Shown here: one piece after another, positions 1-42,517 of the stretch
Position numbering within the stretch: position 1 is the first letter of the stretch
Layout: each line of letters begins with the position of its first letter
Source: a virus
Length of the DNA stretch: 42,517 nucleotides
Strand: one strand, 5' to 3'
IMG/VR virus record: IMGVR_UViG_3300024289_000005
Span: 1-42,517 of that record
The notes under the pieces: model-generated
Databases searched by the model: none
Told to the model about the DNA's origin: nothing
The model's input: only the letters and a program-made list of their open reading frames with translations
Program-made: the position numbers and the translations under genes

Positions 1-127
1 GCAGCACCAGTCACGTCCAGTGTGCCAGGCACGTCTACATTGCTGGTCCACTCAACGCCAGTGCCAGCAGCATCGGTCTGCAGTAGTTGACGCGCTGCAC
101 CATCCGCCAACTTGCTGACGGCGATCT
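1..127. repeat. Terminal direct repeat, copy 1 (circle overlap)
   Basis: Bases 1-127 are identical to bases 42391-42517, and the tail-fibre reading frame continues without interruption across the join. A 127-base overlap equals a k-mer length commonly used by short-read assemblers, so this is best read as the closure overlap of a circular or circularly permuted contig rather than a biological terminal repeat. Confidence 0.95.
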
Positions 128-719
128 CGGCAGACGCCGAAATGTCCCCGTCAACGATGACGCCGCTGCTAATTGCGGTGACTCCACCGCTGCTGATGGT
201 TACGTCTCCGGTAACCTGCGTAGCGGTTGGGACGTTGCTGGCGTTGCCGATCAGCACATAGCCAGCGGTAATGTTTGCCAGCTTGCTATGGGCAATAGCG
301 GCAGACGCGGAAACGTCAGCATTAACGATGGTGCCATCAGCCAGCATCGTGCTGGTGACGGTGCCCGTGTCGCCAGTGGTAATGATCGTGCCCGAGACGT
401 TGGGCAGGTTGATCGTCCGGTCTGCCGTTGGATCAACAACACCCAGCGTGGTCTCAAAGTTATTGGCAGTGCTGCCTTCAAACGTCAGCGTGCCAGTGGT
501 GCCGATCTCCAGGTTGCCGGTAACGACACCGCCGGACACCACAAACGGGAAATAGCCCAGGCTCGTCCAAGCCGTCGTGCCATCGCCAATCTTGATCTTA
601 TTGGTGTCGCTTTCAAGCCCCAGTTCACCTGCCAGCAGGACCGGGTTAGCGGTGGTCCAGTTTGCTGCCGTGTCGCGGCGCAGCTTCAGGCGTACTTGAA
701 CTGTGGTAGGCGTTGTCAC
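1..719 (-). CDS. Tail fibre / receptor-binding protein, N-terminal part (gene spans the circle junction)
   Basis: This is the first 239 or so codons of an 811-residue protein that continues at 42390-40674. The start is GTG at 719, in a GTGA overlap with the stop of the upstream tail gene. The frame is open from there through base 1 and enters the 40674-42517 segment in the same frame. The N-terminus (KLRRDTAANWT, then GELGLESDTNKIKIGDGTTA) matches the adaptor domain known from the N-terminus of the Bordetella phage major tropism determinant and many other tail fibres, which attaches the fibre to the virion. It is followed by repetitive beta-rich segments with VSASAAIAHSKLA and ISASAEIAVSKLA, typical of trimeric fibre shafts. 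The first ATG-initiated frame starts only at base 110, so a linear annotation would miss these 203 residues. Confidence 0.9.
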   Translation of the reverse strand, partial: MTTPTTVQVRLKLRRDTAANWTTANPVLLAGELGLESDTNKIKIGDGTTAWTSLGYFPFVVSGGVVTGNLEIGTTGTLTFEGSTANNFETTLGVVDPTADRTINLPNVSGTIITTGDTGTVTSTMLADGTIVNADVSASAAIAHSKLANITAGYVLIGNASNVPTATQVTGDVTISSGGVTAISSGVIVDGDISASAEIAVSKLADGAARQLLQTDAAGTGVEWTSNVDVPGTLDVTGA

Positions 720-1231
720 TGGGTCGCACCTGTGCCGTCTAACAACAATGTAGGCGCGGGCGATGCGCCATTACTGTCAAGGATAAATGGCGCAGTACCA
801 GAAAACGCAAACGACAGGAACGTGGAATTTGCAGGGAGTGTGGCACCACCGCAGTCCAAGATGTAGAGCAGCGTTACGCCGTCGATCACACGCAGCGAGA
901 TGCTGACGTTGTAGTGGAGCCCAGTATGCTGCTCTTCTGGCGGAGATGTGTAACGGTAGAGGGAATCTGAGTTGACGACGGTTAGCCCGCCCCAGATTCC
1001 GGCTGGCACCTCAAAGTATCCGTGCGTGCCCTGATTGTCGGAATAGTGGTTGCGGATCGAGTCGGCGGCTGCCTGGCTCAGACCACGAAATGTCAGTTGC
1101 AACGTGTGTCCGTTAACGCGCTGGCTGTGGCGGAAACGAACGGGTCCGGCATACGTTGAGACCTCGCTGATGTTCGAGCGCCCAGCATCAAAGCTGATTT
1201 GATTCGGCACCAGTGAGGGAAACGTCGTCAT
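716..1231 (-). CDS. Minor tail protein, paralog of the upstream gene
   Basis: A 171-residue protein with no signal peptide or membrane segment, lying between the tip protein genes and the fibre. Its first 110 residues resemble those of the neighbour at 1233-1901: both begin with a short FP-x-L-x-P segment, then an RH-N/S-x-x-x-G-x-x-L-x-L-x-F stretch, a GLSQ motif and an HY pair, then a Y/W-P-rich strand. This suggests duplication of a tail-tip or baseplate-hub domain. The C-terminal 60 residues differ and are Gly/Ala/Ser rich. ATG at 1231 lies one base after the previous stop, and the end overlaps the GTG start of the fibre. Position and composition support a tail role; the exact role is unknown. 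Confidence 0.75.
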   Translation of the reverse strand: MTTFPSLVPNQISFDAGRSNISEVSTYAGPVRFRHSQRVNGHTLQLTFRGLSQAAADSIRNHYSDNQGTHGYFEVPAGIWGGLTVVNSDSLYRYTSPPEEQHTGLHYNVSISLRVIDGVTLLYILDCGGATLPANSTFLSFAFSGTAPFILDSNGASPAPTLLLDGTGATQ

Positions 1232-1232
1232 A

Positions 1233-1901
1233 TCAGTAGGTGCAGCCCACAGTGTATTCCCACTGTGTGCTTACATCTGGGGCTGAAACTGTCACGGTAA
1301 CGTACCTGCCGGTGTTGGTTTTAGTAATTGGGACAGTCACATTCGTGCCGGTTACAAAGCCGCTGTTGTAGTAAGCAGCGCCAGTAATTGTGAACTTATC
1401 TGGAATCGTAAATGCGGAATAAGTGAAGTCAAATGTGCCAGTACCAGGTCCAATGTCGTAGGTCTGGACGTATGTGCCCTGACCGCCGGATTGCTGACCT
1501 GCAGGACACAGCAGGATGGAATCGGGACTAGAAAGGAAAGGGTTATTAGGGACAAGTTCTAGCTCGACGCTTGTAGTTACGACACCTGGTGAGTATTCAG
1601 TATCGGGGCTCTTGACGTAAATCCAGGAGTAACCCGAGGGGAACTCAAAGTTTGCTCCAGCGACTACAGACGGGGGCAAATCGAACGGCTGAAATCTGCC
1701 GTGGAGCATGTAATGACTGATGATCGAGAAGTGATCGGTTTGCGATAGACCGTTGAAGCCCAGGCGCAGGGTGTAGCCGGTGCTGGCGTTGACGTGGCGC
1801 ACGCTTAGTTCGCTGCCATCGAGTGATCCGATTGGCGTTGCAGCAGCCTGACCTGGGATGTAGGTCCGGGCAGTCGGCTGTAGGGCTGGGAAGGTGGCCA
1901 T
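1233..1901 (-). CDS. Minor tail protein
   Basis: A 222-residue protein directly downstream of the large tip protein gene. A TTG at 1907 would overlap the upstream stop as TTGA; I prefer ATG at 1901, giving MATFPALQPTARTYIPG. The N-terminal ~120 residues resemble the next gene (716-1231), sharing RHVNASTGYTLRLGF-type and GLSQ...SHY segments. The C-terminal ~80 residues form a beta-rich module (TGTFDFTYSAFTIPDKFTIT) of the kind that binds ligands or decorates tails. Placement between tip and fibre genes suggests a distal tail component. No enzymatic motif is visible. Confidence 0.75.
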   Translation of the reverse strand: MATFPALQPTARTYIPGQAAATPIGSLDGSELSVRHVNASTGYTLRLGFNGLSQTDHFSIISHYMLHGRFQPFDLPPSVVAGANFEFPSGYSWIYVKSPDTEYSPGVVTTSVELELVPNNPFLSSPDSILLCPAGQQSGGQGTYVQTYDIGPGTGTFDFTYSAFTIPDKFTITGAAYYNSGFVTGTNVTVPITKTNTGRYVTVTVSAPDVSTQWEYTVGCTY

Positions 1902-1903
1902 GG

Positions 1904-4228
1904 TCAAGCAATAGTTAAATTCATGTACCCCTTAAAATAAGTAGCAGGCGTAGGAATATACCCTTCGTAATATGAACCGCTAAGAGAAGAGTCGTACACT
2001 ATGGGCGATGACCACACACCGGAACTATTTAATGTCTGATAAGTAAGTATAGGTATTAAAGTTGGCGATGCGGATGTATCACATGTGGCTGTGATAGTGG
2101 CAGTAGCCGCCCACGCCCTTAATCCGTATGCGGTAACACTTACGATGTTTGTGCGCGTTGGATATATTTCGTTCCAGCTCCAAGGGCCATACGCACCTGT
2201 TGTACAATTCACAGTTGTACCAGATAGCGGATATAATCCCGGATCTGGCAGACCAAATCTATATTTTTCTATCGCGCTAAGCCTATAGGTACCGAGCGTT
2301 CCCGTCTTTTGCGCAAACGCTTCGGGCAATGATACATCTGCAGTCGAAAAACGAGGTTCGCCGTATCCAGTGGGCGAACTGGGGTCTGGGCATCTTCCTA
2401 CAGCGTATATCCCCCATCCGGGATATTCATCAAGTAGTACATTTGTGATAGCAAGAACGGCTGCTATACCTTCACCAACTTTTTTACAGGAACTATCGGG
2501 ATCGAAAACCGTTCCTTGAGGTGCCATTTGACACAGCCACCATTCGGTATATGCGTTAGGACATCCGGCGTCAAGGGTCAATTCATCACCAGGTAAGAGC
2601 GGACGACCGGTAGGAATACCGCCGATTTGAGGTGTAGGTGTATCAACAGGATCATCTGGATTATCAGTGTTCGGTCCGGGTGAACCAGGCGTGGACCAGT
2701 CGACATTATCGGGAAGGTCGTATTCATAATCCGCTGGATCTGGCGGTGTCGGTGGTGTATAAGGGTCGCTAACCAGCGGCGTTGTGTCCTCCCGGCGACC
2801 GGCAATGTCGCACTGGAAATCAGCACGCCCGGTTGGCACCGTAAAACCAGGACCAACAGCATTAGCTACATAGTTAGCCAAAATGCTCACGCCGGACGGA
2901 CTCACCGGGAAGTAGACAAGATCCAGCTCCACGCGCCCGGTATTCTCCCGGTTAATGCGCTCCACTTCGTACAGGTAATCGTGCAGCGTGATCTGACCGT
3001 CAACGTTTTCGCGCTTCAACTGCACACGCACAATGTCGCCTAGCTCCAGCGTGCTGTTATAGGCAGCCGGGAGAACTTTTAGTCGGAGAATGTGCGTAAC
3101 GAATTTGCGTTTGGCGACTTCGTATGCGCCGATCTTTACCGCGTGGTTTTCAGACGCGCAAAACTGGCTGAGATCGTATTGCTCGAATGGTCCGTTGGCT
3201 GCCTCACCTTCGAGGCGTACTTCTGTAGTGCGAATGATGCCAATGTCATTGTCAGGTTGCTGACGCCAAAGCATCTGAGCACAGATCGGCTTGCGCTCCG
3301 CAAGTGGGATGTACTCGATCTCGAAGCCATCCGGCAAGATGTGCTCTTCGGTGAAGGTGAAGACCCACGAGATGACGCCGGTATAAATAGTGCCATCGTT
3401 GTTAACGGGCAGCCGTGGCTTGAATCCTTTCTTACCTGCTTTGTCGCTAATACGCAGTAGAAAGTTGCGGCCAATTTGCTGGAGCCAATCTTCAAGGTTC
3501 GTTGATTCCTTGAAAATACCGTTATAAAAGAAGCCGTTTGCGTTGGTGAACTCTGCTGCATCCGCCATTGCGGTCAGATCCAGCATATCCTCAGGAAAAC
3601 GACTGCTCTGGCGAATCAGGTACAACGCCAGGTCAACAACATTGTTGCTAGGACCAAAAGTGCTATCAAGGATGCGCGTTACCTGCATACCCTCGCGCAC
3701 AAAGCAGTGGACCTGCTTGTCCCAGGTCATGTCACCGTCAGCGTGGGTATTGAGATAGCTGAGGGTCGTCATGTTGTCGTAGGTGCCGCCGGTGCCGCAG
3801 TAATACGGGCAGTTCCAGAATTCGGTGCCAGCGACAGCGGTGATGAAGTTGCCCGGCGTCCAGTTTTCGGTGCGTGCGTCGTAGCTTTGCTTCCAGGTGC
3901 CCACCCGACAGGCACGCTGAAATACGTCGCGTAGTTGCAGCGGTGGAACGTTTCCCTCGCTGAGCACCAGCTGCAGGCGCACAGTCAGTTCATTGGTGGT
4001 GCCGTTGTTTTGGTAGCGCCCCTCAGTAGCACCAGGGCTAACGAAGACGCCGCCGATGTTATCAATCCGGCGCCCGAACACAATCGGCACGGGCTCGCCA
4101 AGCGTGATCGTGATCTGCTGGCTATCGAGCGAGCCTTGTCCCTGTGCTGCACCTTCAACCAGCGGTGGTGCCACCAGACCGGACTGGTAAGGCAGCAGTG
4201 ACAGGGGATCGCTGATCTTAAGACTCAT
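1904..4228 (-). CDS. Tail tip / host-specificity protein (J-like)
   Basis: A 774-residue protein following the tape measure and a small distal tail protein, where central tail-tip proteins lie in siphophages. The N-terminal ~450 residues are well conserved in style (ITLGEPVPIVFGRRIDNIGG, later LGDIVRVQLKRENVDGQITL), resembling hub proteins that bind the tail tube end. Then comes a proline-rich linker of about 70 residues (TPPTPPDPADYEYDLPD), followed by a ~230-residue C-terminal domain. The DNA for the C-terminal domain (about 1904-2560) is visibly richer in A+T than the N-terminal part, consistent with a swapped receptor-facing domain. The start ATG overlaps the upstream stop. J-like is a positional and architectural call. 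Confidence 0.75.
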   Translation of the reverse strand: MSLKISDPLSLLPYQSGLVAPPLVEGAAQGQGSLDSQQITITLGEPVPIVFGRRIDNIGGVFVSPGATEGRYQNNGTTNELTVRLQLVLSEGNVPPLQLRDVFQRACRVGTWKQSYDARTENWTPGNFITAVAGTEFWNCPYYCGTGGTYDNMTTLSYLNTHADGDMTWDKQVHCFVREGMQVTRILDSTFGPSNNVVDLALYLIRQSSRFPEDMLDLTAMADAAEFTNANGFFYNGIFKESTNLEDWLQQIGRNFLLRISDKAGKKGFKPRLPVNNDGTIYTGVISWVFTFTEEHILPDGFEIEYIPLAERKPICAQMLWRQQPDNDIGIIRTTEVRLEGEAANGPFEQYDLSQFCASENHAVKIGAYEVAKRKFVTHILRLKVLPAAYNSTLELGDIVRVQLKRENVDGQITLHDYLYEVERINRENTGRVELDLVYFPVSPSGVSILANYVANAVGPGFTVPTGRADFQCDIAGRREDTTPLVSDPYTPPTPPDPADYEYDLPDNVDWSTPGSPGPNTDNPDDPVDTPTPQIGGIPTGRPLLPGDELTLDAGCPNAYTEWWLCQMAPQGTVFDPDSSCKKVGEGIAAVLAITNVLLDEYPGWGIYAVGRCPDPSSPTGYGEPRFSTADVSLPEAFAQKTGTLGTYRLSAIEKYRFGLPDPGLYPLSGTTVNCTTGAYGPWSWNEIYPTRTNIVSVTAYGLRAWAATATITATCDTSASPTLIPILTYQTLNSSGVWSSPIVYDSSLSGSYYEGYIPTPATYFKGYMNLTIA

Positions 4229-4689
4229 AACCTGAGGGGTGCTCCCACCAGCAGGCTGGTGAACTTACGCGGCGGGGCTTGCGCTCCAACCGGGGCTAAA
4301 CCTGAGCCTAGCTGGACCTGCCACGTCGAAAAAGATCCGCTGATGCCGATTACTTCGCCAATGTATGCGCCGATCAGGAGTTGGGACGCCTGCGGTTGGT
4401 TTTGGCTGAGTGCTGTGCTGAACTCGTACAGCTTCAGCTCAATTAGGTAGTTGGCGGATAGCGCCGTTTCAAACTCGGGAACAGCATCCGATGTGGCGGG
4501 GACAGTGATCGTGACTCCGGTATCGCTGCCGGTGCTGCCGCCGATCAAACCGTTAGCCAAAAAGGGGTAGTAGTCCCAGGCTTGGCTGTCCCAAGTGACG
4601 GTCTGACCGACGTAGTAGTTCTGCCAGCGCAGGTAGGTGGTGGCGCCGTCGAAGATACGTAGGTATTGGGCTTGACCTCTGTTGCTCAT
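4225..4689 (-). CDS. Distal/minor tail protein
   Basis: A 154-residue protein between tape measure and tip genes, overlapping both neighbours by 4 bases (ATGA). It begins MSNRGQAQYLRIFDGATTYLR and is beta-rich with no catalytic motif. The position matches the small tail proteins that connect the tape-measure exit to the hub in lambda-like tails (gpM/gpL region). Assignment rests on gene order. Confidence 0.7.
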   Translation of the reverse strand: MSNRGQAQYLRIFDGATTYLRWQNYYVGQTVTWDSQAWDYYPFLANGLIGGSTGSDTGVTITVPATSDAVPEFETALSANYLIELKLYEFSTALSQNQPQASQLLIGAYIGEVIGISGSFSTWQVQLGSGLAPVGAQAPPRKFTSLLVGAPLRL

Positions 4690-7600
4690 CGGATTCCGGT
4701 GTACTGGCGACCGCCGTTGGTGCGACCGTTATTGAGGATGGTGCTAATAACGGTCTGCATTGCGCCTTCGAGGTCGCCCATCGTGACGTAACGCTCGCCG
4801 TTTTGCTGCAAGACAGGTCCGGTGGTGATGTTGATGGGGCCAACATACCCGCCTTCAGCAAATTGCGGAATAGCAGCCGAACCACGAGCACCAAGGAGAT
4901 AGTTCTTGGCGAAACTGGCTGCTTTGGACTCTGGTACGACATATTCGCCTTCGCCGCCTTCTCCAATTAAGGCAGTTGTTGGTTTATTTACATATCCACC
5001 TGTCGCCATAGCAGCAAAACTTGGTGGGCTCTTAGGAGTAAATGTTCTAATTGTTTGTGTGCCGATTTCCCCTATTGGACCTTTTCGTGCAAAATATCCA
5101 GGTTTGCTCGGGTCTGTTTCTTTACTTAAAACTCTCCACGCATTAGCGGCACGCTCCATCGAATTAGCGTAAGCATTAGCAGCGCCTTGTGCTGCTAAGG
5201 TTTCAGAACGGAGTTTTGCGGCATTGACCGCTGCGTTGTATACAGCTCCAGCAGCTTGGAGTTGGGCTTGCCCGATTTGGCGAGCTACTGAAAGGTTATC
5301 GGAAGCAATACTTAAAGCGGACCGCGCTGCGTTAACAGCATCGTAATGAGAGCGGTTAACGATACCTTTGGCGCGGGCTTCCTCTAATGTGGCCTGCGTT
5401 AGTTTTACCTGAAGTTCTACACGCCTAAACGCAATAACCTCACGAGCAATTTCAAGTTCAATTTGTGCTTTAGTAGCCTCGAAGACTACTTTTGCGTTTT
5501 GTACTTCTAAGTCGTAAATGCGCTGAATAATTTCTTTACGGCGGCTGACGCTAGTTGTGCGCTCCAGTTCGCGTTCGAGGGCCTGGATTTCGATGTTATT
5601 GACTGTTTGGACGGCTTGACTCAGAGCACTTGTGAGACGTGCTTGATTGTTTAGAGCATTAAGTTGTTCATCGAGTTGTAGTTTTACGCGGGTATGTGAA
5701 CGTTCATACTCTTGAACATAAGCATTAAGTTGTTGCTGTGCTGCTTGTATTTGTATAGTGCGGTTAGCTTGTTCAAATTTAAGTCCGGCAATCTGCGTGT
5801 CTACGCCAGCTTGCAGCTGGGTAGTTTGGAGATTTAGACGTGCTGTATTTAACTGTTCAATGTCTGCTTCATTTCGGCGGTAACGTGTTTCTACTATTGT
5901 TAATTCGCTTGCAGCTAGTTCAACTGCGGCTTGTGCAGCAACAACACTAGCTTGGTACTCAGCCTGCGCTTGCTGTTTACGCATTTCTGCGATGCGGCCA
6001 ATAATCCCGGCTTCCTCATTCAACGAAAGTGCAAACTCCTGTTGCTGCTGCAAACGTTCGATGCCTATCTGGTGACGCTGTACTTCACCAGAAAGCAGTA
6101 TTTGAATAGCTTGCAACTCTGCTTTTCGGCTATCCGCCGCCATCTGCAACGCAGCAGTCTGCTCTTGGATCAGCAATTTTTGCTGAGCTTTTTCTTTTGT
6201 GATTGCAGCTTCCGCAAGGTCTTGAGCTGCTGCCGCAGCAGCTTGATCTCGTTGAGCTTGCACAAGTTCTGGAGCGAGATTCGCCCCGTTAAGATTTATT
6301 TTATAGATTTTTTCTTGTAAATCGCTCTGAATTTGCAGGGCTTTTGATTTGTAATCCGCTTCAATCTGACTAGCCCTGGCGATACGATTTGTACCATCTA
6401 AACGCTGGCGCTCTACACCGAGTAGATCATTTTTTAGTTTAATATTTCGGTATCCTGCGTCTAGTTCTGCCTCGACAGCGGCGTTTAACTTGGCCTGCTC
6501 TTCTGTATTTTTAGGTAGTAGTGCTGCTATTCGCTGTAGGATTGCTCCAACTATGTTTAGCGGAGGTGCGTACTTATTGATTATGTCACCTAGTGCGCGT
6601 GCTCCAGATACGACTACATTGATACCTTTGAAGATTAAATTTATCAGTTGTAGGGCAGCAGCTAAACCGTTTTGGAAATCGACAGTTAAAGATGCAAGTA
6701 ACGTACTAAATATGCTTTGTGTAGATTGCCATGCCGAGGTTAAGCGATTTGTTGCAGCAGCTGAATCTTGTATGGAGGTGCCAGTAGCTCCTGTCTGCGC
6801 TGCAAGTTCTTTTGCTATAACGGCTCTGGCTTGATCGTACTTGCCTGCCTCCCGCAAAAGGCGTACTTGTGTTTCTAGTTCGGCTGTGACTACAACCGTA
6901 GAATCGCGCAAAACTTGTATATCTAAGCGATTTAGTGCTGTTCCTAGTTCAGATGTTTTTTGTATGGCGTTTCCGAAAATCTGGTCGAATTTTTGACCTA
7001 CGGCAGATAAGCCGATGCTGAGCGCCATGCCTAGTGGACCGCCCATTGCGCCACCCGCAAAACCGCCAACAGCGCCACCGATCATCGCGCCAGGGCCGCC
7101 ACCGAAAAGTGCGGGGAAGCCACCACCGATAATGGCATCCGCTATTCCAGGTTTGGATACGGCTCCTTGAAGTCCGCGTAGTCCAGGAGCTGCTAAAAGA
7201 GATACGCCTTGTGGTAGACCCATGCCCCCACCTAAGGCTTGTGGCAGACGAGGACCTTGAATACCAACGCCAGCCTCAGTTCCACGGACAATCTCTCCGC
7301 TACTCAACTGCATTAAGCCTTTAGCAGCAAGCTGGCTTGCTTTAAGTTCGTCTTGTATTTTTTGATAACGCTGAGCATTTAATGTCGTCTCTAACCACGC
7401 AGCACTAAGGTTTTTTACTCTCGCCTCTTGTGCGCTTAACCCTCCGGCTTGGATTTTTACATTATCTAGAACTGTGGCAAATACTTGAGCTTGTGCAGCA
7501 GCTCCGGCAAGCGTATTCGCTAATTTAGCTGTTCCATTAGAGGCTTCACGAGCAAAATTACTAATTGGTTCAAATGCTTGTCGTAATTTATCGCCGAGCT

Positions 7601-7742
7601 TGCCGCCTCCGGGAGCAAGCAGATTAAAATTACTGTTTAATTGTCTAGTTAAATCGTTAAGTTGTCCTACAGCTGCGTTTACACGCTCCAGACGGTTAGT
7701 GCCGACTACGTTTAGGTTTACTACTGCGTCGTAACTGGCCAC
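4686..7742 (-). CDS. Tape measure protein
   Basis: A 1018-residue protein, the longest in the genome, starting with GTG at 7742. Residues ~1-130 are helical. Next comes a Gly-rich hydrophobic segment (about residues 200-255, including FAGGAMGGPLGMALSIG), a second hydrophobic stretch near 345-385, then about 400 residues of Ala/Gln/Glu-rich coiled coil. The C-terminus has the YVVPESKAASFAKNYL and FAEGGYVGP motifs frequent in phage tape measures. It follows the frameshifted chaperone genes, as expected. By the usual rule of about 1.5 Angstrom per residue, the tail would be roughly 150 nm long. Codons are more A+T rich than in the capsid genes. Confidence 0.92.
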   Translation of the reverse strand: MASYDAVVNLNVVGTNRLERVNAAVGQLNDLTRQLNSNFNLLAPGGGKLGDKLRQAFEPISNFAREASNGTAKLANTLAGAAAQAQVFATVLDNVKIQAGGLSAQEARVKNLSAAWLETTLNAQRYQKIQDELKASQLAAKGLMQLSSGEIVRGTEAGVGIQGPRLPQALGGGMGLPQGVSLLAAPGLRGLQGAVSKPGIADAIIGGGFPALFGGGPGAMIGGAVGGFAGGAMGGPLGMALSIGLSAVGQKFDQIFGNAIQKTSELGTALNRLDIQVLRDSTVVVTAELETQVRLLREAGKYDQARAVIAKELAAQTGATGTSIQDSAAATNRLTSAWQSTQSIFSTLLASLTVDFQNGLAAALQLINLIFKGINVVVSGARALGDIINKYAPPLNIVGAILQRIAALLPKNTEEQAKLNAAVEAELDAGYRNIKLKNDLLGVERQRLDGTNRIARASQIEADYKSKALQIQSDLQEKIYKINLNGANLAPELVQAQRDQAAAAAAQDLAEAAITKEKAQQKLLIQEQTAALQMAADSRKAELQAIQILLSGEVQRHQIGIERLQQQQEFALSLNEEAGIIGRIAEMRKQQAQAEYQASVVAAQAAVELAASELTIVETRYRRNEADIEQLNTARLNLQTTQLQAGVDTQIAGLKFEQANRTIQIQAAQQQLNAYVQEYERSHTRVKLQLDEQLNALNNQARLTSALSQAVQTVNNIEIQALERELERTTSVSRRKEIIQRIYDLEVQNAKVVFEATKAQIELEIAREVIAFRRVELQVKLTQATLEEARAKGIVNRSHYDAVNAARSALSIASDNLSVARQIGQAQLQAAGAVYNAAVNAAKLRSETLAAQGAANAYANSMERAANAWRVLSKETDPSKPGYFARKGPIGEIGTQTIRTFTPKSPPSFAAMATGGYVNKPTTALIGEGGEGEYVVPESKAASFAKNYLLGARGSAAIPQFAEGGYVGPINITTGPVLQQNGERYVTMGDLEGAMQTVISTILNNGRTNGGRQYTGIR

Positions 7743-7765
7743 AGCACTGCCTGGTTCGTTTCACC

Positions 7766-7771
7766 AGTGTA
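7766..7771 (-). promoter_or_regulatory. TACACT -10-like box before tape measure gene
   Basis: TACACT on the minus strand, 24 bases before the GTG of the tape measure gene and just after a terminator. It is one of a series at near-constant distance from starts. Confidence 0.45.
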
Positions 7772-7777
7772 GACGGC

Positions 7778-7802
7778 AAAAAGCCGCCGGGGTTAGCGGC
7801 GG
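7778..7802 (-). terminator. Rho-independent terminator after tail chaperone
   Basis: Minus strand: CCGCCG stem (7802-7797), loop, CGGCGG (7789-7784), then C and TTTTT. The TAA stop of the frameshift product (7795-7793) lies in the loop. Confidence 0.7.
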
Positions 7803-7984
7803 CGTTTGGCGGATTCGTAGGCTTTGCGCTCTTGTTCGGCTCGAACGGTGAAGTAAGCGTTCCAGCCGAGTAGTTCCATGTCGGTCATGCGGGAGCGGAG
7901 TTCGCTCAGCGTCATGCCCAACTCCTTAGCGACGTAAAACTGCAGGAAGACGTAGCTGTCTTTCTCCAGCTCGCGCTCAAGCGC
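7793..7984 (-). CDS. Tail assembly chaperone, frameshift extension (gpT-like)
   Basis: This frame lacks an early start codon but encodes about 63 good residues: KALERELEKDSYVFLQFY, then LGMTLSELRSRMTDMELLGW and EQERKAYESAKRRR, then TAA. It overlaps the end of the 7977-8327 gene and lies one base ahead of its frame (+1, equivalently -2). At 7983-7989 the minus strand reads CAAAAGC, a plausible slip site. Shifting there gives a fused product of about 177 residues. This is the standard G/GT arrangement of tail chaperones, which coat the tape measure during tail assembly. The only in-frame ATG would give 40 residues, so frameshifting is more likely than independent initiation. Confidence 0.75.
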   Translation of the reverse strand, partial: ALERELEKDSYVFLQFYVAKELGMTLSELRSRMTDMELLGWNAYFTVRAEQERKAYESAKRRR

Positions 7985-8327
7985 TTTTGTTGTCGAGCTG
8001 GTCCGAGTCGTCGGTCAGAATTGCCAGCATCAGCGACTGGAGATCCTTGTCCTTAACTTCGTTCTTGAGGATGTCGATTTCGCCGATCTTGAACATCTTC
8101 TGCCCACTTTCGTCGCAGGCTTTTGAGATCAGCAGCTGCAGGGCAAAGGCAGTGGCATCGTCTGATTTGGCTTGTTTCTGGGCGCGTTCGCGCTCAGCCA
8201 TCGTCAGAGGCGTGACCCACATCTCGAAGATGGAGCCATCGCTAAGCTCAACTTCTTTTTTCGAGGGCTCCAGATTCGCTGCTTTGCGCAGGCGATCCAG
8301 GGCACTCATTTGAGTTGGGGTGGGCAT
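7977..8327 (-). CDS. Tail assembly chaperone (gpG-like)
   Basis: A 116-residue acidic, helical protein between major tail protein and tape measure. The sequence (MPTPTQMSALDRLRKAANLE, later ELSDGSIFEMWVTPLTMAER) is typical of small tail chaperones whose PLT/MAER segment follows a short beta hairpin. It ends at 7977 with QLDNKSA, just after the A-run where ribosomes would shift to make the longer product. A TACACT box lies 25 bases before its start codon, just beyond a terminator that ends the major tail protein transcript. Confidence 0.8.
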   Translation of the reverse strand: MPTPTQMSALDRLRKAANLEPSKKEVELSDGSIFEMWVTPLTMAERERAQKQAKSDDATAFALQLLISKACDESGQKMFKIGEIDILKNEVKDKDLQSLMLAILTDDSDQLDNKSA

Positions 8328-8351
8328 AAATCGGCAGCCTGTTACGGCAAT

Positions 8352-8357
8352 AGTGTA
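8352..8357 (-). promoter_or_regulatory. TACACT -10-like box before tail chaperone gene
   Basis: TACACT, flanked as CCGCTACACTAT, 25 bases before the chaperone ATG and immediately after the tube-protein terminator. No clear -35 element. Confidence 0.5.
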
Positions 8358-8370
8358 GCGGACTAGAAAA

Positions 8371-8400
8371 GAAAAACCCCAGCCCGGTTAGGAGCTGGGG
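8371..8400 (-). terminator. Rho-independent terminator after major tail protein
   Basis: Minus strand CCCCAGC ... GCTGGGG stem followed by TTTTTC. It lies 30 bases after the tube-protein stop. Confidence 0.8.
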
Positions 8401-8429
8401 GTTGCTGAACTGACTGCTGTAGCAGCGTA

Positions 8430-9197
8430 TCAGGACTTGGTGAGGTCGAAGGTGGGGGTGTCACTGGGGCGGAAAGCGATTTCCACGCTCTGGCCGTCGT
8501 CAGGGTTCACGGTGAGGCTGGCCGAGGTCAGGATCACGGGGACGGTGATCGAACGGCTCAGGGTGTCGTCCACAGTGCCGCCGCTCACAACGCGGTCGAT
8601 GTAGAGCTTCATCGTGGCGCCCACTTGCTGGCGCTGCAGCACGTCTTCCACCATCCGGTTAGACAGGTTGGTGTCGTCGTCGGTGGTGTAAACGGTGGCC
8701 GAGCCAGAACCATCGGCGAAGCCGGTGATGTAGCTGCGGAAAGGAGCGTACTGGCCGAGAGTCTGACCAATGGTGGTCACGTCGATCTCGGAGCGGGTGA
8801 TTTCAAAGCTCCACTCACGCACGGAACCCACAGCGGCGGGGGCGGCGTAAGCAACTTTGAAGGCGTTGGGGGAAACAGCAGTGCCGTTATCGGTGATCGC
8901 AACCGAAGAACCGCCCAGGGTGGCGGAAACAGTCAGTGCGCCAGTGGCGGCGGTGTAGCCGATCACGTAGTAGGTGGTGCCTGCAGACAATCCGGCGGGC
9001 AGGGTGCCGGTACCAGCAGCGCCAGTTTCGGTGTTGACGATGCTGAACTTCACAGGGTCGCCGACCTTGAGGTTCAGGTAGGTGTCGATCGTGATGACAT
9101 CAGTGGTGTCATTCACGTCGGATTCGCCGAACGTGGCGGTAGTGCCAGCAGGGGAGTAGTAGAGGGCGCCGGAGGTGCCCGACAGAACGGTGGCCAT
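8430..9197 (-). CDS. Major tail (tube) protein
   Basis: A 255-residue beta-rich protein placed between the tail terminator/completion genes and the chaperones, followed at once by a strong terminator, as expected for an abundant structural protein. Residues ~35-110 (VGDPVKFS, then GTTYYVIGYTAATGALTVSA) form an inserted beta module seen in other phage surface proteins. The remainder (SFEITRSEIDVTTIG, SATVYTTDD, then SITVPVILTSASLTVNPDD) resembles the tube fold of lambda gpV-like proteins. Tube polymerisation around the tape measure is inferred from position. Confidence 0.85.
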   Translation of the reverse strand: MATVLSGTSGALYYSPAGTTATFGESDVNDTTDVITIDTYLNLKVGDPVKFSIVNTETGAAGTGTLPAGLSAGTTYYVIGYTAATGALTVSATLGGSSVAITDNGTAVSPNAFKVAYAAPAAVGSVREWSFEITRSEIDVTTIGQTLGQYAPFRSYITGFADGSGSATVYTTDDDTNLSNRMVEDVLQRQQVGATMKLYIDRVVSGGTVDDTLSRSITVPVILTSASLTVNPDDGQSVEIAFRPSDTPTFDLTKS

Positions 9198-9273
9198 CGG
9201 TAGTTACCTAGTGGTGGACAATGTTGCGGGCACAGCCCGGCTTAATACAGGTTAGCGCCAGTGCTGTTAGTTA

Positions 9274-9741
9274 TTAAGAGAGCACTTGTGCCTGGAATCC
9301 TGCTTCAATTCTTGAGATAAAAAATGGCGTAAATGCACGACGGGATTGTTGATCTGGGGTAGTGCCGCCGAAACTGGGGCTAAATGTAGGGCCGTCGATA
9401 GGGCCGGTACGGGCATAAACGCCTGTCGCTGGTTTAGCGGTGGCGTTGATTGTCTGAAGGACTGTCGCGGCTACATTCACCAGGGTCTGGTTGCGGGAAG
9501 GACCGCGATCCTTTGGTGTGTAAGTGCGGATGACAATGACACCTCGGATGTTGTCCGGGTTTGTAGTAAGTGCCAGTTCGGTGGTAAGGCCGAACTGGAT
9601 ATTGACGTGAACGAACTCTTCGGCGCTATCTGCGTCGTCGTTCATCACGTTGTCGAAGTAAACAGGTACAGGCGGGGTCAAGTTGTTGTACGCCGAAAGT
9701 AGCGGCGACTCAAAAACGGCACGGACGGCTTGGTAGTTCAT
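9274..9741 (-). CDS. Tail terminator-like protein
   Basis: A 155-residue protein starting at ATG 9741 (MNYQAVRAVFESPLLSAYNN), in a TAATG overlap with the previous gene; the longer frame to 9831 lies inside that gene and is not needed. It has the PVYFDN...EEFVHVNIQFG pattern and a C-terminal F(I/F)SRIEAGF strand common in tail terminators (gpU-like), which cap the tail tube and join it to the head. It directly precedes the major tail protein gene. The fold call is by position and pattern only. Confidence 0.7.
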   Translation of the reverse strand: MNYQAVRAVFESPLLSAYNNLTPPVPVYFDNVMNDDADSAEEFVHVNIQFGLTTELALTTNPDNIRGVIVIRTYTPKDRGPSRNQTLVNVAATVLQTINATAKPATGVYARTGPIDGPTFSPSFGGTTPDQQSRRAFTPFFISRIEAGFQAQVLS

Positions 9742-10259
9742 TACCCGAATCCTTTGGCTGAACCGAACCCGGCACGGAAACCTTGCGCTAAGTCGGCCTG
9801 TAGCTGACCTGCTGCATTGTACCGAGCCCACCAGTCCAGAGGAGCAGTGCTCGTATTACCGCCAGATCCACTTACCTCACCTCTACGACCGCCTTCAGGT
9901 CTAGAACCGTACTGCTGAGGCTTTACAGGAGCTTGACGCCTAAATACCTCTGGTATATACGGCACTAGGTCCATAGCTTCAGCGGCATAATCTGAGCCAT
10001 TTTTTATTTCGTACCAAGTTCCGGCTTTAAATCGGGCCAATGGTACATTTCGCTTTGTGTATGTGTATATACGTCCAGAACCTCTAGGGCCTCCGACACT
10101 TGAACCTTTGGGTACGGCGTACCAGGCGGAAGAAAACTTGCCTGTATAAGCTGGCCCGGCCTTTGCTAAACCGTTCATTATTTGAACGGCAGCTGATTGT
10201 GCAGCTCTGCGAGTAGCGTCTTCGATGTCTTTTACTAAGAATTTAATATCGCGGGCCAT
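9741..10259 (-). CDS. Neck / tail completion protein (HK97 gp10-like)
   Basis: A 172-residue protein starting at ATG 10259 (MARDIKFLVKDIEDATRRAA), coupled by TAATG to the stopper gene. A helical N-terminus is followed by PAYTGKFSSAWYAVP, a motif typical of HK97 gp10-like tail completion proteins, and a Gly/Arg/Ser-rich loop before a C-terminal WWARYNAAGQLQADLA helix. The order (adaptor, stopper, completion, terminator, tube) supports a neck role. Confidence 0.7.
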   Translation of the reverse strand: MARDIKFLVKDIEDATRRAAQSAAVQIMNGLAKAGPAYTGKFSSAWYAVPKGSSVGGPRGSGRIYTYTKRNVPLARFKAGTWYEIKNGSDYAAEAMDLVPYIPEVFRRQAPVKPQQYGSRPEGGRRGEVSGSGGNTSTAPLDWWARYNAAGQLQADLAQGFRAGFGSAKGFG

Positions 10260-10636
10260 TATTGGGGCCTCAGGAGGATCGAGTGGACAACCGGGTTTTC
10301 GCCACGGGAGGTTTTGCACATGATGATGCGCCCCGTTTTGGTCGATCCGTTTTGGCTGTACTGGATACGGTCGCGGACGCTTGGAACGTATGTACCAAGC
10401 TCGGCGTTGCCGATGATCACCTTGAGATCGGTGGTTTGGTAGGCGCCCTCAAATTCTTCGGGTTTGGCCTCGAAGATCAGGGCGCGAACGGTGAGGCTGG
10501 TGTCCGCTCCAGTGACGGTGCCGGTGGTTGCGTTGTAGGTGGGGGTGGCGTTGGATTTGAGATAGGTGATGTTTTGGCCCCAGTCCGCTAGGAGGCGGGC
10601 CGGGATGGCGGCAAAAGTGGTATCTACAAGGCTCAT
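10259..10636 (-). CDS. Head-tail stopper-like protein
   Basis: A 125-residue beta-rich protein between adaptor and completion genes. It contains a central ALIFEAKPEEFEGAYQ segment followed by DLKVIIGNAELG and RDRIQYSQNG, a pattern common in small stopper proteins that close the portal channel after packaging. Start ATG 10636 lies one base after the upstream stop. The function is inferred from position and size. Confidence 0.7.
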   Translation of the reverse strand: MSLVDTTFAAIPARLLADWGQNITYLKSNATPTYNATTGTVTGADTSLTVRALIFEAKPEEFEGAYQTTDLKVIIGNAELGTYVPSVRDRIQYSQNGSTKTGRIIMCKTSRGENPVVHSILLRPQ

Positions 10637-10637
10637 A

Positions 10638-11168
10638 TCAACCTCGCATCACGCGGATCTGGTAGCCGTTCGCGCCACCCAGCGTGTAGGCGCCCAGGTA
10701 TGACTGGAGCCAGGGATAAACGTCGAAGACGTTGTTGATGACGTTGTTGGTCTTGTCGTCCTTGTAGCGGACCTTGAGGTCGCCGAGGGTGACTTCTTGG
10801 TACAGCTCGTCAGGGTCGCTTTCGGTGTTGGTGATCGCGTCGGTGTCGTTGGCGAGGGCGCGTGCCAGCTCGTAGGTGGCGTACTTAATGTCGGCGGGGA
10901 TGACGCTGCAGGTCAGCTCCACGCGGTCGATTTCGTAGTTATTGCGGGGCCACTTAAGGGCTTGGCCGTTGTCGCAGCGGTCGCCGAGGAAGTTCAGGCT
11001 GTCGATCCAGCGGGTGGCGCTGATTAGAGCGCGGTTTTTCTGGTCGTCGGTCTTGTCCGTCCATGTTGAGGAGTTGGGGACGGTCTCGAAATAGGTGTTT
11101 GCGTCAGCCAGCGTCACGTAACTGTTGGCCGTCGCGCTGCTCAAAGTAGCGTTGATTGCGGCTGGCAC
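10638..11168 (-). CDS. Head-tail adaptor (DnaT-like fold protein)
   Basis: A 176-residue protein downstream of the major capsid gene. It has YVTLADANTYFE near residue 17, then ALISATRWIDSLNFLGDR and a WPR motif, the signature of the DnaT-like family that serves as the first head-tail connector in many siphophages. It has its own TACACT box 25 bases upstream of the ATG, directly behind the capsid terminator, so connector genes appear to be transcribed separately from the abundant capsid message. Confidence 0.78.
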   Translation of the reverse strand: MPAAINATLSSATANSYVTLADANTYFETVPNSSTWTDKTDDQKNRALISATRWIDSLNFLGDRCDNGQALKWPRNNYEIDRVELTCSVIPADIKYATYELARALANDTDAITNTESDPDELYQEVTLGDLKVRYKDDKTNNVINNVFDVYPWLQSYLGAYTLGGANGYQIRVMRG

Positions 11169-11192
11169 AGTTACTTACAGAGCTTTTGTCTC

Positions 11193-11198
11193 AGTGTA
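11193..11198 (-). promoter_or_regulatory. TACACT -10-like box before head-tail adaptor gene
   Basis: CCGCTACACTGA, 25 bases before the adaptor ATG, directly behind the capsid terminator. Nearly the same 10-mer as at 8352. Confidence 0.5.
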
Positions 11199-11205
11199 GC
11201 GGCAA

Positions 11206-11233
11206 TGAAAAAGCCCCACCCGGAGGTGGGGCC
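11206..11233 (-). terminator. Rho-independent terminator after major capsid protein
   Basis: Minus strand GCCCCACC/GGTGGGGC stem with a short loop, then TTTTTC; it lies 22 bases after the capsid stop. Confidence 0.85.
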
Positions 11234-11254
11234 GATTCACACGCACTCTGATTA

Positions 11255-12334
11255 TCAGATGGTGCTGGTGTCGAGGGGGCTGTTGACGGTGAGCTGAACC
11301 AGGGGGATCAGGTCAATGTCGTAGGTGGCAGTCCAGTTGCCGGCGGTGGCCAGTGCGGCGTTGGTCGGGTTGTCGCCAGCGTCGCCCCACTTGGTGCCCA
11401 TCACGTGGTAGGCGCCGTGGTAATCCACCGAGAGCACGTCCTGCTTGGACAGAATGTTGCGGTCGGCCTCGATGCGGAGGTCCTGCTGCACACCTTCCAG
11501 GATGGTGCCCGACTTGGTGAGATAGCAGTAGAACTCGCGCTGGTGGCCAGCCGTGCCAGGGGCAACGGTGTTGACCAGGGGATCCATGATCACGCGGCAG
11601 CCGGCAAACTCGCCGATGGCGCGGGCACCAACGCCCACACCGCCGCCGCCCCACACCACGGCGCCAGAGGCGGCCAGGGCAGAGGTCGAGAAGGTCAGGA
11701 GACCGACCTGGTACAGGTAGAAGCCCACCGAGGGGTGAACCACCAGGGTGTCCAGTTCGTCGCCGCGCTCACCCAGCAGGTTGCGGGCACGAGCCACAGA
11801 CGCACCAGTCAGGAAGTTGGCTTCGGCTGCGCCGGAGGCAGCAGCGACGCCGAGGTCCAGTGCGTTAGCGCTGAGAGCGGTGCCAAACAGACCAGCCAGT
11901 TGGCTGAACAGGCGGGCGCTGTTCAGTTTGTTGATCGCGTCGGCGAGTTGGTTGCGGATGTGCAGCATGGGGTCTTCCCCAGCGGCGAGCATCGCAACGT
12001 CGTCCACTGCATACGCAAAACCGCGATGGCAGATGGTGGCGATCTGGGTGGCGGTGCCGATCTTCTGAGGGGTCAGATAGCCGGCGTTGCTGGTGCCCCA
12101 GGTGGCCGTCCCGTTCATGATCTCCTCGGTGGGAGCCACGGGGTTGAACTCGGGCACTTGGATGCGGGTGCCGCCTTCGCGGGCATCCAGCAGGGAGTTG
12201 CGAACAACGGCGCCGCTCTTCAGGAAGAGGCTGCGATCCTTGATCGCCTCAGACACGTAGGTGCTGAGATTATTGCGCTTGACGATGTCCGCGAGAAGGA
12301 CACCGCCCGAATAGTTCTGAAATGGTGCGGCCAC
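11255..12334 (-). CDS. Major capsid protein
   Basis: A 359-residue protein starting with GTG at 12334, preceded by a GGAG ribosome-binding site (near 12347-12350). Its location between scaffold and connector genes, its length, and motifs such as VVRNSLLDAREGGTRIQVPE, a central LDTLVVHPSVGFYLYQ strand and a GVGVGARAIGEFAGCRVIMD loop match HK97-fold coat proteins. It would form the icosahedral shell around the scaffold. It is followed by a strong terminator at 11206-11233. The gene is rich in GC-ending codons, consistent with high expression. Confidence 0.9.
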   Translation of the reverse strand: MAAPFQNYSGGVLLADIVKRNNLSTYVSEAIKDRSLFLKSGAVVRNSLLDAREGGTRIQVPEFNPVAPTEEIMNGTATWGTSNAGYLTPQKIGTATQIATICHRGFAYAVDDVAMLAAGEDPMLHIRNQLADAINKLNSARLFSQLAGLFGTALSANALDLGVAAASGAAEANFLTGASVARARNLLGERGDELDTLVVHPSVGFYLYQVGLLTFSTSALAASGAVVWGGGGVGVGARAIGEFAGCRVIMDPLVNTVAPGTAGHQREFYCYLTKSGTILEGVQQDLRIEADRNILSKQDVLSVDYHGAYHVMGTKWGDAGDNPTNAALATAGNWTATYDIDLIPLVQLTVNSPLDTSTI

Positions 12335-12403
12335 TTCAAGATCTCCAGGTTGGTGGGTGGGGGTTCAAGTCACAGACCTGAGTTGGGGGTGTCCCACGGG
12401 GAC

Positions 12404-13126
12404 TTACCGGCCCGCTTCTCTCTTCAGCACGGCTGCGAGATCAGGGTCGGAGGCTTCCAAGGCCATTTGCCTCGTTAAGTTAATACTACCTTCCTTCCAT
12501 GGGTTAGCCATTCCAGGGGCAATCGTGGAATTAGGTGTCGGTTTGGCACCCATTCCAGCGGCGCTGCTTGGTTTGAAATGGTGCTCGAATCCCGAGCCGG
12601 GATTCTTTAGGTTGGCGAGGTAGGTGTTGATGTCCTGTTCGACGCCGCCGTTGAGGACAACGACACTGCCGCTGTCGTTTTTACGCAGGTTGTTTTGCAA
12701 CAACTGGAGCATTTGCTCTGCGTTAATTGCTCCAGCCTGGCTGATTGCCGAGAGAGCGGTTGTTTTTACGGCGGCTTGTTCGTTGGATGTACGCAGGTCC
12801 TCCAGCTGGCGGTGGAGGTCAGTGATGACTTGGTCTTTTTCTTGGGCGGTCTTGTTGGCTTCCTCCCAGAGGTCTTTCCATTGGCCTTGGTCTTCCAGCG
12901 TTTTCTTGCGCTGGTCGTCCTGCTTCTTGTAGACCTCGTCGAGTTTGGCCTTGATACCTTGGAATTTTTCCTCGGCTTCGACGGCCTGTGCTTTCAACGC
13001 AGCAAGCTGACTTTCGTATTCCGCTTTGAGGGCGGCTGAATTGTCAGGTTGGGGAGCGGTGTCGGCTCCAGCCACGGGCTGGGCAGGAGTCACCACGGGT
13101 GTCTCCTGGATGACTTGCTCTTCCAT
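12404..13126 (-). CDS. Capsid scaffolding protein
   Basis: A 240-residue protein starting at ATG 13126 (MEEQVIQETPVVTPAQPV); a TTG at 13132 overlapping the upstream stop is an alternative. It has an acidic disordered N-terminus, a long charged coiled coil (residues ~35-115, rich in E/K/Q/A), then a Gly/Pro-rich region and a short basic C-terminal helix, the usual capsid-binding end of scaffolds. It directly precedes the capsid gene. The organisation is classic for a scaffold expelled before DNA packaging. Confidence 0.85.
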   Translation of the reverse strand: MEEQVIQETPVVTPAQPVAGADTAPQPDNSAALKAEYESQLAALKAQAVEAEEKFQGIKAKLDEVYKKQDDQRKKTLEDQGQWKDLWEEANKTAQEKDQVITDLHRQLEDLRTSNEQAAVKTTALSAISQAGAINAEQMLQLLQNNLRKNDSGSVVVLNGGVEQDINTYLANLKNPGSGFEHHFKPSSAAGMGAKPTPNSTIAPGMANPWKEGSINLTRQMALEASDPDLAAVLKREAGR

Positions 13127-13128
13127 GC

Positions 13129-13317
13129 TCAAAATTCGTACTCAGCGGTTTGGGAAATGGTTTCTTCGATGGCGCTGCGGCGTTTGGGGCGGGCAGGCTT
13201 GGGTTCTTCGGGTGCAGGGGCTGCGGCTGCATCGCGGGCGCGTGCAATCTCATCCAGTTCGACCATTTCCCAGCGGAAACTGCCGTCCGGTTGCTGCACG
13301 TAATCCAGGCTTTTCAC
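13129..13317 (-). CDS. Small hypothetical protein in head operon
   Basis: A 62-residue protein beginning with GTG (MKSLDYVQQPDGSFRWEMVE), with an Ala/Pro/Lys/Arg-rich middle and a tail EETISQTAEYEF. It sits between portal and scaffold and has a TATACT box 27 bases upstream. I do not recognise the family. Its place in the head operon suggests a minor head or assembly role. Confidence 0.6.
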   Translation of the reverse strand: MKSLDYVQQPDGSFRWEMVELDEIARARDAAAAPAPEEPKPARPKRRSAIEETISQTAEYEF

Positions 13318-13343
13318 CGGCGGATAACGGGTAGGACCGTTCT

Positions 13344-13349
13344 AGTATA
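13344..13349 (-). promoter_or_regulatory. TATACT -10-like box before 13317 gene
   Basis: TATACT followed by AG, 27 bases before the GTG at 13317; may drive scaffold and capsid genes. Confidence 0.5.
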
Positions 13350-13360
13350 GAACAGAAGAA

Positions 13361-14869
13361 TTAGGTGAGATCTTCCTGTTCTTCTTCCATAGATTCTTCT
13401 TCGGCGGATTCGGCAGGTTCCAGCTGCTCGTCGTCGTCGTTGTGGGACATAGTGCCAGTGCTTAGGATTTCGCCTTGGCGGAGAATGTCGCGGAATTCCT
13501 CTCGGTCGATCACCTGCTGCGCGAACAAGGAGGTCAGCGCCGTAATGTCTTGGCCGATCAGGCGGTCAATGTCGAAGTCGCGGCTGATATAGACCTTCGG
13601 AGGTTCCAGCTGGAGGTAGCGGGCAGCCAGATTGAAGGATTGCTGCAGGGTTTGCTGGAGGTCCATTGAAACCATGGACAGCATGGAGTTGGTGTCCACG
13701 CGGTCCAAGCGGCGGGCGTCGGCGGATTCGGCGACGAATTTCTGCTGGCTCAGCGTGCTAATGCCGAGCGTTGCCATCTGCTGCTGCAACTCGCGGATTT
13801 CGTTGGTTTGGGCTTCAAATGCGTTGGCCGCAGGCTCCACGTAGTAGATCTTGTTGCCCGGTTGGGTGGCGATGCCGTAGTTCACACTCACCGCCAGGTC
13901 CTTGGTCTGGTCGTCCCAGCCCTCAAGGACGAGCATTGGCTGGGAGGCGATGTGGAGGCTGTGGATGAGGTCGGCTTGGCGCTGGAAGTGCGCCAGGTTG
14001 AGGTAGGCAATGTCCAGCAGTGGGGGCTTGCTGACGAGCGTGTCGACCTTGTTTGAATACAGCGTGACGAGGGGGATTTCGCCCAAGCTGTAGGCGCCCG
14101 ATTCGACCAGTTCGTAGTCGGAGGTGCTGCTGGTGGCGTCGAAGCTGTTGGGGTAAGGGAAGCCGCCGGCTTGGATCTTCTTGGTTTCGGTCTGGCGGTA
14201 GATGCGGTAACGGCCCGGTTCGATCACGCGGACTTGGTCGTACACCGCTTCGCCGAACTCGCCTTCGGGGAGAACAGCTTTTTCTGCGATGCGGACTTGG
14301 ATCAGGTTGCCGTAGTTGACTTCGCGGTCCAGGCGCCAGCCGTAGACGTTGGCGGGGTCTACTTCGATCCAGTAGGGGCGGCGGCCCAAGGCGCGTTCTT
14401 CCGCAAGGCTGCGGGCGTCTGTCGGCGCTGGGAAATCAACCAGCGTGTGGCAGTGGCCGTAGGTCAGTGCGCAAATCAGGTTGCGGCGGGCGTATTCGTC
14501 TAGGTCAGAGCCGCAGCCGTCTACGTTCTTGGCGAAGACCTCGCTCCAGTAGGGGTCGCCTTCAAGAGTGATCGGTTTGCGCAGGATCAGGCCGGCTGCT
14601 GCGCGGATGAGACGTTGCGTGTAAGGAGAAAATACGGCGCGGTTTACGCGGGCTAAATAGGCGGTGTAATCCTCTCGGGGTTCCAGGGGGAGGAAGGCTT
14701 CGCTGTTCTCGCGGAGATACTCGGTGCCGAGTGTCACCGCTTTCATGATTTCCCAGCCCTTCATCTGGTCCATCACGGCGGCGGTGCGCGTGAAGGGGTT
14801 GTCAGAACCACCCATGTAGGTGGAACTGACTAGATGGGTGCGGATGCGACCGGGAACTGAGTAGGTCAT
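13361..14869 (-). CDS. Portal protein (DUF4055-like)
   Basis: A 502-residue protein upstream of the scaffold and capsid genes. N-terminal features are GGSDNPFTRTAAVMDQMKGW and EYLRENSEAFLPLEPREDY, then LIRAAAGLILRKPI, WSEVFAKNVDGCGSDLDEYA and a CALTYGHCHTLVDFP strand. This pattern resembles the DUF4055 portal family. The C-terminus is very acidic (runs of E and D near residues 470-502). Portals form the dodecameric DNA channel at one capsid vertex and dock the terminase. Start ATG 14869 lies 4 bases after the upstream stop. Confidence 0.85.
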   Translation of the reverse strand: MTYSVPGRIRTHLVSSTYMGGSDNPFTRTAAVMDQMKGWEIMKAVTLGTEYLRENSEAFLPLEPREDYTAYLARVNRAVFSPYTQRLIRAAAGLILRKPITLEGDPYWSEVFAKNVDGCGSDLDEYARRNLICALTYGHCHTLVDFPAPTDARSLAEERALGRRPYWIEVDPANVYGWRLDREVNYGNLIQVRIAEKAVLPEGEFGEAVYDQVRVIEPGRYRIYRQTETKKIQAGGFPYPNSFDATSSTSDYELVESGAYSLGEIPLVTLYSNKVDTLVSKPPLLDIAYLNLAHFQRQADLIHSLHIASQPMLVLEGWDDQTKDLAVSVNYGIATQPGNKIYYVEPAANAFEAQTNEIRELQQQMATLGISTLSQQKFVAESADARRLDRVDTNSMLSMVSMDLQQTLQQSFNLAARYLQLEPPKVYISRDFDIDRLIGQDITALTSLFAQQVIDREEFRDILRQGEILSTGTMSHNDDDEQLEPAESAEEESMEEEQEDLT

Positions 14870-14873
14870 TTAG

Positions 14874-15146
14874 CTACCATTTTTCGCGTGCCGCCCAGAA
14901 AGCGGCAGACATTTTGCCCTTCTTTATGTTAGCGGCGTGCCTAGCAAGGAACGCCTCGCGGCGTTTGCGGTCGGCTTCGCTTTCGCCGGCCTTCTTGGGG
15001 GATCCAGAGACGCCTTGTTGGCCGAAGCGGATTAGTTTTACTTGGTCGCCTTCTTTTGCGAGGACTACGTGTGATTTAGTGGGGTGTTTTGGGGTGCGTT
15101 TTGGTTTGTTGTAGCCGTCAAATTTTTCGCCGCGATACTCAATCAT
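14874..15146 (-). CDS. Conserved small basic protein (DUF6321-like)
   Basis: A 90-residue protein beginning MIEYRGEKFDGYNKPKRTP, with the C-terminal block GSPKKAGESEADRKRREAFL and then KGKMSAAFWAAREKW. That block is characteristic of a conserved phage/cyanobacterial family of unknown function. The start overlaps the previous gene's end by 8 bases (ATGATTGA). Strongly basic, it may be a DNA-binding or virion-internal protein, but nothing in the sequence proves it. Confidence 0.7.
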   Translation of the reverse strand: MIEYRGEKFDGYNKPKRTPKHPTKSHVVLAKEGDQVKLIRFGQQGVSGSPKKAGESEADRKRREAFLARHAANIKKGKMSAAFWAAREKW

Positions 15147-15336
15147 CGTCGTCCTCCTCGTCGTCGGGATCATTGATTGGCACCAGCACTTCGATGCCTT
15201 GGGCCAACATTGACACAAATCCGCCCAAGATTTCGGGGTTTTGGGGGGATTTGAAGACGAATGTGGCGTGCGTGAGGCCGTCTTCAGCGTCGATTTCGAT
15301 GTGAATGCAGCCTCCGTTGACGGTTTGGATCGCCAT
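15139..15336 (-). CDS. Small acidic hypothetical protein
   Basis: A 65-residue protein (MAIQTVNGGCIHIEIDAEDG) ending in a run of Asp/Glu (PDDEEDDDD). The start is coupled to the preceding gene by TAATG and the end overlaps the next gene by 8 bases. The acidic tail next to two strongly basic neighbours suggests a partner or charge-balancing role, but this is only inference. Confidence 0.65.
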   Translation of the reverse strand: MAIQTVNGGCIHIEIDAEDGLTHATFVFKSPQNPEILGGFVSMLAQGIEVLVPINDPDDEEDDDD

Positions 15337-15704
15337 TAGCTATCCGACAGTGCTCCAAGCGTTACGGTGATAGTAGGACCAGGATGGGTAATAGTTAAAA
15401 CGTTAAAGCTATAGTCGCGTACGGGCCTGTCTTGCACGAAGTACAAATAAGTACCATTAGCACTGATACGTTGAGCGCCAGCATGTTTTGTTGTGGCGTT
15501 AATTTCTCCGTAGTCAGAATTGCCTGTAAGGCTGCCGTCAAAGGAGATGTCGATGTGGCCTGCAACAAAACCTGTCACTTTTACCTGAAAGCAGCTATGC
15601 CCAGCAGTCACATTGGTGAAGAACAATGCGCCTACGGATGTAGTGCTCTGGCTTGGGTAGATCGTTAATTCGCCGTCGTAGACGGTGCCGGTTCCAGTGG
15701 CCAT
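15336..15704 (-). CDS. Beta-rich hypothetical protein
   Basis: A 122-residue protein without charged clusters or membrane segments, predicted beta throughout (TVYDGELTIYPSQSTTSVGA, then CFQVKVTGFVAGHIDISFDG and YLYFVQDRPVRDYSFNVLTI). Such sandwich-like small proteins are often head decoration or fibre-base proteins, but it lies away from the capsid gene and no family was recognised. Confidence 0.65.
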   Translation of the reverse strand: MATGTGTVYDGELTIYPSQSTTSVGALFFTNVTAGHSCFQVKVTGFVAGHIDISFDGSLTGNSDYGEINATTKHAGAQRISANGTYLYFVQDRPVRDYSFNVLTITHPGPTITVTLGALSDS

Positions 15705-15707
15705 GGG

Positions 15708-15872
15708 TTACTTTTTGCGGGGTTTCTTGGCGGTTTTGGCCGCTGCTTTGAAGTCGGCGGCTGTTGGGGCGCCTTTGCTGCCGGGTTTGCGCATCTTTTC
15801 GCCGGATCCAGCGGCGATGCGCTTGCGTTTGGCGTTGATATTTGCGTATAGACCCTGTTTCTTGGCGGCCAT
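15708..15872 (-). CDS. Small basic protein, KKQGLYANINAKR family
   Basis: A 54-residue protein: MAAKKQGLYANINAKRKRIA, then GSGEKMRKPGSKGAPTAADF and a lysine-rich end. This short motif is widely conserved in phages and usually lies near terminase or head genes. Start ATG 15872 is coupled by TAATG to the upstream gene. Its role is unknown; its basic charge suggests nucleic-acid contact. Confidence 0.75.
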   Translation of the reverse strand: MAAKKQGLYANINAKRKRIAAGSGEKMRKPGSKGAPTAADFKAAAKTAKKPRKK

Positions 15873-16054
15873 TACTTTTTGCCTCCCTTTTTGGTGGGTT
15901 TTTTGCGGGTTTTGCCGGCTTCGGATAGTGCAATGGCGATTGCTTGCTTCCGATTTGTCACCTTCTGGCCTGAACTGGACTTAAGAGTGCCAGTAGAGTA
16001 TTCGGACATGACCTTTTCGACCTTTTTCTGGGCCTTTGTTGGTTTTTTGGCCAT
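15872..16054 (-). CDS. Small basic protein (DUF6496-like)
   Basis: A 60-residue protein starting at ATG 16054 (MAKKPTKAQKKVEKVMSEYS). It carries GTLKSSSGQKVTNRKQAIAI followed by ALSEAGK, the hallmark of a conserved small family of unknown function found in phages and bacteria. A TACACT box lies 20 bases upstream, so it heads the block of four small genes leading to the portal. Confidence 0.75.
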   Translation of the reverse strand: MAKKPTKAQKKVEKVMSEYSTGTLKSSSGQKVTNRKQAIAIALSEAGKTRKKPTKKGGKK

Positions 16055-16073
16055 GGCACGAGGGCTTTGTACC

Positions 16074-16079
16074 AGTGTA
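16074..16079 (-). promoter_or_regulatory. TACACT -10-like box before 16054 gene
   Basis: CCGCCTTACACTGG, 20 bases before the ATG of the DUF6496-like gene, in the short gap after terL. Confidence 0.42.
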
Positions 16080-16086
16080 AGGCGGG

Positions 16087-17337
16087 TTAGTAGAGGCGAT
16101 AGTTGGTTTGGCCCATGCTGCCCGCTTTGGCGAGGTTGAATTGTTGTAGGCATAAATACCCAAAGGCGTCGAAGGCGTGGTCGACGCCCAGGTTTTTGTT
16201 GGGAAGGCCAGTGCCTGGGGCGTAGGTGAGGGTGCGGAGGGACTTGATTAGTTCCTTGCAGCGGGGGTGGATGTAGGTGCGGCGGGTTCCAGTCGCATCG
16301 AGAAGGGCGGTGTTGACGGCGGTGATCTTGTCGCGGATTTTCCAGGGGGCTTTGGGACTGGAGACGTTGAAGCCGCTTCGGCGGAGGATGTTGTGGTCCG
16401 TTAGGCCCACGCCGCTGGTTTTGCGGGCGCCACCAGTGGGGTCCGGGCAGGCGATCACGCGGCGATCCACGCCGAAACGGCGGGTGACTTCCTCGGCGAA
16501 GTCCCAGGTGGTGGCGCCGCCAGTGAGGATAATTTCGTCGAAAACATAGAGTGTTTCATTATCTTTTACAGCGCAAATTCCTGACATCGGGCTAACATTA
16601 AAGTCGACGCCAAGCAGTAGCGGTAGGACAGAAATATCTGATGCTTCGGTTGAAATGTTTTCGTCGCCGAATGATATTGCAACGAGGCCGCTGAGGTTTT
16701 CGAAGCTGGCCTCGAATTCTTGGCGAAAGGTGCGGGCGTCGAGTTGGCCTCTCGCGGCTTCGATTTCTTCTGGTGGGACGTTGTCGCCCTCAATCGTCGT
16801 GAATTGCCAGCGGCTCCAGTTCTCGTCGCCGCTATCCGCGTATTGCCAGAGTTCGTAGAACCAGCTGGCCGTGCCGTCCGGGGTGGAGATGAATAATGCC
16901 CAGCCTTGTTTGTCCGCAAGGGCTGGGCGGATCACCTCGAACCAGACTTCGCTGGACATGAACGCGGCTTCGTCCAGCACCACGCCAGCCAGACTGCGGC
17001 CTCGGAGGGCCATTGCGTTTTCAGTGCCCTTCAGTTCGATTGTTGAGCCGTTTACGAGTTCGATCTTCAAATCCGTCTCATTTTTGGCCTTAATCCATGC
17101 TTTAGGGACTAACTTTTTCAACAATTTCCACACAATATCCTTACTCATGCGATATGTCGGGGCACAATAAAAGAATGTTTCTCCGGGGCGTTCGATTGCT
17201 CCACGGAGTAGTTCGACGCAGGAAAGATAGCTTTTGCCGAAGCGGCGGCCTGCGACGAGGACGCGGAAGCGTTTGCGGCTCGAAAAAACTTGGCCCTGGG
17301 CGTAACGGAGACTGACCGCTCCAGCGGATTCGGGCAT
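16087..17337 (-). CDS. terL: Terminase large subunit
   Basis: A 416-residue DNA-packaging motor. The N-terminal ATPase has Walker A GRRFGKS (residues 30-36) and Walker B VVLDEA (D122, E123). A coupling motif ISTPDG follows near residue 150. The C-terminal RNase H-like nuclease has GVDFNVSPMSG with the first metal-binding Asp near 242, CPDPTGGARKTSG, and a final GVDHAFDAFGY. Its length is usual for siphophage terminases. The start ATG at 17337 lies 23 bases after a TACACT box. Unusually, it is separated from the small subunit by 428 bp. Confidence 0.95.
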   Translation of the reverse strand: MPESAGAVSLRYAQGQVFSSRKRFRVLVAGRRFGKSYLSCVELLRGAIERPGETFFYCAPTYRMSKDIVWKLLKKLVPKAWIKAKNETDLKIELVNGSTIELKGTENAMALRGRSLAGVVLDEAAFMSSEVWFEVIRPALADKQGWALFISTPDGTASWFYELWQYADSGDENWSRWQFTTIEGDNVPPEEIEAARGQLDARTFRQEFEASFENLSGLVAISFGDENISTEASDISVLPLLLGVDFNVSPMSGICAVKDNETLYVFDEIILTGGATTWDFAEEVTRRFGVDRRVIACPDPTGGARKTSGVGLTDHNILRRSGFNVSSPKAPWKIRDKITAVNTALLDATGTRRTYIHPRCKELIKSLRTLTYAPGTGLPNKNLGVDHAFDAFGYLCLQQFNLAKAGSMGQTNYRLY

Positions 17338-17359
17338 TTTTATCTGGGGGGTACATTCT

Positions 17360-17365
17360 AGTGTA
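17360..17365 (-). promoter_or_regulatory. TACACT -10-like box before terL
   Basis: AATACACTAGAAT on the minus strand, 23 bases before the terL ATG. It lets terL be expressed independently of terS. Confidence 0.48.
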
Positions 17366-17371
17366 TTGCAG

Positions 17372-17468
17372 GAATCGCAACCCCTCCCCCGTGTGTAACA
17401 GAGGAAGGAATTGCGAATGCATCAGTAAGTTCCCTACGCCAAGCCCCGCACGAACAGAATCGCAACCC
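17372..17468. repeat. Direct repeat GAATCGCAACCC in the terS-terL gap
   Basis: GAATCGCAACCC at 17372-17383 and 17457-17468, each followed by a C-rich tract, with ATTGCGAA between them. It lies in gene-free DNA 17338-17552, which also has the palindrome TATACTGTATA (near 17489). A packaging-recognition site or terL control site is possible. Confidence 0.4.
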
Positions 17469-17552
17469 TGCCCCCATCACACTAGCGTTATACTGTATAG
17501 CAGCAGTAGGCCAGCAACACAGCACCGGCCTTTTGTGTAGGTGTTATGCCAC

Positions 17553-17714
17553 CTAGCGACCGAGCACCACCAGCCGACACTCGGCAGCCGAGCGACCGGC
17601 AGACTCGCAACGTGCCAGCTGGCGGCTGTTGTCGAAGCCCATTGCCACGAGAGCGGCAACGATGGCACCGCAGGCCAGCAGGTAGCCGAGGGATCCGCGT
17701 TCAGTGTTGGTCAT
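17553..17714 (-). CDS. Small single-pass membrane protein
   Basis: A 53-residue protein starting at ATG 17714 (MTNTERGSLGYLLACGAIVA), with one hydrophobic helix at residues ~9-27 and a C-terminal tail containing CESAGRSAAECRLVVLGR. The CExAGR...ECR pattern occurs in small phage proteins of unknown function. An extended -10 box (TGATACAAT) lies 27 bases upstream. It lies inside the gap between the terminase subunit genes. Its role is unknown; membrane localisation is inferred from the helix. Confidence 0.6.
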   Translation of the reverse strand: MTNTERGSLGYLLACGAIVAALVAMGFDNSRQLARCESAGRSAAECRLVVLGR

Positions 17715-17740
17715 GGGGAGTCTTGGTGTGACTAGCCCCC

Positions 17741-17746
17741 ATTGTA
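17741..17746 (-). promoter_or_regulatory. Extended -10 box (TGATACAAT) before 17714 gene
   Basis: TACAAT preceded by TGA (extended -10), 27 bases before the ATG of the small membrane protein gene. Confidence 0.45.
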
Positions 17747-17765
17747 TCACAGGATCGCCGGCTGC

Positions 17766-18236
17766 CTAGCCTTGCCGCTTGTCTTCCACCGTGATGTTCA
17801 GCGTGGGCGCAGCGGCTGCCTGAGTTTCGATCGCCGCCTCGCCCAAATGAGCGCCAAGGTCTTTTAGCCCCAGCATGGCCACTTGCAAGTTCCCCTTGCT
17901 TATCGCTTTGTTGATCAACCGCAGGCGCATCGCTTGAAGACGCGAAAGCATGGCCTCACGATCCTTCTGCCAGTCCTCCTCATTCCACTTTGTGACAACT
18001 CGCCAATCCATCCAGGCGGTCTTTTCGCTGATACTTTCTCTTGAAGCGTGATCTAGCACCAGCTGGCGAGTTGTGAGACCTTCCAACTGGCGGCGATACA
18101 AACGCTTCTGGCGCTCCTCTATAACGGCGTTGGGGTTGCGTTTGCCATAACAACCCAGCGGATGTTTCGCCTTTTTGTCTTCCACTTCCGGCGCAACTTC
18201 CGGCGCCTGCTCGATAGGTTCCGGTGCGTCCGACAT
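17766..18236 (-). CDS. terS: Terminase small subunit
   Basis: A 156-residue protein upstream of terL. It has an acidic N-terminus, then KHPLGCYGKRNPNAVIEERQ, a helical region with a probable DNA-binding segment (residues ~50-90, TTRQLVLDHASRESIS) and a helical oligomerisation region (MLSRLQAMRLRLINKAISKG). TerS proteins recognise pac/cos DNA and load the large subunit. The assignment is from position, size and helical architecture. A terminator at 18281-18304 separates it from the upstream genes. Confidence 0.72.
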   Translation of the reverse strand: MSDAPEPIEQAPEVAPEVEDKKAKHPLGCYGKRNPNAVIEERQKRLYRRQLEGLTTRQLVLDHASRESISEKTAWMDWRVVTKWNEEDWQKDREAMLSRLQAMRLRLINKAISKGNLQVAMLGLKDLGAHLGEAAIETQAAAAPTLNITVEDKRQG

Positions 18237-18280
18237 TGTTAGAATCTCTGGCCGTTTGGTTCAATCTTAGGTCAGCGCAC

Positions 18281-18304
18281 AAAAAAGCGACCCCGTAAGG
18301 CCGC
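18281..18304 (-). terminator. Rho-independent terminator upstream of terS
   Basis: Minus strand GCGGCC-TTACGG-GGTCGC (one G-T pair) followed by TTTTTT. It separates the 19757-18328 genes from the packaging genes. Confidence 0.75.
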
Positions 18305-18327
18305 AAGTGCGCGAGCGTAGCGAGCGC

Positions 18328-18576
18328 TCAGTAAGACGGCAAGACAAAAGCAACGGTGCAACTGCCAACGGGCCGTAGCTCGAACCCTTCGCCGTGCTCA
18401 AACGTCCGGCACCGGCAGCCGGTCAGACCTAACGCAGCCTTCGCCGCCATGATCACGCTTCGCCGGCTGGCATCCTGTGGCAGTGCCAGCTGATCACGCC
18501 GTACCCAGCTGTAATTGGCCTCGCCGCCGAACGTATCGGTCAGCTCAACGTCCCAAACGGTCAGAGTCTCCAGCAT
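18328..18576 (-). CDS. Hypothetical protein
   Basis: An 82-residue protein (MLETLTVWDVELTDTFGGEA, NYSWVRRDQLALPQDASRRS) with a Cys pair CRCRTFEHGEGFELRPVG near the end. The segment around GGEANYSWV faintly resembles VGKANYNVL in the 18903-19757 gene. No function recognised. It is the last gene before a strong terminator and probably shares a transcript with 18580-18849. Confidence 0.7.
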   Translation of the reverse strand: MLETLTVWDVELTDTFGGEANYSWVRRDQLALPQDASRRSVIMAAKAALGLTGCRCRTFEHGEGFELRPVGSCTVAFVLPSY

Positions 18577-18579
18577 CGC

Positions 18580-18849
18580 TCAGAACCCCACGGCGTAAGT
18601 ATCGGCGTCGATACTGTGGCAAGTGAGAGCCTGCCACTCAACACCGGCCTTACCGGCTGCGCGCAGTGCGGCAGTTATGGGGCCTTCCTCAAACGTGGCC
18701 GACCCACGCCAGGTAGTGTCTGCATCGCGTTTGATTGTGGCGAGCCAGCGGGAACCGCGGCCACCAGCGGTAGGGCCTGAGTAGCGAACCACCGCACAAG
18801 CCCGAGAGCCGTCTACGTGGGTTCCGGTCCAATGGAAAGTGTGAGCCAT
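18580..18849 (-). CDS. Hypothetical protein
   Basis: An 89-residue protein (MAHTFHWTGTHVDGSRACAV) rich in Trp, Gly, Thr and Arg, probably beta-structured; no family recognised. Nine bases before its ATG lies the 13-base motif CCCAACCCATAGG (18858-18870, minus strand), which also precedes the 19903 gene on the opposite strand. It is therefore likely to be under the same control as that gene. Confidence 0.7.
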   Translation of the reverse strand: MAHTFHWTGTHVDGSRACAVVRYSGPTAGGRGSRWLATIKRDADTTWRGSATFEEGPITAALRAAGKAGVEWQALTCHSIDADTYAVGF

Positions 18850-18857
18850 GGTGTGAG

Positions 18858-18888
18858 CCTATGGGTTGGGTCTCGTGAAATACACTAC
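18858..18888 (-). promoter_or_regulatory. Bipartite element GTAGTGT-N11-CCCAACCCATAGG, minus copy
   Basis: It reads on the minus strand towards the 18849 gene, ending 9 bases before its ATG. The same two blocks with the same 11-base spacing occur at 19867-19897 on the plus strand. Likely a shared promoter/operator or leader element. Confidence 0.5.
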
Positions 18889-18902
18889 AGCAGATCGCGC
18901 CA

Positions 18903-19757
18903 TTAGGCAAGCGCGGGAGCCAGAGCACCGCTGGAACCGTCCGGCCAGGGGTAGGACTCCCGGCGCCATTCCTGATCAGCCGGCAGCAGTGCCAAGCCAG
19001 TGAGCGCCACTAGGTCTGAGCGGTCGATTCCGCGTGCAACCTTCTCAAGCTTGAGATACGCGCCGCTGCTGAGATCCTCCACTACCCAACCTTCACCGCT
19101 CCACTCCACGCACACCTGAAACAGTTCCTGCAGTTCCCGCTCCAGCTTGTCTTCAGGCAGTGAGTCCAGCTGGTCATCAGCCCAGAACTTAGCGGTGCTC
19201 GGGCCGTACGCGTTACGCTCCAGCACGTCGGTTGGGCAGTATGCGGCCAGCTGATCTCGCACGAGATCGCGCCAGTCTGACGCGTAGGAGTCTTGCCAAG
19301 CCCGTTCAATCTCCTCCAGCTCCAGCGTGGAGTGTTCGTCTTCAGAGATGAGCGGATAGGACTCCAGCGCTGCTACGGTTTCGATCACGTCAGCCGGGAC
19401 TCGCAGCAGATCCAGCACAACACCGGACCCGTTCCAGCCATAACCAACGGTAAGAATGCCGTCGTGGGGGTCGGGTGTGCTGGCGGAATCGGTGAGCACG
19501 TTGTAATTAGCCTTACCCACTAGGCCGGTGCTGGCATAATCGCTCCAGCCGCAGTAGGTCGGCACGAAACCGAGTGACACGTCGCGCCAGCGCTCAGCTA
19601 GGCAGGTTTCGAGATGGCGCTCCGGGCTTTGGTGCCAAGAGCCGAAACCGTCGCGCTCCGGTTCGCCGTCTCGAATCAGCAGCCAGTGCCCGGAGCATCC
19701 GGCGAGACGGTCAATACGCTCCAGCAGTGCGGGGCTGGCTTTGGGTGTGGTTGCCAT
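18903..19757 (-). CDS. Hypothetical protein, 284 residues
   Basis: A medium-sized acidic protein with no recognised domain (MATTPKASPALLERIDRLAG, GHWLLIRDGEPERDGFGSWH, LVGKANYNVLTD, RAWQDSYASDWRDLVRDQL, CVEWSGEGWVVEDLSSGAYL). It is Trp/Glu/Asp rich, with no signal peptide or membrane helix. Its DNA carries five copies of GCTCCAG on the plus strand, part of the 19.1-20.5 kb cluster. It is transcribed away from the divergent 19903 gene. An early accessory role is possible. Confidence 0.72.
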   Translation of the reverse strand: MATTPKASPALLERIDRLAGCSGHWLLIRDGEPERDGFGSWHQSPERHLETCLAERWRDVSLGFVPTYCGWSDYASTGLVGKANYNVLTDSASTPDPHDGILTVGYGWNGSGVVLDLLRVPADVIETVAALESYPLISEDEHSTLELEEIERAWQDSYASDWRDLVRDQLAAYCPTDVLERNAYGPSTAKFWADDQLDSLPEDKLERELQELFQVCVEWSGEGWVVEDLSSGAYLKLEKVARGIDRSDLVALTGLALLPADQEWRRESYPWPDGSSGALAPALA

Positions 19758-19866
19758 GGTGGGATCGTCTCCCTAGGTGATCAGCCCCAAGCATGGCAGC
19801 AGCCCCAGCCGTATCTGCCCTTACTGTTACAGTTCTTCAATCGGTCGGCGCCGCTTGCCCTTGGTG

Positions 19867-19897
19867 GTAGTGTTAGAGGGTATCCCCAACCCATAGG
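19867..19897 (+). promoter_or_regulatory. Bipartite element GTAGTGT-N11-CCCAACCCATAGG, plus copy
   Basis: It ends 5 bases before ATG 19903. Twenty of twenty defined positions match the copy at 18858-18888, while the 11-base spacer differs. CCCATAGGG here is a near-palindrome next to the start codon. Confidence 0.5.
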
Positions 19898-19902
19898 GAA
19901 CC

Positions 19903-20130
19903 ATGCAAAACCACTACATACGCGTCACCTTTCAAGACGTGCCCATAGGGGCAGAGTTCTGGTGGGGTGGTTTCACGCCAGAGCGCTCCAACTGGGGCCG
20001 TAAGCGCTCCAGCCGCACTGCTGACTATCGGCCGTTGATTCTTGGCAAGCTATCCGACTACAGCCGCTGGGGATTCTGGCGGCAAGATGAAGTCGTTTTT
20101 ATTGCAAACGGCGACAGGAGAGAGCCGTGA
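19903..20130 (+). CDS. Hypothetical protein, first gene of a two-gene plus-strand operon
   Basis: A 75-residue protein (MQNHYIRVTFQDVPIGAEFW, WGGFTPERSNWGRKRSSRTA) with an aromatic-rich N-terminus reminiscent of short beta-barrel modules seen in cyanobacterial and phage small proteins. The bipartite motif GTAGTGT-N11-CCCAACCCATAGG ends 5 bases before the ATG. It is followed by 20127 in a GTGA overlap. Function unknown. Confidence 0.7.
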   Translation: MQNHYIRVTFQDVPIGAEFWWGGFTPERSNWGRKRSSRTADYRPLILGKLSDYSRWGFWRQDEVVFIANGDRREP

Positions 20131-20522
20131 GCGGCGGCGAATGGACCACCAAGGGACGCCAGCGCGAAGCCCGCGAAGCCGAGCGCGAAGCGCTCCGGCT
20201 GAGCAAGCGCCACCTACGCGACCTGCGCTGGGCAGTGGAACGCTCCAGCATTGAAGCCTCAGACTGGGCAGACCTACTAGCGCTCCAGCAGGCCCACGGC
20301 AAGGAGGGGCCGCTCCAGCTGTGGCGGGAGCTTGTGCCCTACTGGCGAGACTGCCAGCGCGTTAATGGTGGCGCCGACATCCCAGCGGATAGTTTTCCAC
20401 AAGTTCCGGGACTTTTAACGCGCAGCGCTCCAGCGGCACGGATTAAGGCATCGCCGGGGGCAGCCCGTAAGGTTCGCTCCAATAAAGGCAAAGCCCAGCC
20501 CAGCCGGAAGCGCTCCAGTTGA
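20127..20522 (+). CDS. Basic hypothetical protein
   Basis: A 131-residue protein starting with GTG. A helical, strongly charged N-terminus (GRQREAREAEREALRLSKRH) leads into a central domain (VERSSIEASDWADLLALQQA) and a lysine/arginine/serine-rich tail likely to contact nucleic acid. Its gene contains six copies of CGCTCCAG within 280 bases. It ends 8 bases before a rho-independent terminator. Function unknown. Confidence 0.7.
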   Translation: MSGGEWTTKGRQREAREAEREALRLSKRHLRDLRWAVERSSIEASDWADLLALQQAHGKEGPLQLWRELVPYWRDCQRVNGGADIPADSFPQVPGLLTRSAPAARIKASPGAARKVRSNKGKAQPSRKRSS

Positions 20523-20530
20523 TACGCTCC

Positions 20531-20557
20531 AGCTCTGGCCACAAGGTCGGGGCTTTT
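20531..20557 (+). terminator. Rho-independent terminator after 20522 gene
   Basis: Plus strand AGCTCTGGCC-ACAA-GGTCGGGGCT, ten pairs including three G-T, then TTTTC. It ends the two-gene plus operon, which converges on the exonuclease gene. Confidence 0.7.
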
Positions 20558-20635
20558 CTACTGCCCTTGCAAGTGAGACTCACGAGACACGCCACGAGAC
20601 AGCCGTAGGCGGAGATACCGACCACGCCCCAGCAG

Positions 20636-20674
20636 ACCTCCCACTATGGGAGGTATTGGCAGGATTCCCAATAC
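20636..20674. repeat. Two adjoining inverted repeats
   Basis: ACCTCCCA-CTA-TGGGAGGT type stem at 20636-20654 (8-bp arms) followed directly by GTATTGG...CCAATAC at 20653-20674 (7-bp arms). They lie at the edge of the ATGAATGG repeat cluster, between convergent genes. Confidence 0.6.
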
Positions 20675-20950
20675 ATGAATGGCAATTATGAATGGCGTTC
20701 CAGGCTATGAATGGGTTTTCGTCGAGGCCGTTAGGCCGAGACATGAATGGCCGTTTGTAGGTTCTCAAAGTATGAATGGCAGCGTTCCATGAATGACTTT
20801 TCTGCCTGTTCCAGTTCTGCTGCATCCATGTAGTGGACGTTGGGGGTGCCGCATCGACGTGCCAGCACAATCACGGCGCCGGATGCTTTTAGGCCGGTTA
20901 AATGTTTGAGTCCCAGTGAATAGGCTCCACACTGGTCAATGTATGAATGG
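20675..20950. repeat. ATGAATGG repeat cluster
   Basis: Exact ATGAATGG at 20675, 20688, 20707, 20743, 20772 and 20943, with near copies at 20789 (ATGAATGA) and 21079 (GTGAATGG). It covers the gap after the terminator at 20531 and the last part of the exonuclease gene. Irregular spacing (13, 19, 36, 29 bases) resembles iteron-type binding sites rather than a tandem array. Confidence 0.6.
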
Positions 20951-21567
20951 CCGCTGGGAAGCCTGTCGTCGCGGTCGGTTTTACGTCCCACGCTAGTCTT
21001 CCAGTCGACAACATGGATGCCTTGTTTTCCTTTTACGGTGAGTAAGGCGTCTGCTGTTCCAGCAAAACCTGCCGGGTGGTGAATGGAAAATTCGGACGCA
21101 AAAATCTCCGTGACGTTTTCGGCGATCCAGTCAGATAGTGAACGAGCGTAACCTTTTGCACTGAATCCTACGGGGGGAACATTGGGGCGTACCCTTTTGA
21201 GTGCCCATTGTGTGATGGGAGCAGGAATACGCGCCAGGCCTTGTTCGTCCCAGCGAATAGAGTTTCTTTTGTTTGCTGTAGAACGTGCTAATTGCATTGA
21301 AGTTTTTAATAAATACTCTGCTTGATTGTGTGTCATGTTGCCTCTATTTGCTGCAACATTTCGCTGGCAGGTAGCTTCAGCTTCCCCGAGGCGGGCAGCC
21401 CAGCGTTCCAGTCCGGTGGTGTCGCTTGTCTCTTTTAGTATTCTAGTTACACTGTGATACACGTTACCGTTAATGTCCCGGTAGATCCTGCCGCCGGGGT
21501 CGGATTCGTCATCACGTTCCAGCTTCCAACGCCTTAATCCAGCAAGTGTGTCTTGTGTATTAGGCAT
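20731..21567 (-). CDS. RecB/Cas4-family (PD-(D/E)XK) exonuclease
   Basis: A 278-residue nuclease starting at ATG 21567 (MPNTQDTLAGLRRWKLERDD); a GTG at 21612 would add 15 residues but would start before the TAGAAT box. The core has FSIHHPAGFAGTADALLTV (first acidic residues), HVVDWKTS (D-x-K centre) and, after a loop, YIDQCGAYSLGL, the Q-x-x-x-Y motif of RecB-like nucleases. Such phage enzymes process DNA ends in recombination or in degrading host DNA. It lies two genes downstream of the ssDNA-binding protein, suggesting joint work in recombination-dependent replication. The last codons overlap the ATGAATGG repeat cluster. Confidence 0.85.
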   Translation of the reverse strand: MPNTQDTLAGLRRWKLERDDESDPGGRIYRDINGNVYHSVTRILKETSDTTGLERWAARLGEAEATCQRNVAANRGNMTHNQAEYLLKTSMQLARSTANKRNSIRWDEQGLARIPAPITQWALKRVRPNVPPVGFSAKGYARSLSDWIAENVTEIFASEFSIHHPAGFAGTADALLTVKGKQGIHVVDWKTSVGRKTDRDDRLPSGHSYIDQCGAYSLGLKHLTGLKASGAVIVLARRCGTPNVHYMDAAELEQAEKSFMERCHSYFENLQTAIHVSA

Positions 21568-21590
21568 TGAAGGTACTATTTCCCTTCTGG

Positions 21591-21596
21591 ATTCTA
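21591..21596 (-). promoter_or_regulatory. TAGAAT -10-like box before exonuclease gene
   Basis: TAGAAT, 24 bases before ATG 21567; supports 21567 over the GTG at 21612 as the true start. Confidence 0.42.
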
Positions 21597-21605
21597 GTAC
21601 AGGTG

Positions 21606-22160
21606 TCAACACTTGAAAATTTTGCTGGTGGCCTTTGCGTGAAAACGCTTGATTGCACCAGGGGATGCCTGTGGTAAGCCTTTTTCAGGCGTGTGTTCCC
21701 CGTGCAGCAGGGCCGCTGCGGCTAAGTAAGCCTCCCGAGCCTCTTGCTCTGTTGCGTAGTGCCCCAGGTAGTACTGCACGCCATCAATCCCGATTAAAGC
21801 CCTGTAGGTGCCGCTTGGGGTCCTCGTGTAGCCCTTTACGTTGCTGCGGTTGCAGTGATTGCCGGAACGGGTGGTCGAACGCAGGTTCCAGGGGCTGTTG
21901 TTGGCTCTGTTGCGGTCTATGTGGTCTATCTCCAGGGGCTCCGTACCTGTGACCCACTTCCAGACAAGACGATGGGCTGAAAATTTGTCGTGGCGAATTT
22001 CGCCGACTATGTAACCCTTTGTGAATCGGCAACCAAACGGTTTACCTATGCGGTAGGGATTCTTGTGGGTGCGCCAGTAAAGCGTCCCAGTAAATGGATC
22101 TAGTGAAAACAGCTCCCACAGCTCTTCCGCAGCCGGTAGGGGCTTGTAAGCTTTCGCCAT
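21606..22160 (-). CDS. HNH endonuclease with AP2-type DNA-binding domain
   Basis: A 184-residue protein. The N-terminal part ends in the HNH core: FSAHRLVWKWVTGTEPLEID, HIDRNRANNSPWNLR, GNHCNRSN. It is followed by an AP2-like domain (RTPSGTYRALIGIDGVQYYL, GHYATEQEAREAYLAAA). This architecture is typical of free-standing homing endonucleases that spread between phages. It is inserted between the ssDNA-binding protein and exonuclease genes, which look like a natural pair. The catalytic His and Asn residues appear intact. Confidence 0.88.
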   Translation of the reverse strand: MAKAYKPLPAAEELWELFSLDPFTGTLYWRTHKNPYRIGKPFGCRFTKGYIVGEIRHDKFSAHRLVWKWVTGTEPLEIDHIDRNRANNSPWNLRSTTRSGNHCNRSNVKGYTRTPSGTYRALIGIDGVQYYLGHYATEQEAREAYLAAAALLHGEHTPEKGLPQASPGAIKRFHAKATSKIFKC

Positions 22161-22226
22161 CGCCTATTCCTGGTAGGTGGTCGGGGGCAGGGTGTTGGAA
22201 GCACCGCTGCCCCACCATTTTACCTA

Positions 22227-22808
22227 TCAGGCAGGCTTAAAGGGGTTTGTTCCCTCCAGGAGCCTCGAAATATCGAAGCCGTCAGACTTCGCTTCCAGCC
22301 ATGCTGCGTCAATAAATTCTTGAGATCCTTTCTTTCTAGGTACCGGACGAACTGAATACTCAGTCGTTAAACCTGAGCCTTTTTTTGATACGGAAAAATC
22401 CCAATCAAGCAAGTTGCTATAGTCATCAAGCTGACTAATCGCATCAATTTCTTTCAAAATTGATTTTTGGGTAATCTGTAGTACTTGAACTTTTCCAGCG
22501 TCATATACGTACACGGGGATTGCTATAGCAAACTTCACATCTGCTGTTCCAGGGCCACCGCGTCCTTCGCGGGGCTCGAACTCGCCCATTTCGGCAACCA
22601 CGTCCTCATAAGTGGGCTCGTATGAAAACCGGAAAGGTTTGTTGACCCCGTTTGCTTGCCCCCAGCACTCGTGAAATTCCAGAGGTTCGTCAGTGAGTAG
22701 GGCGAAGCGGACGGAACCACCATCGGGGAGTTTGCTGAGGCTCAGGTAACCGCCGCCGCTGTTGCCGCCGTTGACGTTTGCAGATGCGGATTTTGAAAGG
22801 AAAGCCAT
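22227..22808 (-). CDS. Probable single-stranded DNA-binding protein
   Basis: A 193-residue protein starting at ATG 22808 (MAFLSKSASANVNGGNSGGG); the open frame upstream crosses a terminator hairpin and is not expected to be translated. The central domain (YLSLSKLPDGGSVRFALLTD, KFAIAIPVYVYDAGKVQVLQ, ITQKSILKEIDAI, DWDFSVSKKGSGLTTEYSVR) looks like an OB-fold of gp2.5/gp32-like phage SSBs, where the KKGSGL-x-T-x-Y-x-V segment follows a DWDF strand. It is divergent from the primase-helicase gene. SSB is a pattern-based call; a recombination mediator is an alternative. Confidence 0.65.
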   Translation of the reverse strand: MAFLSKSASANVNGGNSGGGYLSLSKLPDGGSVRFALLTDEPLEFHECWGQANGVNKPFRFSYEPTYEDVVAEMGEFEPREGRGGPGTADVKFAIAIPVYVYDAGKVQVLQITQKSILKEIDAISQLDDYSNLLDWDFSVSKKGSGLTTEYSVRPVPRKKGSQEFIDAAWLEAKSDGFDISRLLEGTNPFKPA

Positions 22809-22886
22809 TTGTGTAGGTGTTTGGTGTGGTCGGCTGAGTGCCAACGAGTAACACACTAACACGCCTTGACACCGATGGCTAGGCTG

Positions 22887-22921
22887 AAAAAACGCCCCAC
22901 AGCGGAAAAGCTGCAGGGCGT
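22887..22921 (-). terminator. Terminator-like hairpin in the leader between SSB and helicase genes
   Basis: Minus strand ACGCCCTGCAGC-TTTTCC-GCTGTGGGGCGT, 12 pairs with two G-T, followed by TTTTTT. It sits 79 bases upstream of the SSB start in the divergent gap, with no minus-strand gene above it. It is therefore an attenuator of the SSB transcript or a barrier to antisense transcription. Confidence 0.65.
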
Positions 22922-22949
22922 GTGGAACATTCTCATGTGAGACTCTAAC

Positions 22950-25367
22950 ATGTCGCAAGGTAAGACGCAGGATCTGCTGGCTTTTGTGCGCCAGTTGCCT
23001 GTGGGGATGGCGTATGCACCGATCTACGCCAAAGGCGAGAAACTGCCCTCAGGGTCGGTAAGCAAGGGCAAGACGCCCACAAAGCGCAGTCATGACGAGG
23101 TGATGAGCCCGGCTGACGTCGCTCTGCAGATTGAGCGCCAGCCGAAGGTGTTCCAAGCGGTGGGCGTCTTTACGGGCGGTCGCAGCATGGGACTCGTGAT
23201 TCTTGATGTGGATCGGAATCTCAGTCGTCTCAAAAAGAAATGGGGCGAGTCGCTGGAGGGTGCTCCAGTCGTTACCTCGACCAAGGCGAACGCGGCGAAG
23301 TACCTGTTCCGCATCCCTGAGGCTCTGTGGGGCTCGGTGCAGGGTTTTGGGCTGTCCGATACCGGTGCTGGTTACGAGGTGCTCTGGGGCCGTCAGGGCG
23401 TCATCTACGGGGCTTATCCGGGCTCCAGTGATGGGAAGGCGCCGGAGGGCTCGTATGGCTTTGAAGGGGACTTGGAGGCGATTCCAGAGGCTCCTGCGTG
23501 GCTGATCGCTGAGATGAAGGAGCGGGCTGGCAAAGGTGTTGAGGATGCCGGCTTCATCAGGAACCGCAAGGCGCTTGATTTCTCGGATCGAGATCCAGCT
23601 GAGGTGGCTGAGATCATTCAGTCGGCACTGAAGGTCATTCCGGGGCAGGGGGCTGGTAGCCGGGACCACTGGGTCAAGGTGGGGATGGCGATCCACTCGG
23701 AGTTGCCGACTGACCTAGGGCTAACGCTGTGGTCTGCGTGGTCTGCGGAAGATCCGGAGTTTTCACAGGAATGGGAGGAGGGCAATCCCTGCGAAGCCGC
23801 TTGGAGGAGCTTCAGGAAGGGGCCTGTAAGCCTCGGGACGCTCTTCTGGATGGCGGACCAGCAGATGCCTGGGCGGCTGTGGCTTGCGGAGGATCTGCGG
23901 AAAGTGGTGATGCAGCTGGAGGCGGACGTTGCGCCAGAGCATCTGCCTCGCTTTTCCGAGATCATGCTGGCCACTAGGGAGGCGCTCCAGCTTGAAAATC
24001 CGGCTGAGCAGAAATACGAGCTGCACAAGATCGCGTACAAGGCAAAGATGCGCGACGCCTTTGAGCTGGAGAAGATGTATGTCGATCAAGTCCAATATGA
24101 GTCTCAGTCTGAGACGATGACTGTGAAGGAGCTGCTCCAGCAGGACTTTGAGCGCAGCTACCTGATTCCTGATCTCCTTCCCAATCCCGCAGTCGTCCTG
24201 ATCTACGGCGCTGGTGGTGATGGCAAGTCCATGGCGGCTTGGACTCTTGCGAAGCACATTGCGACAGGGGCGCCCTTTGTGATTCGCGGCCAGCACGTTC
24301 CAGTGCAGCAGGGGCCGGTGCTCCTACTCAACGGCGATCAGCCGCTGGTGCAAATGCAGGAGCAGCTACTGGAGATCGAGATGCCTGCGGATGCTCCGGT
24401 GACGTTGCGGACGGATTGGACGCTCCAGTCCTATGCACGCTTCCAAAAACTCATGGAGCGGGTGCGGCCAAAGCTGGTGGTAATCGACTCGCTGATCGGC
24501 TGCTCTGGCGGTCGGGCGTTCGACGAGAACAAGTCCGACTTTGCTACTCCGCTGTATTGGCTCACCCGCAATAACGGGGTGCTGTTCCCGGCCACAACGA
24601 TCCTGATCATTCACCACGCCAACAAGACCGGCGGCTTTAGGGGCACCAGTGCTATCCGGGACGCTGTGGATGAGACCTGGAGCCTGCGGCGACCCAGCGA
24701 TAAGCAGCTGGAGCAGACCGGAGCTAATGCCCGGATCATCACCGTTGAAAAATCCCGCTCCGGTCGTGGTGGCACCAGTCTGCTGTTGCGTCAGGAAGCC
24801 GACCTGAGCTTCACGCTGGCAGATTGGACCCCAGAGGTCGACCCGACCGAAACAACCCCTTCAGGGGTCATAGACCGCGTGCTCCAGAGGCTTCGTGTCG
24901 TTTACCCGGCAGGTAAGACCCGCGATGAACTGAACTCTGATCCGATCTGCGGGGGCAGCGTCGCCGGAATCAGGAAGGCACTCCAGCGCTTGGAAAAGCG
25001 TGGGCTGATCCACGTGATGGAGGAGCGCAAAGCAGATGGAAAGCGCGGTAGTGCCAGCAAGGTCTACCAAGCTGTTCTCTCTCCCTCGCGGGGAGAGGTA
25101 GGAAATACCTGTCCCACTAAGGAAAAACCCTGTGATACCAACGAATCTAAAGTGGGACAACAGCCCGAAATTCAGGAAGTTGTCCCACTTAAATCGAATG
25201 TGGGACAAACCGAGCCTGAAACGGAGGGGTGTCCCACTTTGAAACCCTGTGATACCAAGGGATCTGATCAATGGGACACCTCTGGGACATATCCCCACGC
25301 GCGTGAGGAAAGGTCGGAGGCTGAGCTGGAGCAGCTGATGCAGGAAGCCGCACGGATGTGGGACTGA
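22950..25367 (+). CDS. Primase-polymerase / replicative helicase fusion
   Basis: An 805-residue replication protein. Residues ~15-200 form a prim-pol (AEP) type domain with VILDVDRN near residue 82 as the metal-binding DxD and a GYEVLWGRQGVIYGAYPGS strand pair. Residues ~225-315 resemble the PriCT-2 linker (VKVGMAIHSE, LWSAWSAEDPEF, CEAAWRSF). Residues ~400-640 are a RepA/AAA_25-type ATPase: Walker A GAGGDGKS (~419-426), Walker B LVVIDSL (~509), IIHHANKTGGFRGTSAIRDA (~552). A winged-helix-like region follows (RKALQRLEKRGLIHVMEE). The last ~100 residues are low complexity with repeated KPCDT, and their DNA holds three 9-bp inverted repeats. It would open the origin, unwind DNA and prime synthesis for the polymerase at 33336. 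Confidence 0.9.
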   Translation: MSQGKTQDLLAFVRQLPVGMAYAPIYAKGEKLPSGSVSKGKTPTKRSHDEVMSPADVALQIERQPKVFQAVGVFTGGRSMGLVILDVDRNLSRLKKKWGESLEGAPVVTSTKANAAKYLFRIPEALWGSVQGFGLSDTGAGYEVLWGRQGVIYGAYPGSSDGKAPEGSYGFEGDLEAIPEAPAWLIAEMKERAGKGVEDAGFIRNRKALDFSDRDPAEVAEIIQSALKVIPGQGAGSRDHWVKVGMAIHSELPTDLGLTLWSAWSAEDPEFSQEWEEGNPCEAAWRSFRKGPVSLGTLFWMADQQMPGRLWLAEDLRKVVMQLEADVAPEHLPRFSEIMLATREALQLENPAEQKYELHKIAYKAKMRDAFELEKMYVDQVQYESQSETMTVKELLQQDFERSYLIPDLLPNPAVVLIYGAGGDGKSMAAWTLAKHIATGAPFVIRGQHVPVQQGPVLLLNGDQPLVQMQEQLLEIEMPADAPVTLRTDWTLQSYARFQKLMERVRPKLVVIDSLIGCSGGRAFDENKSDFATPLYWLTRNNGVLFPATTILIIHHANKTGGFRGTSAIRDAVDETWSLRRPSDKQLEQTGANARIITVEKSRSGRGGTSLLLRQEADLSFTLADWTPEVDPTETTPSGVIDRVLQRLRVVYPAGKTRDELNSDPICGGSVAGIRKALQRLEKRGLIHVMEERKADGKRGSASKVYQAVLSPSRGEVGNTCPTKEKPCDTNESKVGQQPEIQEVVPLKSNVGQTEPETEGCPTLKPCDTKGSDQWDTSGTYPHAREERSEAELEQLMQEAARMWD
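25110..25289. repeat. TGTCCCA/TGGGACA inverted-repeat array in helicase gene
   Basis: Three perfect 9-bp inverted repeats share the core TGTCCCA/TGGGACA: 25110-25118 with 25151-25159, 25180-25188 with 25200-25208, and 25228-25236 with 25272-25280. A seventh core lies at 25283-25289. A 17-base direct repeat AAACCCTGTGATACCAA occurs at 25125 and 25242 inside the first and third pairs. Candidate origin. Confidence 0.65.
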
Positions 25368-25708
25368 TGGGCCAGTTCACCCCGCCTAACTTTTTCCTAG
25401 GGCTCATGCGGGTTGCCGCGTGGGTGTTTTGGAGAGATCCCGTGAAGTCGGAACCGCCCCAGCCGAAACGCCCCAGGAAGCCCACCCTGGGGTACACCGT
25501 TGGCGACATTCCCTACGAACTGCTCGCCGTGGTCCGGGTCTCATGGTTCCGCAAGGGCATGGCCTACGAGGTGGAGGAGTACCAGATCGAGGAGTCGGAC
25601 GACGCCCCGAAACAGTTCACCTACATCGTTGGCACGGCACTCCGCCAAGGCGCTGACGTCTGCGTGCTCACGCAGTACGAGCCAGAAGCCTTAGGTGTGC
25701 AACAATAG
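25367..25708 (+). CDS. Hypothetical protein downstream of helicase
   Basis: A 113-residue protein coupled to the helicase gene by TGATG (ATG 25367). It starts MGQFTPPNFFLGLMRVAAWV and has a short hydrophobic segment near residues 9-20, then a proline/lysine-rich linker and a compact C-terminal region (GDIPYELLAVVRVSWFRKGM, then YEVEEYQIEES). No family recognised. Translation coupling suggests co-expression with the helicase. Confidence 0.7.
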   Translation: MGQFTPPNFFLGLMRVAAWVFWRDPVKSEPPQPKRPRKPTLGYTVGDIPYELLAVVRVSWFRKGMAYEVEEYQIEESDDAPKQFTYIVGTALRQGADVCVLTQYEPEALGVQQ

Positions 25709-25866
25709 AAGGGTTCCCGCTCTGCGCCTCGTTCGCATCGGGCACGAGGGGTGCAGCTCGGTCGGGGCTGCATTAAACGCGACTCGCCCATAAACCTTTG
25801 TACGCCCCTCACCCCAAATCCACTGGTACGACTAGCTTTCGTACCTAACGTAAAAATTTTTATGTA
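25709..25866. other. Gene-free leader of the small-gene operon
   Basis: No gene is visible in these 158 bases. It contains a GCAGC...GCTGC stem near 25752-25772 and GGTACGA-N7-TCGTACC (25825-25831 with 25839-25845), followed by an A/T-rich stretch up to the ATG at 25867. Likely the promoter/leader of the operon; no clear -10 box was found. Confidence 0.4.
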
Positions 25867-26232
25867 ATGACACAGCATCCAATCACCCCACCGCCCGAGC
25901 TTGCTGCCAGGTGGGTCAACGAGATCTACGGCGATGACGGTTTTGGCTTCGATGTTCCCCTTCACCCCATCACGCTTCGGCTGGTAGAACGCGCCGCACA
26001 ATGGGGCGCCGACCAGGAACTGGAGGCGTGTTGTGAGTGGCTTCACTGGCAAAACCTGGCCACACATCCCGAACTGATCCCTTCGCTCCGCGCCGCCCGC
26101 CGCCCCAAGGCACCGAGCTTGAAGGAGCAGGCGTTGGAGCTGATCGACGGCTGCACCGACCCTGAAAGCGACTACCTAGACGACAACGCGTTATCAATCA
26201 TCCGCCGCGCACTGGAGCAACTCGATGACTGA
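25867..26232 (+). CDS. Small protein, family A, copy 1 (HPITPP...RRALEQLDD)
   Basis: A 121-residue protein that is the best-preserved member of a family repeated in this operon (others at 26921, 27199, 27812, 28503). Shared blocks are an N-terminal HPITPPPELAARWVNEIYG, a middle ERAAQWGADQELEACCEWL, then IPSLRAARRPKAPSLKEQAL and a C-terminal IIRRALEQLDD. It is helical with two conserved adjacent cysteines and no known fold. I associate this family with uncultured cyanophage genomes. It is the first gene of the overlapping operon 25867-29445. Confidence 0.8.
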   Translation: MTQHPITPPPELAARWVNEIYGDDGFGFDVPLHPITLRLVERAAQWGADQELEACCEWLHWQNLATHPELIPSLRAARRPKAPSLKEQALELIDGCTDPESDYLDDNALSIIRRALEQLDD

Positions 26233-26749
26233 TTACACAGCAACGCCCAAGCAATGGGCCGAAATAGAGCATTGGTCTGATGAATACGGCTACGCTCCTC
26301 AAACCTGCATCCTTGAACTCCGCGCCAGGGTCAAGACGCTAGAAGATGCGGCTCACAAGCACATTGTCGAAACGAATTCAAACATTGTGGCTTTATTTAG
26401 CCGGGTTGAATCGTTAGAGGCTGCTGAACGCCAAGCATCAAAAGTCCACCAGATCAGCAAACCTCTGAAACTTACTGCAAAGCAGCAGGCAGAGTTAAAA
26501 GCATTACTGACGCCCGATTTTAGGGTTGGCATGACGCCAACTTCTACTTCAAACCAAGTTGGTAATTCGCTGGTGGATCAGGTAGCCCGCGCTATCGGTC
26601 GAGACGATGAACCCATCAACTGGGAGGAAGAAGCCCGCGCTGCGATCCGCACGGTGGCGGCGTGGTTGATTGACCGGAAGCGCGACGACGACTGGCTCGC
26701 ACCTTTTGAGGAGCTTGCTGATCTGTTGCTAGAGGAGGTGCAGCAATGA
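26225..26749 (+). CDS. Coiled-coil hypothetical protein
   Basis: A 174-residue protein beginning MTDYTATPKQWAEIEHWSDE, with a predicted coiled coil (ELRARVKTLEDAAHKHIVET), a Lys/Gln-rich linker and a C-terminal helical domain (LVDQVARAIGRDDEPINWEE, ARAAIRTVAAWLIDRKRDDD). The N-terminal TATPxQW segment is a recurrent module in cyanobacterial-virus small proteins. It overlaps family A copy 1 by 8 bases (ATGACTGA). Function unknown. Confidence 0.78.
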   Translation: MTDYTATPKQWAEIEHWSDEYGYAPQTCILELRARVKTLEDAAHKHIVETNSNIVALFSRVESLEAAERQASKVHQISKPLKLTAKQQAELKALLTPDFRVGMTPTSTSNQVGNSLVDQVARAIGRDDEPINWEEEARAAIRTVAAWLIDRKRDDDWLAPFEELADLLLEEVQQ

Positions 26750-26928
26750 GCGACTTCCACCCAGCACCCTTTCAAGACTTCTCCACCGAGCTACGCGATC
26801 CCTGGCCCGTTGTGGAGCGGCTGCGCATGGCACTGCGCGAAGCCGAGCGCTACTGCCTCGGCGCTGAGAACATCACCGGCCAGTGCATCTCATCCCTTCT
26901 TGAAGTTCTACCTGACGACGATGACTGA
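26746..26928 (+). CDS. Small hypothetical protein
   Basis: A 60-residue acidic protein (MSDFHPAPFQDFSTELRDPW ... LEVLPDDDD). A copy of its final ~40 bases (CATCCCTTCTTGA...GATGACTGA) reappears inside the fused gene at 27307-27353, where it joins two other families. ATGA-type overlap with the upstream gene, 8-base overlap with the next. Confidence 0.65.
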   Translation: MSDFHPAPFQDFSTELRDPWPVVERLRMALREAERYCLGAENITGQCISSLLEVLPDDDD

Positions 26929-27202
26929 TCAACGCCTAATCTCTCCACCCGCCAAAATCATCCGCCAATGGGAAGCCGAATGGGACACCAACGGTGCCGC
27001 CCATTGCAACAAAGCCCTCTACATCGCTGCTAAGGCTGCAACCTGGGGCGCGAAGTCTGCCATCGAGTGCGCCCTGAAGGACACTGCCTCATGTCATTGG
27101 CGTGTTGCCGATGGCCCTGAAGATGGAGTGCAGCTTGTGCGTGCCAGTGATCTGGTGGCTTGGGCTGCTGCCATCGGCAAGCGCTATGAGGTCGAAGAAT
27201 GA
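26921..27202 (+). CDS. Small protein, divergent family A member
   Basis: A 93-residue protein from ATG 26921 (MTDQRLISPPAKIIRQWEAE). It matches the family A plan: ISPPxxxxxQW at the start, then YIAAKAATWGAKSAIECAL where copy 1 has RAAQWGADQELEACC. Its C-terminal third (HWRVADGPEDGVQLVRASDL) differs from the other members. Starts 8 bases before the upstream stop. Function unknown. Confidence 0.72.
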   Translation: MTDQRLISPPAKIIRQWEAEWDTNGAAHCNKALYIAAKAATWGAKSAIECALKDTASCHWRVADGPEDGVQLVRASDLVAWAAAIGKRYEVEE

Positions 27203-27585
27203 CCAGTCAACACCCCATCACCCCACCGTCGGAGCCGGTGCGGCAGTGGCTGGAAGAGCTATACGGCGGTCCAGTTTCTGTGATTAGCTCGTTTGATCAA
27301 CGCGTCCTTGCATCACATCCCTTCTTGAGATTCTGCCCAGCGAAGATGACTGACCTATCACCCGCCGCGCAGGCGGTGCTGGATGCCGTTGAAGACGACT
27401 GCATACACCCCACAGACTTGCACCATATTGCCGCCGCCGCCCTGCGAGCTGCTGCAGATCAGGTGGTGCCGGAAAATCAATTTGGGCCGCCAGAGAACGC
27501 TGCCGCGGTGCAGCGCGAGATCACGCGACGAAGCATCCTCGCCATCGCCGACGAACTAAAAACCTTTACCACCGAAAACCGATGA
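27199..27585 (+). CDS. Hybrid gene: truncated family A fused in frame to family B
   Basis: A 128-residue frame. Residues 1-25 (MTSQHPITPPSEPVRQWLEE, LYGGP) are the start of family A. About 24 residues of joint sequence follow, and from residue 50 (ATG 27346) it is a complete family B protein (MTDLSPAAQAVLDAVEDDCI ... ILAIADEL). The joint DNA copies the end of the 26746 gene. Family B may also be translated alone from the internal ATG 27346, whose context matches the separate copy at 28846. This looks like a recombination product rather than a designed fusion. Confidence 0.7.
   Translation: MTSQHPITPPSEPVRQWLEELYGGPVSVISSFDQRVLASHPFLRFCPAKMTDLSPAAQAVLDAVEDDCIHPTDLHHIAAAALRAAADQVVPENQFGPPENAAAVQREITRRSILAIADELKTFTTENR
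27345..27455 (+). repeat. Family B DNA repeat, copy 1
   Basis: Bases 27345-27417 are identical to 28845-28917 and similarity continues to 27455 with few changes; the offset is 1,500 bases. Confidence 0.9.
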
Positions 27586-27824
27586 CTGACCCACACGATG
27601 CCGTGCATGAGGCGTTGCATGGAGCGTATAGCGCTATCTGCGCTGCCCATACGGCACTGCGCCGCATGGATGGTGCGCTTGAAACGTCCCTTGAGGAGGA
27701 CGATTCGTACCGCTATGAGGACTTGACTGGCGACATCTACAGCATTCGCCATGCGCTGCAGTTGTTTGAAGCTGTGATCACTGCAAACGGACTCAAAGGA
27801 GATGGAATCAAATGGAGAATCTGA
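27582..27824 (+). CDS. Small helical hypothetical protein
   Basis: An 80-residue, mostly helical acidic protein (MTDPHDAVHEALHGAYSAIC, AAHTALRRMDGALETSLEED) with His/Ala-rich N-terminus. It is coupled by ATGA to the hybrid gene and overlaps the next start by 13 bases. Not a member of family A or B. Function unknown. Confidence 0.7.
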   Translation: MTDPHDAVHEALHGAYSAICAAHTALRRMDGALETSLEEDDSYRYEDLTGDIYSIRHALQLFEAVITANGLKGDGIKWRI

Positions 27825-28153
27825 TCCCACCGTCAGAGCTGGTGCAGCAATGGGCCGACGAGTTTTACGGCGGCCCCGGTTTCTCCAAAGTCAGCTCGGA
27901 CGATCTCTATCTCGCCACCCGCGCTGCACAATGGGGCGCAGACCAGGAGCTGGAGGCGTGCTGCAACTACTTCACTCGTGATCTTCGGGAAAGTCTTGCG
28001 GCTGATCTCCGCGCCGCCCGCCGCCCCAAACCGCCGAGCTTGAAGGAGCAGGCGCTTGAGATGCTTGAGAACGCTTGGGAAGGTGGGCACATCAACAACA
28101 ACGCCGCCCAAACCATCCGCCGCGCACTGGAGCAGCTGGATGACAATGTCTGA
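27812..28153 (+). CDS. Small protein, family A, copy (intact)
   Basis: A 113-residue member of family A: LIPPSELVQQWADEFYGGPG, then LATRAAQWGADQELEACCNY, LRAARRPKPPSLKEQALEML, and TIRRALEQLDDNV. Its end differs from the other copies by two extra residues (NV) that carry the start of the next gene. Nearly identical blocks at the DNA level (CATCCGCCGCGCACTGGAGC) are shared with 26225 upstream and 28853 downstream ends, showing recent duplication or gene conversion. Confidence 0.8.
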   Translation: MENLIPPSELVQQWADEFYGGPGFSKVSSDDLYLATRAAQWGADQELEACCNYFTRDLRESLAADLRAARRPKPPSLKEQALEMLENAWEGGHINNNAAQTIRRALEQLDDNV

Positions 28154-28349
28154 ACTTTCACCCGCCGCTCGCGCCATCGTGGAAGCGTTCGAGGAGCGCT
28201 ACGAGCGACTTGGCCCGCTGGAAGGCAACTGGCAGGAGGTTTGCTTAGCTGCTGCGCTCACCGCCTTGGCGGTGCGCATCAAGGGCGCCGACGACATCCG
28301 CCAGGACGTGCTTGACATTGTTAACGAATTGGAGCAATTCAATGGCTGA
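28146..28349 (+). CDS. Small protein, family B, divergent copy
   Basis: A 67-residue protein from ATG 28146 (MSELSPAARAIVEAFEERYE); ATG 28140 two codons earlier is an alternative, but 28146 keeps the 8-base overlap used elsewhere in this operon. The N-terminal LSPAA(R/Q)A(I/V) and the AAALTALAVRI/VLDIVNELE pattern match family B. Function unknown. Confidence 0.7.
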   Translation: MSELSPAARAIVEAFEERYERLGPLEGNWQEVCLAAALTALAVRIKGADDIRQDVLDIVNELEQFNG

Positions 28350-28506
28350 ACCGACTGAGTGGAAGATCACACGCCTTCCTTCTCGTGGCCCAAAGCCTGG
28401 GCAGTCTCAGGAATCATTTTTGCGCGGCAAGGCGCAGGGTGATAAAAAATGGGACAAGCAGCGAGAGGCTAATTTCAACAAACTGCTTAACCGCAAAAAG
28501 CCATGA
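28342..28506 (+). CDS. Small basic hypothetical protein
   Basis: A 54-residue protein from ATG 28342 (MAEPTEWKITRLPSRGPKPG) ending in a lysine/arginine/asparagine-rich helix (KWDKQREANFNKLLNRKKP). Eight-base overlap with the previous gene (ATGGCTGA), ATGA overlap with the next. The basic charge contrasts with the acidic neighbours. Confidence 0.65.
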   Translation: MAEPTEWKITRLPSRGPKPGQSQESFLRGKAQGDKKWDKQREANFNKLLNRKKP

Positions 28507-28853
28507 CACAACAGCATCCGATCGCTCCATCGCCGGAGCTGGTGCAGCAGTGGACCGACGAGATCTACGGTGGTCCCGGTGCAGTCGTTGGTAGTGACGA
28601 CATTTGCTTAGCCAAACTGGCTGCTCAGTACGGCGCAGACCAGGAGCTGGAGGCGTGCTGTGAGTGGCTGCACTGGCAAAATCTAGCGACACACCCGGAG
28701 CTAATCCCATCACTCCGCGCCGCTCGCCGCTCCAAGCCACAAACACTCAACAGTATTGCTCTGCAGATGCTGAGCACCATCGAAGAGATGGGCGTTGTAA
28801 TTCCAGAGATCACCGACACCATCCGCCGCGCACTGGAGCAGCTTGATGACTGA
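28503..28853 (+). CDS. Small protein, family A, copy (intact)
   Basis: A 116-residue family A member: QHPIAPSPELVQQWTDEIYG, LAKLAAQYGADQELEACCEW, LHWQNLATHPELIPSLRAAR, and TIRRALEQLDD. The LHWQNLATHPELIPSLRAAR block is identical to that of copy 1 (25867) while the part after it differs, so the family is mosaic. Confidence 0.8.
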   Translation: MTQQHPIAPSPELVQQWTDEIYGGPGAVVGSDDICLAKLAAQYGADQELEACCEWLHWQNLATHPELIPSLRAARRSKPQTLNSIALQMLSTIEEMGVVIPEITDTIRRALEQLDD

Positions 28854-28955
28854 CCTATCACCCGCCGCGCAGGCGGTGCTGGATGCCGTTGAAGACGACT
28901 GCATACACCCCACAGACCTACACCGCATTGCCGCCGCCGCCCTGCGAGCTGCTGC
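28845..28955 (+). repeat. Family B DNA repeat, copy 2
   Basis: Partner of 27345-27455; 73 identical bases, then four changes in the next 38. Confidence 0.9.
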
Positions 28956-29049
28956 TTTTCAACTGAGTTTTGGTCATGCGACCGGGGATGGCATTTTGTG
29001 CGAGGACGACCTTCTCGCCATCGCTGCCGAACTGGAGACCCAGCGATGA
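28846..29049 (+). CDS. Small protein, family B, copy (intact)
   Basis: A 67-residue protein (MTDLSPAAQAVLDAVEDDCI ... LLAIAAELETQR). Its first 73 bases are identical to those of the family B part of the hybrid gene at 27345. The conserved plan is an N-terminal SPAAQAVLDA helix, an IAAAALRAAA helix and a C-terminal LLAIAxELE helix. Starts 8 bases before the family A stop. Function unknown. Confidence 0.78.
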   Translation: MTDLSPAAQAVLDAVEDDCIHPTDLHRIAAAALRAAAFQLSFGHATGDGILCEDDLLAIAAELETQR

Positions 29050-29216
29050 AAGTAAACACCGCTCGACTTCTTGAAGAATGCGTTCAACGTGGAATCCTTG
29101 GAGGTATCATCAATGAAGACCTAACTGCAAATGAAGATTGGCTTGTTGAGCGATTCACTCAACGAGTGATGAATGAGATTGATGAGTACTTTACATTTGG
29201 AGAAAACGATGACTAA
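29046..29216 (+). CDS. Small hypothetical protein
   Basis: A 56-residue protein from ATG 29046 (MKVNTARLLEECVQRGILGG), acidic and helical, lying in an ATGA overlap with the previous gene and an 8-base overlap (ATGACTAA) with the next. Less GC-rich than its neighbours. No family recognised. Confidence 0.65.
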   Translation: MKVNTARLLEECVQRGILGGIINEDLTANEDWLVERFTQRVMNEIDEYFTFGENDD

Positions 29217-29445
29217 TCTCTCCCCCGCCGCGCAGGCGGTACTGGATGCTGCCAACGACGCTCAATGTTATGATCCTGACGACTACCTCAATGAATCTCG
29301 CTGGATTGCTGCTGCCGCCCTGCGGGCCGCTGCAGATCAGGTGGTTCCAGCACCACGTCTTCCGTATGATTCTTGCTGTGATGTAAGTGCATCAGCAATA
29401 CGAGCCGAACTTCTGGCCATTGCTATTGAACTTGAAACCCAGTAG
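29209..29445 (+). CDS. Small protein, family B, last copy
   Basis: A 78-residue protein from ATG 29209 (MTNLSPAAQAVLDAANDAQC) with IAAAALRAAADQVVPAP and a C-terminal ELLAIAIELETQ, hence a clear family B member with a longer middle loop. It ends the operon that began at 25867; a 233-bp gene-free hairpin region follows. Confidence 0.78.
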   Translation: MTNLSPAAQAVLDAANDAQCYDPDDYLNESRWIAAAALRAAADQVVPAPRLPYDSCCDVSASAIRAELLAIAIELETQ

Positions 29446-29678
29446 TCACCTTCGCTAATAGGGGTGCCCGGTGACTGGTCCGCACGAGGTGCCAGCCTCA
29501 CCGCTGCCGGGCACAGCGGACGCCTTGAGACCAAAAGGAAACAAGGCGATAACCCTAGCCAGCACCAGTCCTCCCATACGGTTGTAACGAAATGCGACAG
29601 CCCGGCTTGCTACCGGGCTTCTGTTGTGTAACACTAAGGGCAAGCCCGCCCCGGCTGGCCCTCTATTACTGATTAACA
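29446..29678 (+). ncRNA. Gene-free stretch with successive hairpins; candidate structured RNA
   Basis: This 233-base stretch contains no convincing gene. It holds an 8-bp stem GTGCCCGG (29464-29471) with CCGGGCAC (29507-29514) enclosing TGACTGG/CCAG..TCA and CAC/GTG inner pairings. A second stem follows, CGCCTTG (29521-29527) with CAAGGCG (29542-29548), and then a terminator at 29599-29627. The order stem, stem, terminator is what a small non-coding RNA or a long operon trailer would show. No known riboswitch consensus was recognised. Confidence 0.4.
29599..29627 (+). terminator. Rho-independent terminator ending hairpin region
   Basis: AGCCCGG-CTTGCTA-CCGGGCT followed by TCTGTTGTG; a 7-bp GC-rich stem with a mediocre T tract. 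Confidence 0.6.
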
Positions 29679-29921
29679 ATGGACGATCCACTTCAAATTC
29701 ACTTCGACCGCTCCAAGCTCAGCCCTTGGTATTTCGCCGTTAGCTGGGCTCGTTTCATGCTTGAGCAGAAGATCCGGCAGTACAAAGACTGGGGCTTCAG
29801 CACCAGCTACGACGAATCTCAGCTGGAGCGTCTGCTGGACCTAGAACAGTTTTTGAAAATGACCTGGGACGAGCGTATGGAAGCCCTCAGCACCAGCCAA
29901 GCTGTACAGGAGGTCCAGTGA
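29679..29921 (+). CDS. Hypothetical protein
   Basis: An 80-residue protein (MDDPLQIHFDRSKLSPWYFA) with a Trp/Tyr-rich N-terminus and a helical remainder (QLERLLDLEQFLKMTWDERM). First gene after the hairpin region. Its end overlaps the next gene's GTG start (GTGA). Function unknown. Confidence 0.72.
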   Translation: MDDPLQIHFDRSKLSPWYFAVSWARFMLEQKIRQYKDWGFSTSYDESQLERLLDLEQFLKMTWDERMEALSTSQAVQEVQ

Positions 29922-30175
29922 GCCAGGTACTTGACATTGAAGAGCTGCGCTTTGAAGGTGACCATCTTGTTGTCGATGCCGTTGTTGACGAGATGGTTGT
30001 GGTCATTCCGCAAAGCCACCTCTACCCAGCCGAGTGGGGGCCTGCCCTGTGCCGAGGCACCCTCTACTTTTCAGATGAAGACTTAATTCCAGCGACCGAT
30101 GCCGAACTCCGGGCCATGCTCACAGATCGGGTCGACGACTGGGCTCCAATCGACACGTCTGATTGGAACGACTGA
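29918..30175 (+). CDS. Hypothetical protein
   Basis: An 85-residue acidic protein with GTG start (MSQVLDIEELRFEGDHLVVD, AVVDEMVVVIPQSHLYPAEW). Beta-rich first half, acidic tail (DDWAPIDTSDWND). Function unknown. Confidence 0.72.
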   Translation: MSQVLDIEELRFEGDHLVVDAVVDEMVVVIPQSHLYPAEWGPALCRGTLYFSDEDLIPATDAELRAMLTDRVDDWAPIDTSDWND

Positions 30176-30425
30176 GGCCCGCGAGCTTCGCAACGCAGAG
30201 GATTACGACGACTGGCTTTATGCCATGGAGCCGATCCCCGGCGACACGCACTGGGTCCGGGTTCGCACCTTGACCCAGCTTTATCGCCACCTGATTTACG
30301 TGTTCGCCACCAGCGACACCATCAGCTCCACTCGACTTGCACAGCTGGCGATCCACGAGATTCTCAAGTTGAGACTCACGGATCTCACCCGGATACGCCA
30401 GCAAGATCCCAACTACTTCGCATGA
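30099..30425 (+). CDS. Hypothetical protein, start uncertain
   Basis: The convincing coding part begins around base 30168 (TEARELRNAEDYDDWLYAME, PIPGDTHWVRVRTLTQLYRH) and ends DLTRIRQQDPNYFA. ATG 30099 would overlap the previous gene by 77 bases. The next ATG is 30225, giving 66 residues; an unusual ATT at about 30162 would fit the conserved part best. The sequence is helical. Function unknown. Confidence 0.6.
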   Translation: MPNSGPCSQIGSTTGLQSTRLIGTTEARELRNAEDYDDWLYAMEPIPGDTHWVRVRTLTQLYRHLIYVFATSDTISSTRLAQLAIHEILKLRLTDLTRIRQQDPNYFA

Positions 30426-30607
30426 CTGACTGGTACGCCGACTACTACCGCCAATCGCGGGGCTACAACGACAACGACTTGCGCGAGCTGCGCAGTGCTC
30501 CACGCAAGCCATCAACACAGGTGCCGGACGTGTTCAAGCACAGGTTTGCTGATCCTGCTGAGTACGATGCTTGGGTCGAAGAGCGCCGCCGTGCCTACTT
30601 CGACTGA
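30422..30607 (+). CDS. Small hypothetical protein
   Basis: A 61-residue protein (MTDWYADYYRQSRGYNDNDL, then AEYDAWVEERRRAYFD) rich in Tyr, Asp and Arg, coupled by ATGA to the preceding gene. Function unknown. Confidence 0.68.
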   Translation: MTDWYADYYRQSRGYNDNDLRELRSAPRKPSTQVPDVFKHRFADPAEYDAWVEERRRAYFD

Positions 30608-30624
30608 ACTTGATCCAATCCCGA

Positions 30625-30882
30625 ATGACTGAAAACTCAATGGTGCCCTTCTACCGCTCCTACCTGTTGGGGGGGAAGATGGTCTACCTGGACAAGCTCT
30701 CGGAGTTGTCCGACAGCGAATTAAACATGCTCAACATTGAGACAATGGCCTCACTGGAGGAGGCTCGCCGCGACTACGAGGCGGTCGAGAACAAGCAAAG
30801 CGAGGAAGGCGGCTCGGTCTACCGCCGCCTCAAGGTGGCTGGTTATTTCCAAGCCGCTATCAAACTAGAGCTTCAAAACTGA
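30625..30882 (+). CDS. Hypothetical protein
   Basis: An 85-residue protein from ATG 30625 (MTENSMVPFYRSYLLGGKMV). Helical, charged (LSELSDSELNMLNIETMASL, EEARRDYEAVENKQSEEGGS). The longer frame from 30571 lies within the previous gene and is not needed. Function unknown. Confidence 0.68.
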   Translation: MTENSMVPFYRSYLLGGKMVYLDKLSELSDSELNMLNIETMASLEEARRDYEAVENKQSEEGGSVYRRLKVAGYFQAAIKLELQN

Positions 30883-30893
30883 CCATTCCCTAC

Positions 30894-30899
30894 TACACT
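30894..30899 (+). promoter_or_regulatory. TACACT -10-like box before HTH gene
   Basis: TACACT on the plus strand, 17 bases before ATG 30916 and 23 before in-frame ATG 30922. The spacing seen elsewhere would favour 30922 as the start. Confidence 0.4.
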
Positions 30900-30915
30900 G
30901 CACCCGTTCTTACTC

Positions 30916-31326
30916 ATGAGCATGTACGTCCTCTCTGAATCCCAGTTCGATCAAATCTCCAAAGCACTTGAAGCAGCGCGGTTTGCACTGGAAACGTCCC
31001 AACACGTTCAGCTGGATCTGACTAAGCCCAAACAGACCATTCCTCTGCCAGCTGGTGAAAAGCTTGTACGTACATCTGACGTACGCAAGCCGCAGTCTCA
31101 AAGTAAGACTCGTAAGTCCAGCCGCAAGGGCAAGCGTGGGCACGCGGTGTTGACCGAGAACAAAGTGCTGGAGATCAAGCGCCAGTTGGCTGCTGGTGGT
31201 AAGTCGGTGGCCAAGATTGCGCGGGAGTTTGGCGTTCACTCCACCACCATCAATTGCATTAAGTGGAACAAGACGTGGAAACACGTTCAGGTTCAGCAGC
31301 CCGCACCTGTTGTGGTGGCTGACTGA
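30916..31326 (+). CDS. Helix-turn-helix DNA-binding protein
   Basis: A 136-residue protein with a basic linker (SQSKTRKSSRKGKRGHAVLT) followed by VLEIKRQLAAGGKSVAKIAR and EFGVHSTTINCIKWNKTWKH, a resolvase/homeodomain-type helix-turn-helix with the recognition helix at STTINCI. A TACACT box lies upstream: 23 bases before the second in-frame ATG at 30922, 17 before the first at 30916. It could be a transcription regulator of the replication genes downstream, or a nuclease-associated binding module. Ends in a one-base TGATG overlap with the next gene. Confidence 0.72.
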   Translation: MSMYVLSESQFDQISKALEAARFALETSQHVQLDLTKPKQTIPLPAGEKLVRTSDVRKPQSQSKTRKSSRKGKRGHAVLTENKVLEIKRQLAAGGKSVAKIAREFGVHSTTINCIKWNKTWKHVQVQQPAPVVVAD

Positions 31327-31781
31327 TGGGCATACTGCAGCACGGTCACGCTACGAGCGCTGGTCAGTCACCGACGTACAAGTCGTGGGTTGCGATGCGC
31401 CAGCGGTGTCAAAAGCCCGGAGTTACTGGTTATCACAATTACGGTGGTGCGGGCGTTCGTGTGTGTCCAAGATGGGACTCATTTGAGAACTTTCTTGCGG
31501 ATATGGGCGAACGTCCCACAGGCACTACTTTGGGGCGCATCGGCGACATAGGCAATTACGAGCCAGGTAATTGCGCTTGGCAAACAACAAAAGAGCAAGC
31601 AAAGCCTGGCTCGCGTAATAATCAAGCAAAACTTACGGAAGAGCAGGTTATTTGTGCCAGGGCGCTTTACGCGCCTGGTAAACGTAACGGTTGTTCTTTA
31701 TCCAATATGGCCAAAGACCTAGGTGTACGTAAGGGCACTTTAGGTAAGGCCGTATCTGGTTTTAGCTGGGGGCATGTCTAA
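31326..31781 (+). CDS. HNH-like homing-type protein with degenerate core and C-terminal HTH
   Basis: A 151-residue protein of lower GC than its neighbours. It follows the plan of a common phage family: SWVAMRQRCQKPGVTGYHNY, GGAGVRVCPRWDSFENFLAD, MGERPTGTTLGRIGDIGNYE, PGNCAWQTTKEQ. In family members the third block usually reads LDRID; here both acidic positions are Gly (LGRIG), so catalysis may be lost. The last 50 residues (LTEEQVICARALYAPGKRNG, then LSNMAKDLGVRKGTLGKAVS) form a helix-turn-helix. The start overlaps the previous stop by one base. Confidence 0.7.
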   Translation: MGILQHGHATSAGQSPTYKSWVAMRQRCQKPGVTGYHNYGGAGVRVCPRWDSFENFLADMGERPTGTTLGRIGDIGNYEPGNCAWQTTKEQAKPGSRNNQAKLTEEQVICARALYAPGKRNGCSLSNMAKDLGVRKGTLGKAVSGFSWGHV

Positions 31782-32290
31782 TGGTTTTATGCGATCATGA
31801 GATCCACAACTTGGCACGCAGAGGTTTAGTAACGCCGTTTCAGGCAGAACTAATTAACCCTGCATCGTTAGATGTTCGACTAGGTGAAAACCTTTTAGTC
31901 GAACTGCCCACAACGTCTAACCTGGTTCCGTACTCTATTGCTGGGCATACGAAGGAAAAACCTTTCATGCTTCAGCCCCATGAATTCATACTTTCGGAAA
32001 CGATGGAGCAGTTCAAGCTGCCTGATTGTGTTGCTGGGCAGCTCGCTCTTAAGTCGTCTCGTGCCAGGGAGGGGATTGAGCATCTTCTGGCCGGGTACAT
32101 AGATCCAGGTTTTGCGGGGCGATTAACGCTGGAATTGCAGAACGCTAGATCCATGCACGCTGTGCCGTTGTGGCCTGGGATGAGGATCGCGCAGATTGTC
32201 TTCCACAAGATGTCGATGCTTCCTGGCAAGAGCTATTCGCTTACTGGCCGTTATCACGGCGACACTGCTGTTCAGGCTTCCAAAGGATGA
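31781..32290 (+). CDS. dcd: dCTP deaminase
   Basis: A 169-residue enzyme of the dCTP deaminase/dUTPase fold, converting dCTP to dUTP and so feeding dTTP synthesis. Family motifs are INPASLDVRLGENL near residue 25, LKSSRAREGIEHLLAGYIDP near 90, then GFAGRLTLELQNA with the catalytic Glu, and GMRIAQIVF near 130. The length fits the usual monofunctional or bifunctional enzymes (170-195). Starts in a TAATG overlap with the upstream gene and ends in ATGA with the next. It lies a few genes upstream of the DNA polymerase, fitting nucleotide supply. Confidence 0.9.
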   Translation: MVLCDHEIHNLARRGLVTPFQAELINPASLDVRLGENLLVELPTTSNLVPYSIAGHTKEKPFMLQPHEFILSETMEQFKLPDCVAGQLALKSSRAREGIEHLLAGYIDPGFAGRLTLELQNARSMHAVPLWPGMRIAQIVFHKMSMLPGKSYSLTGRYHGDTAVQASKG

Positions 32291-32529
32291 GTGATCCAGT
32301 AAATCAGCCCAGTCATTACACGGCTGGGCGCGTTGAGGTTATCGACGTGATTGAGGATTGGGTAAAAGGCGCCCCAGATGCTGTTGTTGGTGGGCTGCAT
32401 TGGCAGGTCATCAAATACGTCAGTCGGGCGTGGCTGAAGAAAGATCCTTATGAGGATTTTTGTAAGGCCCGGTGGTACTTAAATCGGCTAATTAACACTC
32501 TTGCTACTGAACCCTACAGAAACGACTGA
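32287..32529 (+). CDS. DUF3310-type (SaV-like) protein
   Basis: An 80-residue protein from ATG 32287 (MSDPVNQPSHYTAGRVEVID). The PSHYTAGRVEVIDVIEDW start and the HWQVIKYVSRAWLKK, DFCKARWYLNRLI helices are diagnostic of the DUF3310 family, small phage proteins usually found with nucleotide metabolism or replication genes. The upstream frame from 32170 lies inside dcd and is dismissed. The exact function is unproven. Confidence 0.88.
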   Translation: MSDPVNQPSHYTAGRVEVIDVIEDWVKGAPDAVVGGLHWQVIKYVSRAWLKKDPYEDFCKARWYLNRLINTLATEPYRND

Positions 32530-32537
32530 TTGTTCCA

Positions 32538-33038
32538 GTGGACTATTGCTCGCACACTTTTCGCAAAATTGTTGACAGCTACAACTGGAAAAACGGTTCG
32601 ACCATTCGGTCGTACCGCCTGCAGTGCAAGTGCTGCGGGTATAAGTGGAATGTCTACTACGACAGGAAACTAAAGAAGGAAGTTACGCCTTCCTCAATGT
32701 CAGATCACAAGGTGCTTAATCTCAAGCGGTTTACGCCGGAGGAGGTCAAGCTGATCCTGACAGATCCGCGCCCTGGAACGGAACTGGCCGAGCTGTTTGG
32801 TGTGACGCACCAGTCCGTTAGTCAGGTCAGGACAGGTCATGCTTACAAGGATTTGTGGCCTGAAATTCCTCGTAGGGGCGGCGTTAAATCTCAACGCATT
32901 ACCACTGCATTACCTAAGGCTGCAAAAAGTAATTGCCGTGATTGTGTGCATTGGTGGCAAAAGCAGTGCAGCCTTGGGGTTCCCGAGGCTGGTGGGGTGT
33001 TTGCTGATGAGTGCTCGTTTTTTGAACTTGAAGGGTGA
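32538..33038 (+). CDS. Zinc-finger and HTH protein
   Basis: A 166-residue protein with GTG start at 32538. The N-terminus has CSHTF and YRLQCKCCGYKW (CxxC, probable zinc ribbon). The middle (FTPEEVKLILTDPRPGTELA, ELFGVTHQSVSQVRTGHAY) is a helix-turn-helix like those in phage NUMOD/HTH proteins. The C-terminus has CRDCVHWWQKQCSLGVPEAGG, a four-Cys/His motif repeated in the next gene. It probably binds DNA; a regulatory or nuclease-derived role is possible. Confidence 0.75.
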   Translation: MDYCSHTFRKIVDSYNWKNGSTIRSYRLQCKCCGYKWNVYYDRKLKKEVTPSSMSDHKVLNLKRFTPEEVKLILTDPRPGTELAELFGVTHQSVSQVRTGHAYKDLWPEIPRRGGVKSQRITTALPKAAKSNCRDCVHWWQKQCSLGVPEAGGVFADECSFFELEG

Positions 33039-33313
33039 TGGCAATTTCCATTAACAGCAGGGCGTGCCAGGGCTGTGGGACGCCGACAACAAATCCTATT
33101 TTGTGCATGAAGTGTTATCGCACCAGTCCTGCGGGGAGGCAGGAGGAAAAGATGGAGCGGCTGCGGCTGAGCTACAAGCCCCAAGCGGATGGTGGCCCAT
33201 GCAAATGCTGCATACATTGGGGGCGTAAATGCCTGCTCGGGTTTCCCGAGGGTGGGACACTCGCGGCGGCGGTGCTCTGTTCTGCCAGGGAGGTTGACGG
33301 CCTGCTAGAGTAG
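33038..33313 (+). CDS. Small zinc-finger protein
   Basis: A 91-residue protein from ATG 33038, overlapping the previous stop by one base (TGATG). Two CxxC pairs near the start (CQGCGTPTTNPILCMKC) form a rubredoxin-like knuckle. The C-terminal half repeats the motif of the preceding gene: CKCCIHWGRKCLLGFPEGGT. Binding of one or two zinc ions is likely; the function is unknown. Confidence 0.72.
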   Translation: MAISINSRACQGCGTPTTNPILCMKCYRTSPAGRQEEKMERLRLSYKPQADGGPCKCCIHWGRKCLLGFPEGGTLAAAVLCSAREVDGLLE

Positions 33314-33335
33314 TAGGGTAAACGCCCTACCAGGC

Positions 33336-35162
33336 ATGACAATCCTCCAAGGCATCGAGCACCTCTCCACGCTCGATGACGCAAGTTTCGTCGCGTTTGA
33401 CGTTGAGACCACCGGGCTTCAGCCGAAGTTCGGTGGCCTTCGTCTTTTGCAGTTGGCCACTTTTGGGAAGGATCCCGTGGTTCTTGACTGCTGGAGCTTC
33501 AGCGATGAGGACTGGATCACGCTCGAAGAGTTTTGCACTGTTCCAAGGCAGTGGCTGGCGCACAATGCTGTGTTTGATCTCGGGTGGTTGCAGGAACACG
33601 AGATTTACCCCGAGGGCAAGATTTACTGCTCGATGCTGGCCAGTCGGATCCTGACGAACGGGTTGCCGAATTTGAAGCATGGGCTCCAGCACGTCGTTCA
33701 CCGTTACCTAGGCCAAGACATTTCCAAGGAAGAGCAGAAGAGCGATTGGTCGGCTGATTTGCGCGTAGAGCAGATCGAATATGCAGCTAAGGATGTGGTG
33801 GTGTTGACCCAGCTGTGGGAGCCGATCACCAAGCGGATGGCAATTGGTGCGTTGATGCCAGCGTGGGAGCTTGAGTGTAAAGCGCTTCCCGCAATGGCGC
33901 AGCTGTGGCGCACAGGTCTGCCGTTCGACAAGAAAATGCTGGAGCAGCTGATTGAAGATCTAGACATTGAAAACGTGGAAGTCGGTGAGAAATTTATTGA
34001 GGACTTTGATGCGGCGCTTCCGCCAGAACACAAGCTCCACCGTGGGTTAGATGGGAAGTTGTTGTACCAGACAAAGCCGGGGCCGAAAGGTAAGAAGCCA
34101 GATCCGAACGTATTCAACCTCAACAGTCCGGCGCAGTTGCTAAAAAAGTTCACCGCTTTGCTAGGTGAGCCGCCTATGGATATGAAGAACAACAAGCCCA
34201 GCGCTAGTCGTTCTGCGCTCCAGGAATATGTGGGTGATCACAAAGTTGTGGCGGATTATTTGCGGTGGAAGAAAGTAGAGAAGCGTCGGCAGATGGCGGA
34301 GACTTTGTTAAAGAATTACTCGTTTGATGGGTTTATTCGTGCCAGTTATTTGCAGCTTGGGGCTGACACTGGGCGTATGTCATGTATTTCGCCAAACCTC
34401 CAGCAGATTCCGCGTGATCCACGGTTTCGCTTGGCGGTTCAGGCTCCAGCTGGTTGGAAACTGGTTGTTGCGGATTATGGTCAGATGGAGTTGCGGCTGG
34501 CGGCGGCGGAAGCACAGGATCCTTTAATGACCGAGGTGTTTCAGCGTGGGGAAGATCTCCATACGATGACGGCGGTGCAGATTTATGGGGTGGAGCCGGA
34601 TGAAGTTACAAAGGAGCAGCGTCAGATCGCAAAGTCCGCAAACTTCGGATTGCTGTATGGAAGTGGGGCAAAAGGACTCAGAAACTATGCGGCGGCGACC
34701 GGAATCCAGATGGATATTGATGAGGCTGCGGAAGTGCGGCAAAAGTTCCACGCTGCATATAAAGGCATCTCCGCATGGCAGCGCAAAAATGCTGCAGCTG
34801 CTGATGCGGCTAAGGACAATCCATCTATCCGCATACGCATCTCGGGCTTGCGGCGGTTTCTACCGGGCGAGCACAACAAACTCACCACGCGCTGTAACAC
34901 ACCAATCCAAGGAGCTGGTGCAGCAGTCCTCAAACTTACGCTCGGCAAGCTGTGGCCGCTCCTTAAATCAGACCGGGAGGACGTGGTGCGTTTGGCCGGC
35001 GTGGTGCATGACGAAATCATCCTGCTCGTCAGAGAAGAACACGCAGATACCTGGGCGCTCCAGCTGCAAACAGTGATGGAGGAAGCTGAGGCTCGTTGGT
35101 TGGGTGACATTCCGCCGCTTGCTGAAGCTAAGGTCGGAGATAGCTGGCAAGAGGCCAAGTGA
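33336..35162 (+). CDS. polA: Family A DNA polymerase with 3'-5' exonuclease
   Basis: A 608-residue replicative polymerase. The exonuclease domain (1-180) has FDVETTGL (D22, E24), LAHNAVFDLGWL and a final YAAKDVVVLTQLW. The polymerase domain has motif A ADYGQMELRLAAAEAQD (Asp ~380), motif B RQIAKSANFGLLYGSGAKG (~428-446) and motif C VVHDEIILLV (~556-565). There is no 5' nuclease domain, as in T7-type phage enzymes. The residue before the G of motif B (equivalent to E. coli 762) is Phe, which in viral surveys goes with lytic life styles. A TAGAGT box and a short hairpin (33313-33330) precede the ATG. Confidence 0.95.
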   Translation: MTILQGIEHLSTLDDASFVAFDVETTGLQPKFGGLRLLQLATFGKDPVVLDCWSFSDEDWITLEEFCTVPRQWLAHNAVFDLGWLQEHEIYPEGKIYCSMLASRILTNGLPNLKHGLQHVVHRYLGQDISKEEQKSDWSADLRVEQIEYAAKDVVVLTQLWEPITKRMAIGALMPAWELECKALPAMAQLWRTGLPFDKKMLEQLIEDLDIENVEVGEKFIEDFDAALPPEHKLHRGLDGKLLYQTKPGPKGKKPDPNVFNLNSPAQLLKKFTALLGEPPMDMKNNKPSASRSALQEYVGDHKVVADYLRWKKVEKRRQMAETLLKNYSFDGFIRASYLQLGADTGRMSCISPNLQQIPRDPRFRLAVQAPAGWKLVVADYGQMELRLAAAEAQDPLMTEVFQRGEDLHTMTAVQIYGVEPDEVTKEQRQIAKSANFGLLYGSGAKGLRNYAAATGIQMDIDEAAEVRQKFHAAYKGISAWQRKNAAAADAAKDNPSIRIRISGLRRFLPGEHNKLTTRCNTPIQGAGAAVLKLTLGKLWPLLKSDREDVVRLAGVVHDEIILLVREEHADTWALQLQTVMEEAEARWLGDIPPLAEAKVGDSWQEAK

Positions 35163-35329
35163 TCCAAGAGGATTTTGAGTATCGCGTTCGGATGCACACG
35201 CGCCACGGCGGTACTCACGATCTTTTTGTTGTTGCTCCAGATGCTTTTGCCGCGAGGGTGAAAGCACTGGAGCTTTGTCCTGAGCACCAGCCCCAGTCGA
35301 TCATTCGAGTCTTAGATCTAGTCTCATGA
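35159..35329 (+). CDS. Small hypothetical protein
   Basis: A 56-residue protein with GTG start in a GTGA overlap with the polymerase stop: QEDFEYRVRMHTRHGGTHDL, FVVAPDAFAARVKALELCPE, then QSIIRVLDLVS. Its stop overlaps the next start (ATGA). The tight coupling at both ends and good composition support a real gene. Function unknown. Confidence 0.7.
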   Translation: MIQEDFEYRVRMHTRHGGTHDLFVVAPDAFAARVKALELCPEHQPQSIIRVLDLVS

Positions 35330-35535
35330 GTCCAGCCCGCACGGGAAGGGAGTTGGTGATGGAGTGGCTGATGCGGGAGATTCGGATGGCGAAGACGGCG
35401 GATTTGCAGCGGGCTGCGGCGTTTTTGGAATGGGCACGGGGTATACGGAAGGGTTGTGCCAAGCAAAGGGGTGGGGCGCGGGTGGCCCAGAGCAATGCGT
35501 GGCGGAAGCGGGTGGATGAGGATGTGCGCTGGTAG
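35326..35535 (+). CDS. Small basic hypothetical protein
   Basis: A 69-residue helical basic protein (MSPARTGRELVMEWLMREIR, MAKTADLQRAAAFLEWARGI). It ends the polymerase operon; a new promoter-like box follows at 35557. Function unknown. Confidence 0.65.
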   Translation: MSPARTGRELVMEWLMREIRMAKTADLQRAAAFLEWARGIRKGCAKQRGGARVAQSNAWRKRVDEDVRW

Positions 35536-35584
35536 GACTACTGTGTCGCATTGTGCTATTGTGTAGCAGACTAGACCGCAGGCC

Positions 35585-35854
35585 ATGCCCCTTAACCACG
35601 GGAACAAGTTTTATTGCCAGCTGTTGATTGACCCAAACCGTTACAAGCTGGCGGAGAAACTTGCTGAGCAGGAGAGCAAGAAAGTTACGGCGTTCTTGCG
35701 CGAACTGGTTTACGCGGGACTGGCTTTGAGGTCGGGGGAGTACAAGAGTGCTCAGGAAGCTGATGAGCAGGCGTGGAAAGAGTCGGTCAGACGGCGCGTG
35801 GAGGGAAGGATGCGCTCCAAGCAAGAAGGCAGAGTGTCAGAAACGGACGCATGA
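35585..35854 (+). CDS. Ribbon-helix-helix-like small protein
   Basis: An 89-residue protein. The first 50 residues (GNKFYCQLLIDPNRYKLAEK, then LAEQESKKVTAFLRELVYAG) have the beta strand-helix-helix pattern of MetJ/Arc-type repressors (a K(K/R)-V-T-A-F-L-R-E-L-V turn). The C-terminus is charged and helical. It is preceded by an extended -10 box (TGCTATTGT at 35555-35562, 23 bases upstream). A small DNA-binding regulator is likely but unproven. Confidence 0.65.
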   Translation: MPLNHGNKFYCQLLIDPNRYKLAEKLAEQESKKVTAFLRELVYAGLALRSGEYKSAQEADEQAWKESVRRRVEGRMRSKQEGRVSETDA

Positions 35855-35931
35855 GACTCATCCGGTTTTTGTCACAGTCCGGTTGGGCCTAGGAAAACGT
35901 ACTAATCTCTCACAGTACACACATTTAAGTG

Positions 35932-36147
35932 ATGACTCGCTACGTGGTGATGGCCGGAGATCGCTGGGTTACAGCGGTTTATGGGCCAGGTAATGGAATT
36001 GGATTGACTGCTGCAAAAGAAGACGCTTCAAGCTGGATTACTTATGAACGGGCTGTCATTGCGGCGCGAGCTGTTGCTCAGTGCACTAACAGCCCTGTTG
36101 CTATTCATAGCGTTGAAGAACCCGCCTACCCCCGGTCATGGAAGTAG
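35932..36147 (+). CDS. Hypothetical protein
   Basis: A 71-residue protein from ATG 35932 (MTRYVVMAGDRWVTAVYGPG); GTG 35929 adds one codon. Alpha/beta composition (SSWITYERAVIAARAVAQCT). It overlaps the next gene by 10 bases. Function unknown. Confidence 0.65.
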   Translation: MTRYVVMAGDRWVTAVYGPGNGIGLTAAKEDASSWITYERAVIAARAVAQCTNSPVAIHSVEEPAYPRSWK

Positions 36148-36464
36148 TCCCATTCCAACAGCAGACCGATCCCGAGTTGAAGCTCGGTGAAGGTCGCTCA
36201 CGCACCAGTGCTCCAGTCGCTCAGTTGTTTGAGTTGAAGATCTGGTTGCCAGGTCAGGGGGCAATGCGGGATTTGATTCGGGCGGAGTCGCTCCAGCAGG
36301 CAATTACCTTTGCCACGAATCGTTACCCGAATTGCAAGGTGGAAGTGCCGGAACCGGCGGCAAAAAAGCCTAGGCTGGTGCGCTCCAGTCGTGGTCCGAA
36401 AGAGCGGGCACGGCAAAATCTCAAACTCGTAGAGGCCAAACGTGAGCAGTCCGAAAATCGCTGA
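36138..36464 (+). CDS. Conserved hypothetical protein, basic C-terminus
   Basis: A 108-residue protein with a compact core (QLFELKIWLPGQGAMRDLIR, AESLQQAITFATNRYPNCKV) and a basic tail (RSSRGPKERARQNLKLVEAK). The core pattern (strand, helix with QAxxFATxRYP, strand) recurs in small cyanophage proteins. Function unknown. Its gene carries three CGCTCCAG/TGCTCCAG sites. Confidence 0.7.
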   Translation: MEVVPFQQQTDPELKLGEGRSRTSAPVAQLFELKIWLPGQGAMRDLIRAESLQQAITFATNRYPNCKVEVPEPAAKKPRLVRSSRGPKERARQNLKLVEAKREQSENR

Positions 36465-36615
36465 TTGGGCACGCCAGTGCTGGGGTGAGGTCATCGTGGA
36501 TCAAAGCCGCGTGGACCTCCTCGAAAAGTTGTACCAGTGGGATGGGCGCTTCAATCCTGAGCATCCCTTTCATCACACGTACACCGGGCTGTACCAGAAG
36601 TACACGGAGAATTAG
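36442..36615 (+). CDS. Small conserved hypothetical protein
   Basis: A 57-residue protein with GTG start: SSPKIADWARQCWGEVIVDQ, SRVDLLEKLYQWDGRFNPEH, PFHHTYTGLYQKYTEN. The dense aromatic/charged composition and the overlap with the upstream gene support a real gene. Its stop codon overlaps the stop of the convergent minus-strand gene at 36612, so the two transcription units meet tail to tail with no spacer. Confidence 0.68.
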   Translation: MSSPKIADWARQCWGEVIVDQSRVDLLEKLYQWDGRFNPEHPFHHTYTGLYQKYTEN

Positions 36616-36833
36616 GCCGAGTCGCGGTCTAGTCCGAATTGATTGGCCAGGTTATCCGCAGCTTCGCGGATAGCCCAGGCCGTTTTTGTTTTTTCCAGCT
36701 GGTGGAGCGTGTTCAGGACGAGGGCGGCTTCGAGCAGGCCGCGATAGTCCTGTTTGTTGAAGAGGTCGACGAGCCAGCGATCTTGGGCAGCTTTATGGAA
36801 GCTGGACTCTGGCGTGTGTTCGATGGGGCGCAT
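36612..36833 (-). CDS. Conserved hypothetical protein
   Basis: A 73-residue helical protein (MRPIEHTPESSFHKAAQDRW, LVDLFNKQDYRGLLEAALVL) with a coiled C-terminus (QLEKTKTAWAIREAADNLAN). It lies 2 bases after the endolysin stop and is the last gene of the late minus-strand unit. I associate its sequence style with cyanophage late genes. Function unknown. Confidence 0.72.
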   Translation of the reverse strand: MRPIEHTPESSFHKAAQDRWLVDLFNKQDYRGLLEAALVLNTLHQLEKTKTAWAIREAADNLANQFGLDRDSA

Positions 36834-36835
36834 GG

Positions 36836-37963
36836 CTAACCTTTGCGGATTCTCATGAACCAGCCTGTGTCGTTGCCTTCGATGAGCCAGCGAGGCAGCC
36901 AGTTCCGGCGCGAGTATGCGACACCCGCACCGCCTTTGTTGCTTACGTAGCCACCATTCGCCAAATCTGCTTCGCCGAATGGATCGTTATGGATGAAGTG
37001 GGTTGGCGTGTAGCCCACCACTACGCTCCAGTGGCCGGTGCCGCTGGGGTTTGTAACGGGATTTTTGTGGAGCCACCCGACAGGAACGGGGTGGCCGTTG
37101 GCTATTTCTGTTTCGAGGTCTTCGACTGTGCCATCCATCTCAAAGGTGGCGATTAATCCCAGTGCTTTAAGGGCAGCAATTTGAGCTTTTGGGTCGGTGG
37201 TGTCGCCGAACTTTGCTCGGAGTTTGTTGTATTCGTAGTCGCCCGAAATCTTGCCGTAATATCGCGCCACCATTGCACAGCTAGAGCTAAAACACTGGCG
37301 GTAACCTTTGGCGCCGTCGTCAGGTCCAAGCTGGTATTCGTATGGAACTTTGAGTAACTTTTGGCCCGGCGGCACCAGTGGTTTAGTGCCAGCGTGCTGA
37401 TTCATTAGTTCGATAAGTTTGCCGGGATAGTTGGGATCAGTTGCGTAGCCTTCTTTTTGCAGCCACTTTGCAGCTTCGTCGCGGGTTGCAGCGTTATTGC
37501 ACCCTTTGTAGTTCTTGTAATCCTTGTACCAGTGGTCTACGAGGTAGATGACGCAGGAAAGTAGATCGGGAAAGTCGATGAAACTATCAGTGATAGTAAC
37601 CCACTGATTATTGATAAACTCTTGCGTTTTCTTATCGCTGCCTTCGCCTTTAAGGCCGAAAAAGTTGTTGCGGCCTGAAACCAATTTTCCGTAGCTGGAT
37701 TCCAGTGCCCATTGGGCGGCGACCAGCTCTGGAAATTTTGCGCCGGCTACGCGAGCTGCTTCCAAAATGCCTTCCCAGCTATTAGGGAACTGGGTTTGTT
37801 TGCCGGCAACAGCCCAGGTCTTGAACCAGCCTTGGTCGCGGCCAAGGATATTGGGGTTGGCTTTGTTAATTGCCTGCTCCAGCTCGGTGATTGCCGCGAG
37901 CTGGTGCGGAAGAGCCTTGTAAAAACGGAACAGGTCGGACAGCCGGATCTTGTTGGTCGTCAT
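36836..37963 (-). CDS. Bifunctional endolysin: glucosaminidase + C39-like cysteine peptidase
   Basis: A 375-residue cell-wall hydrolase. Residues ~60-195 resemble the endo-beta-N-acetylglucosaminidase/muramidase domain: FPELVAAQWALESSYGKLVS (catalytic Glu in LESSYG), NNFFGLKG, ITDSFIDFPDLLSCVIYLVD, EGYATDPNYPGKLI. Residues ~205-375 look like a C39-type papain-fold peptidase: QCFSSSCAMVARYYG (Cys), then GTGHWSVVVGY (His) and HFIHNDPFGE (Asn/Asp). Cleaving glycan and peptide together would open a Gram-negative wall. It lacks a signal peptide, so a holin is needed; a candidate lies 22 bases upstream. Confidence 0.85.
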   Translation of the reverse strand: MTTNKIRLSDLFRFYKALPHQLAAITELEQAINKANPNILGRDQGWFKTWAVAGKQTQFPNSWEGILEAARVAGAKFPELVAAQWALESSYGKLVSGRNNFFGLKGEGSDKKTQEFINNQWVTITDSFIDFPDLLSCVIYLVDHWYKDYKNYKGCNNAATRDEAAKWLQKEGYATDPNYPGKLIELMNQHAGTKPLVPPGQKLLKVPYEYQLGPDDGAKGYRQCFSSSCAMVARYYGKISGDYEYNKLRAKFGDTTDPKAQIAALKALGLIATFEMDGTVEDLETEIANGHPVPVGWLHKNPVTNPSGTGHWSVVVGYTPTHFIHNDPFGEADLANGGYVSNKGGAGVAYSRRNWLPRWLIEGNDTGWFMRIRKG

Positions 37964-37985
37964 GACAAGGCTCCAGGAGGGGAGA

Positions 37986-38129
37986 TCAGCGGCGCTTTTT
38001 GGGAAAGGCCAGTTTGAGACCCTGCAATCCGAGCTGGATCCAGCTGTTGGAACGCAGTTTGCTCATGCCAATGATTTCGGAGCCGGCAGCCACGATGATG
38101 GCGGCAATGGCGATTTGTTGGTCAGTCAT
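37986..38129 (-). CDS. Small membrane protein, holin candidate
   Basis: A 47-residue protein: MTDQQIAIAAIIVAAGSEII, then GMSKLRSNSWIQLGLQGLKL and the basic end AFPKKRR. One clear hydrophobic helix (residues 5-21), an amphipathic second segment and a positive C-terminus fit a minimal holin. It lies immediately before the endolysin gene, has a TATACT box 23 bases upstream and is shorter than typical holins. It could also be a lysis regulator. Confidence 0.65.
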   Translation of the reverse strand: MTDQQIAIAAIIVAAGSEIIGMSKLRSNSWIQLGLQGLKLAFPKKRR

Positions 38130-38151
38130 TTGGTAGCTAAGGCTTCTATGA

Positions 38152-38157
38152 AGTATA
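38152..38157 (-). promoter_or_regulatory. TATACT -10-like box before holin candidate
   Basis: TATACT, 23 bases before ATG 38129. It would re-start transcription of the lysis genes downstream of the inserted nuclease genes. Confidence 0.48.
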
Positions 38158-38228
38158 GCTGTACTAGATAAGAAGACCAGCGCATGTAATGGTTTCTACC
38201 GCTACATTCCAGGTAGCGACTGCTGGGT

Positions 38229-38555
38229 ATGGACCATCGCATTGAAGATGGCGAATACTTAAATAAAAAGGAAGCGAAAGCTCGTTTTAGGCAAGAAATC
38301 CTTAATAGTTGGCAGCACACCTGTGCTTACTGTGGGGACGATCTTGGGAGGCTTGCCACGTTAGACCATGTACAGCCGAAGTCCAAAGGTGGTTTGACAC
38401 ACAAAACAAATCTTGTGCCCGCGTGTTTTCCCTGCAATATATCTAAGTCAGACGCACAACCTTTTTCTGCTTGGTATCAACAGCAACCTTTCTTCTGCCA
38501 TGAGCGCGAAAAACGCATATTCGACTGGATAACTAGTGGTCATGATGTTGCTTGA
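38229..38555 (+). CDS. HNH endonuclease on opposite strand
   Basis: A 108-residue nuclease with all motifs present: CAYCGDDLGRLATLDHVQPK (first zinc pair and catalytic His), SKGGLTHKTNLVPACFPCNI (Asn and second zinc pair). It is plus-strand within a minus-strand late region, A+T richer than its neighbours, and runs convergently into the endonuclease VII gene with a 23-base overlap. A TACATT box lies 21 bases upstream and a CTACC/GGTAG hairpin precedes the start. These are signs of a mobile, self-expressed homing nuclease. Confidence 0.88.
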   Translation: MDHRIEDGEYLNKKEAKARFRQEILNSWQHTCAYCGDDLGRLATLDHVQPKSKGGLTHKTNLVPACFPCNISKSDAQPFSAWYQQQPFFCHEREKRIFDWITSGHDVA

Positions 38556-39450
38556 GATAATTAGCTGCATTGTTAAGGAGGAGTACAGAATCCTGAAAAA
38601 ACCCTAAACCTACATTGCAGTTTTTACACAAAATACCTCGTACAGCCCCGGTGGCATGACAATGGTCCACAGCAACGTTTTTTGTTCTCTTTATGCCGTC
38701 AGAGCTTATCTCTAAAGCTGTTTTGCAGATAGCGCATTGTTTATTTTGCTTGGTCAGTAAAGTCTCAAATTCTTTAACTGTTATACCGTACCTGTAGCGC
38801 AGGAACGCTTTTGATGTGCAAGTGCTGCAGCGAAACGCGTATTCCCCTTCCGCAGCCTTATGGAAGTCTCTTAGTAACTTAGCCTCTTTGCACACTGAGC
38901 ACTTACGTTTACCAGTGCGCATCTCCTCACGCTCTCTATGTTTTTTACGCTTTACAGCAAACTGCCCTTTACCCGGAACAAACCAGTCAGGGAACGGTTC
39001 TAGCTCTAGAGCTTGTTCGGGAGTAAGCCCTTTTTTAACGCGGTTGATAAATTTCTGGTATGGAAAGCTGTGTGCATCGGCAGCCTTTTTGTAAGACGGA
39101 TAAACCTGGTTATTTACGGTTATACTTTTACATTTAGCGGTGGAGCGGTCTATTCTACGTACTTGCTTAGGTTTGGGGCTAAGACCGAAAATCTGCTCGG
39201 GCGTCCAGCCTTTTTTGTATCTATTTAACGCTGTCGTATTGGCGACTTTGTACTCTTTACAGGCTGAAGCAAAAGAAGCAAATGTTTTACCGTTTACCGT
39301 TATGGATTTGTGGGCTGCAAAGCTTATCGTTACAGCTTGGTCTAGAGAAATGTTTCGATCCAGGCGGTGCAGCAGTGTGGTGTACGGGATTTTGTAGGCT
39401 TCGGCTACTTCACGAAGGCTAGCGAACTGGTGCCCTTGAACAAGATACAT
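38533..39450 (-). CDS. Recombination endonuclease VII with three N-terminal modular DNA-binding repeats
   Basis: A 305-residue protein. Residues ~1-150 hold three similar repeats of about 45 residues (FASLREVAEAYKIPYTTLLH; TFASFASACKEYKVANTTAL; VYPSYKKAADAHSFPYQKFI), each followed by TPEQxxxL or SLDQAV, like nuclease-associated modular repeats in homing enzymes. The C-terminal domain has KCSVCKEAK, CSTC, then CAICKTALE, VAVDHCHATGAVRGILCKNC and NVGLGFFQDS, the complete endonuclease VII fold with DHCH and Asn. Low GC and a private TATACT box suggest a mobile gene, though a junction-resolving role for packaging is possible. Confidence 0.9.
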   Translation of the reverse strand: MYLVQGHQFASLREVAEAYKIPYTTLLHRLDRNISLDQAVTISFAAHKSITVNGKTFASFASACKEYKVANTTALNRYKKGWTPEQIFGLSPKPKQVRRIDRSTAKCKSITVNNQVYPSYKKAADAHSFPYQKFINRVKKGLTPEQALELEPFPDWFVPGKGQFAVKRKKHREREEMRTGKRKCSVCKEAKLLRDFHKAAEGEYAFRCSTCTSKAFLRYRYGITVKEFETLLTKQNKQCAICKTALEISSDGIKRTKNVAVDHCHATGAVRGILCKNCNVGLGFFQDSVLLLNNAANYLKQHHDH

Positions 39451-39472
39451 GCTATTTAATAATGGTCTACCT

Positions 39473-39478
39473 AGTATA
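39473..39478 (-). promoter_or_regulatory. Extended -10 box (TGGTATACT) before endonuclease VII gene
   Basis: TATACT preceded by TGG, 23 bases before ATG 39450. Confidence 0.5.
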
Positions 39479-39483
39479 CCAGA

Positions 39484-39657
39484 TTAGCTTCTAGGGTCCC
39501 AGCCCATGCCTTCGAGATACATCATGGCGATGTAGTGGTCTTCGGCATAGCGGCAGATGCTGTTTTTGCAGGCGCGGTAATACAGTTCGCCGCGCTCGTT
39601 TTCTAGCTGGTCTAGGTAGAAGCCGTTGCCAAAGTCTGTGGAGTTAGTGACGCTCAT
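39484..39657 (-). CDS. Small hypothetical protein
   Basis: A 57-residue protein: MSVTNSTDFGNGFYLDQLEN, then ERGELYYRACKNSICRYAED and HYIAMMYLEGMGWDPRS. Coupled to the preceding membrane protein gene by ATGA. Acidic, aromatic-rich. No family recognised, but the composition is clearly coding. Confidence 0.7.
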   Translation of the reverse strand: MSVTNSTDFGNGFYLDQLENERGELYYRACKNSICRYAEDHYIAMMYLEGMGWDPRS

Positions 39658-39905
39658 TTGTTGTAACCGACGCGCATTTCAATCTGGCGCACTCTAGTTT
39701 CGAGATCACTAAGCCTTTCTTTTGAGTCGTTTTTGAGTTCTTGGATGTCGGCGGCGACTGTGTTAACAGACTGATCGAGCTTGGCGACTTGCATAAAAAG
39801 ACCAGCCAAGCCGACCACAGCAGCGGTCAACAGGGCTGGTACTACTTGATTAAACGGGTTTTCAGGTGGTTTGGCAGTGATTACAGCCTCTTCGTGGTGC
39901 TCCAT
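39654..39905 (-). CDS. Membrane-anchored coiled-coil protein, holin/antiholin candidate
   Basis: An 83-residue protein with a short cytoplasmic N-terminus, one transmembrane helix at residues ~22-39 (VVPALLTAAVVGLAGLFMQV) and a C-terminal coiled coil (ADIQELKNDSKERLSDLETR). The layout resembles XhlA-like hemolysin/holin-associated proteins or spanin inner parts. With 37986-38129 it probably forms the lysis module interrupted by the two nuclease genes. Confidence 0.68.
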   Translation of the reverse strand: MEHHEEAVITAKPPENPFNQVVPALLTAAVVGLAGLFMQVAKLDQSVNTVAADIQELKNDSKERLSDLETRVRQIEMRVGYNK

Positions 39906-39936
39906 TGCGAGGCATACTGCCGACCTTCTCTCTAAT

Positions 39937-40074
39937 TTAGCGACCCTGCCCGACCAGTTTTTTCTTGCCGCGACGGCGTGGGCGGCTGTTTTGACCGAAG
40001 CCCTGACGGGTTGTTTTCGGTGGACCAGACTGATGCTCGATGCGAGCAGTGCCGGTCTTGCTGCGGACTGCCAT
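39937..40074 (-). CDS. Small basic conserved protein (MAVRSKT family)
   Basis: A 45-residue protein: MAVRSKTGTARIEHQSGPPK, then TTRQGFGQNSRPRRRGKKKL and VGQGR. The MAVRSKT start, PPKTTRQG centre and basic end match a tiny family I know from cyanophages and cyanobacteria. The start overlaps the upstream stop (ATGA). Function unknown; the basic tail suggests nucleic-acid contact. Confidence 0.78.
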   Translation of the reverse strand: MAVRSKTGTARIEHQSGPPKTTRQGFGQNSRPRRRGKKKLVGQGR

Positions 40075-40388
40075 CAGTTAGCCCACGGAAGTCCTGAGGC
40101 TTTGCTGGGCTGGCGCTGCTCTTCAATCTGTGATTGGAGAGCCTCTTCAATCTCGACGACTTTCTCGTCGCCCAGCTTGTCCTTGACCCAGCCGACCACG
40201 ATCTCGGGGGTGAGATCAGCGAAGGGGATCATGCTGGTGTCGGGACGCTCCAAGCCGATGCTGCCATAGGCTCCGGCGCTGTAGGTGTCGTCCTTGGCAT
40301 CCACGGTGTAGTGGACGGTGTAGACGTAGCCGTCGGCGGTTTCCCGCTCAAGGTTGGCGATGTTCCAGGTAAACGTGGTGTCAGCCAT
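40074..40388 (-). CDS. Conserved cyanophage-type protein (DUF7936-like)
   Basis: A 104-residue protein: MADTTFTWNIANLERETADG, YVYTVHYTVDAKDDTYSAGA, then FADLTPEIVVGWVKDKLG. The FTWNIANLERET opening and VVGWV helix match a family common near fibre genes in cyanophages. Beta-rich N-terminus, helical acidic C-terminus. Probably virion- or fibre-associated; unproven. A TTAAAT box lies 23 bases upstream. Confidence 0.8.
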   Translation of the reverse strand: MADTTFTWNIANLERETADGYVYTVHYTVDAKDDTYSAGAYGSIGLERPDTSMIPFADLTPEIVVGWVKDKLGDEKVVEIEEALQSQIEEQRQPSKASGLPWAN

Positions 40389-40424
40389 TGGGGTTGTGGT
40401 GATGGGGGAAATTTAAATGGTTTA

Positions 40425-40670
40425 CTATTGGAGCCCGAACAGCTCCTTTAACTCCGCCACGGTCAACCCAGCGGCTTCCAGCTTCTGCTCAGTGGTGAGC
40501 ACTGGGGCAGGTTCGGGTTCAGGGGCAGGCAAGGGGGTGTTGCCTTCGGAAAGCCAGGCGAGGTAGGCAGCCCATTCGGGTGTGCCGTTGTCTTCAGGGG
40601 GCAGGAACATCACTACATCGCCATCTAGCGGGATGCGGATGCTGCCTTCTTTAGTGAGTTGGTAGGTCAT
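40425..40670 (-). CDS. Possible tail-fibre assembly protein
   Basis: An 81-residue protein: MTYQLTKEGSIRIPLDGDVV, MFLPPEDNGTPEWAAYLAWL, then a Pro/Glu linker and LTTEQKLEAAGLTVAELKEL. The WAAYLAWLxxGNTPLPA segment recurs in small proteins encoded after tail fibres, and the C-terminal helix resembles short fibre-chaperone tails. It begins 4 bases after the fibre stop. Confidence 0.7.
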   Translation of the reverse strand: MTYQLTKEGSIRIPLDGDVVMFLPPEDNGTPEWAAYLAWLSEGNTPLPAPEPEPAPVLTTEQKLEAAGLTVAELKELFGLQ

Positions 40671-40673
40671 GGG

Positions 40674-42517
40674 TTACAGTTCGGCGGAGGCGGTCCAGAA
40701 GCAAGTGAAATTATTGCTGACACCTGCCGAATAGTTAACTTGTATTTGATCCACAAAAGTATTGATGGAGGCGACTGTTCCTGTGACACCTGAGGTGGTC
40801 CCATTCCATACTGCAATTCTTTTGGTCGTCGCAAAGCTAGATGTCTGTTTTACATCTGTAAGGGTGCCTTGCGTGCCACCACCTACGCAGATGCTGTTTC
40901 GACCAGTTTCAAAATACCTCTGACACAACGCCAACTCCTGCCCGTAGCTCCTGCGTTCAAACGGGGTGGCGACGGTTCCGGCTTCAAGTTGGACGCCGGT
41001 GAGTAGAAATGTTGCACCAGAGTTGGAAATCCAGTTGACGGAACCCGAGGTGCGGAGCGTTGAGGTGCTTACGGTTTGCCAGCTTCCGGCAGTGACATTT
41101 GAGCTACTTCCAGAGCCAAGATCAATGGCTAGCTGCAAACCAATAGTGTTATCGGTTGCCCAAGTGCCAGAAGTATCCCCAGCAATCACAAGCGATTTCT
41201 TCTCCCAGGTATTTGCAGCATCAATCGTGAAGGTGGAAACAAAACCCCTGTTAAAAGCGTTGTTTTGAATCGACGCCGAATAAGTGCCGGTAATGCTAGA
41301 GCGCACCCAGAAGGAAACAGTAATAGTTGAAGCAGACGCTGTGCCAAATGCCAAGTCTGCCGCATTAAAGCCTTCGACTTTTTGGAACACCTGATAAACG
41401 TCGGCTGCAGCAATGCTGGAATCAACTGTTGAAACCGTAAGAGCAAGGCTGTTTGTAAATCCAGCTGGTGCAGTTGTGCTTCGTTGTGCAGACCACTGAC
41501 CACCGCCAGAGCATTGAAATCCCCAACGGTCCAAGACGTAACCGTAAGAAGATACCGTCACACTCGCCCCAGCATTTCTCTGCGAGATCCGCATATCCCC
41601 ATTGATGATCCGATTCCTAGCCCCAGCCAGCGGTCCACCGTTAAGTGACTGGATTAGTGCGTCACCAGCAACCTGTAGCAGTGCGTTACCAGTGGCACTA
41701 CTCGTCCCCACCAGCAGGCGACCCGATGAGTCAATACAAGCAACTTCGCTAGCCCCAATGTTGACAATAACTGGAGCAGTCGACGTATCAGACGTAAATG
41801 TAGATAAACCTGTCGGATCAATCAACAAACGATATTTATCACTGGTCAGAAGGCCAAGTGACGCATACGTTCCGCTGCTATTTTGCCCTGCGGAAATTGA
41901 AGGGTGCGTTCCGATATTCCCTTGGACAATGTTAAGTGGACCTAGCGTAGTGTTCGCCGCAAAGCTGGCAATCGTGTGTGTATTGCCGCGATAAGAGCTA
42001 AAGCCCTGCCCTGTAACACGTCCACTTGCATCCACAAACAACCGCCCAGTGCCATTAGTCGAGATGGCTACGTTGTTGCTGGAGGGTAGATAAACCCCAT
42101 TCGTGGGCACCGTGCTGCTGGTGGGGATGAAGCTGGCGGCGGTGCTGCTGCCGGTGGTGATCGTCGGCTGATTGAACTCCCAGCTGTCGGTGGTGTCACT
42201 CCAGGTGATCGTCTTATCGGTGGCGCCTTTTAGCGTGATGCCACCGCCGTTTGCTGTGGTATCGCTCGGGGTAGCAACATCACCGAGAATTACGTTCTTG
42301 TCTTCGACGACAAGATTTTGAGTATTGATATTAGTGGTCGTGCCGTTGACGGTTAGATCACCTGTGATTGTGACGCTGCTATCGAAGGTGGCAGCACCAG
42401 TCACGTCCAGTGTGCCAGGCACGTCTACATTGCTGGTCCACTCAACGCCAGTGCCAGCAGCATCGGTCTGCAGTAGTTGACGCGCTGCACCATCCGCCAA
42501 CTTGCTGACGGCGATCT
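40674..42517 (-). CDS. Tail fibre / receptor-binding protein, C-terminal part (continues from 719-1)
   Basis: This is the downstream 614 or so residues of the 811-residue fibre. After the shaft repeats (DVTGAATFDSSVTITGDLTV, NGTTTNINTQNLVVEDKNVI) comes a central region with NGVYLPSSNNVAISTNG and QVAGDALIQSLNGGPLAGAR. A carbohydrate-binding-like module follows (NRIINGDMRISQRNAGASVT ... YVLDRW), a module seen in many cyanophage fibres, ending at GVQLEAGTVATPFERRSYGQ. The last ~75 residues (CQRYFETGRNSICVGGGTQG) form a beta tip likely to contact the receptor. The ATG at 42500 is internal, not the true start. Confidence 0.88.
   Translation of the reverse strand, partial: IAVSKLADGAARQLLQTDAAGTGVEWTSNVDVPGTLDVTGAATFDSSVTITGDLTVNGTTTNINTQNLVVEDKNVILGDVATPSDTTANGGGITLKGATDKTITWSDTTDSWEFNQPTITTGSSTAASFIPTSSTVPTNGVYLPSSNNVAISTNGTGRLFVDASGRVTGQGFSSYRGNTHTIASFAANTTLGPLNIVQGNIGTHPSISAGQNSSGTYASLGLLTSDKYRLLIDPTGLSTFTSDTSTAPVIVNIGASEVACIDSSGRLLVGTSSATGNALLQVAGDALIQSLNGGPLAGARNRIINGDMRISQRNAGASVTVSSYGYVLDRWGFQCSGGGQWSAQRSTTAPAGFTNSLALTVSTVDSSIAAADVYQVFQKVEGFNAADLAFGTASASTITVSFWVRSSITGTYSASIQNNAFNRGFVSTFTIDAANTWEKKSLVIAGDTSGTWATDNTIGLQLAIDLGSGSSSNVTAGSWQTVSTSTLRTSGSVNWISNSGATFLLTGVQLEAGTVATPFERRSYGQELALCQRYFETGRNSICVGGGTQGTLTDVKQTSSFATTKRIAVWNGTTSGVTGTVASINTFVDQIQVNYSAGVSNNFTCFWTASAEL
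42391..42517. repeat. Terminal direct repeat, copy 2 (circle overlap)
   Basis: This is an exact copy of bases 1-127. Removing one copy leaves a genome of about 42,390 bp. The physical ends (cos, pac or true terminal repeat) cannot be placed from this alone. Confidence 0.95.

Follow-up and report, generated by a model that had tools for sequence, protein, structure and literature searches.

A strand-biased, degenerate octamer with a fixed map position in a phage family, and its possible role as a Chi-like site

What kind of signal is repeated through a small viral genome almost entirely on one strand, regardless of the direction of the genes in which it lies, and crowds into a single interval of the map? 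The question is raised by a 42,517-base viral contig (IMG/VR), hereafter the window, in which a preliminary description had counted by hand about 42 copies of GCTCCAG on the plus strand and about 14 on the minus strand. The exact count is 42 and 15, respectively, in close agreement, and CGCTCCAG is found 23 times on the plus strand and twice on the minus strand. Chance had been put at two or three copies of each, which is an underestimate, as a third-order Markov model gives 12.6 for GCTCCAG and 3.2 for CGCTCCAG. The conclusion of an excess nevertheless stands (z 8.3 and 11, respectively; CGCTCCAG ranks first among the 8-mers of the window), so that the Markov count, which might have removed either the excess or the strand bias, retains both.

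The true motif is degenerate, CGYKCCAG, and CGCTCCAG is one form of it; the consensus was derived from base frequencies around CCAG in the dense cluster of sites, and C or T often comes directly after it. CGYKCCAG occurs 44 times on the plus strand of the window (489 to 37031) and three times on the minus strand (6269, 29823 and 32773). The dense cluster at 19138–20533 holds 14 plus-strand sites and none on the minus strand, and these fall in every reading frame and within genes of either direction. Twelve of them are the GCTCCAG copies described earlier as lying within 1.4 kb, which are indeed found at that place, all on the plus strand, with their starts within 19139–20526 (about 1.4 kb). 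Three of the 15 minus-strand copies of GCTCCAG (26212, 28127 and 28833) sit in the shared end of three paralogues of phrog_32006, four small ORFs of which are found at 25867–28853.

The oriented motif is a trait of a whole phage family and has a fixed place on its map. Among 80 related viral loci gathered with the primase, GCTCCAG, GTTCCAG, GCGCCAG, GTGCCAG and GATCCAG show the same strand bias, and 19 of 19 further whole contigs tested are biased as well (for example 36:1, the highest, 32:1 and 27:1). Fifteen near-complete contigs share one common map and start at different points of it, which fits circular or circularly permuted genomes. When these 15 genomes are anchored on the primase, CGYTCCAG counts 356:42 over the whole map, with 122:2 falling in the 4 kb upstream of the primase, that is, in the terminase-primase interval, and a reversed control word counts 48:48. 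Motif density peaks at this same position in the 15 mapped genomes; in the window, the interval of top density spans 18903–22958 and contains 19 plus-strand CGYKCCAG and no minus-strand copy.

That CGYKCCAG is an oriented DNA-level motif is well established, and selection at the DNA level, on one strand, operates across the phage family. Codon usage and gene-direction effects are ruled out by shuffling synonymous codons within genes and counting motif copies per strand, and the earlier argument that a bias holding in genes of both directions is not codon usage therefore survives. Across the family, plus-strand genes contain 69 plus-strand copies against 9.0 expected, and minus-strand genes 154 against 55.4; when the comparison is confined to the window, the figures are 7 against 0.9 and 19 against 5.8. 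The z-scores of these tests are 20 and 18 for the family, where they are inflated and the figures are not independent because the genomes share ancestry, and about 6.5 and 6.9 for the window alone. No minus-strand excess is seen with the same shuffle in the family (19 observed against 14.4 expected; 4 against 4.9) or in the window alone. Since the excess is limited to the plus strand and minus-strand counts equal expectation, the bias reflects enrichment and not avoidance. Motif sites occupy all reading frames, and in pairwise alignments at 75–80% nucleotide identity 60% of them persist, compared with 22% of all 8-mers and 29% of permuted motifs; site conservation is about 2.5 times the background.

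The strand carrying the motif is also the G-rich strand round the circular map, which holds for the main genes in either direction and across the 15 genomes. The plus-strand GC skew at four-fold sites is 0.37 in minus genes and 0.15–0.22 in plus genes to the right of the primase; deviating skew bins belong to plus-strand ORFs called in the minus-gene region, which are probably spurious. Because the four-fold skew is positive right round the map, the motif follows one replication polarity, as in unidirectional or rolling-circle replication, the direction of which we infer from the skew. The density peak adjoins six [A/T]TGAATGG iteron-like direct repeats (20675–20950), all on the plus strand. 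In the main array of the window the ATGAATGG repeats are 13–36 bp apart, and 52 of the 53 plus-strand copies of ATGAATGG in the 15 family genomes are located within 4 kb upstream of the primase; these repeats are likely candidates for a replication origin or a pac element. The genes concerned are those for the terminase large subunit (TerL; 16087–17337, minus strand; 43% identity to TerL of cyanophage S-2L), a PD-(D/E)XK exonuclease of the RecB/Cas4/MGME1-like superfamily (20731–21612, minus strand), a putative single-strand DNA-binding protein (SSB; 22227–22958, minus strand), a primase-helicase (PriCT_2 and AAA_25; 22950–25367, plus strand) and a family A DNA polymerase with a 3′-5′ exonuclease domain (33336–35162, plus strand). 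The exonuclease and the primase-helicase are phage-encoded candidate readers of the motif. HNH/endonuclease VII-type genes stand at 21606, 30916, 31326, 38229 and 38533, all in one small genome.

The hosts of these phages are probably small freshwater and estuarine cyanobacteria; the endolysin shares 59% identity with its counterpart in S-CBS1, a phage of Synechococcus CB0201, and this match together with that of TerL to S-2L makes a picocyanobacterial host likely. S-2L is a diaminopurine phage, and homologues of PurZ, DatZ and MazZ were not seen among those ORFs of the window that were scanned. As host proxies, the first 400 kb each of RCC307 and Cyanobium ATX 6A2 and smaller samples of four genomes (G133, G109, G003 and G102) were analyzed through Markov ranks, NNNCCAG spectra and codon-shuffle tests. 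The observed-to-expected ratio of the motif is 0.77 and 1.05 in RCC307, about 1.3 in Cyanobium ATX 6A2 and 1.2–1.6 in G133; for these three together with G109 it lies at 0.8–1.6. It ranges from about 0.5 to 1.6 across the six and reaches 1.9 when three short-contig genomes are pooled as one small sample. Neither strand polarity nor heterogeneity of the motif was found in the proxies where tested (400-kb and smaller samples). The suggestion of a host-type oligomer like HIP1 thus finds no support, there being at most a weak, unpolarised excess in RCC307, Cyanobium ATX 6A2 and the smaller picocyanobacterial samples, and comparison with candidate host genomes, which had been proposed as a way to the host, reveals no matching over-representation of the octamer in the sampled picocyanobacteria. 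In 201 Cyanobiaceae genomes the forward and reverse motif counts are balanced, which is uninformative on leading-strand skew because whole-genome totals balance and are blind to it, and the ratio of motif to control tends to climb with genome size. Motif excess is also missing in seven isolated picocyanophages, S-2L, S-CBS1, S-CBS4, S-CBP1, S-EIV1, S-CRES1 and S-SRP02, of which S-CBS4, S-EIV1 and S-CRES1 were sampled in part. The E. coli Chi, GCTGGTGG, occurs at 1.3–1.9 times its codon-shuffle expectation in the picocyanobacterial samples, with no clear strand polarity there, and is mildly enriched in phages as well as hosts.

Among the oriented motifs known from bacteria, the leading-strand polarity of KOPS/AIMS is not found in the 400-kb host samples, so that a KOPS is unlikely; of the Chi/KOPS-like motif proposed in the preliminary description, the Chi-like half is retained as the best fit, with a candidate reader. 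The best explanation, which we hold tentatively and with somewhat less than even confidence, would be a Chi-like site that is oriented with replication, protects DNA ends against a nuclease of the RecBCD type and favours recombination. In this view CGYKCCAG, as read on the G-rich strand, would be a degenerate, oriented cis-acting site with the complement RCTGGMRCG. A RecBCD-type helicase-nuclease, most likely that of the host, would load on the terminase side where replicating phage DNA has a free end, which may be a sigma tail or an end that packaging leaves behind, and, running toward the primase, would encounter RCTGGMRCG from the 3′ side, in the way that RecBCD approaches Chi. On recognition, degradation would halt and the recombination by which concatemers are made or repaired for packaging would be promoted. 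The weakest step, which we infer, is that the reader is the host enzyme and not a phage nuclease.

Several features of Chi are found here. In lambdoid phages, Chi is a short over-represented word that gathers in the stretch from the replication genes to the terminase (Bobay, Touchon and Rocha, 2013; PMC3784561), and CGYTCCAG is concentrated in the same way in the 4 kb upstream of the primase; however, the word of lambdoid phages is the known Chi of the host and is enriched in the host, whereas the present one is a new word with a strong polarity in the phage, and in the sampled hosts it does not behave like a Chi. The motif has a single orientation relative to replication, at 44:3 in the window and tracking GC skew in the 15 genomes. 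Its complement, GCTGGAGC/GCTGGCGC, matches the proteobacterial Chi candidates GCTGGAGG/GCTGGCGG (PMC8022716) at 7 of 8 bases, sharing GCTGG[A/C]G with them. Like the Chi of E. coli, H. influenzae and other Proteobacteria it is oriented, but its last bases differ and are degenerate, and its polarity relative to the G-rich strand is opposite. As to the enzyme, E. coli-type RecC (PF04257) is encoded in 10 of 10 picocyanobacterial genomes tested, the identity of the host itself being deduced from phage proteins, and recBCD has been reported in marine picocyanobacteria (PMC5101192).

Other observations count against a Chi-like site. The host proxies, as partial genomes, lack the over-representation and leading-strand polarity that are usual but not universal for Chi. 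As the validated Chi of H. influenzae was also missed by genome-statistics detection (PMC8022716), this missing signature weakens the Chi-like reading but does not refute it. The seven other picocyanophages have no motif excess, and genes for an exonuclease and a putative SSB are carried by the phages of the family themselves. The Chi of E. coli is on the leading strand, whereas here the Chi-resembling complement, RCTGGMRCG, sits on the C-rich strand; in addition, several residues of E. coli RecC that we take to be Chi contacts differ in the aligned Cyanobium protein.

The reader may instead be encoded by the phage, in line with the sites for a phage protein that the preliminary description also considered. 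One account, unlikely though of some weight, is that the sites serve the phage replisome, for example in lagging-strand priming or in primosome assembly for the primase-helicase. One orientation would be needed because replication is unidirectional or rolling-circle, the motif strand is G-rich round the whole map as expected of the lagging-strand template, and the cluster is next to the iteron-like repeats and the primase gene. However, loci with a primase only 45–48% identical to that of the window keep both motif and bias, the motif spectrum is uncorrelated with primase identity (rho 0.10), and known primase sites are 3–5 nt long and evenly spread, whereas the present ones are 8 nt long and clustered. 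Next in probability, and likewise unlikely, is a Chi-like system independent of host RecBCD, in which the phage RecB/Cas4-like exonuclease, together with the putative SSB, pauses or switches mode at the motif. Such a system would explain the absence of the motif from host genomes and other phages, and the terminase-exonuclease motif density drops as the exonuclease diverges from that of the window, from about 3 per kb at ≥70% identity to 2.0 at 60–70% and 1.1 at 56% (a single locus). The motif spectrum is also weakly correlated with the identity of the exonuclease, SSB and polA, and not with that of the primase or terminase; but the first three change in concert, perhaps along with the host, overlap and kinship among the loci keep the correlations from being independent tests, and mapping of the reader by co-variation with phage genes is only suggestive. 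To our knowledge, single-domain nucleases of the RecB/Cas4-like family do not read octamers.

It is quite improbable that the sites guide or pace DNA packaging through terminase recognition or translocation. The cluster is found immediately past the terminase gene, TerL varies least among the proteins checked (81–94%) with the motif constant alongside, and headful packaging would fit the permuted starts of contigs that share one map; S-2L, however, lacks the motif despite its 43% identical TerL, and we know of no terminase that uses genome-wide dispersed sites. Stoperators of Cluster A mycobacteriophages are dispersed, asymmetric and numerous sites within one phage genome as well (PMC9283540, PMC6550527). 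They are repressor sites tied to transcription. Such a function is highly improbable for the present motif, the orientation of which ignores transcription direction, with the same strand used in genes of both directions; many sites are inside genes, and the ORFs scanned include no recognisable repressor or integrase gene. The strong strand bias might also suggest type III restriction evasion via one-orientation sites, as T7 evades the type III enzyme EcoP15I, or a host-type oligomer or codon usage, which together are the least probable of the accounts weighed here: the sites are enriched on the plus strand and not depleted in one orientation, the excess is missing in the host samples, and synonymous shuffling removes the codon-usage explanation. 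The cyanobacterial HIP1 (PMC4390886) resembles the motif as an over-represented octamer in cyanobacteria-related DNA, but it is a palindrome of host genomes, whereas the motif is not palindromic, favours one strand and is confined to the phage family.

Whichever protein reads it, the motif marks this phage family and its likely origin region. Taken broadly, we give slightly better than an even chance to an oriented word with a dedicated regulatory role. It would be either the first Chi-type sequence of a cyanobacterial RecBCD, visible only via phages, or part of a Chi-like system of the phage itself, with a phage-encoded nuclease or replisome protein sensing the polarity of the phage genome. 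If the motif is a Chi, phage genomes reveal a signal of the host enzyme that is hidden from host statistics, and picocyanobacteria of ecological importance become open to a RecBCD assay straight away; with a phage-encoded reader, phages would have a novel means of marking the polarity of their DNA. A further word, GTAGGTG, is likewise strand-biased in the window (19:3), with a weaker and variable bias in relatives.
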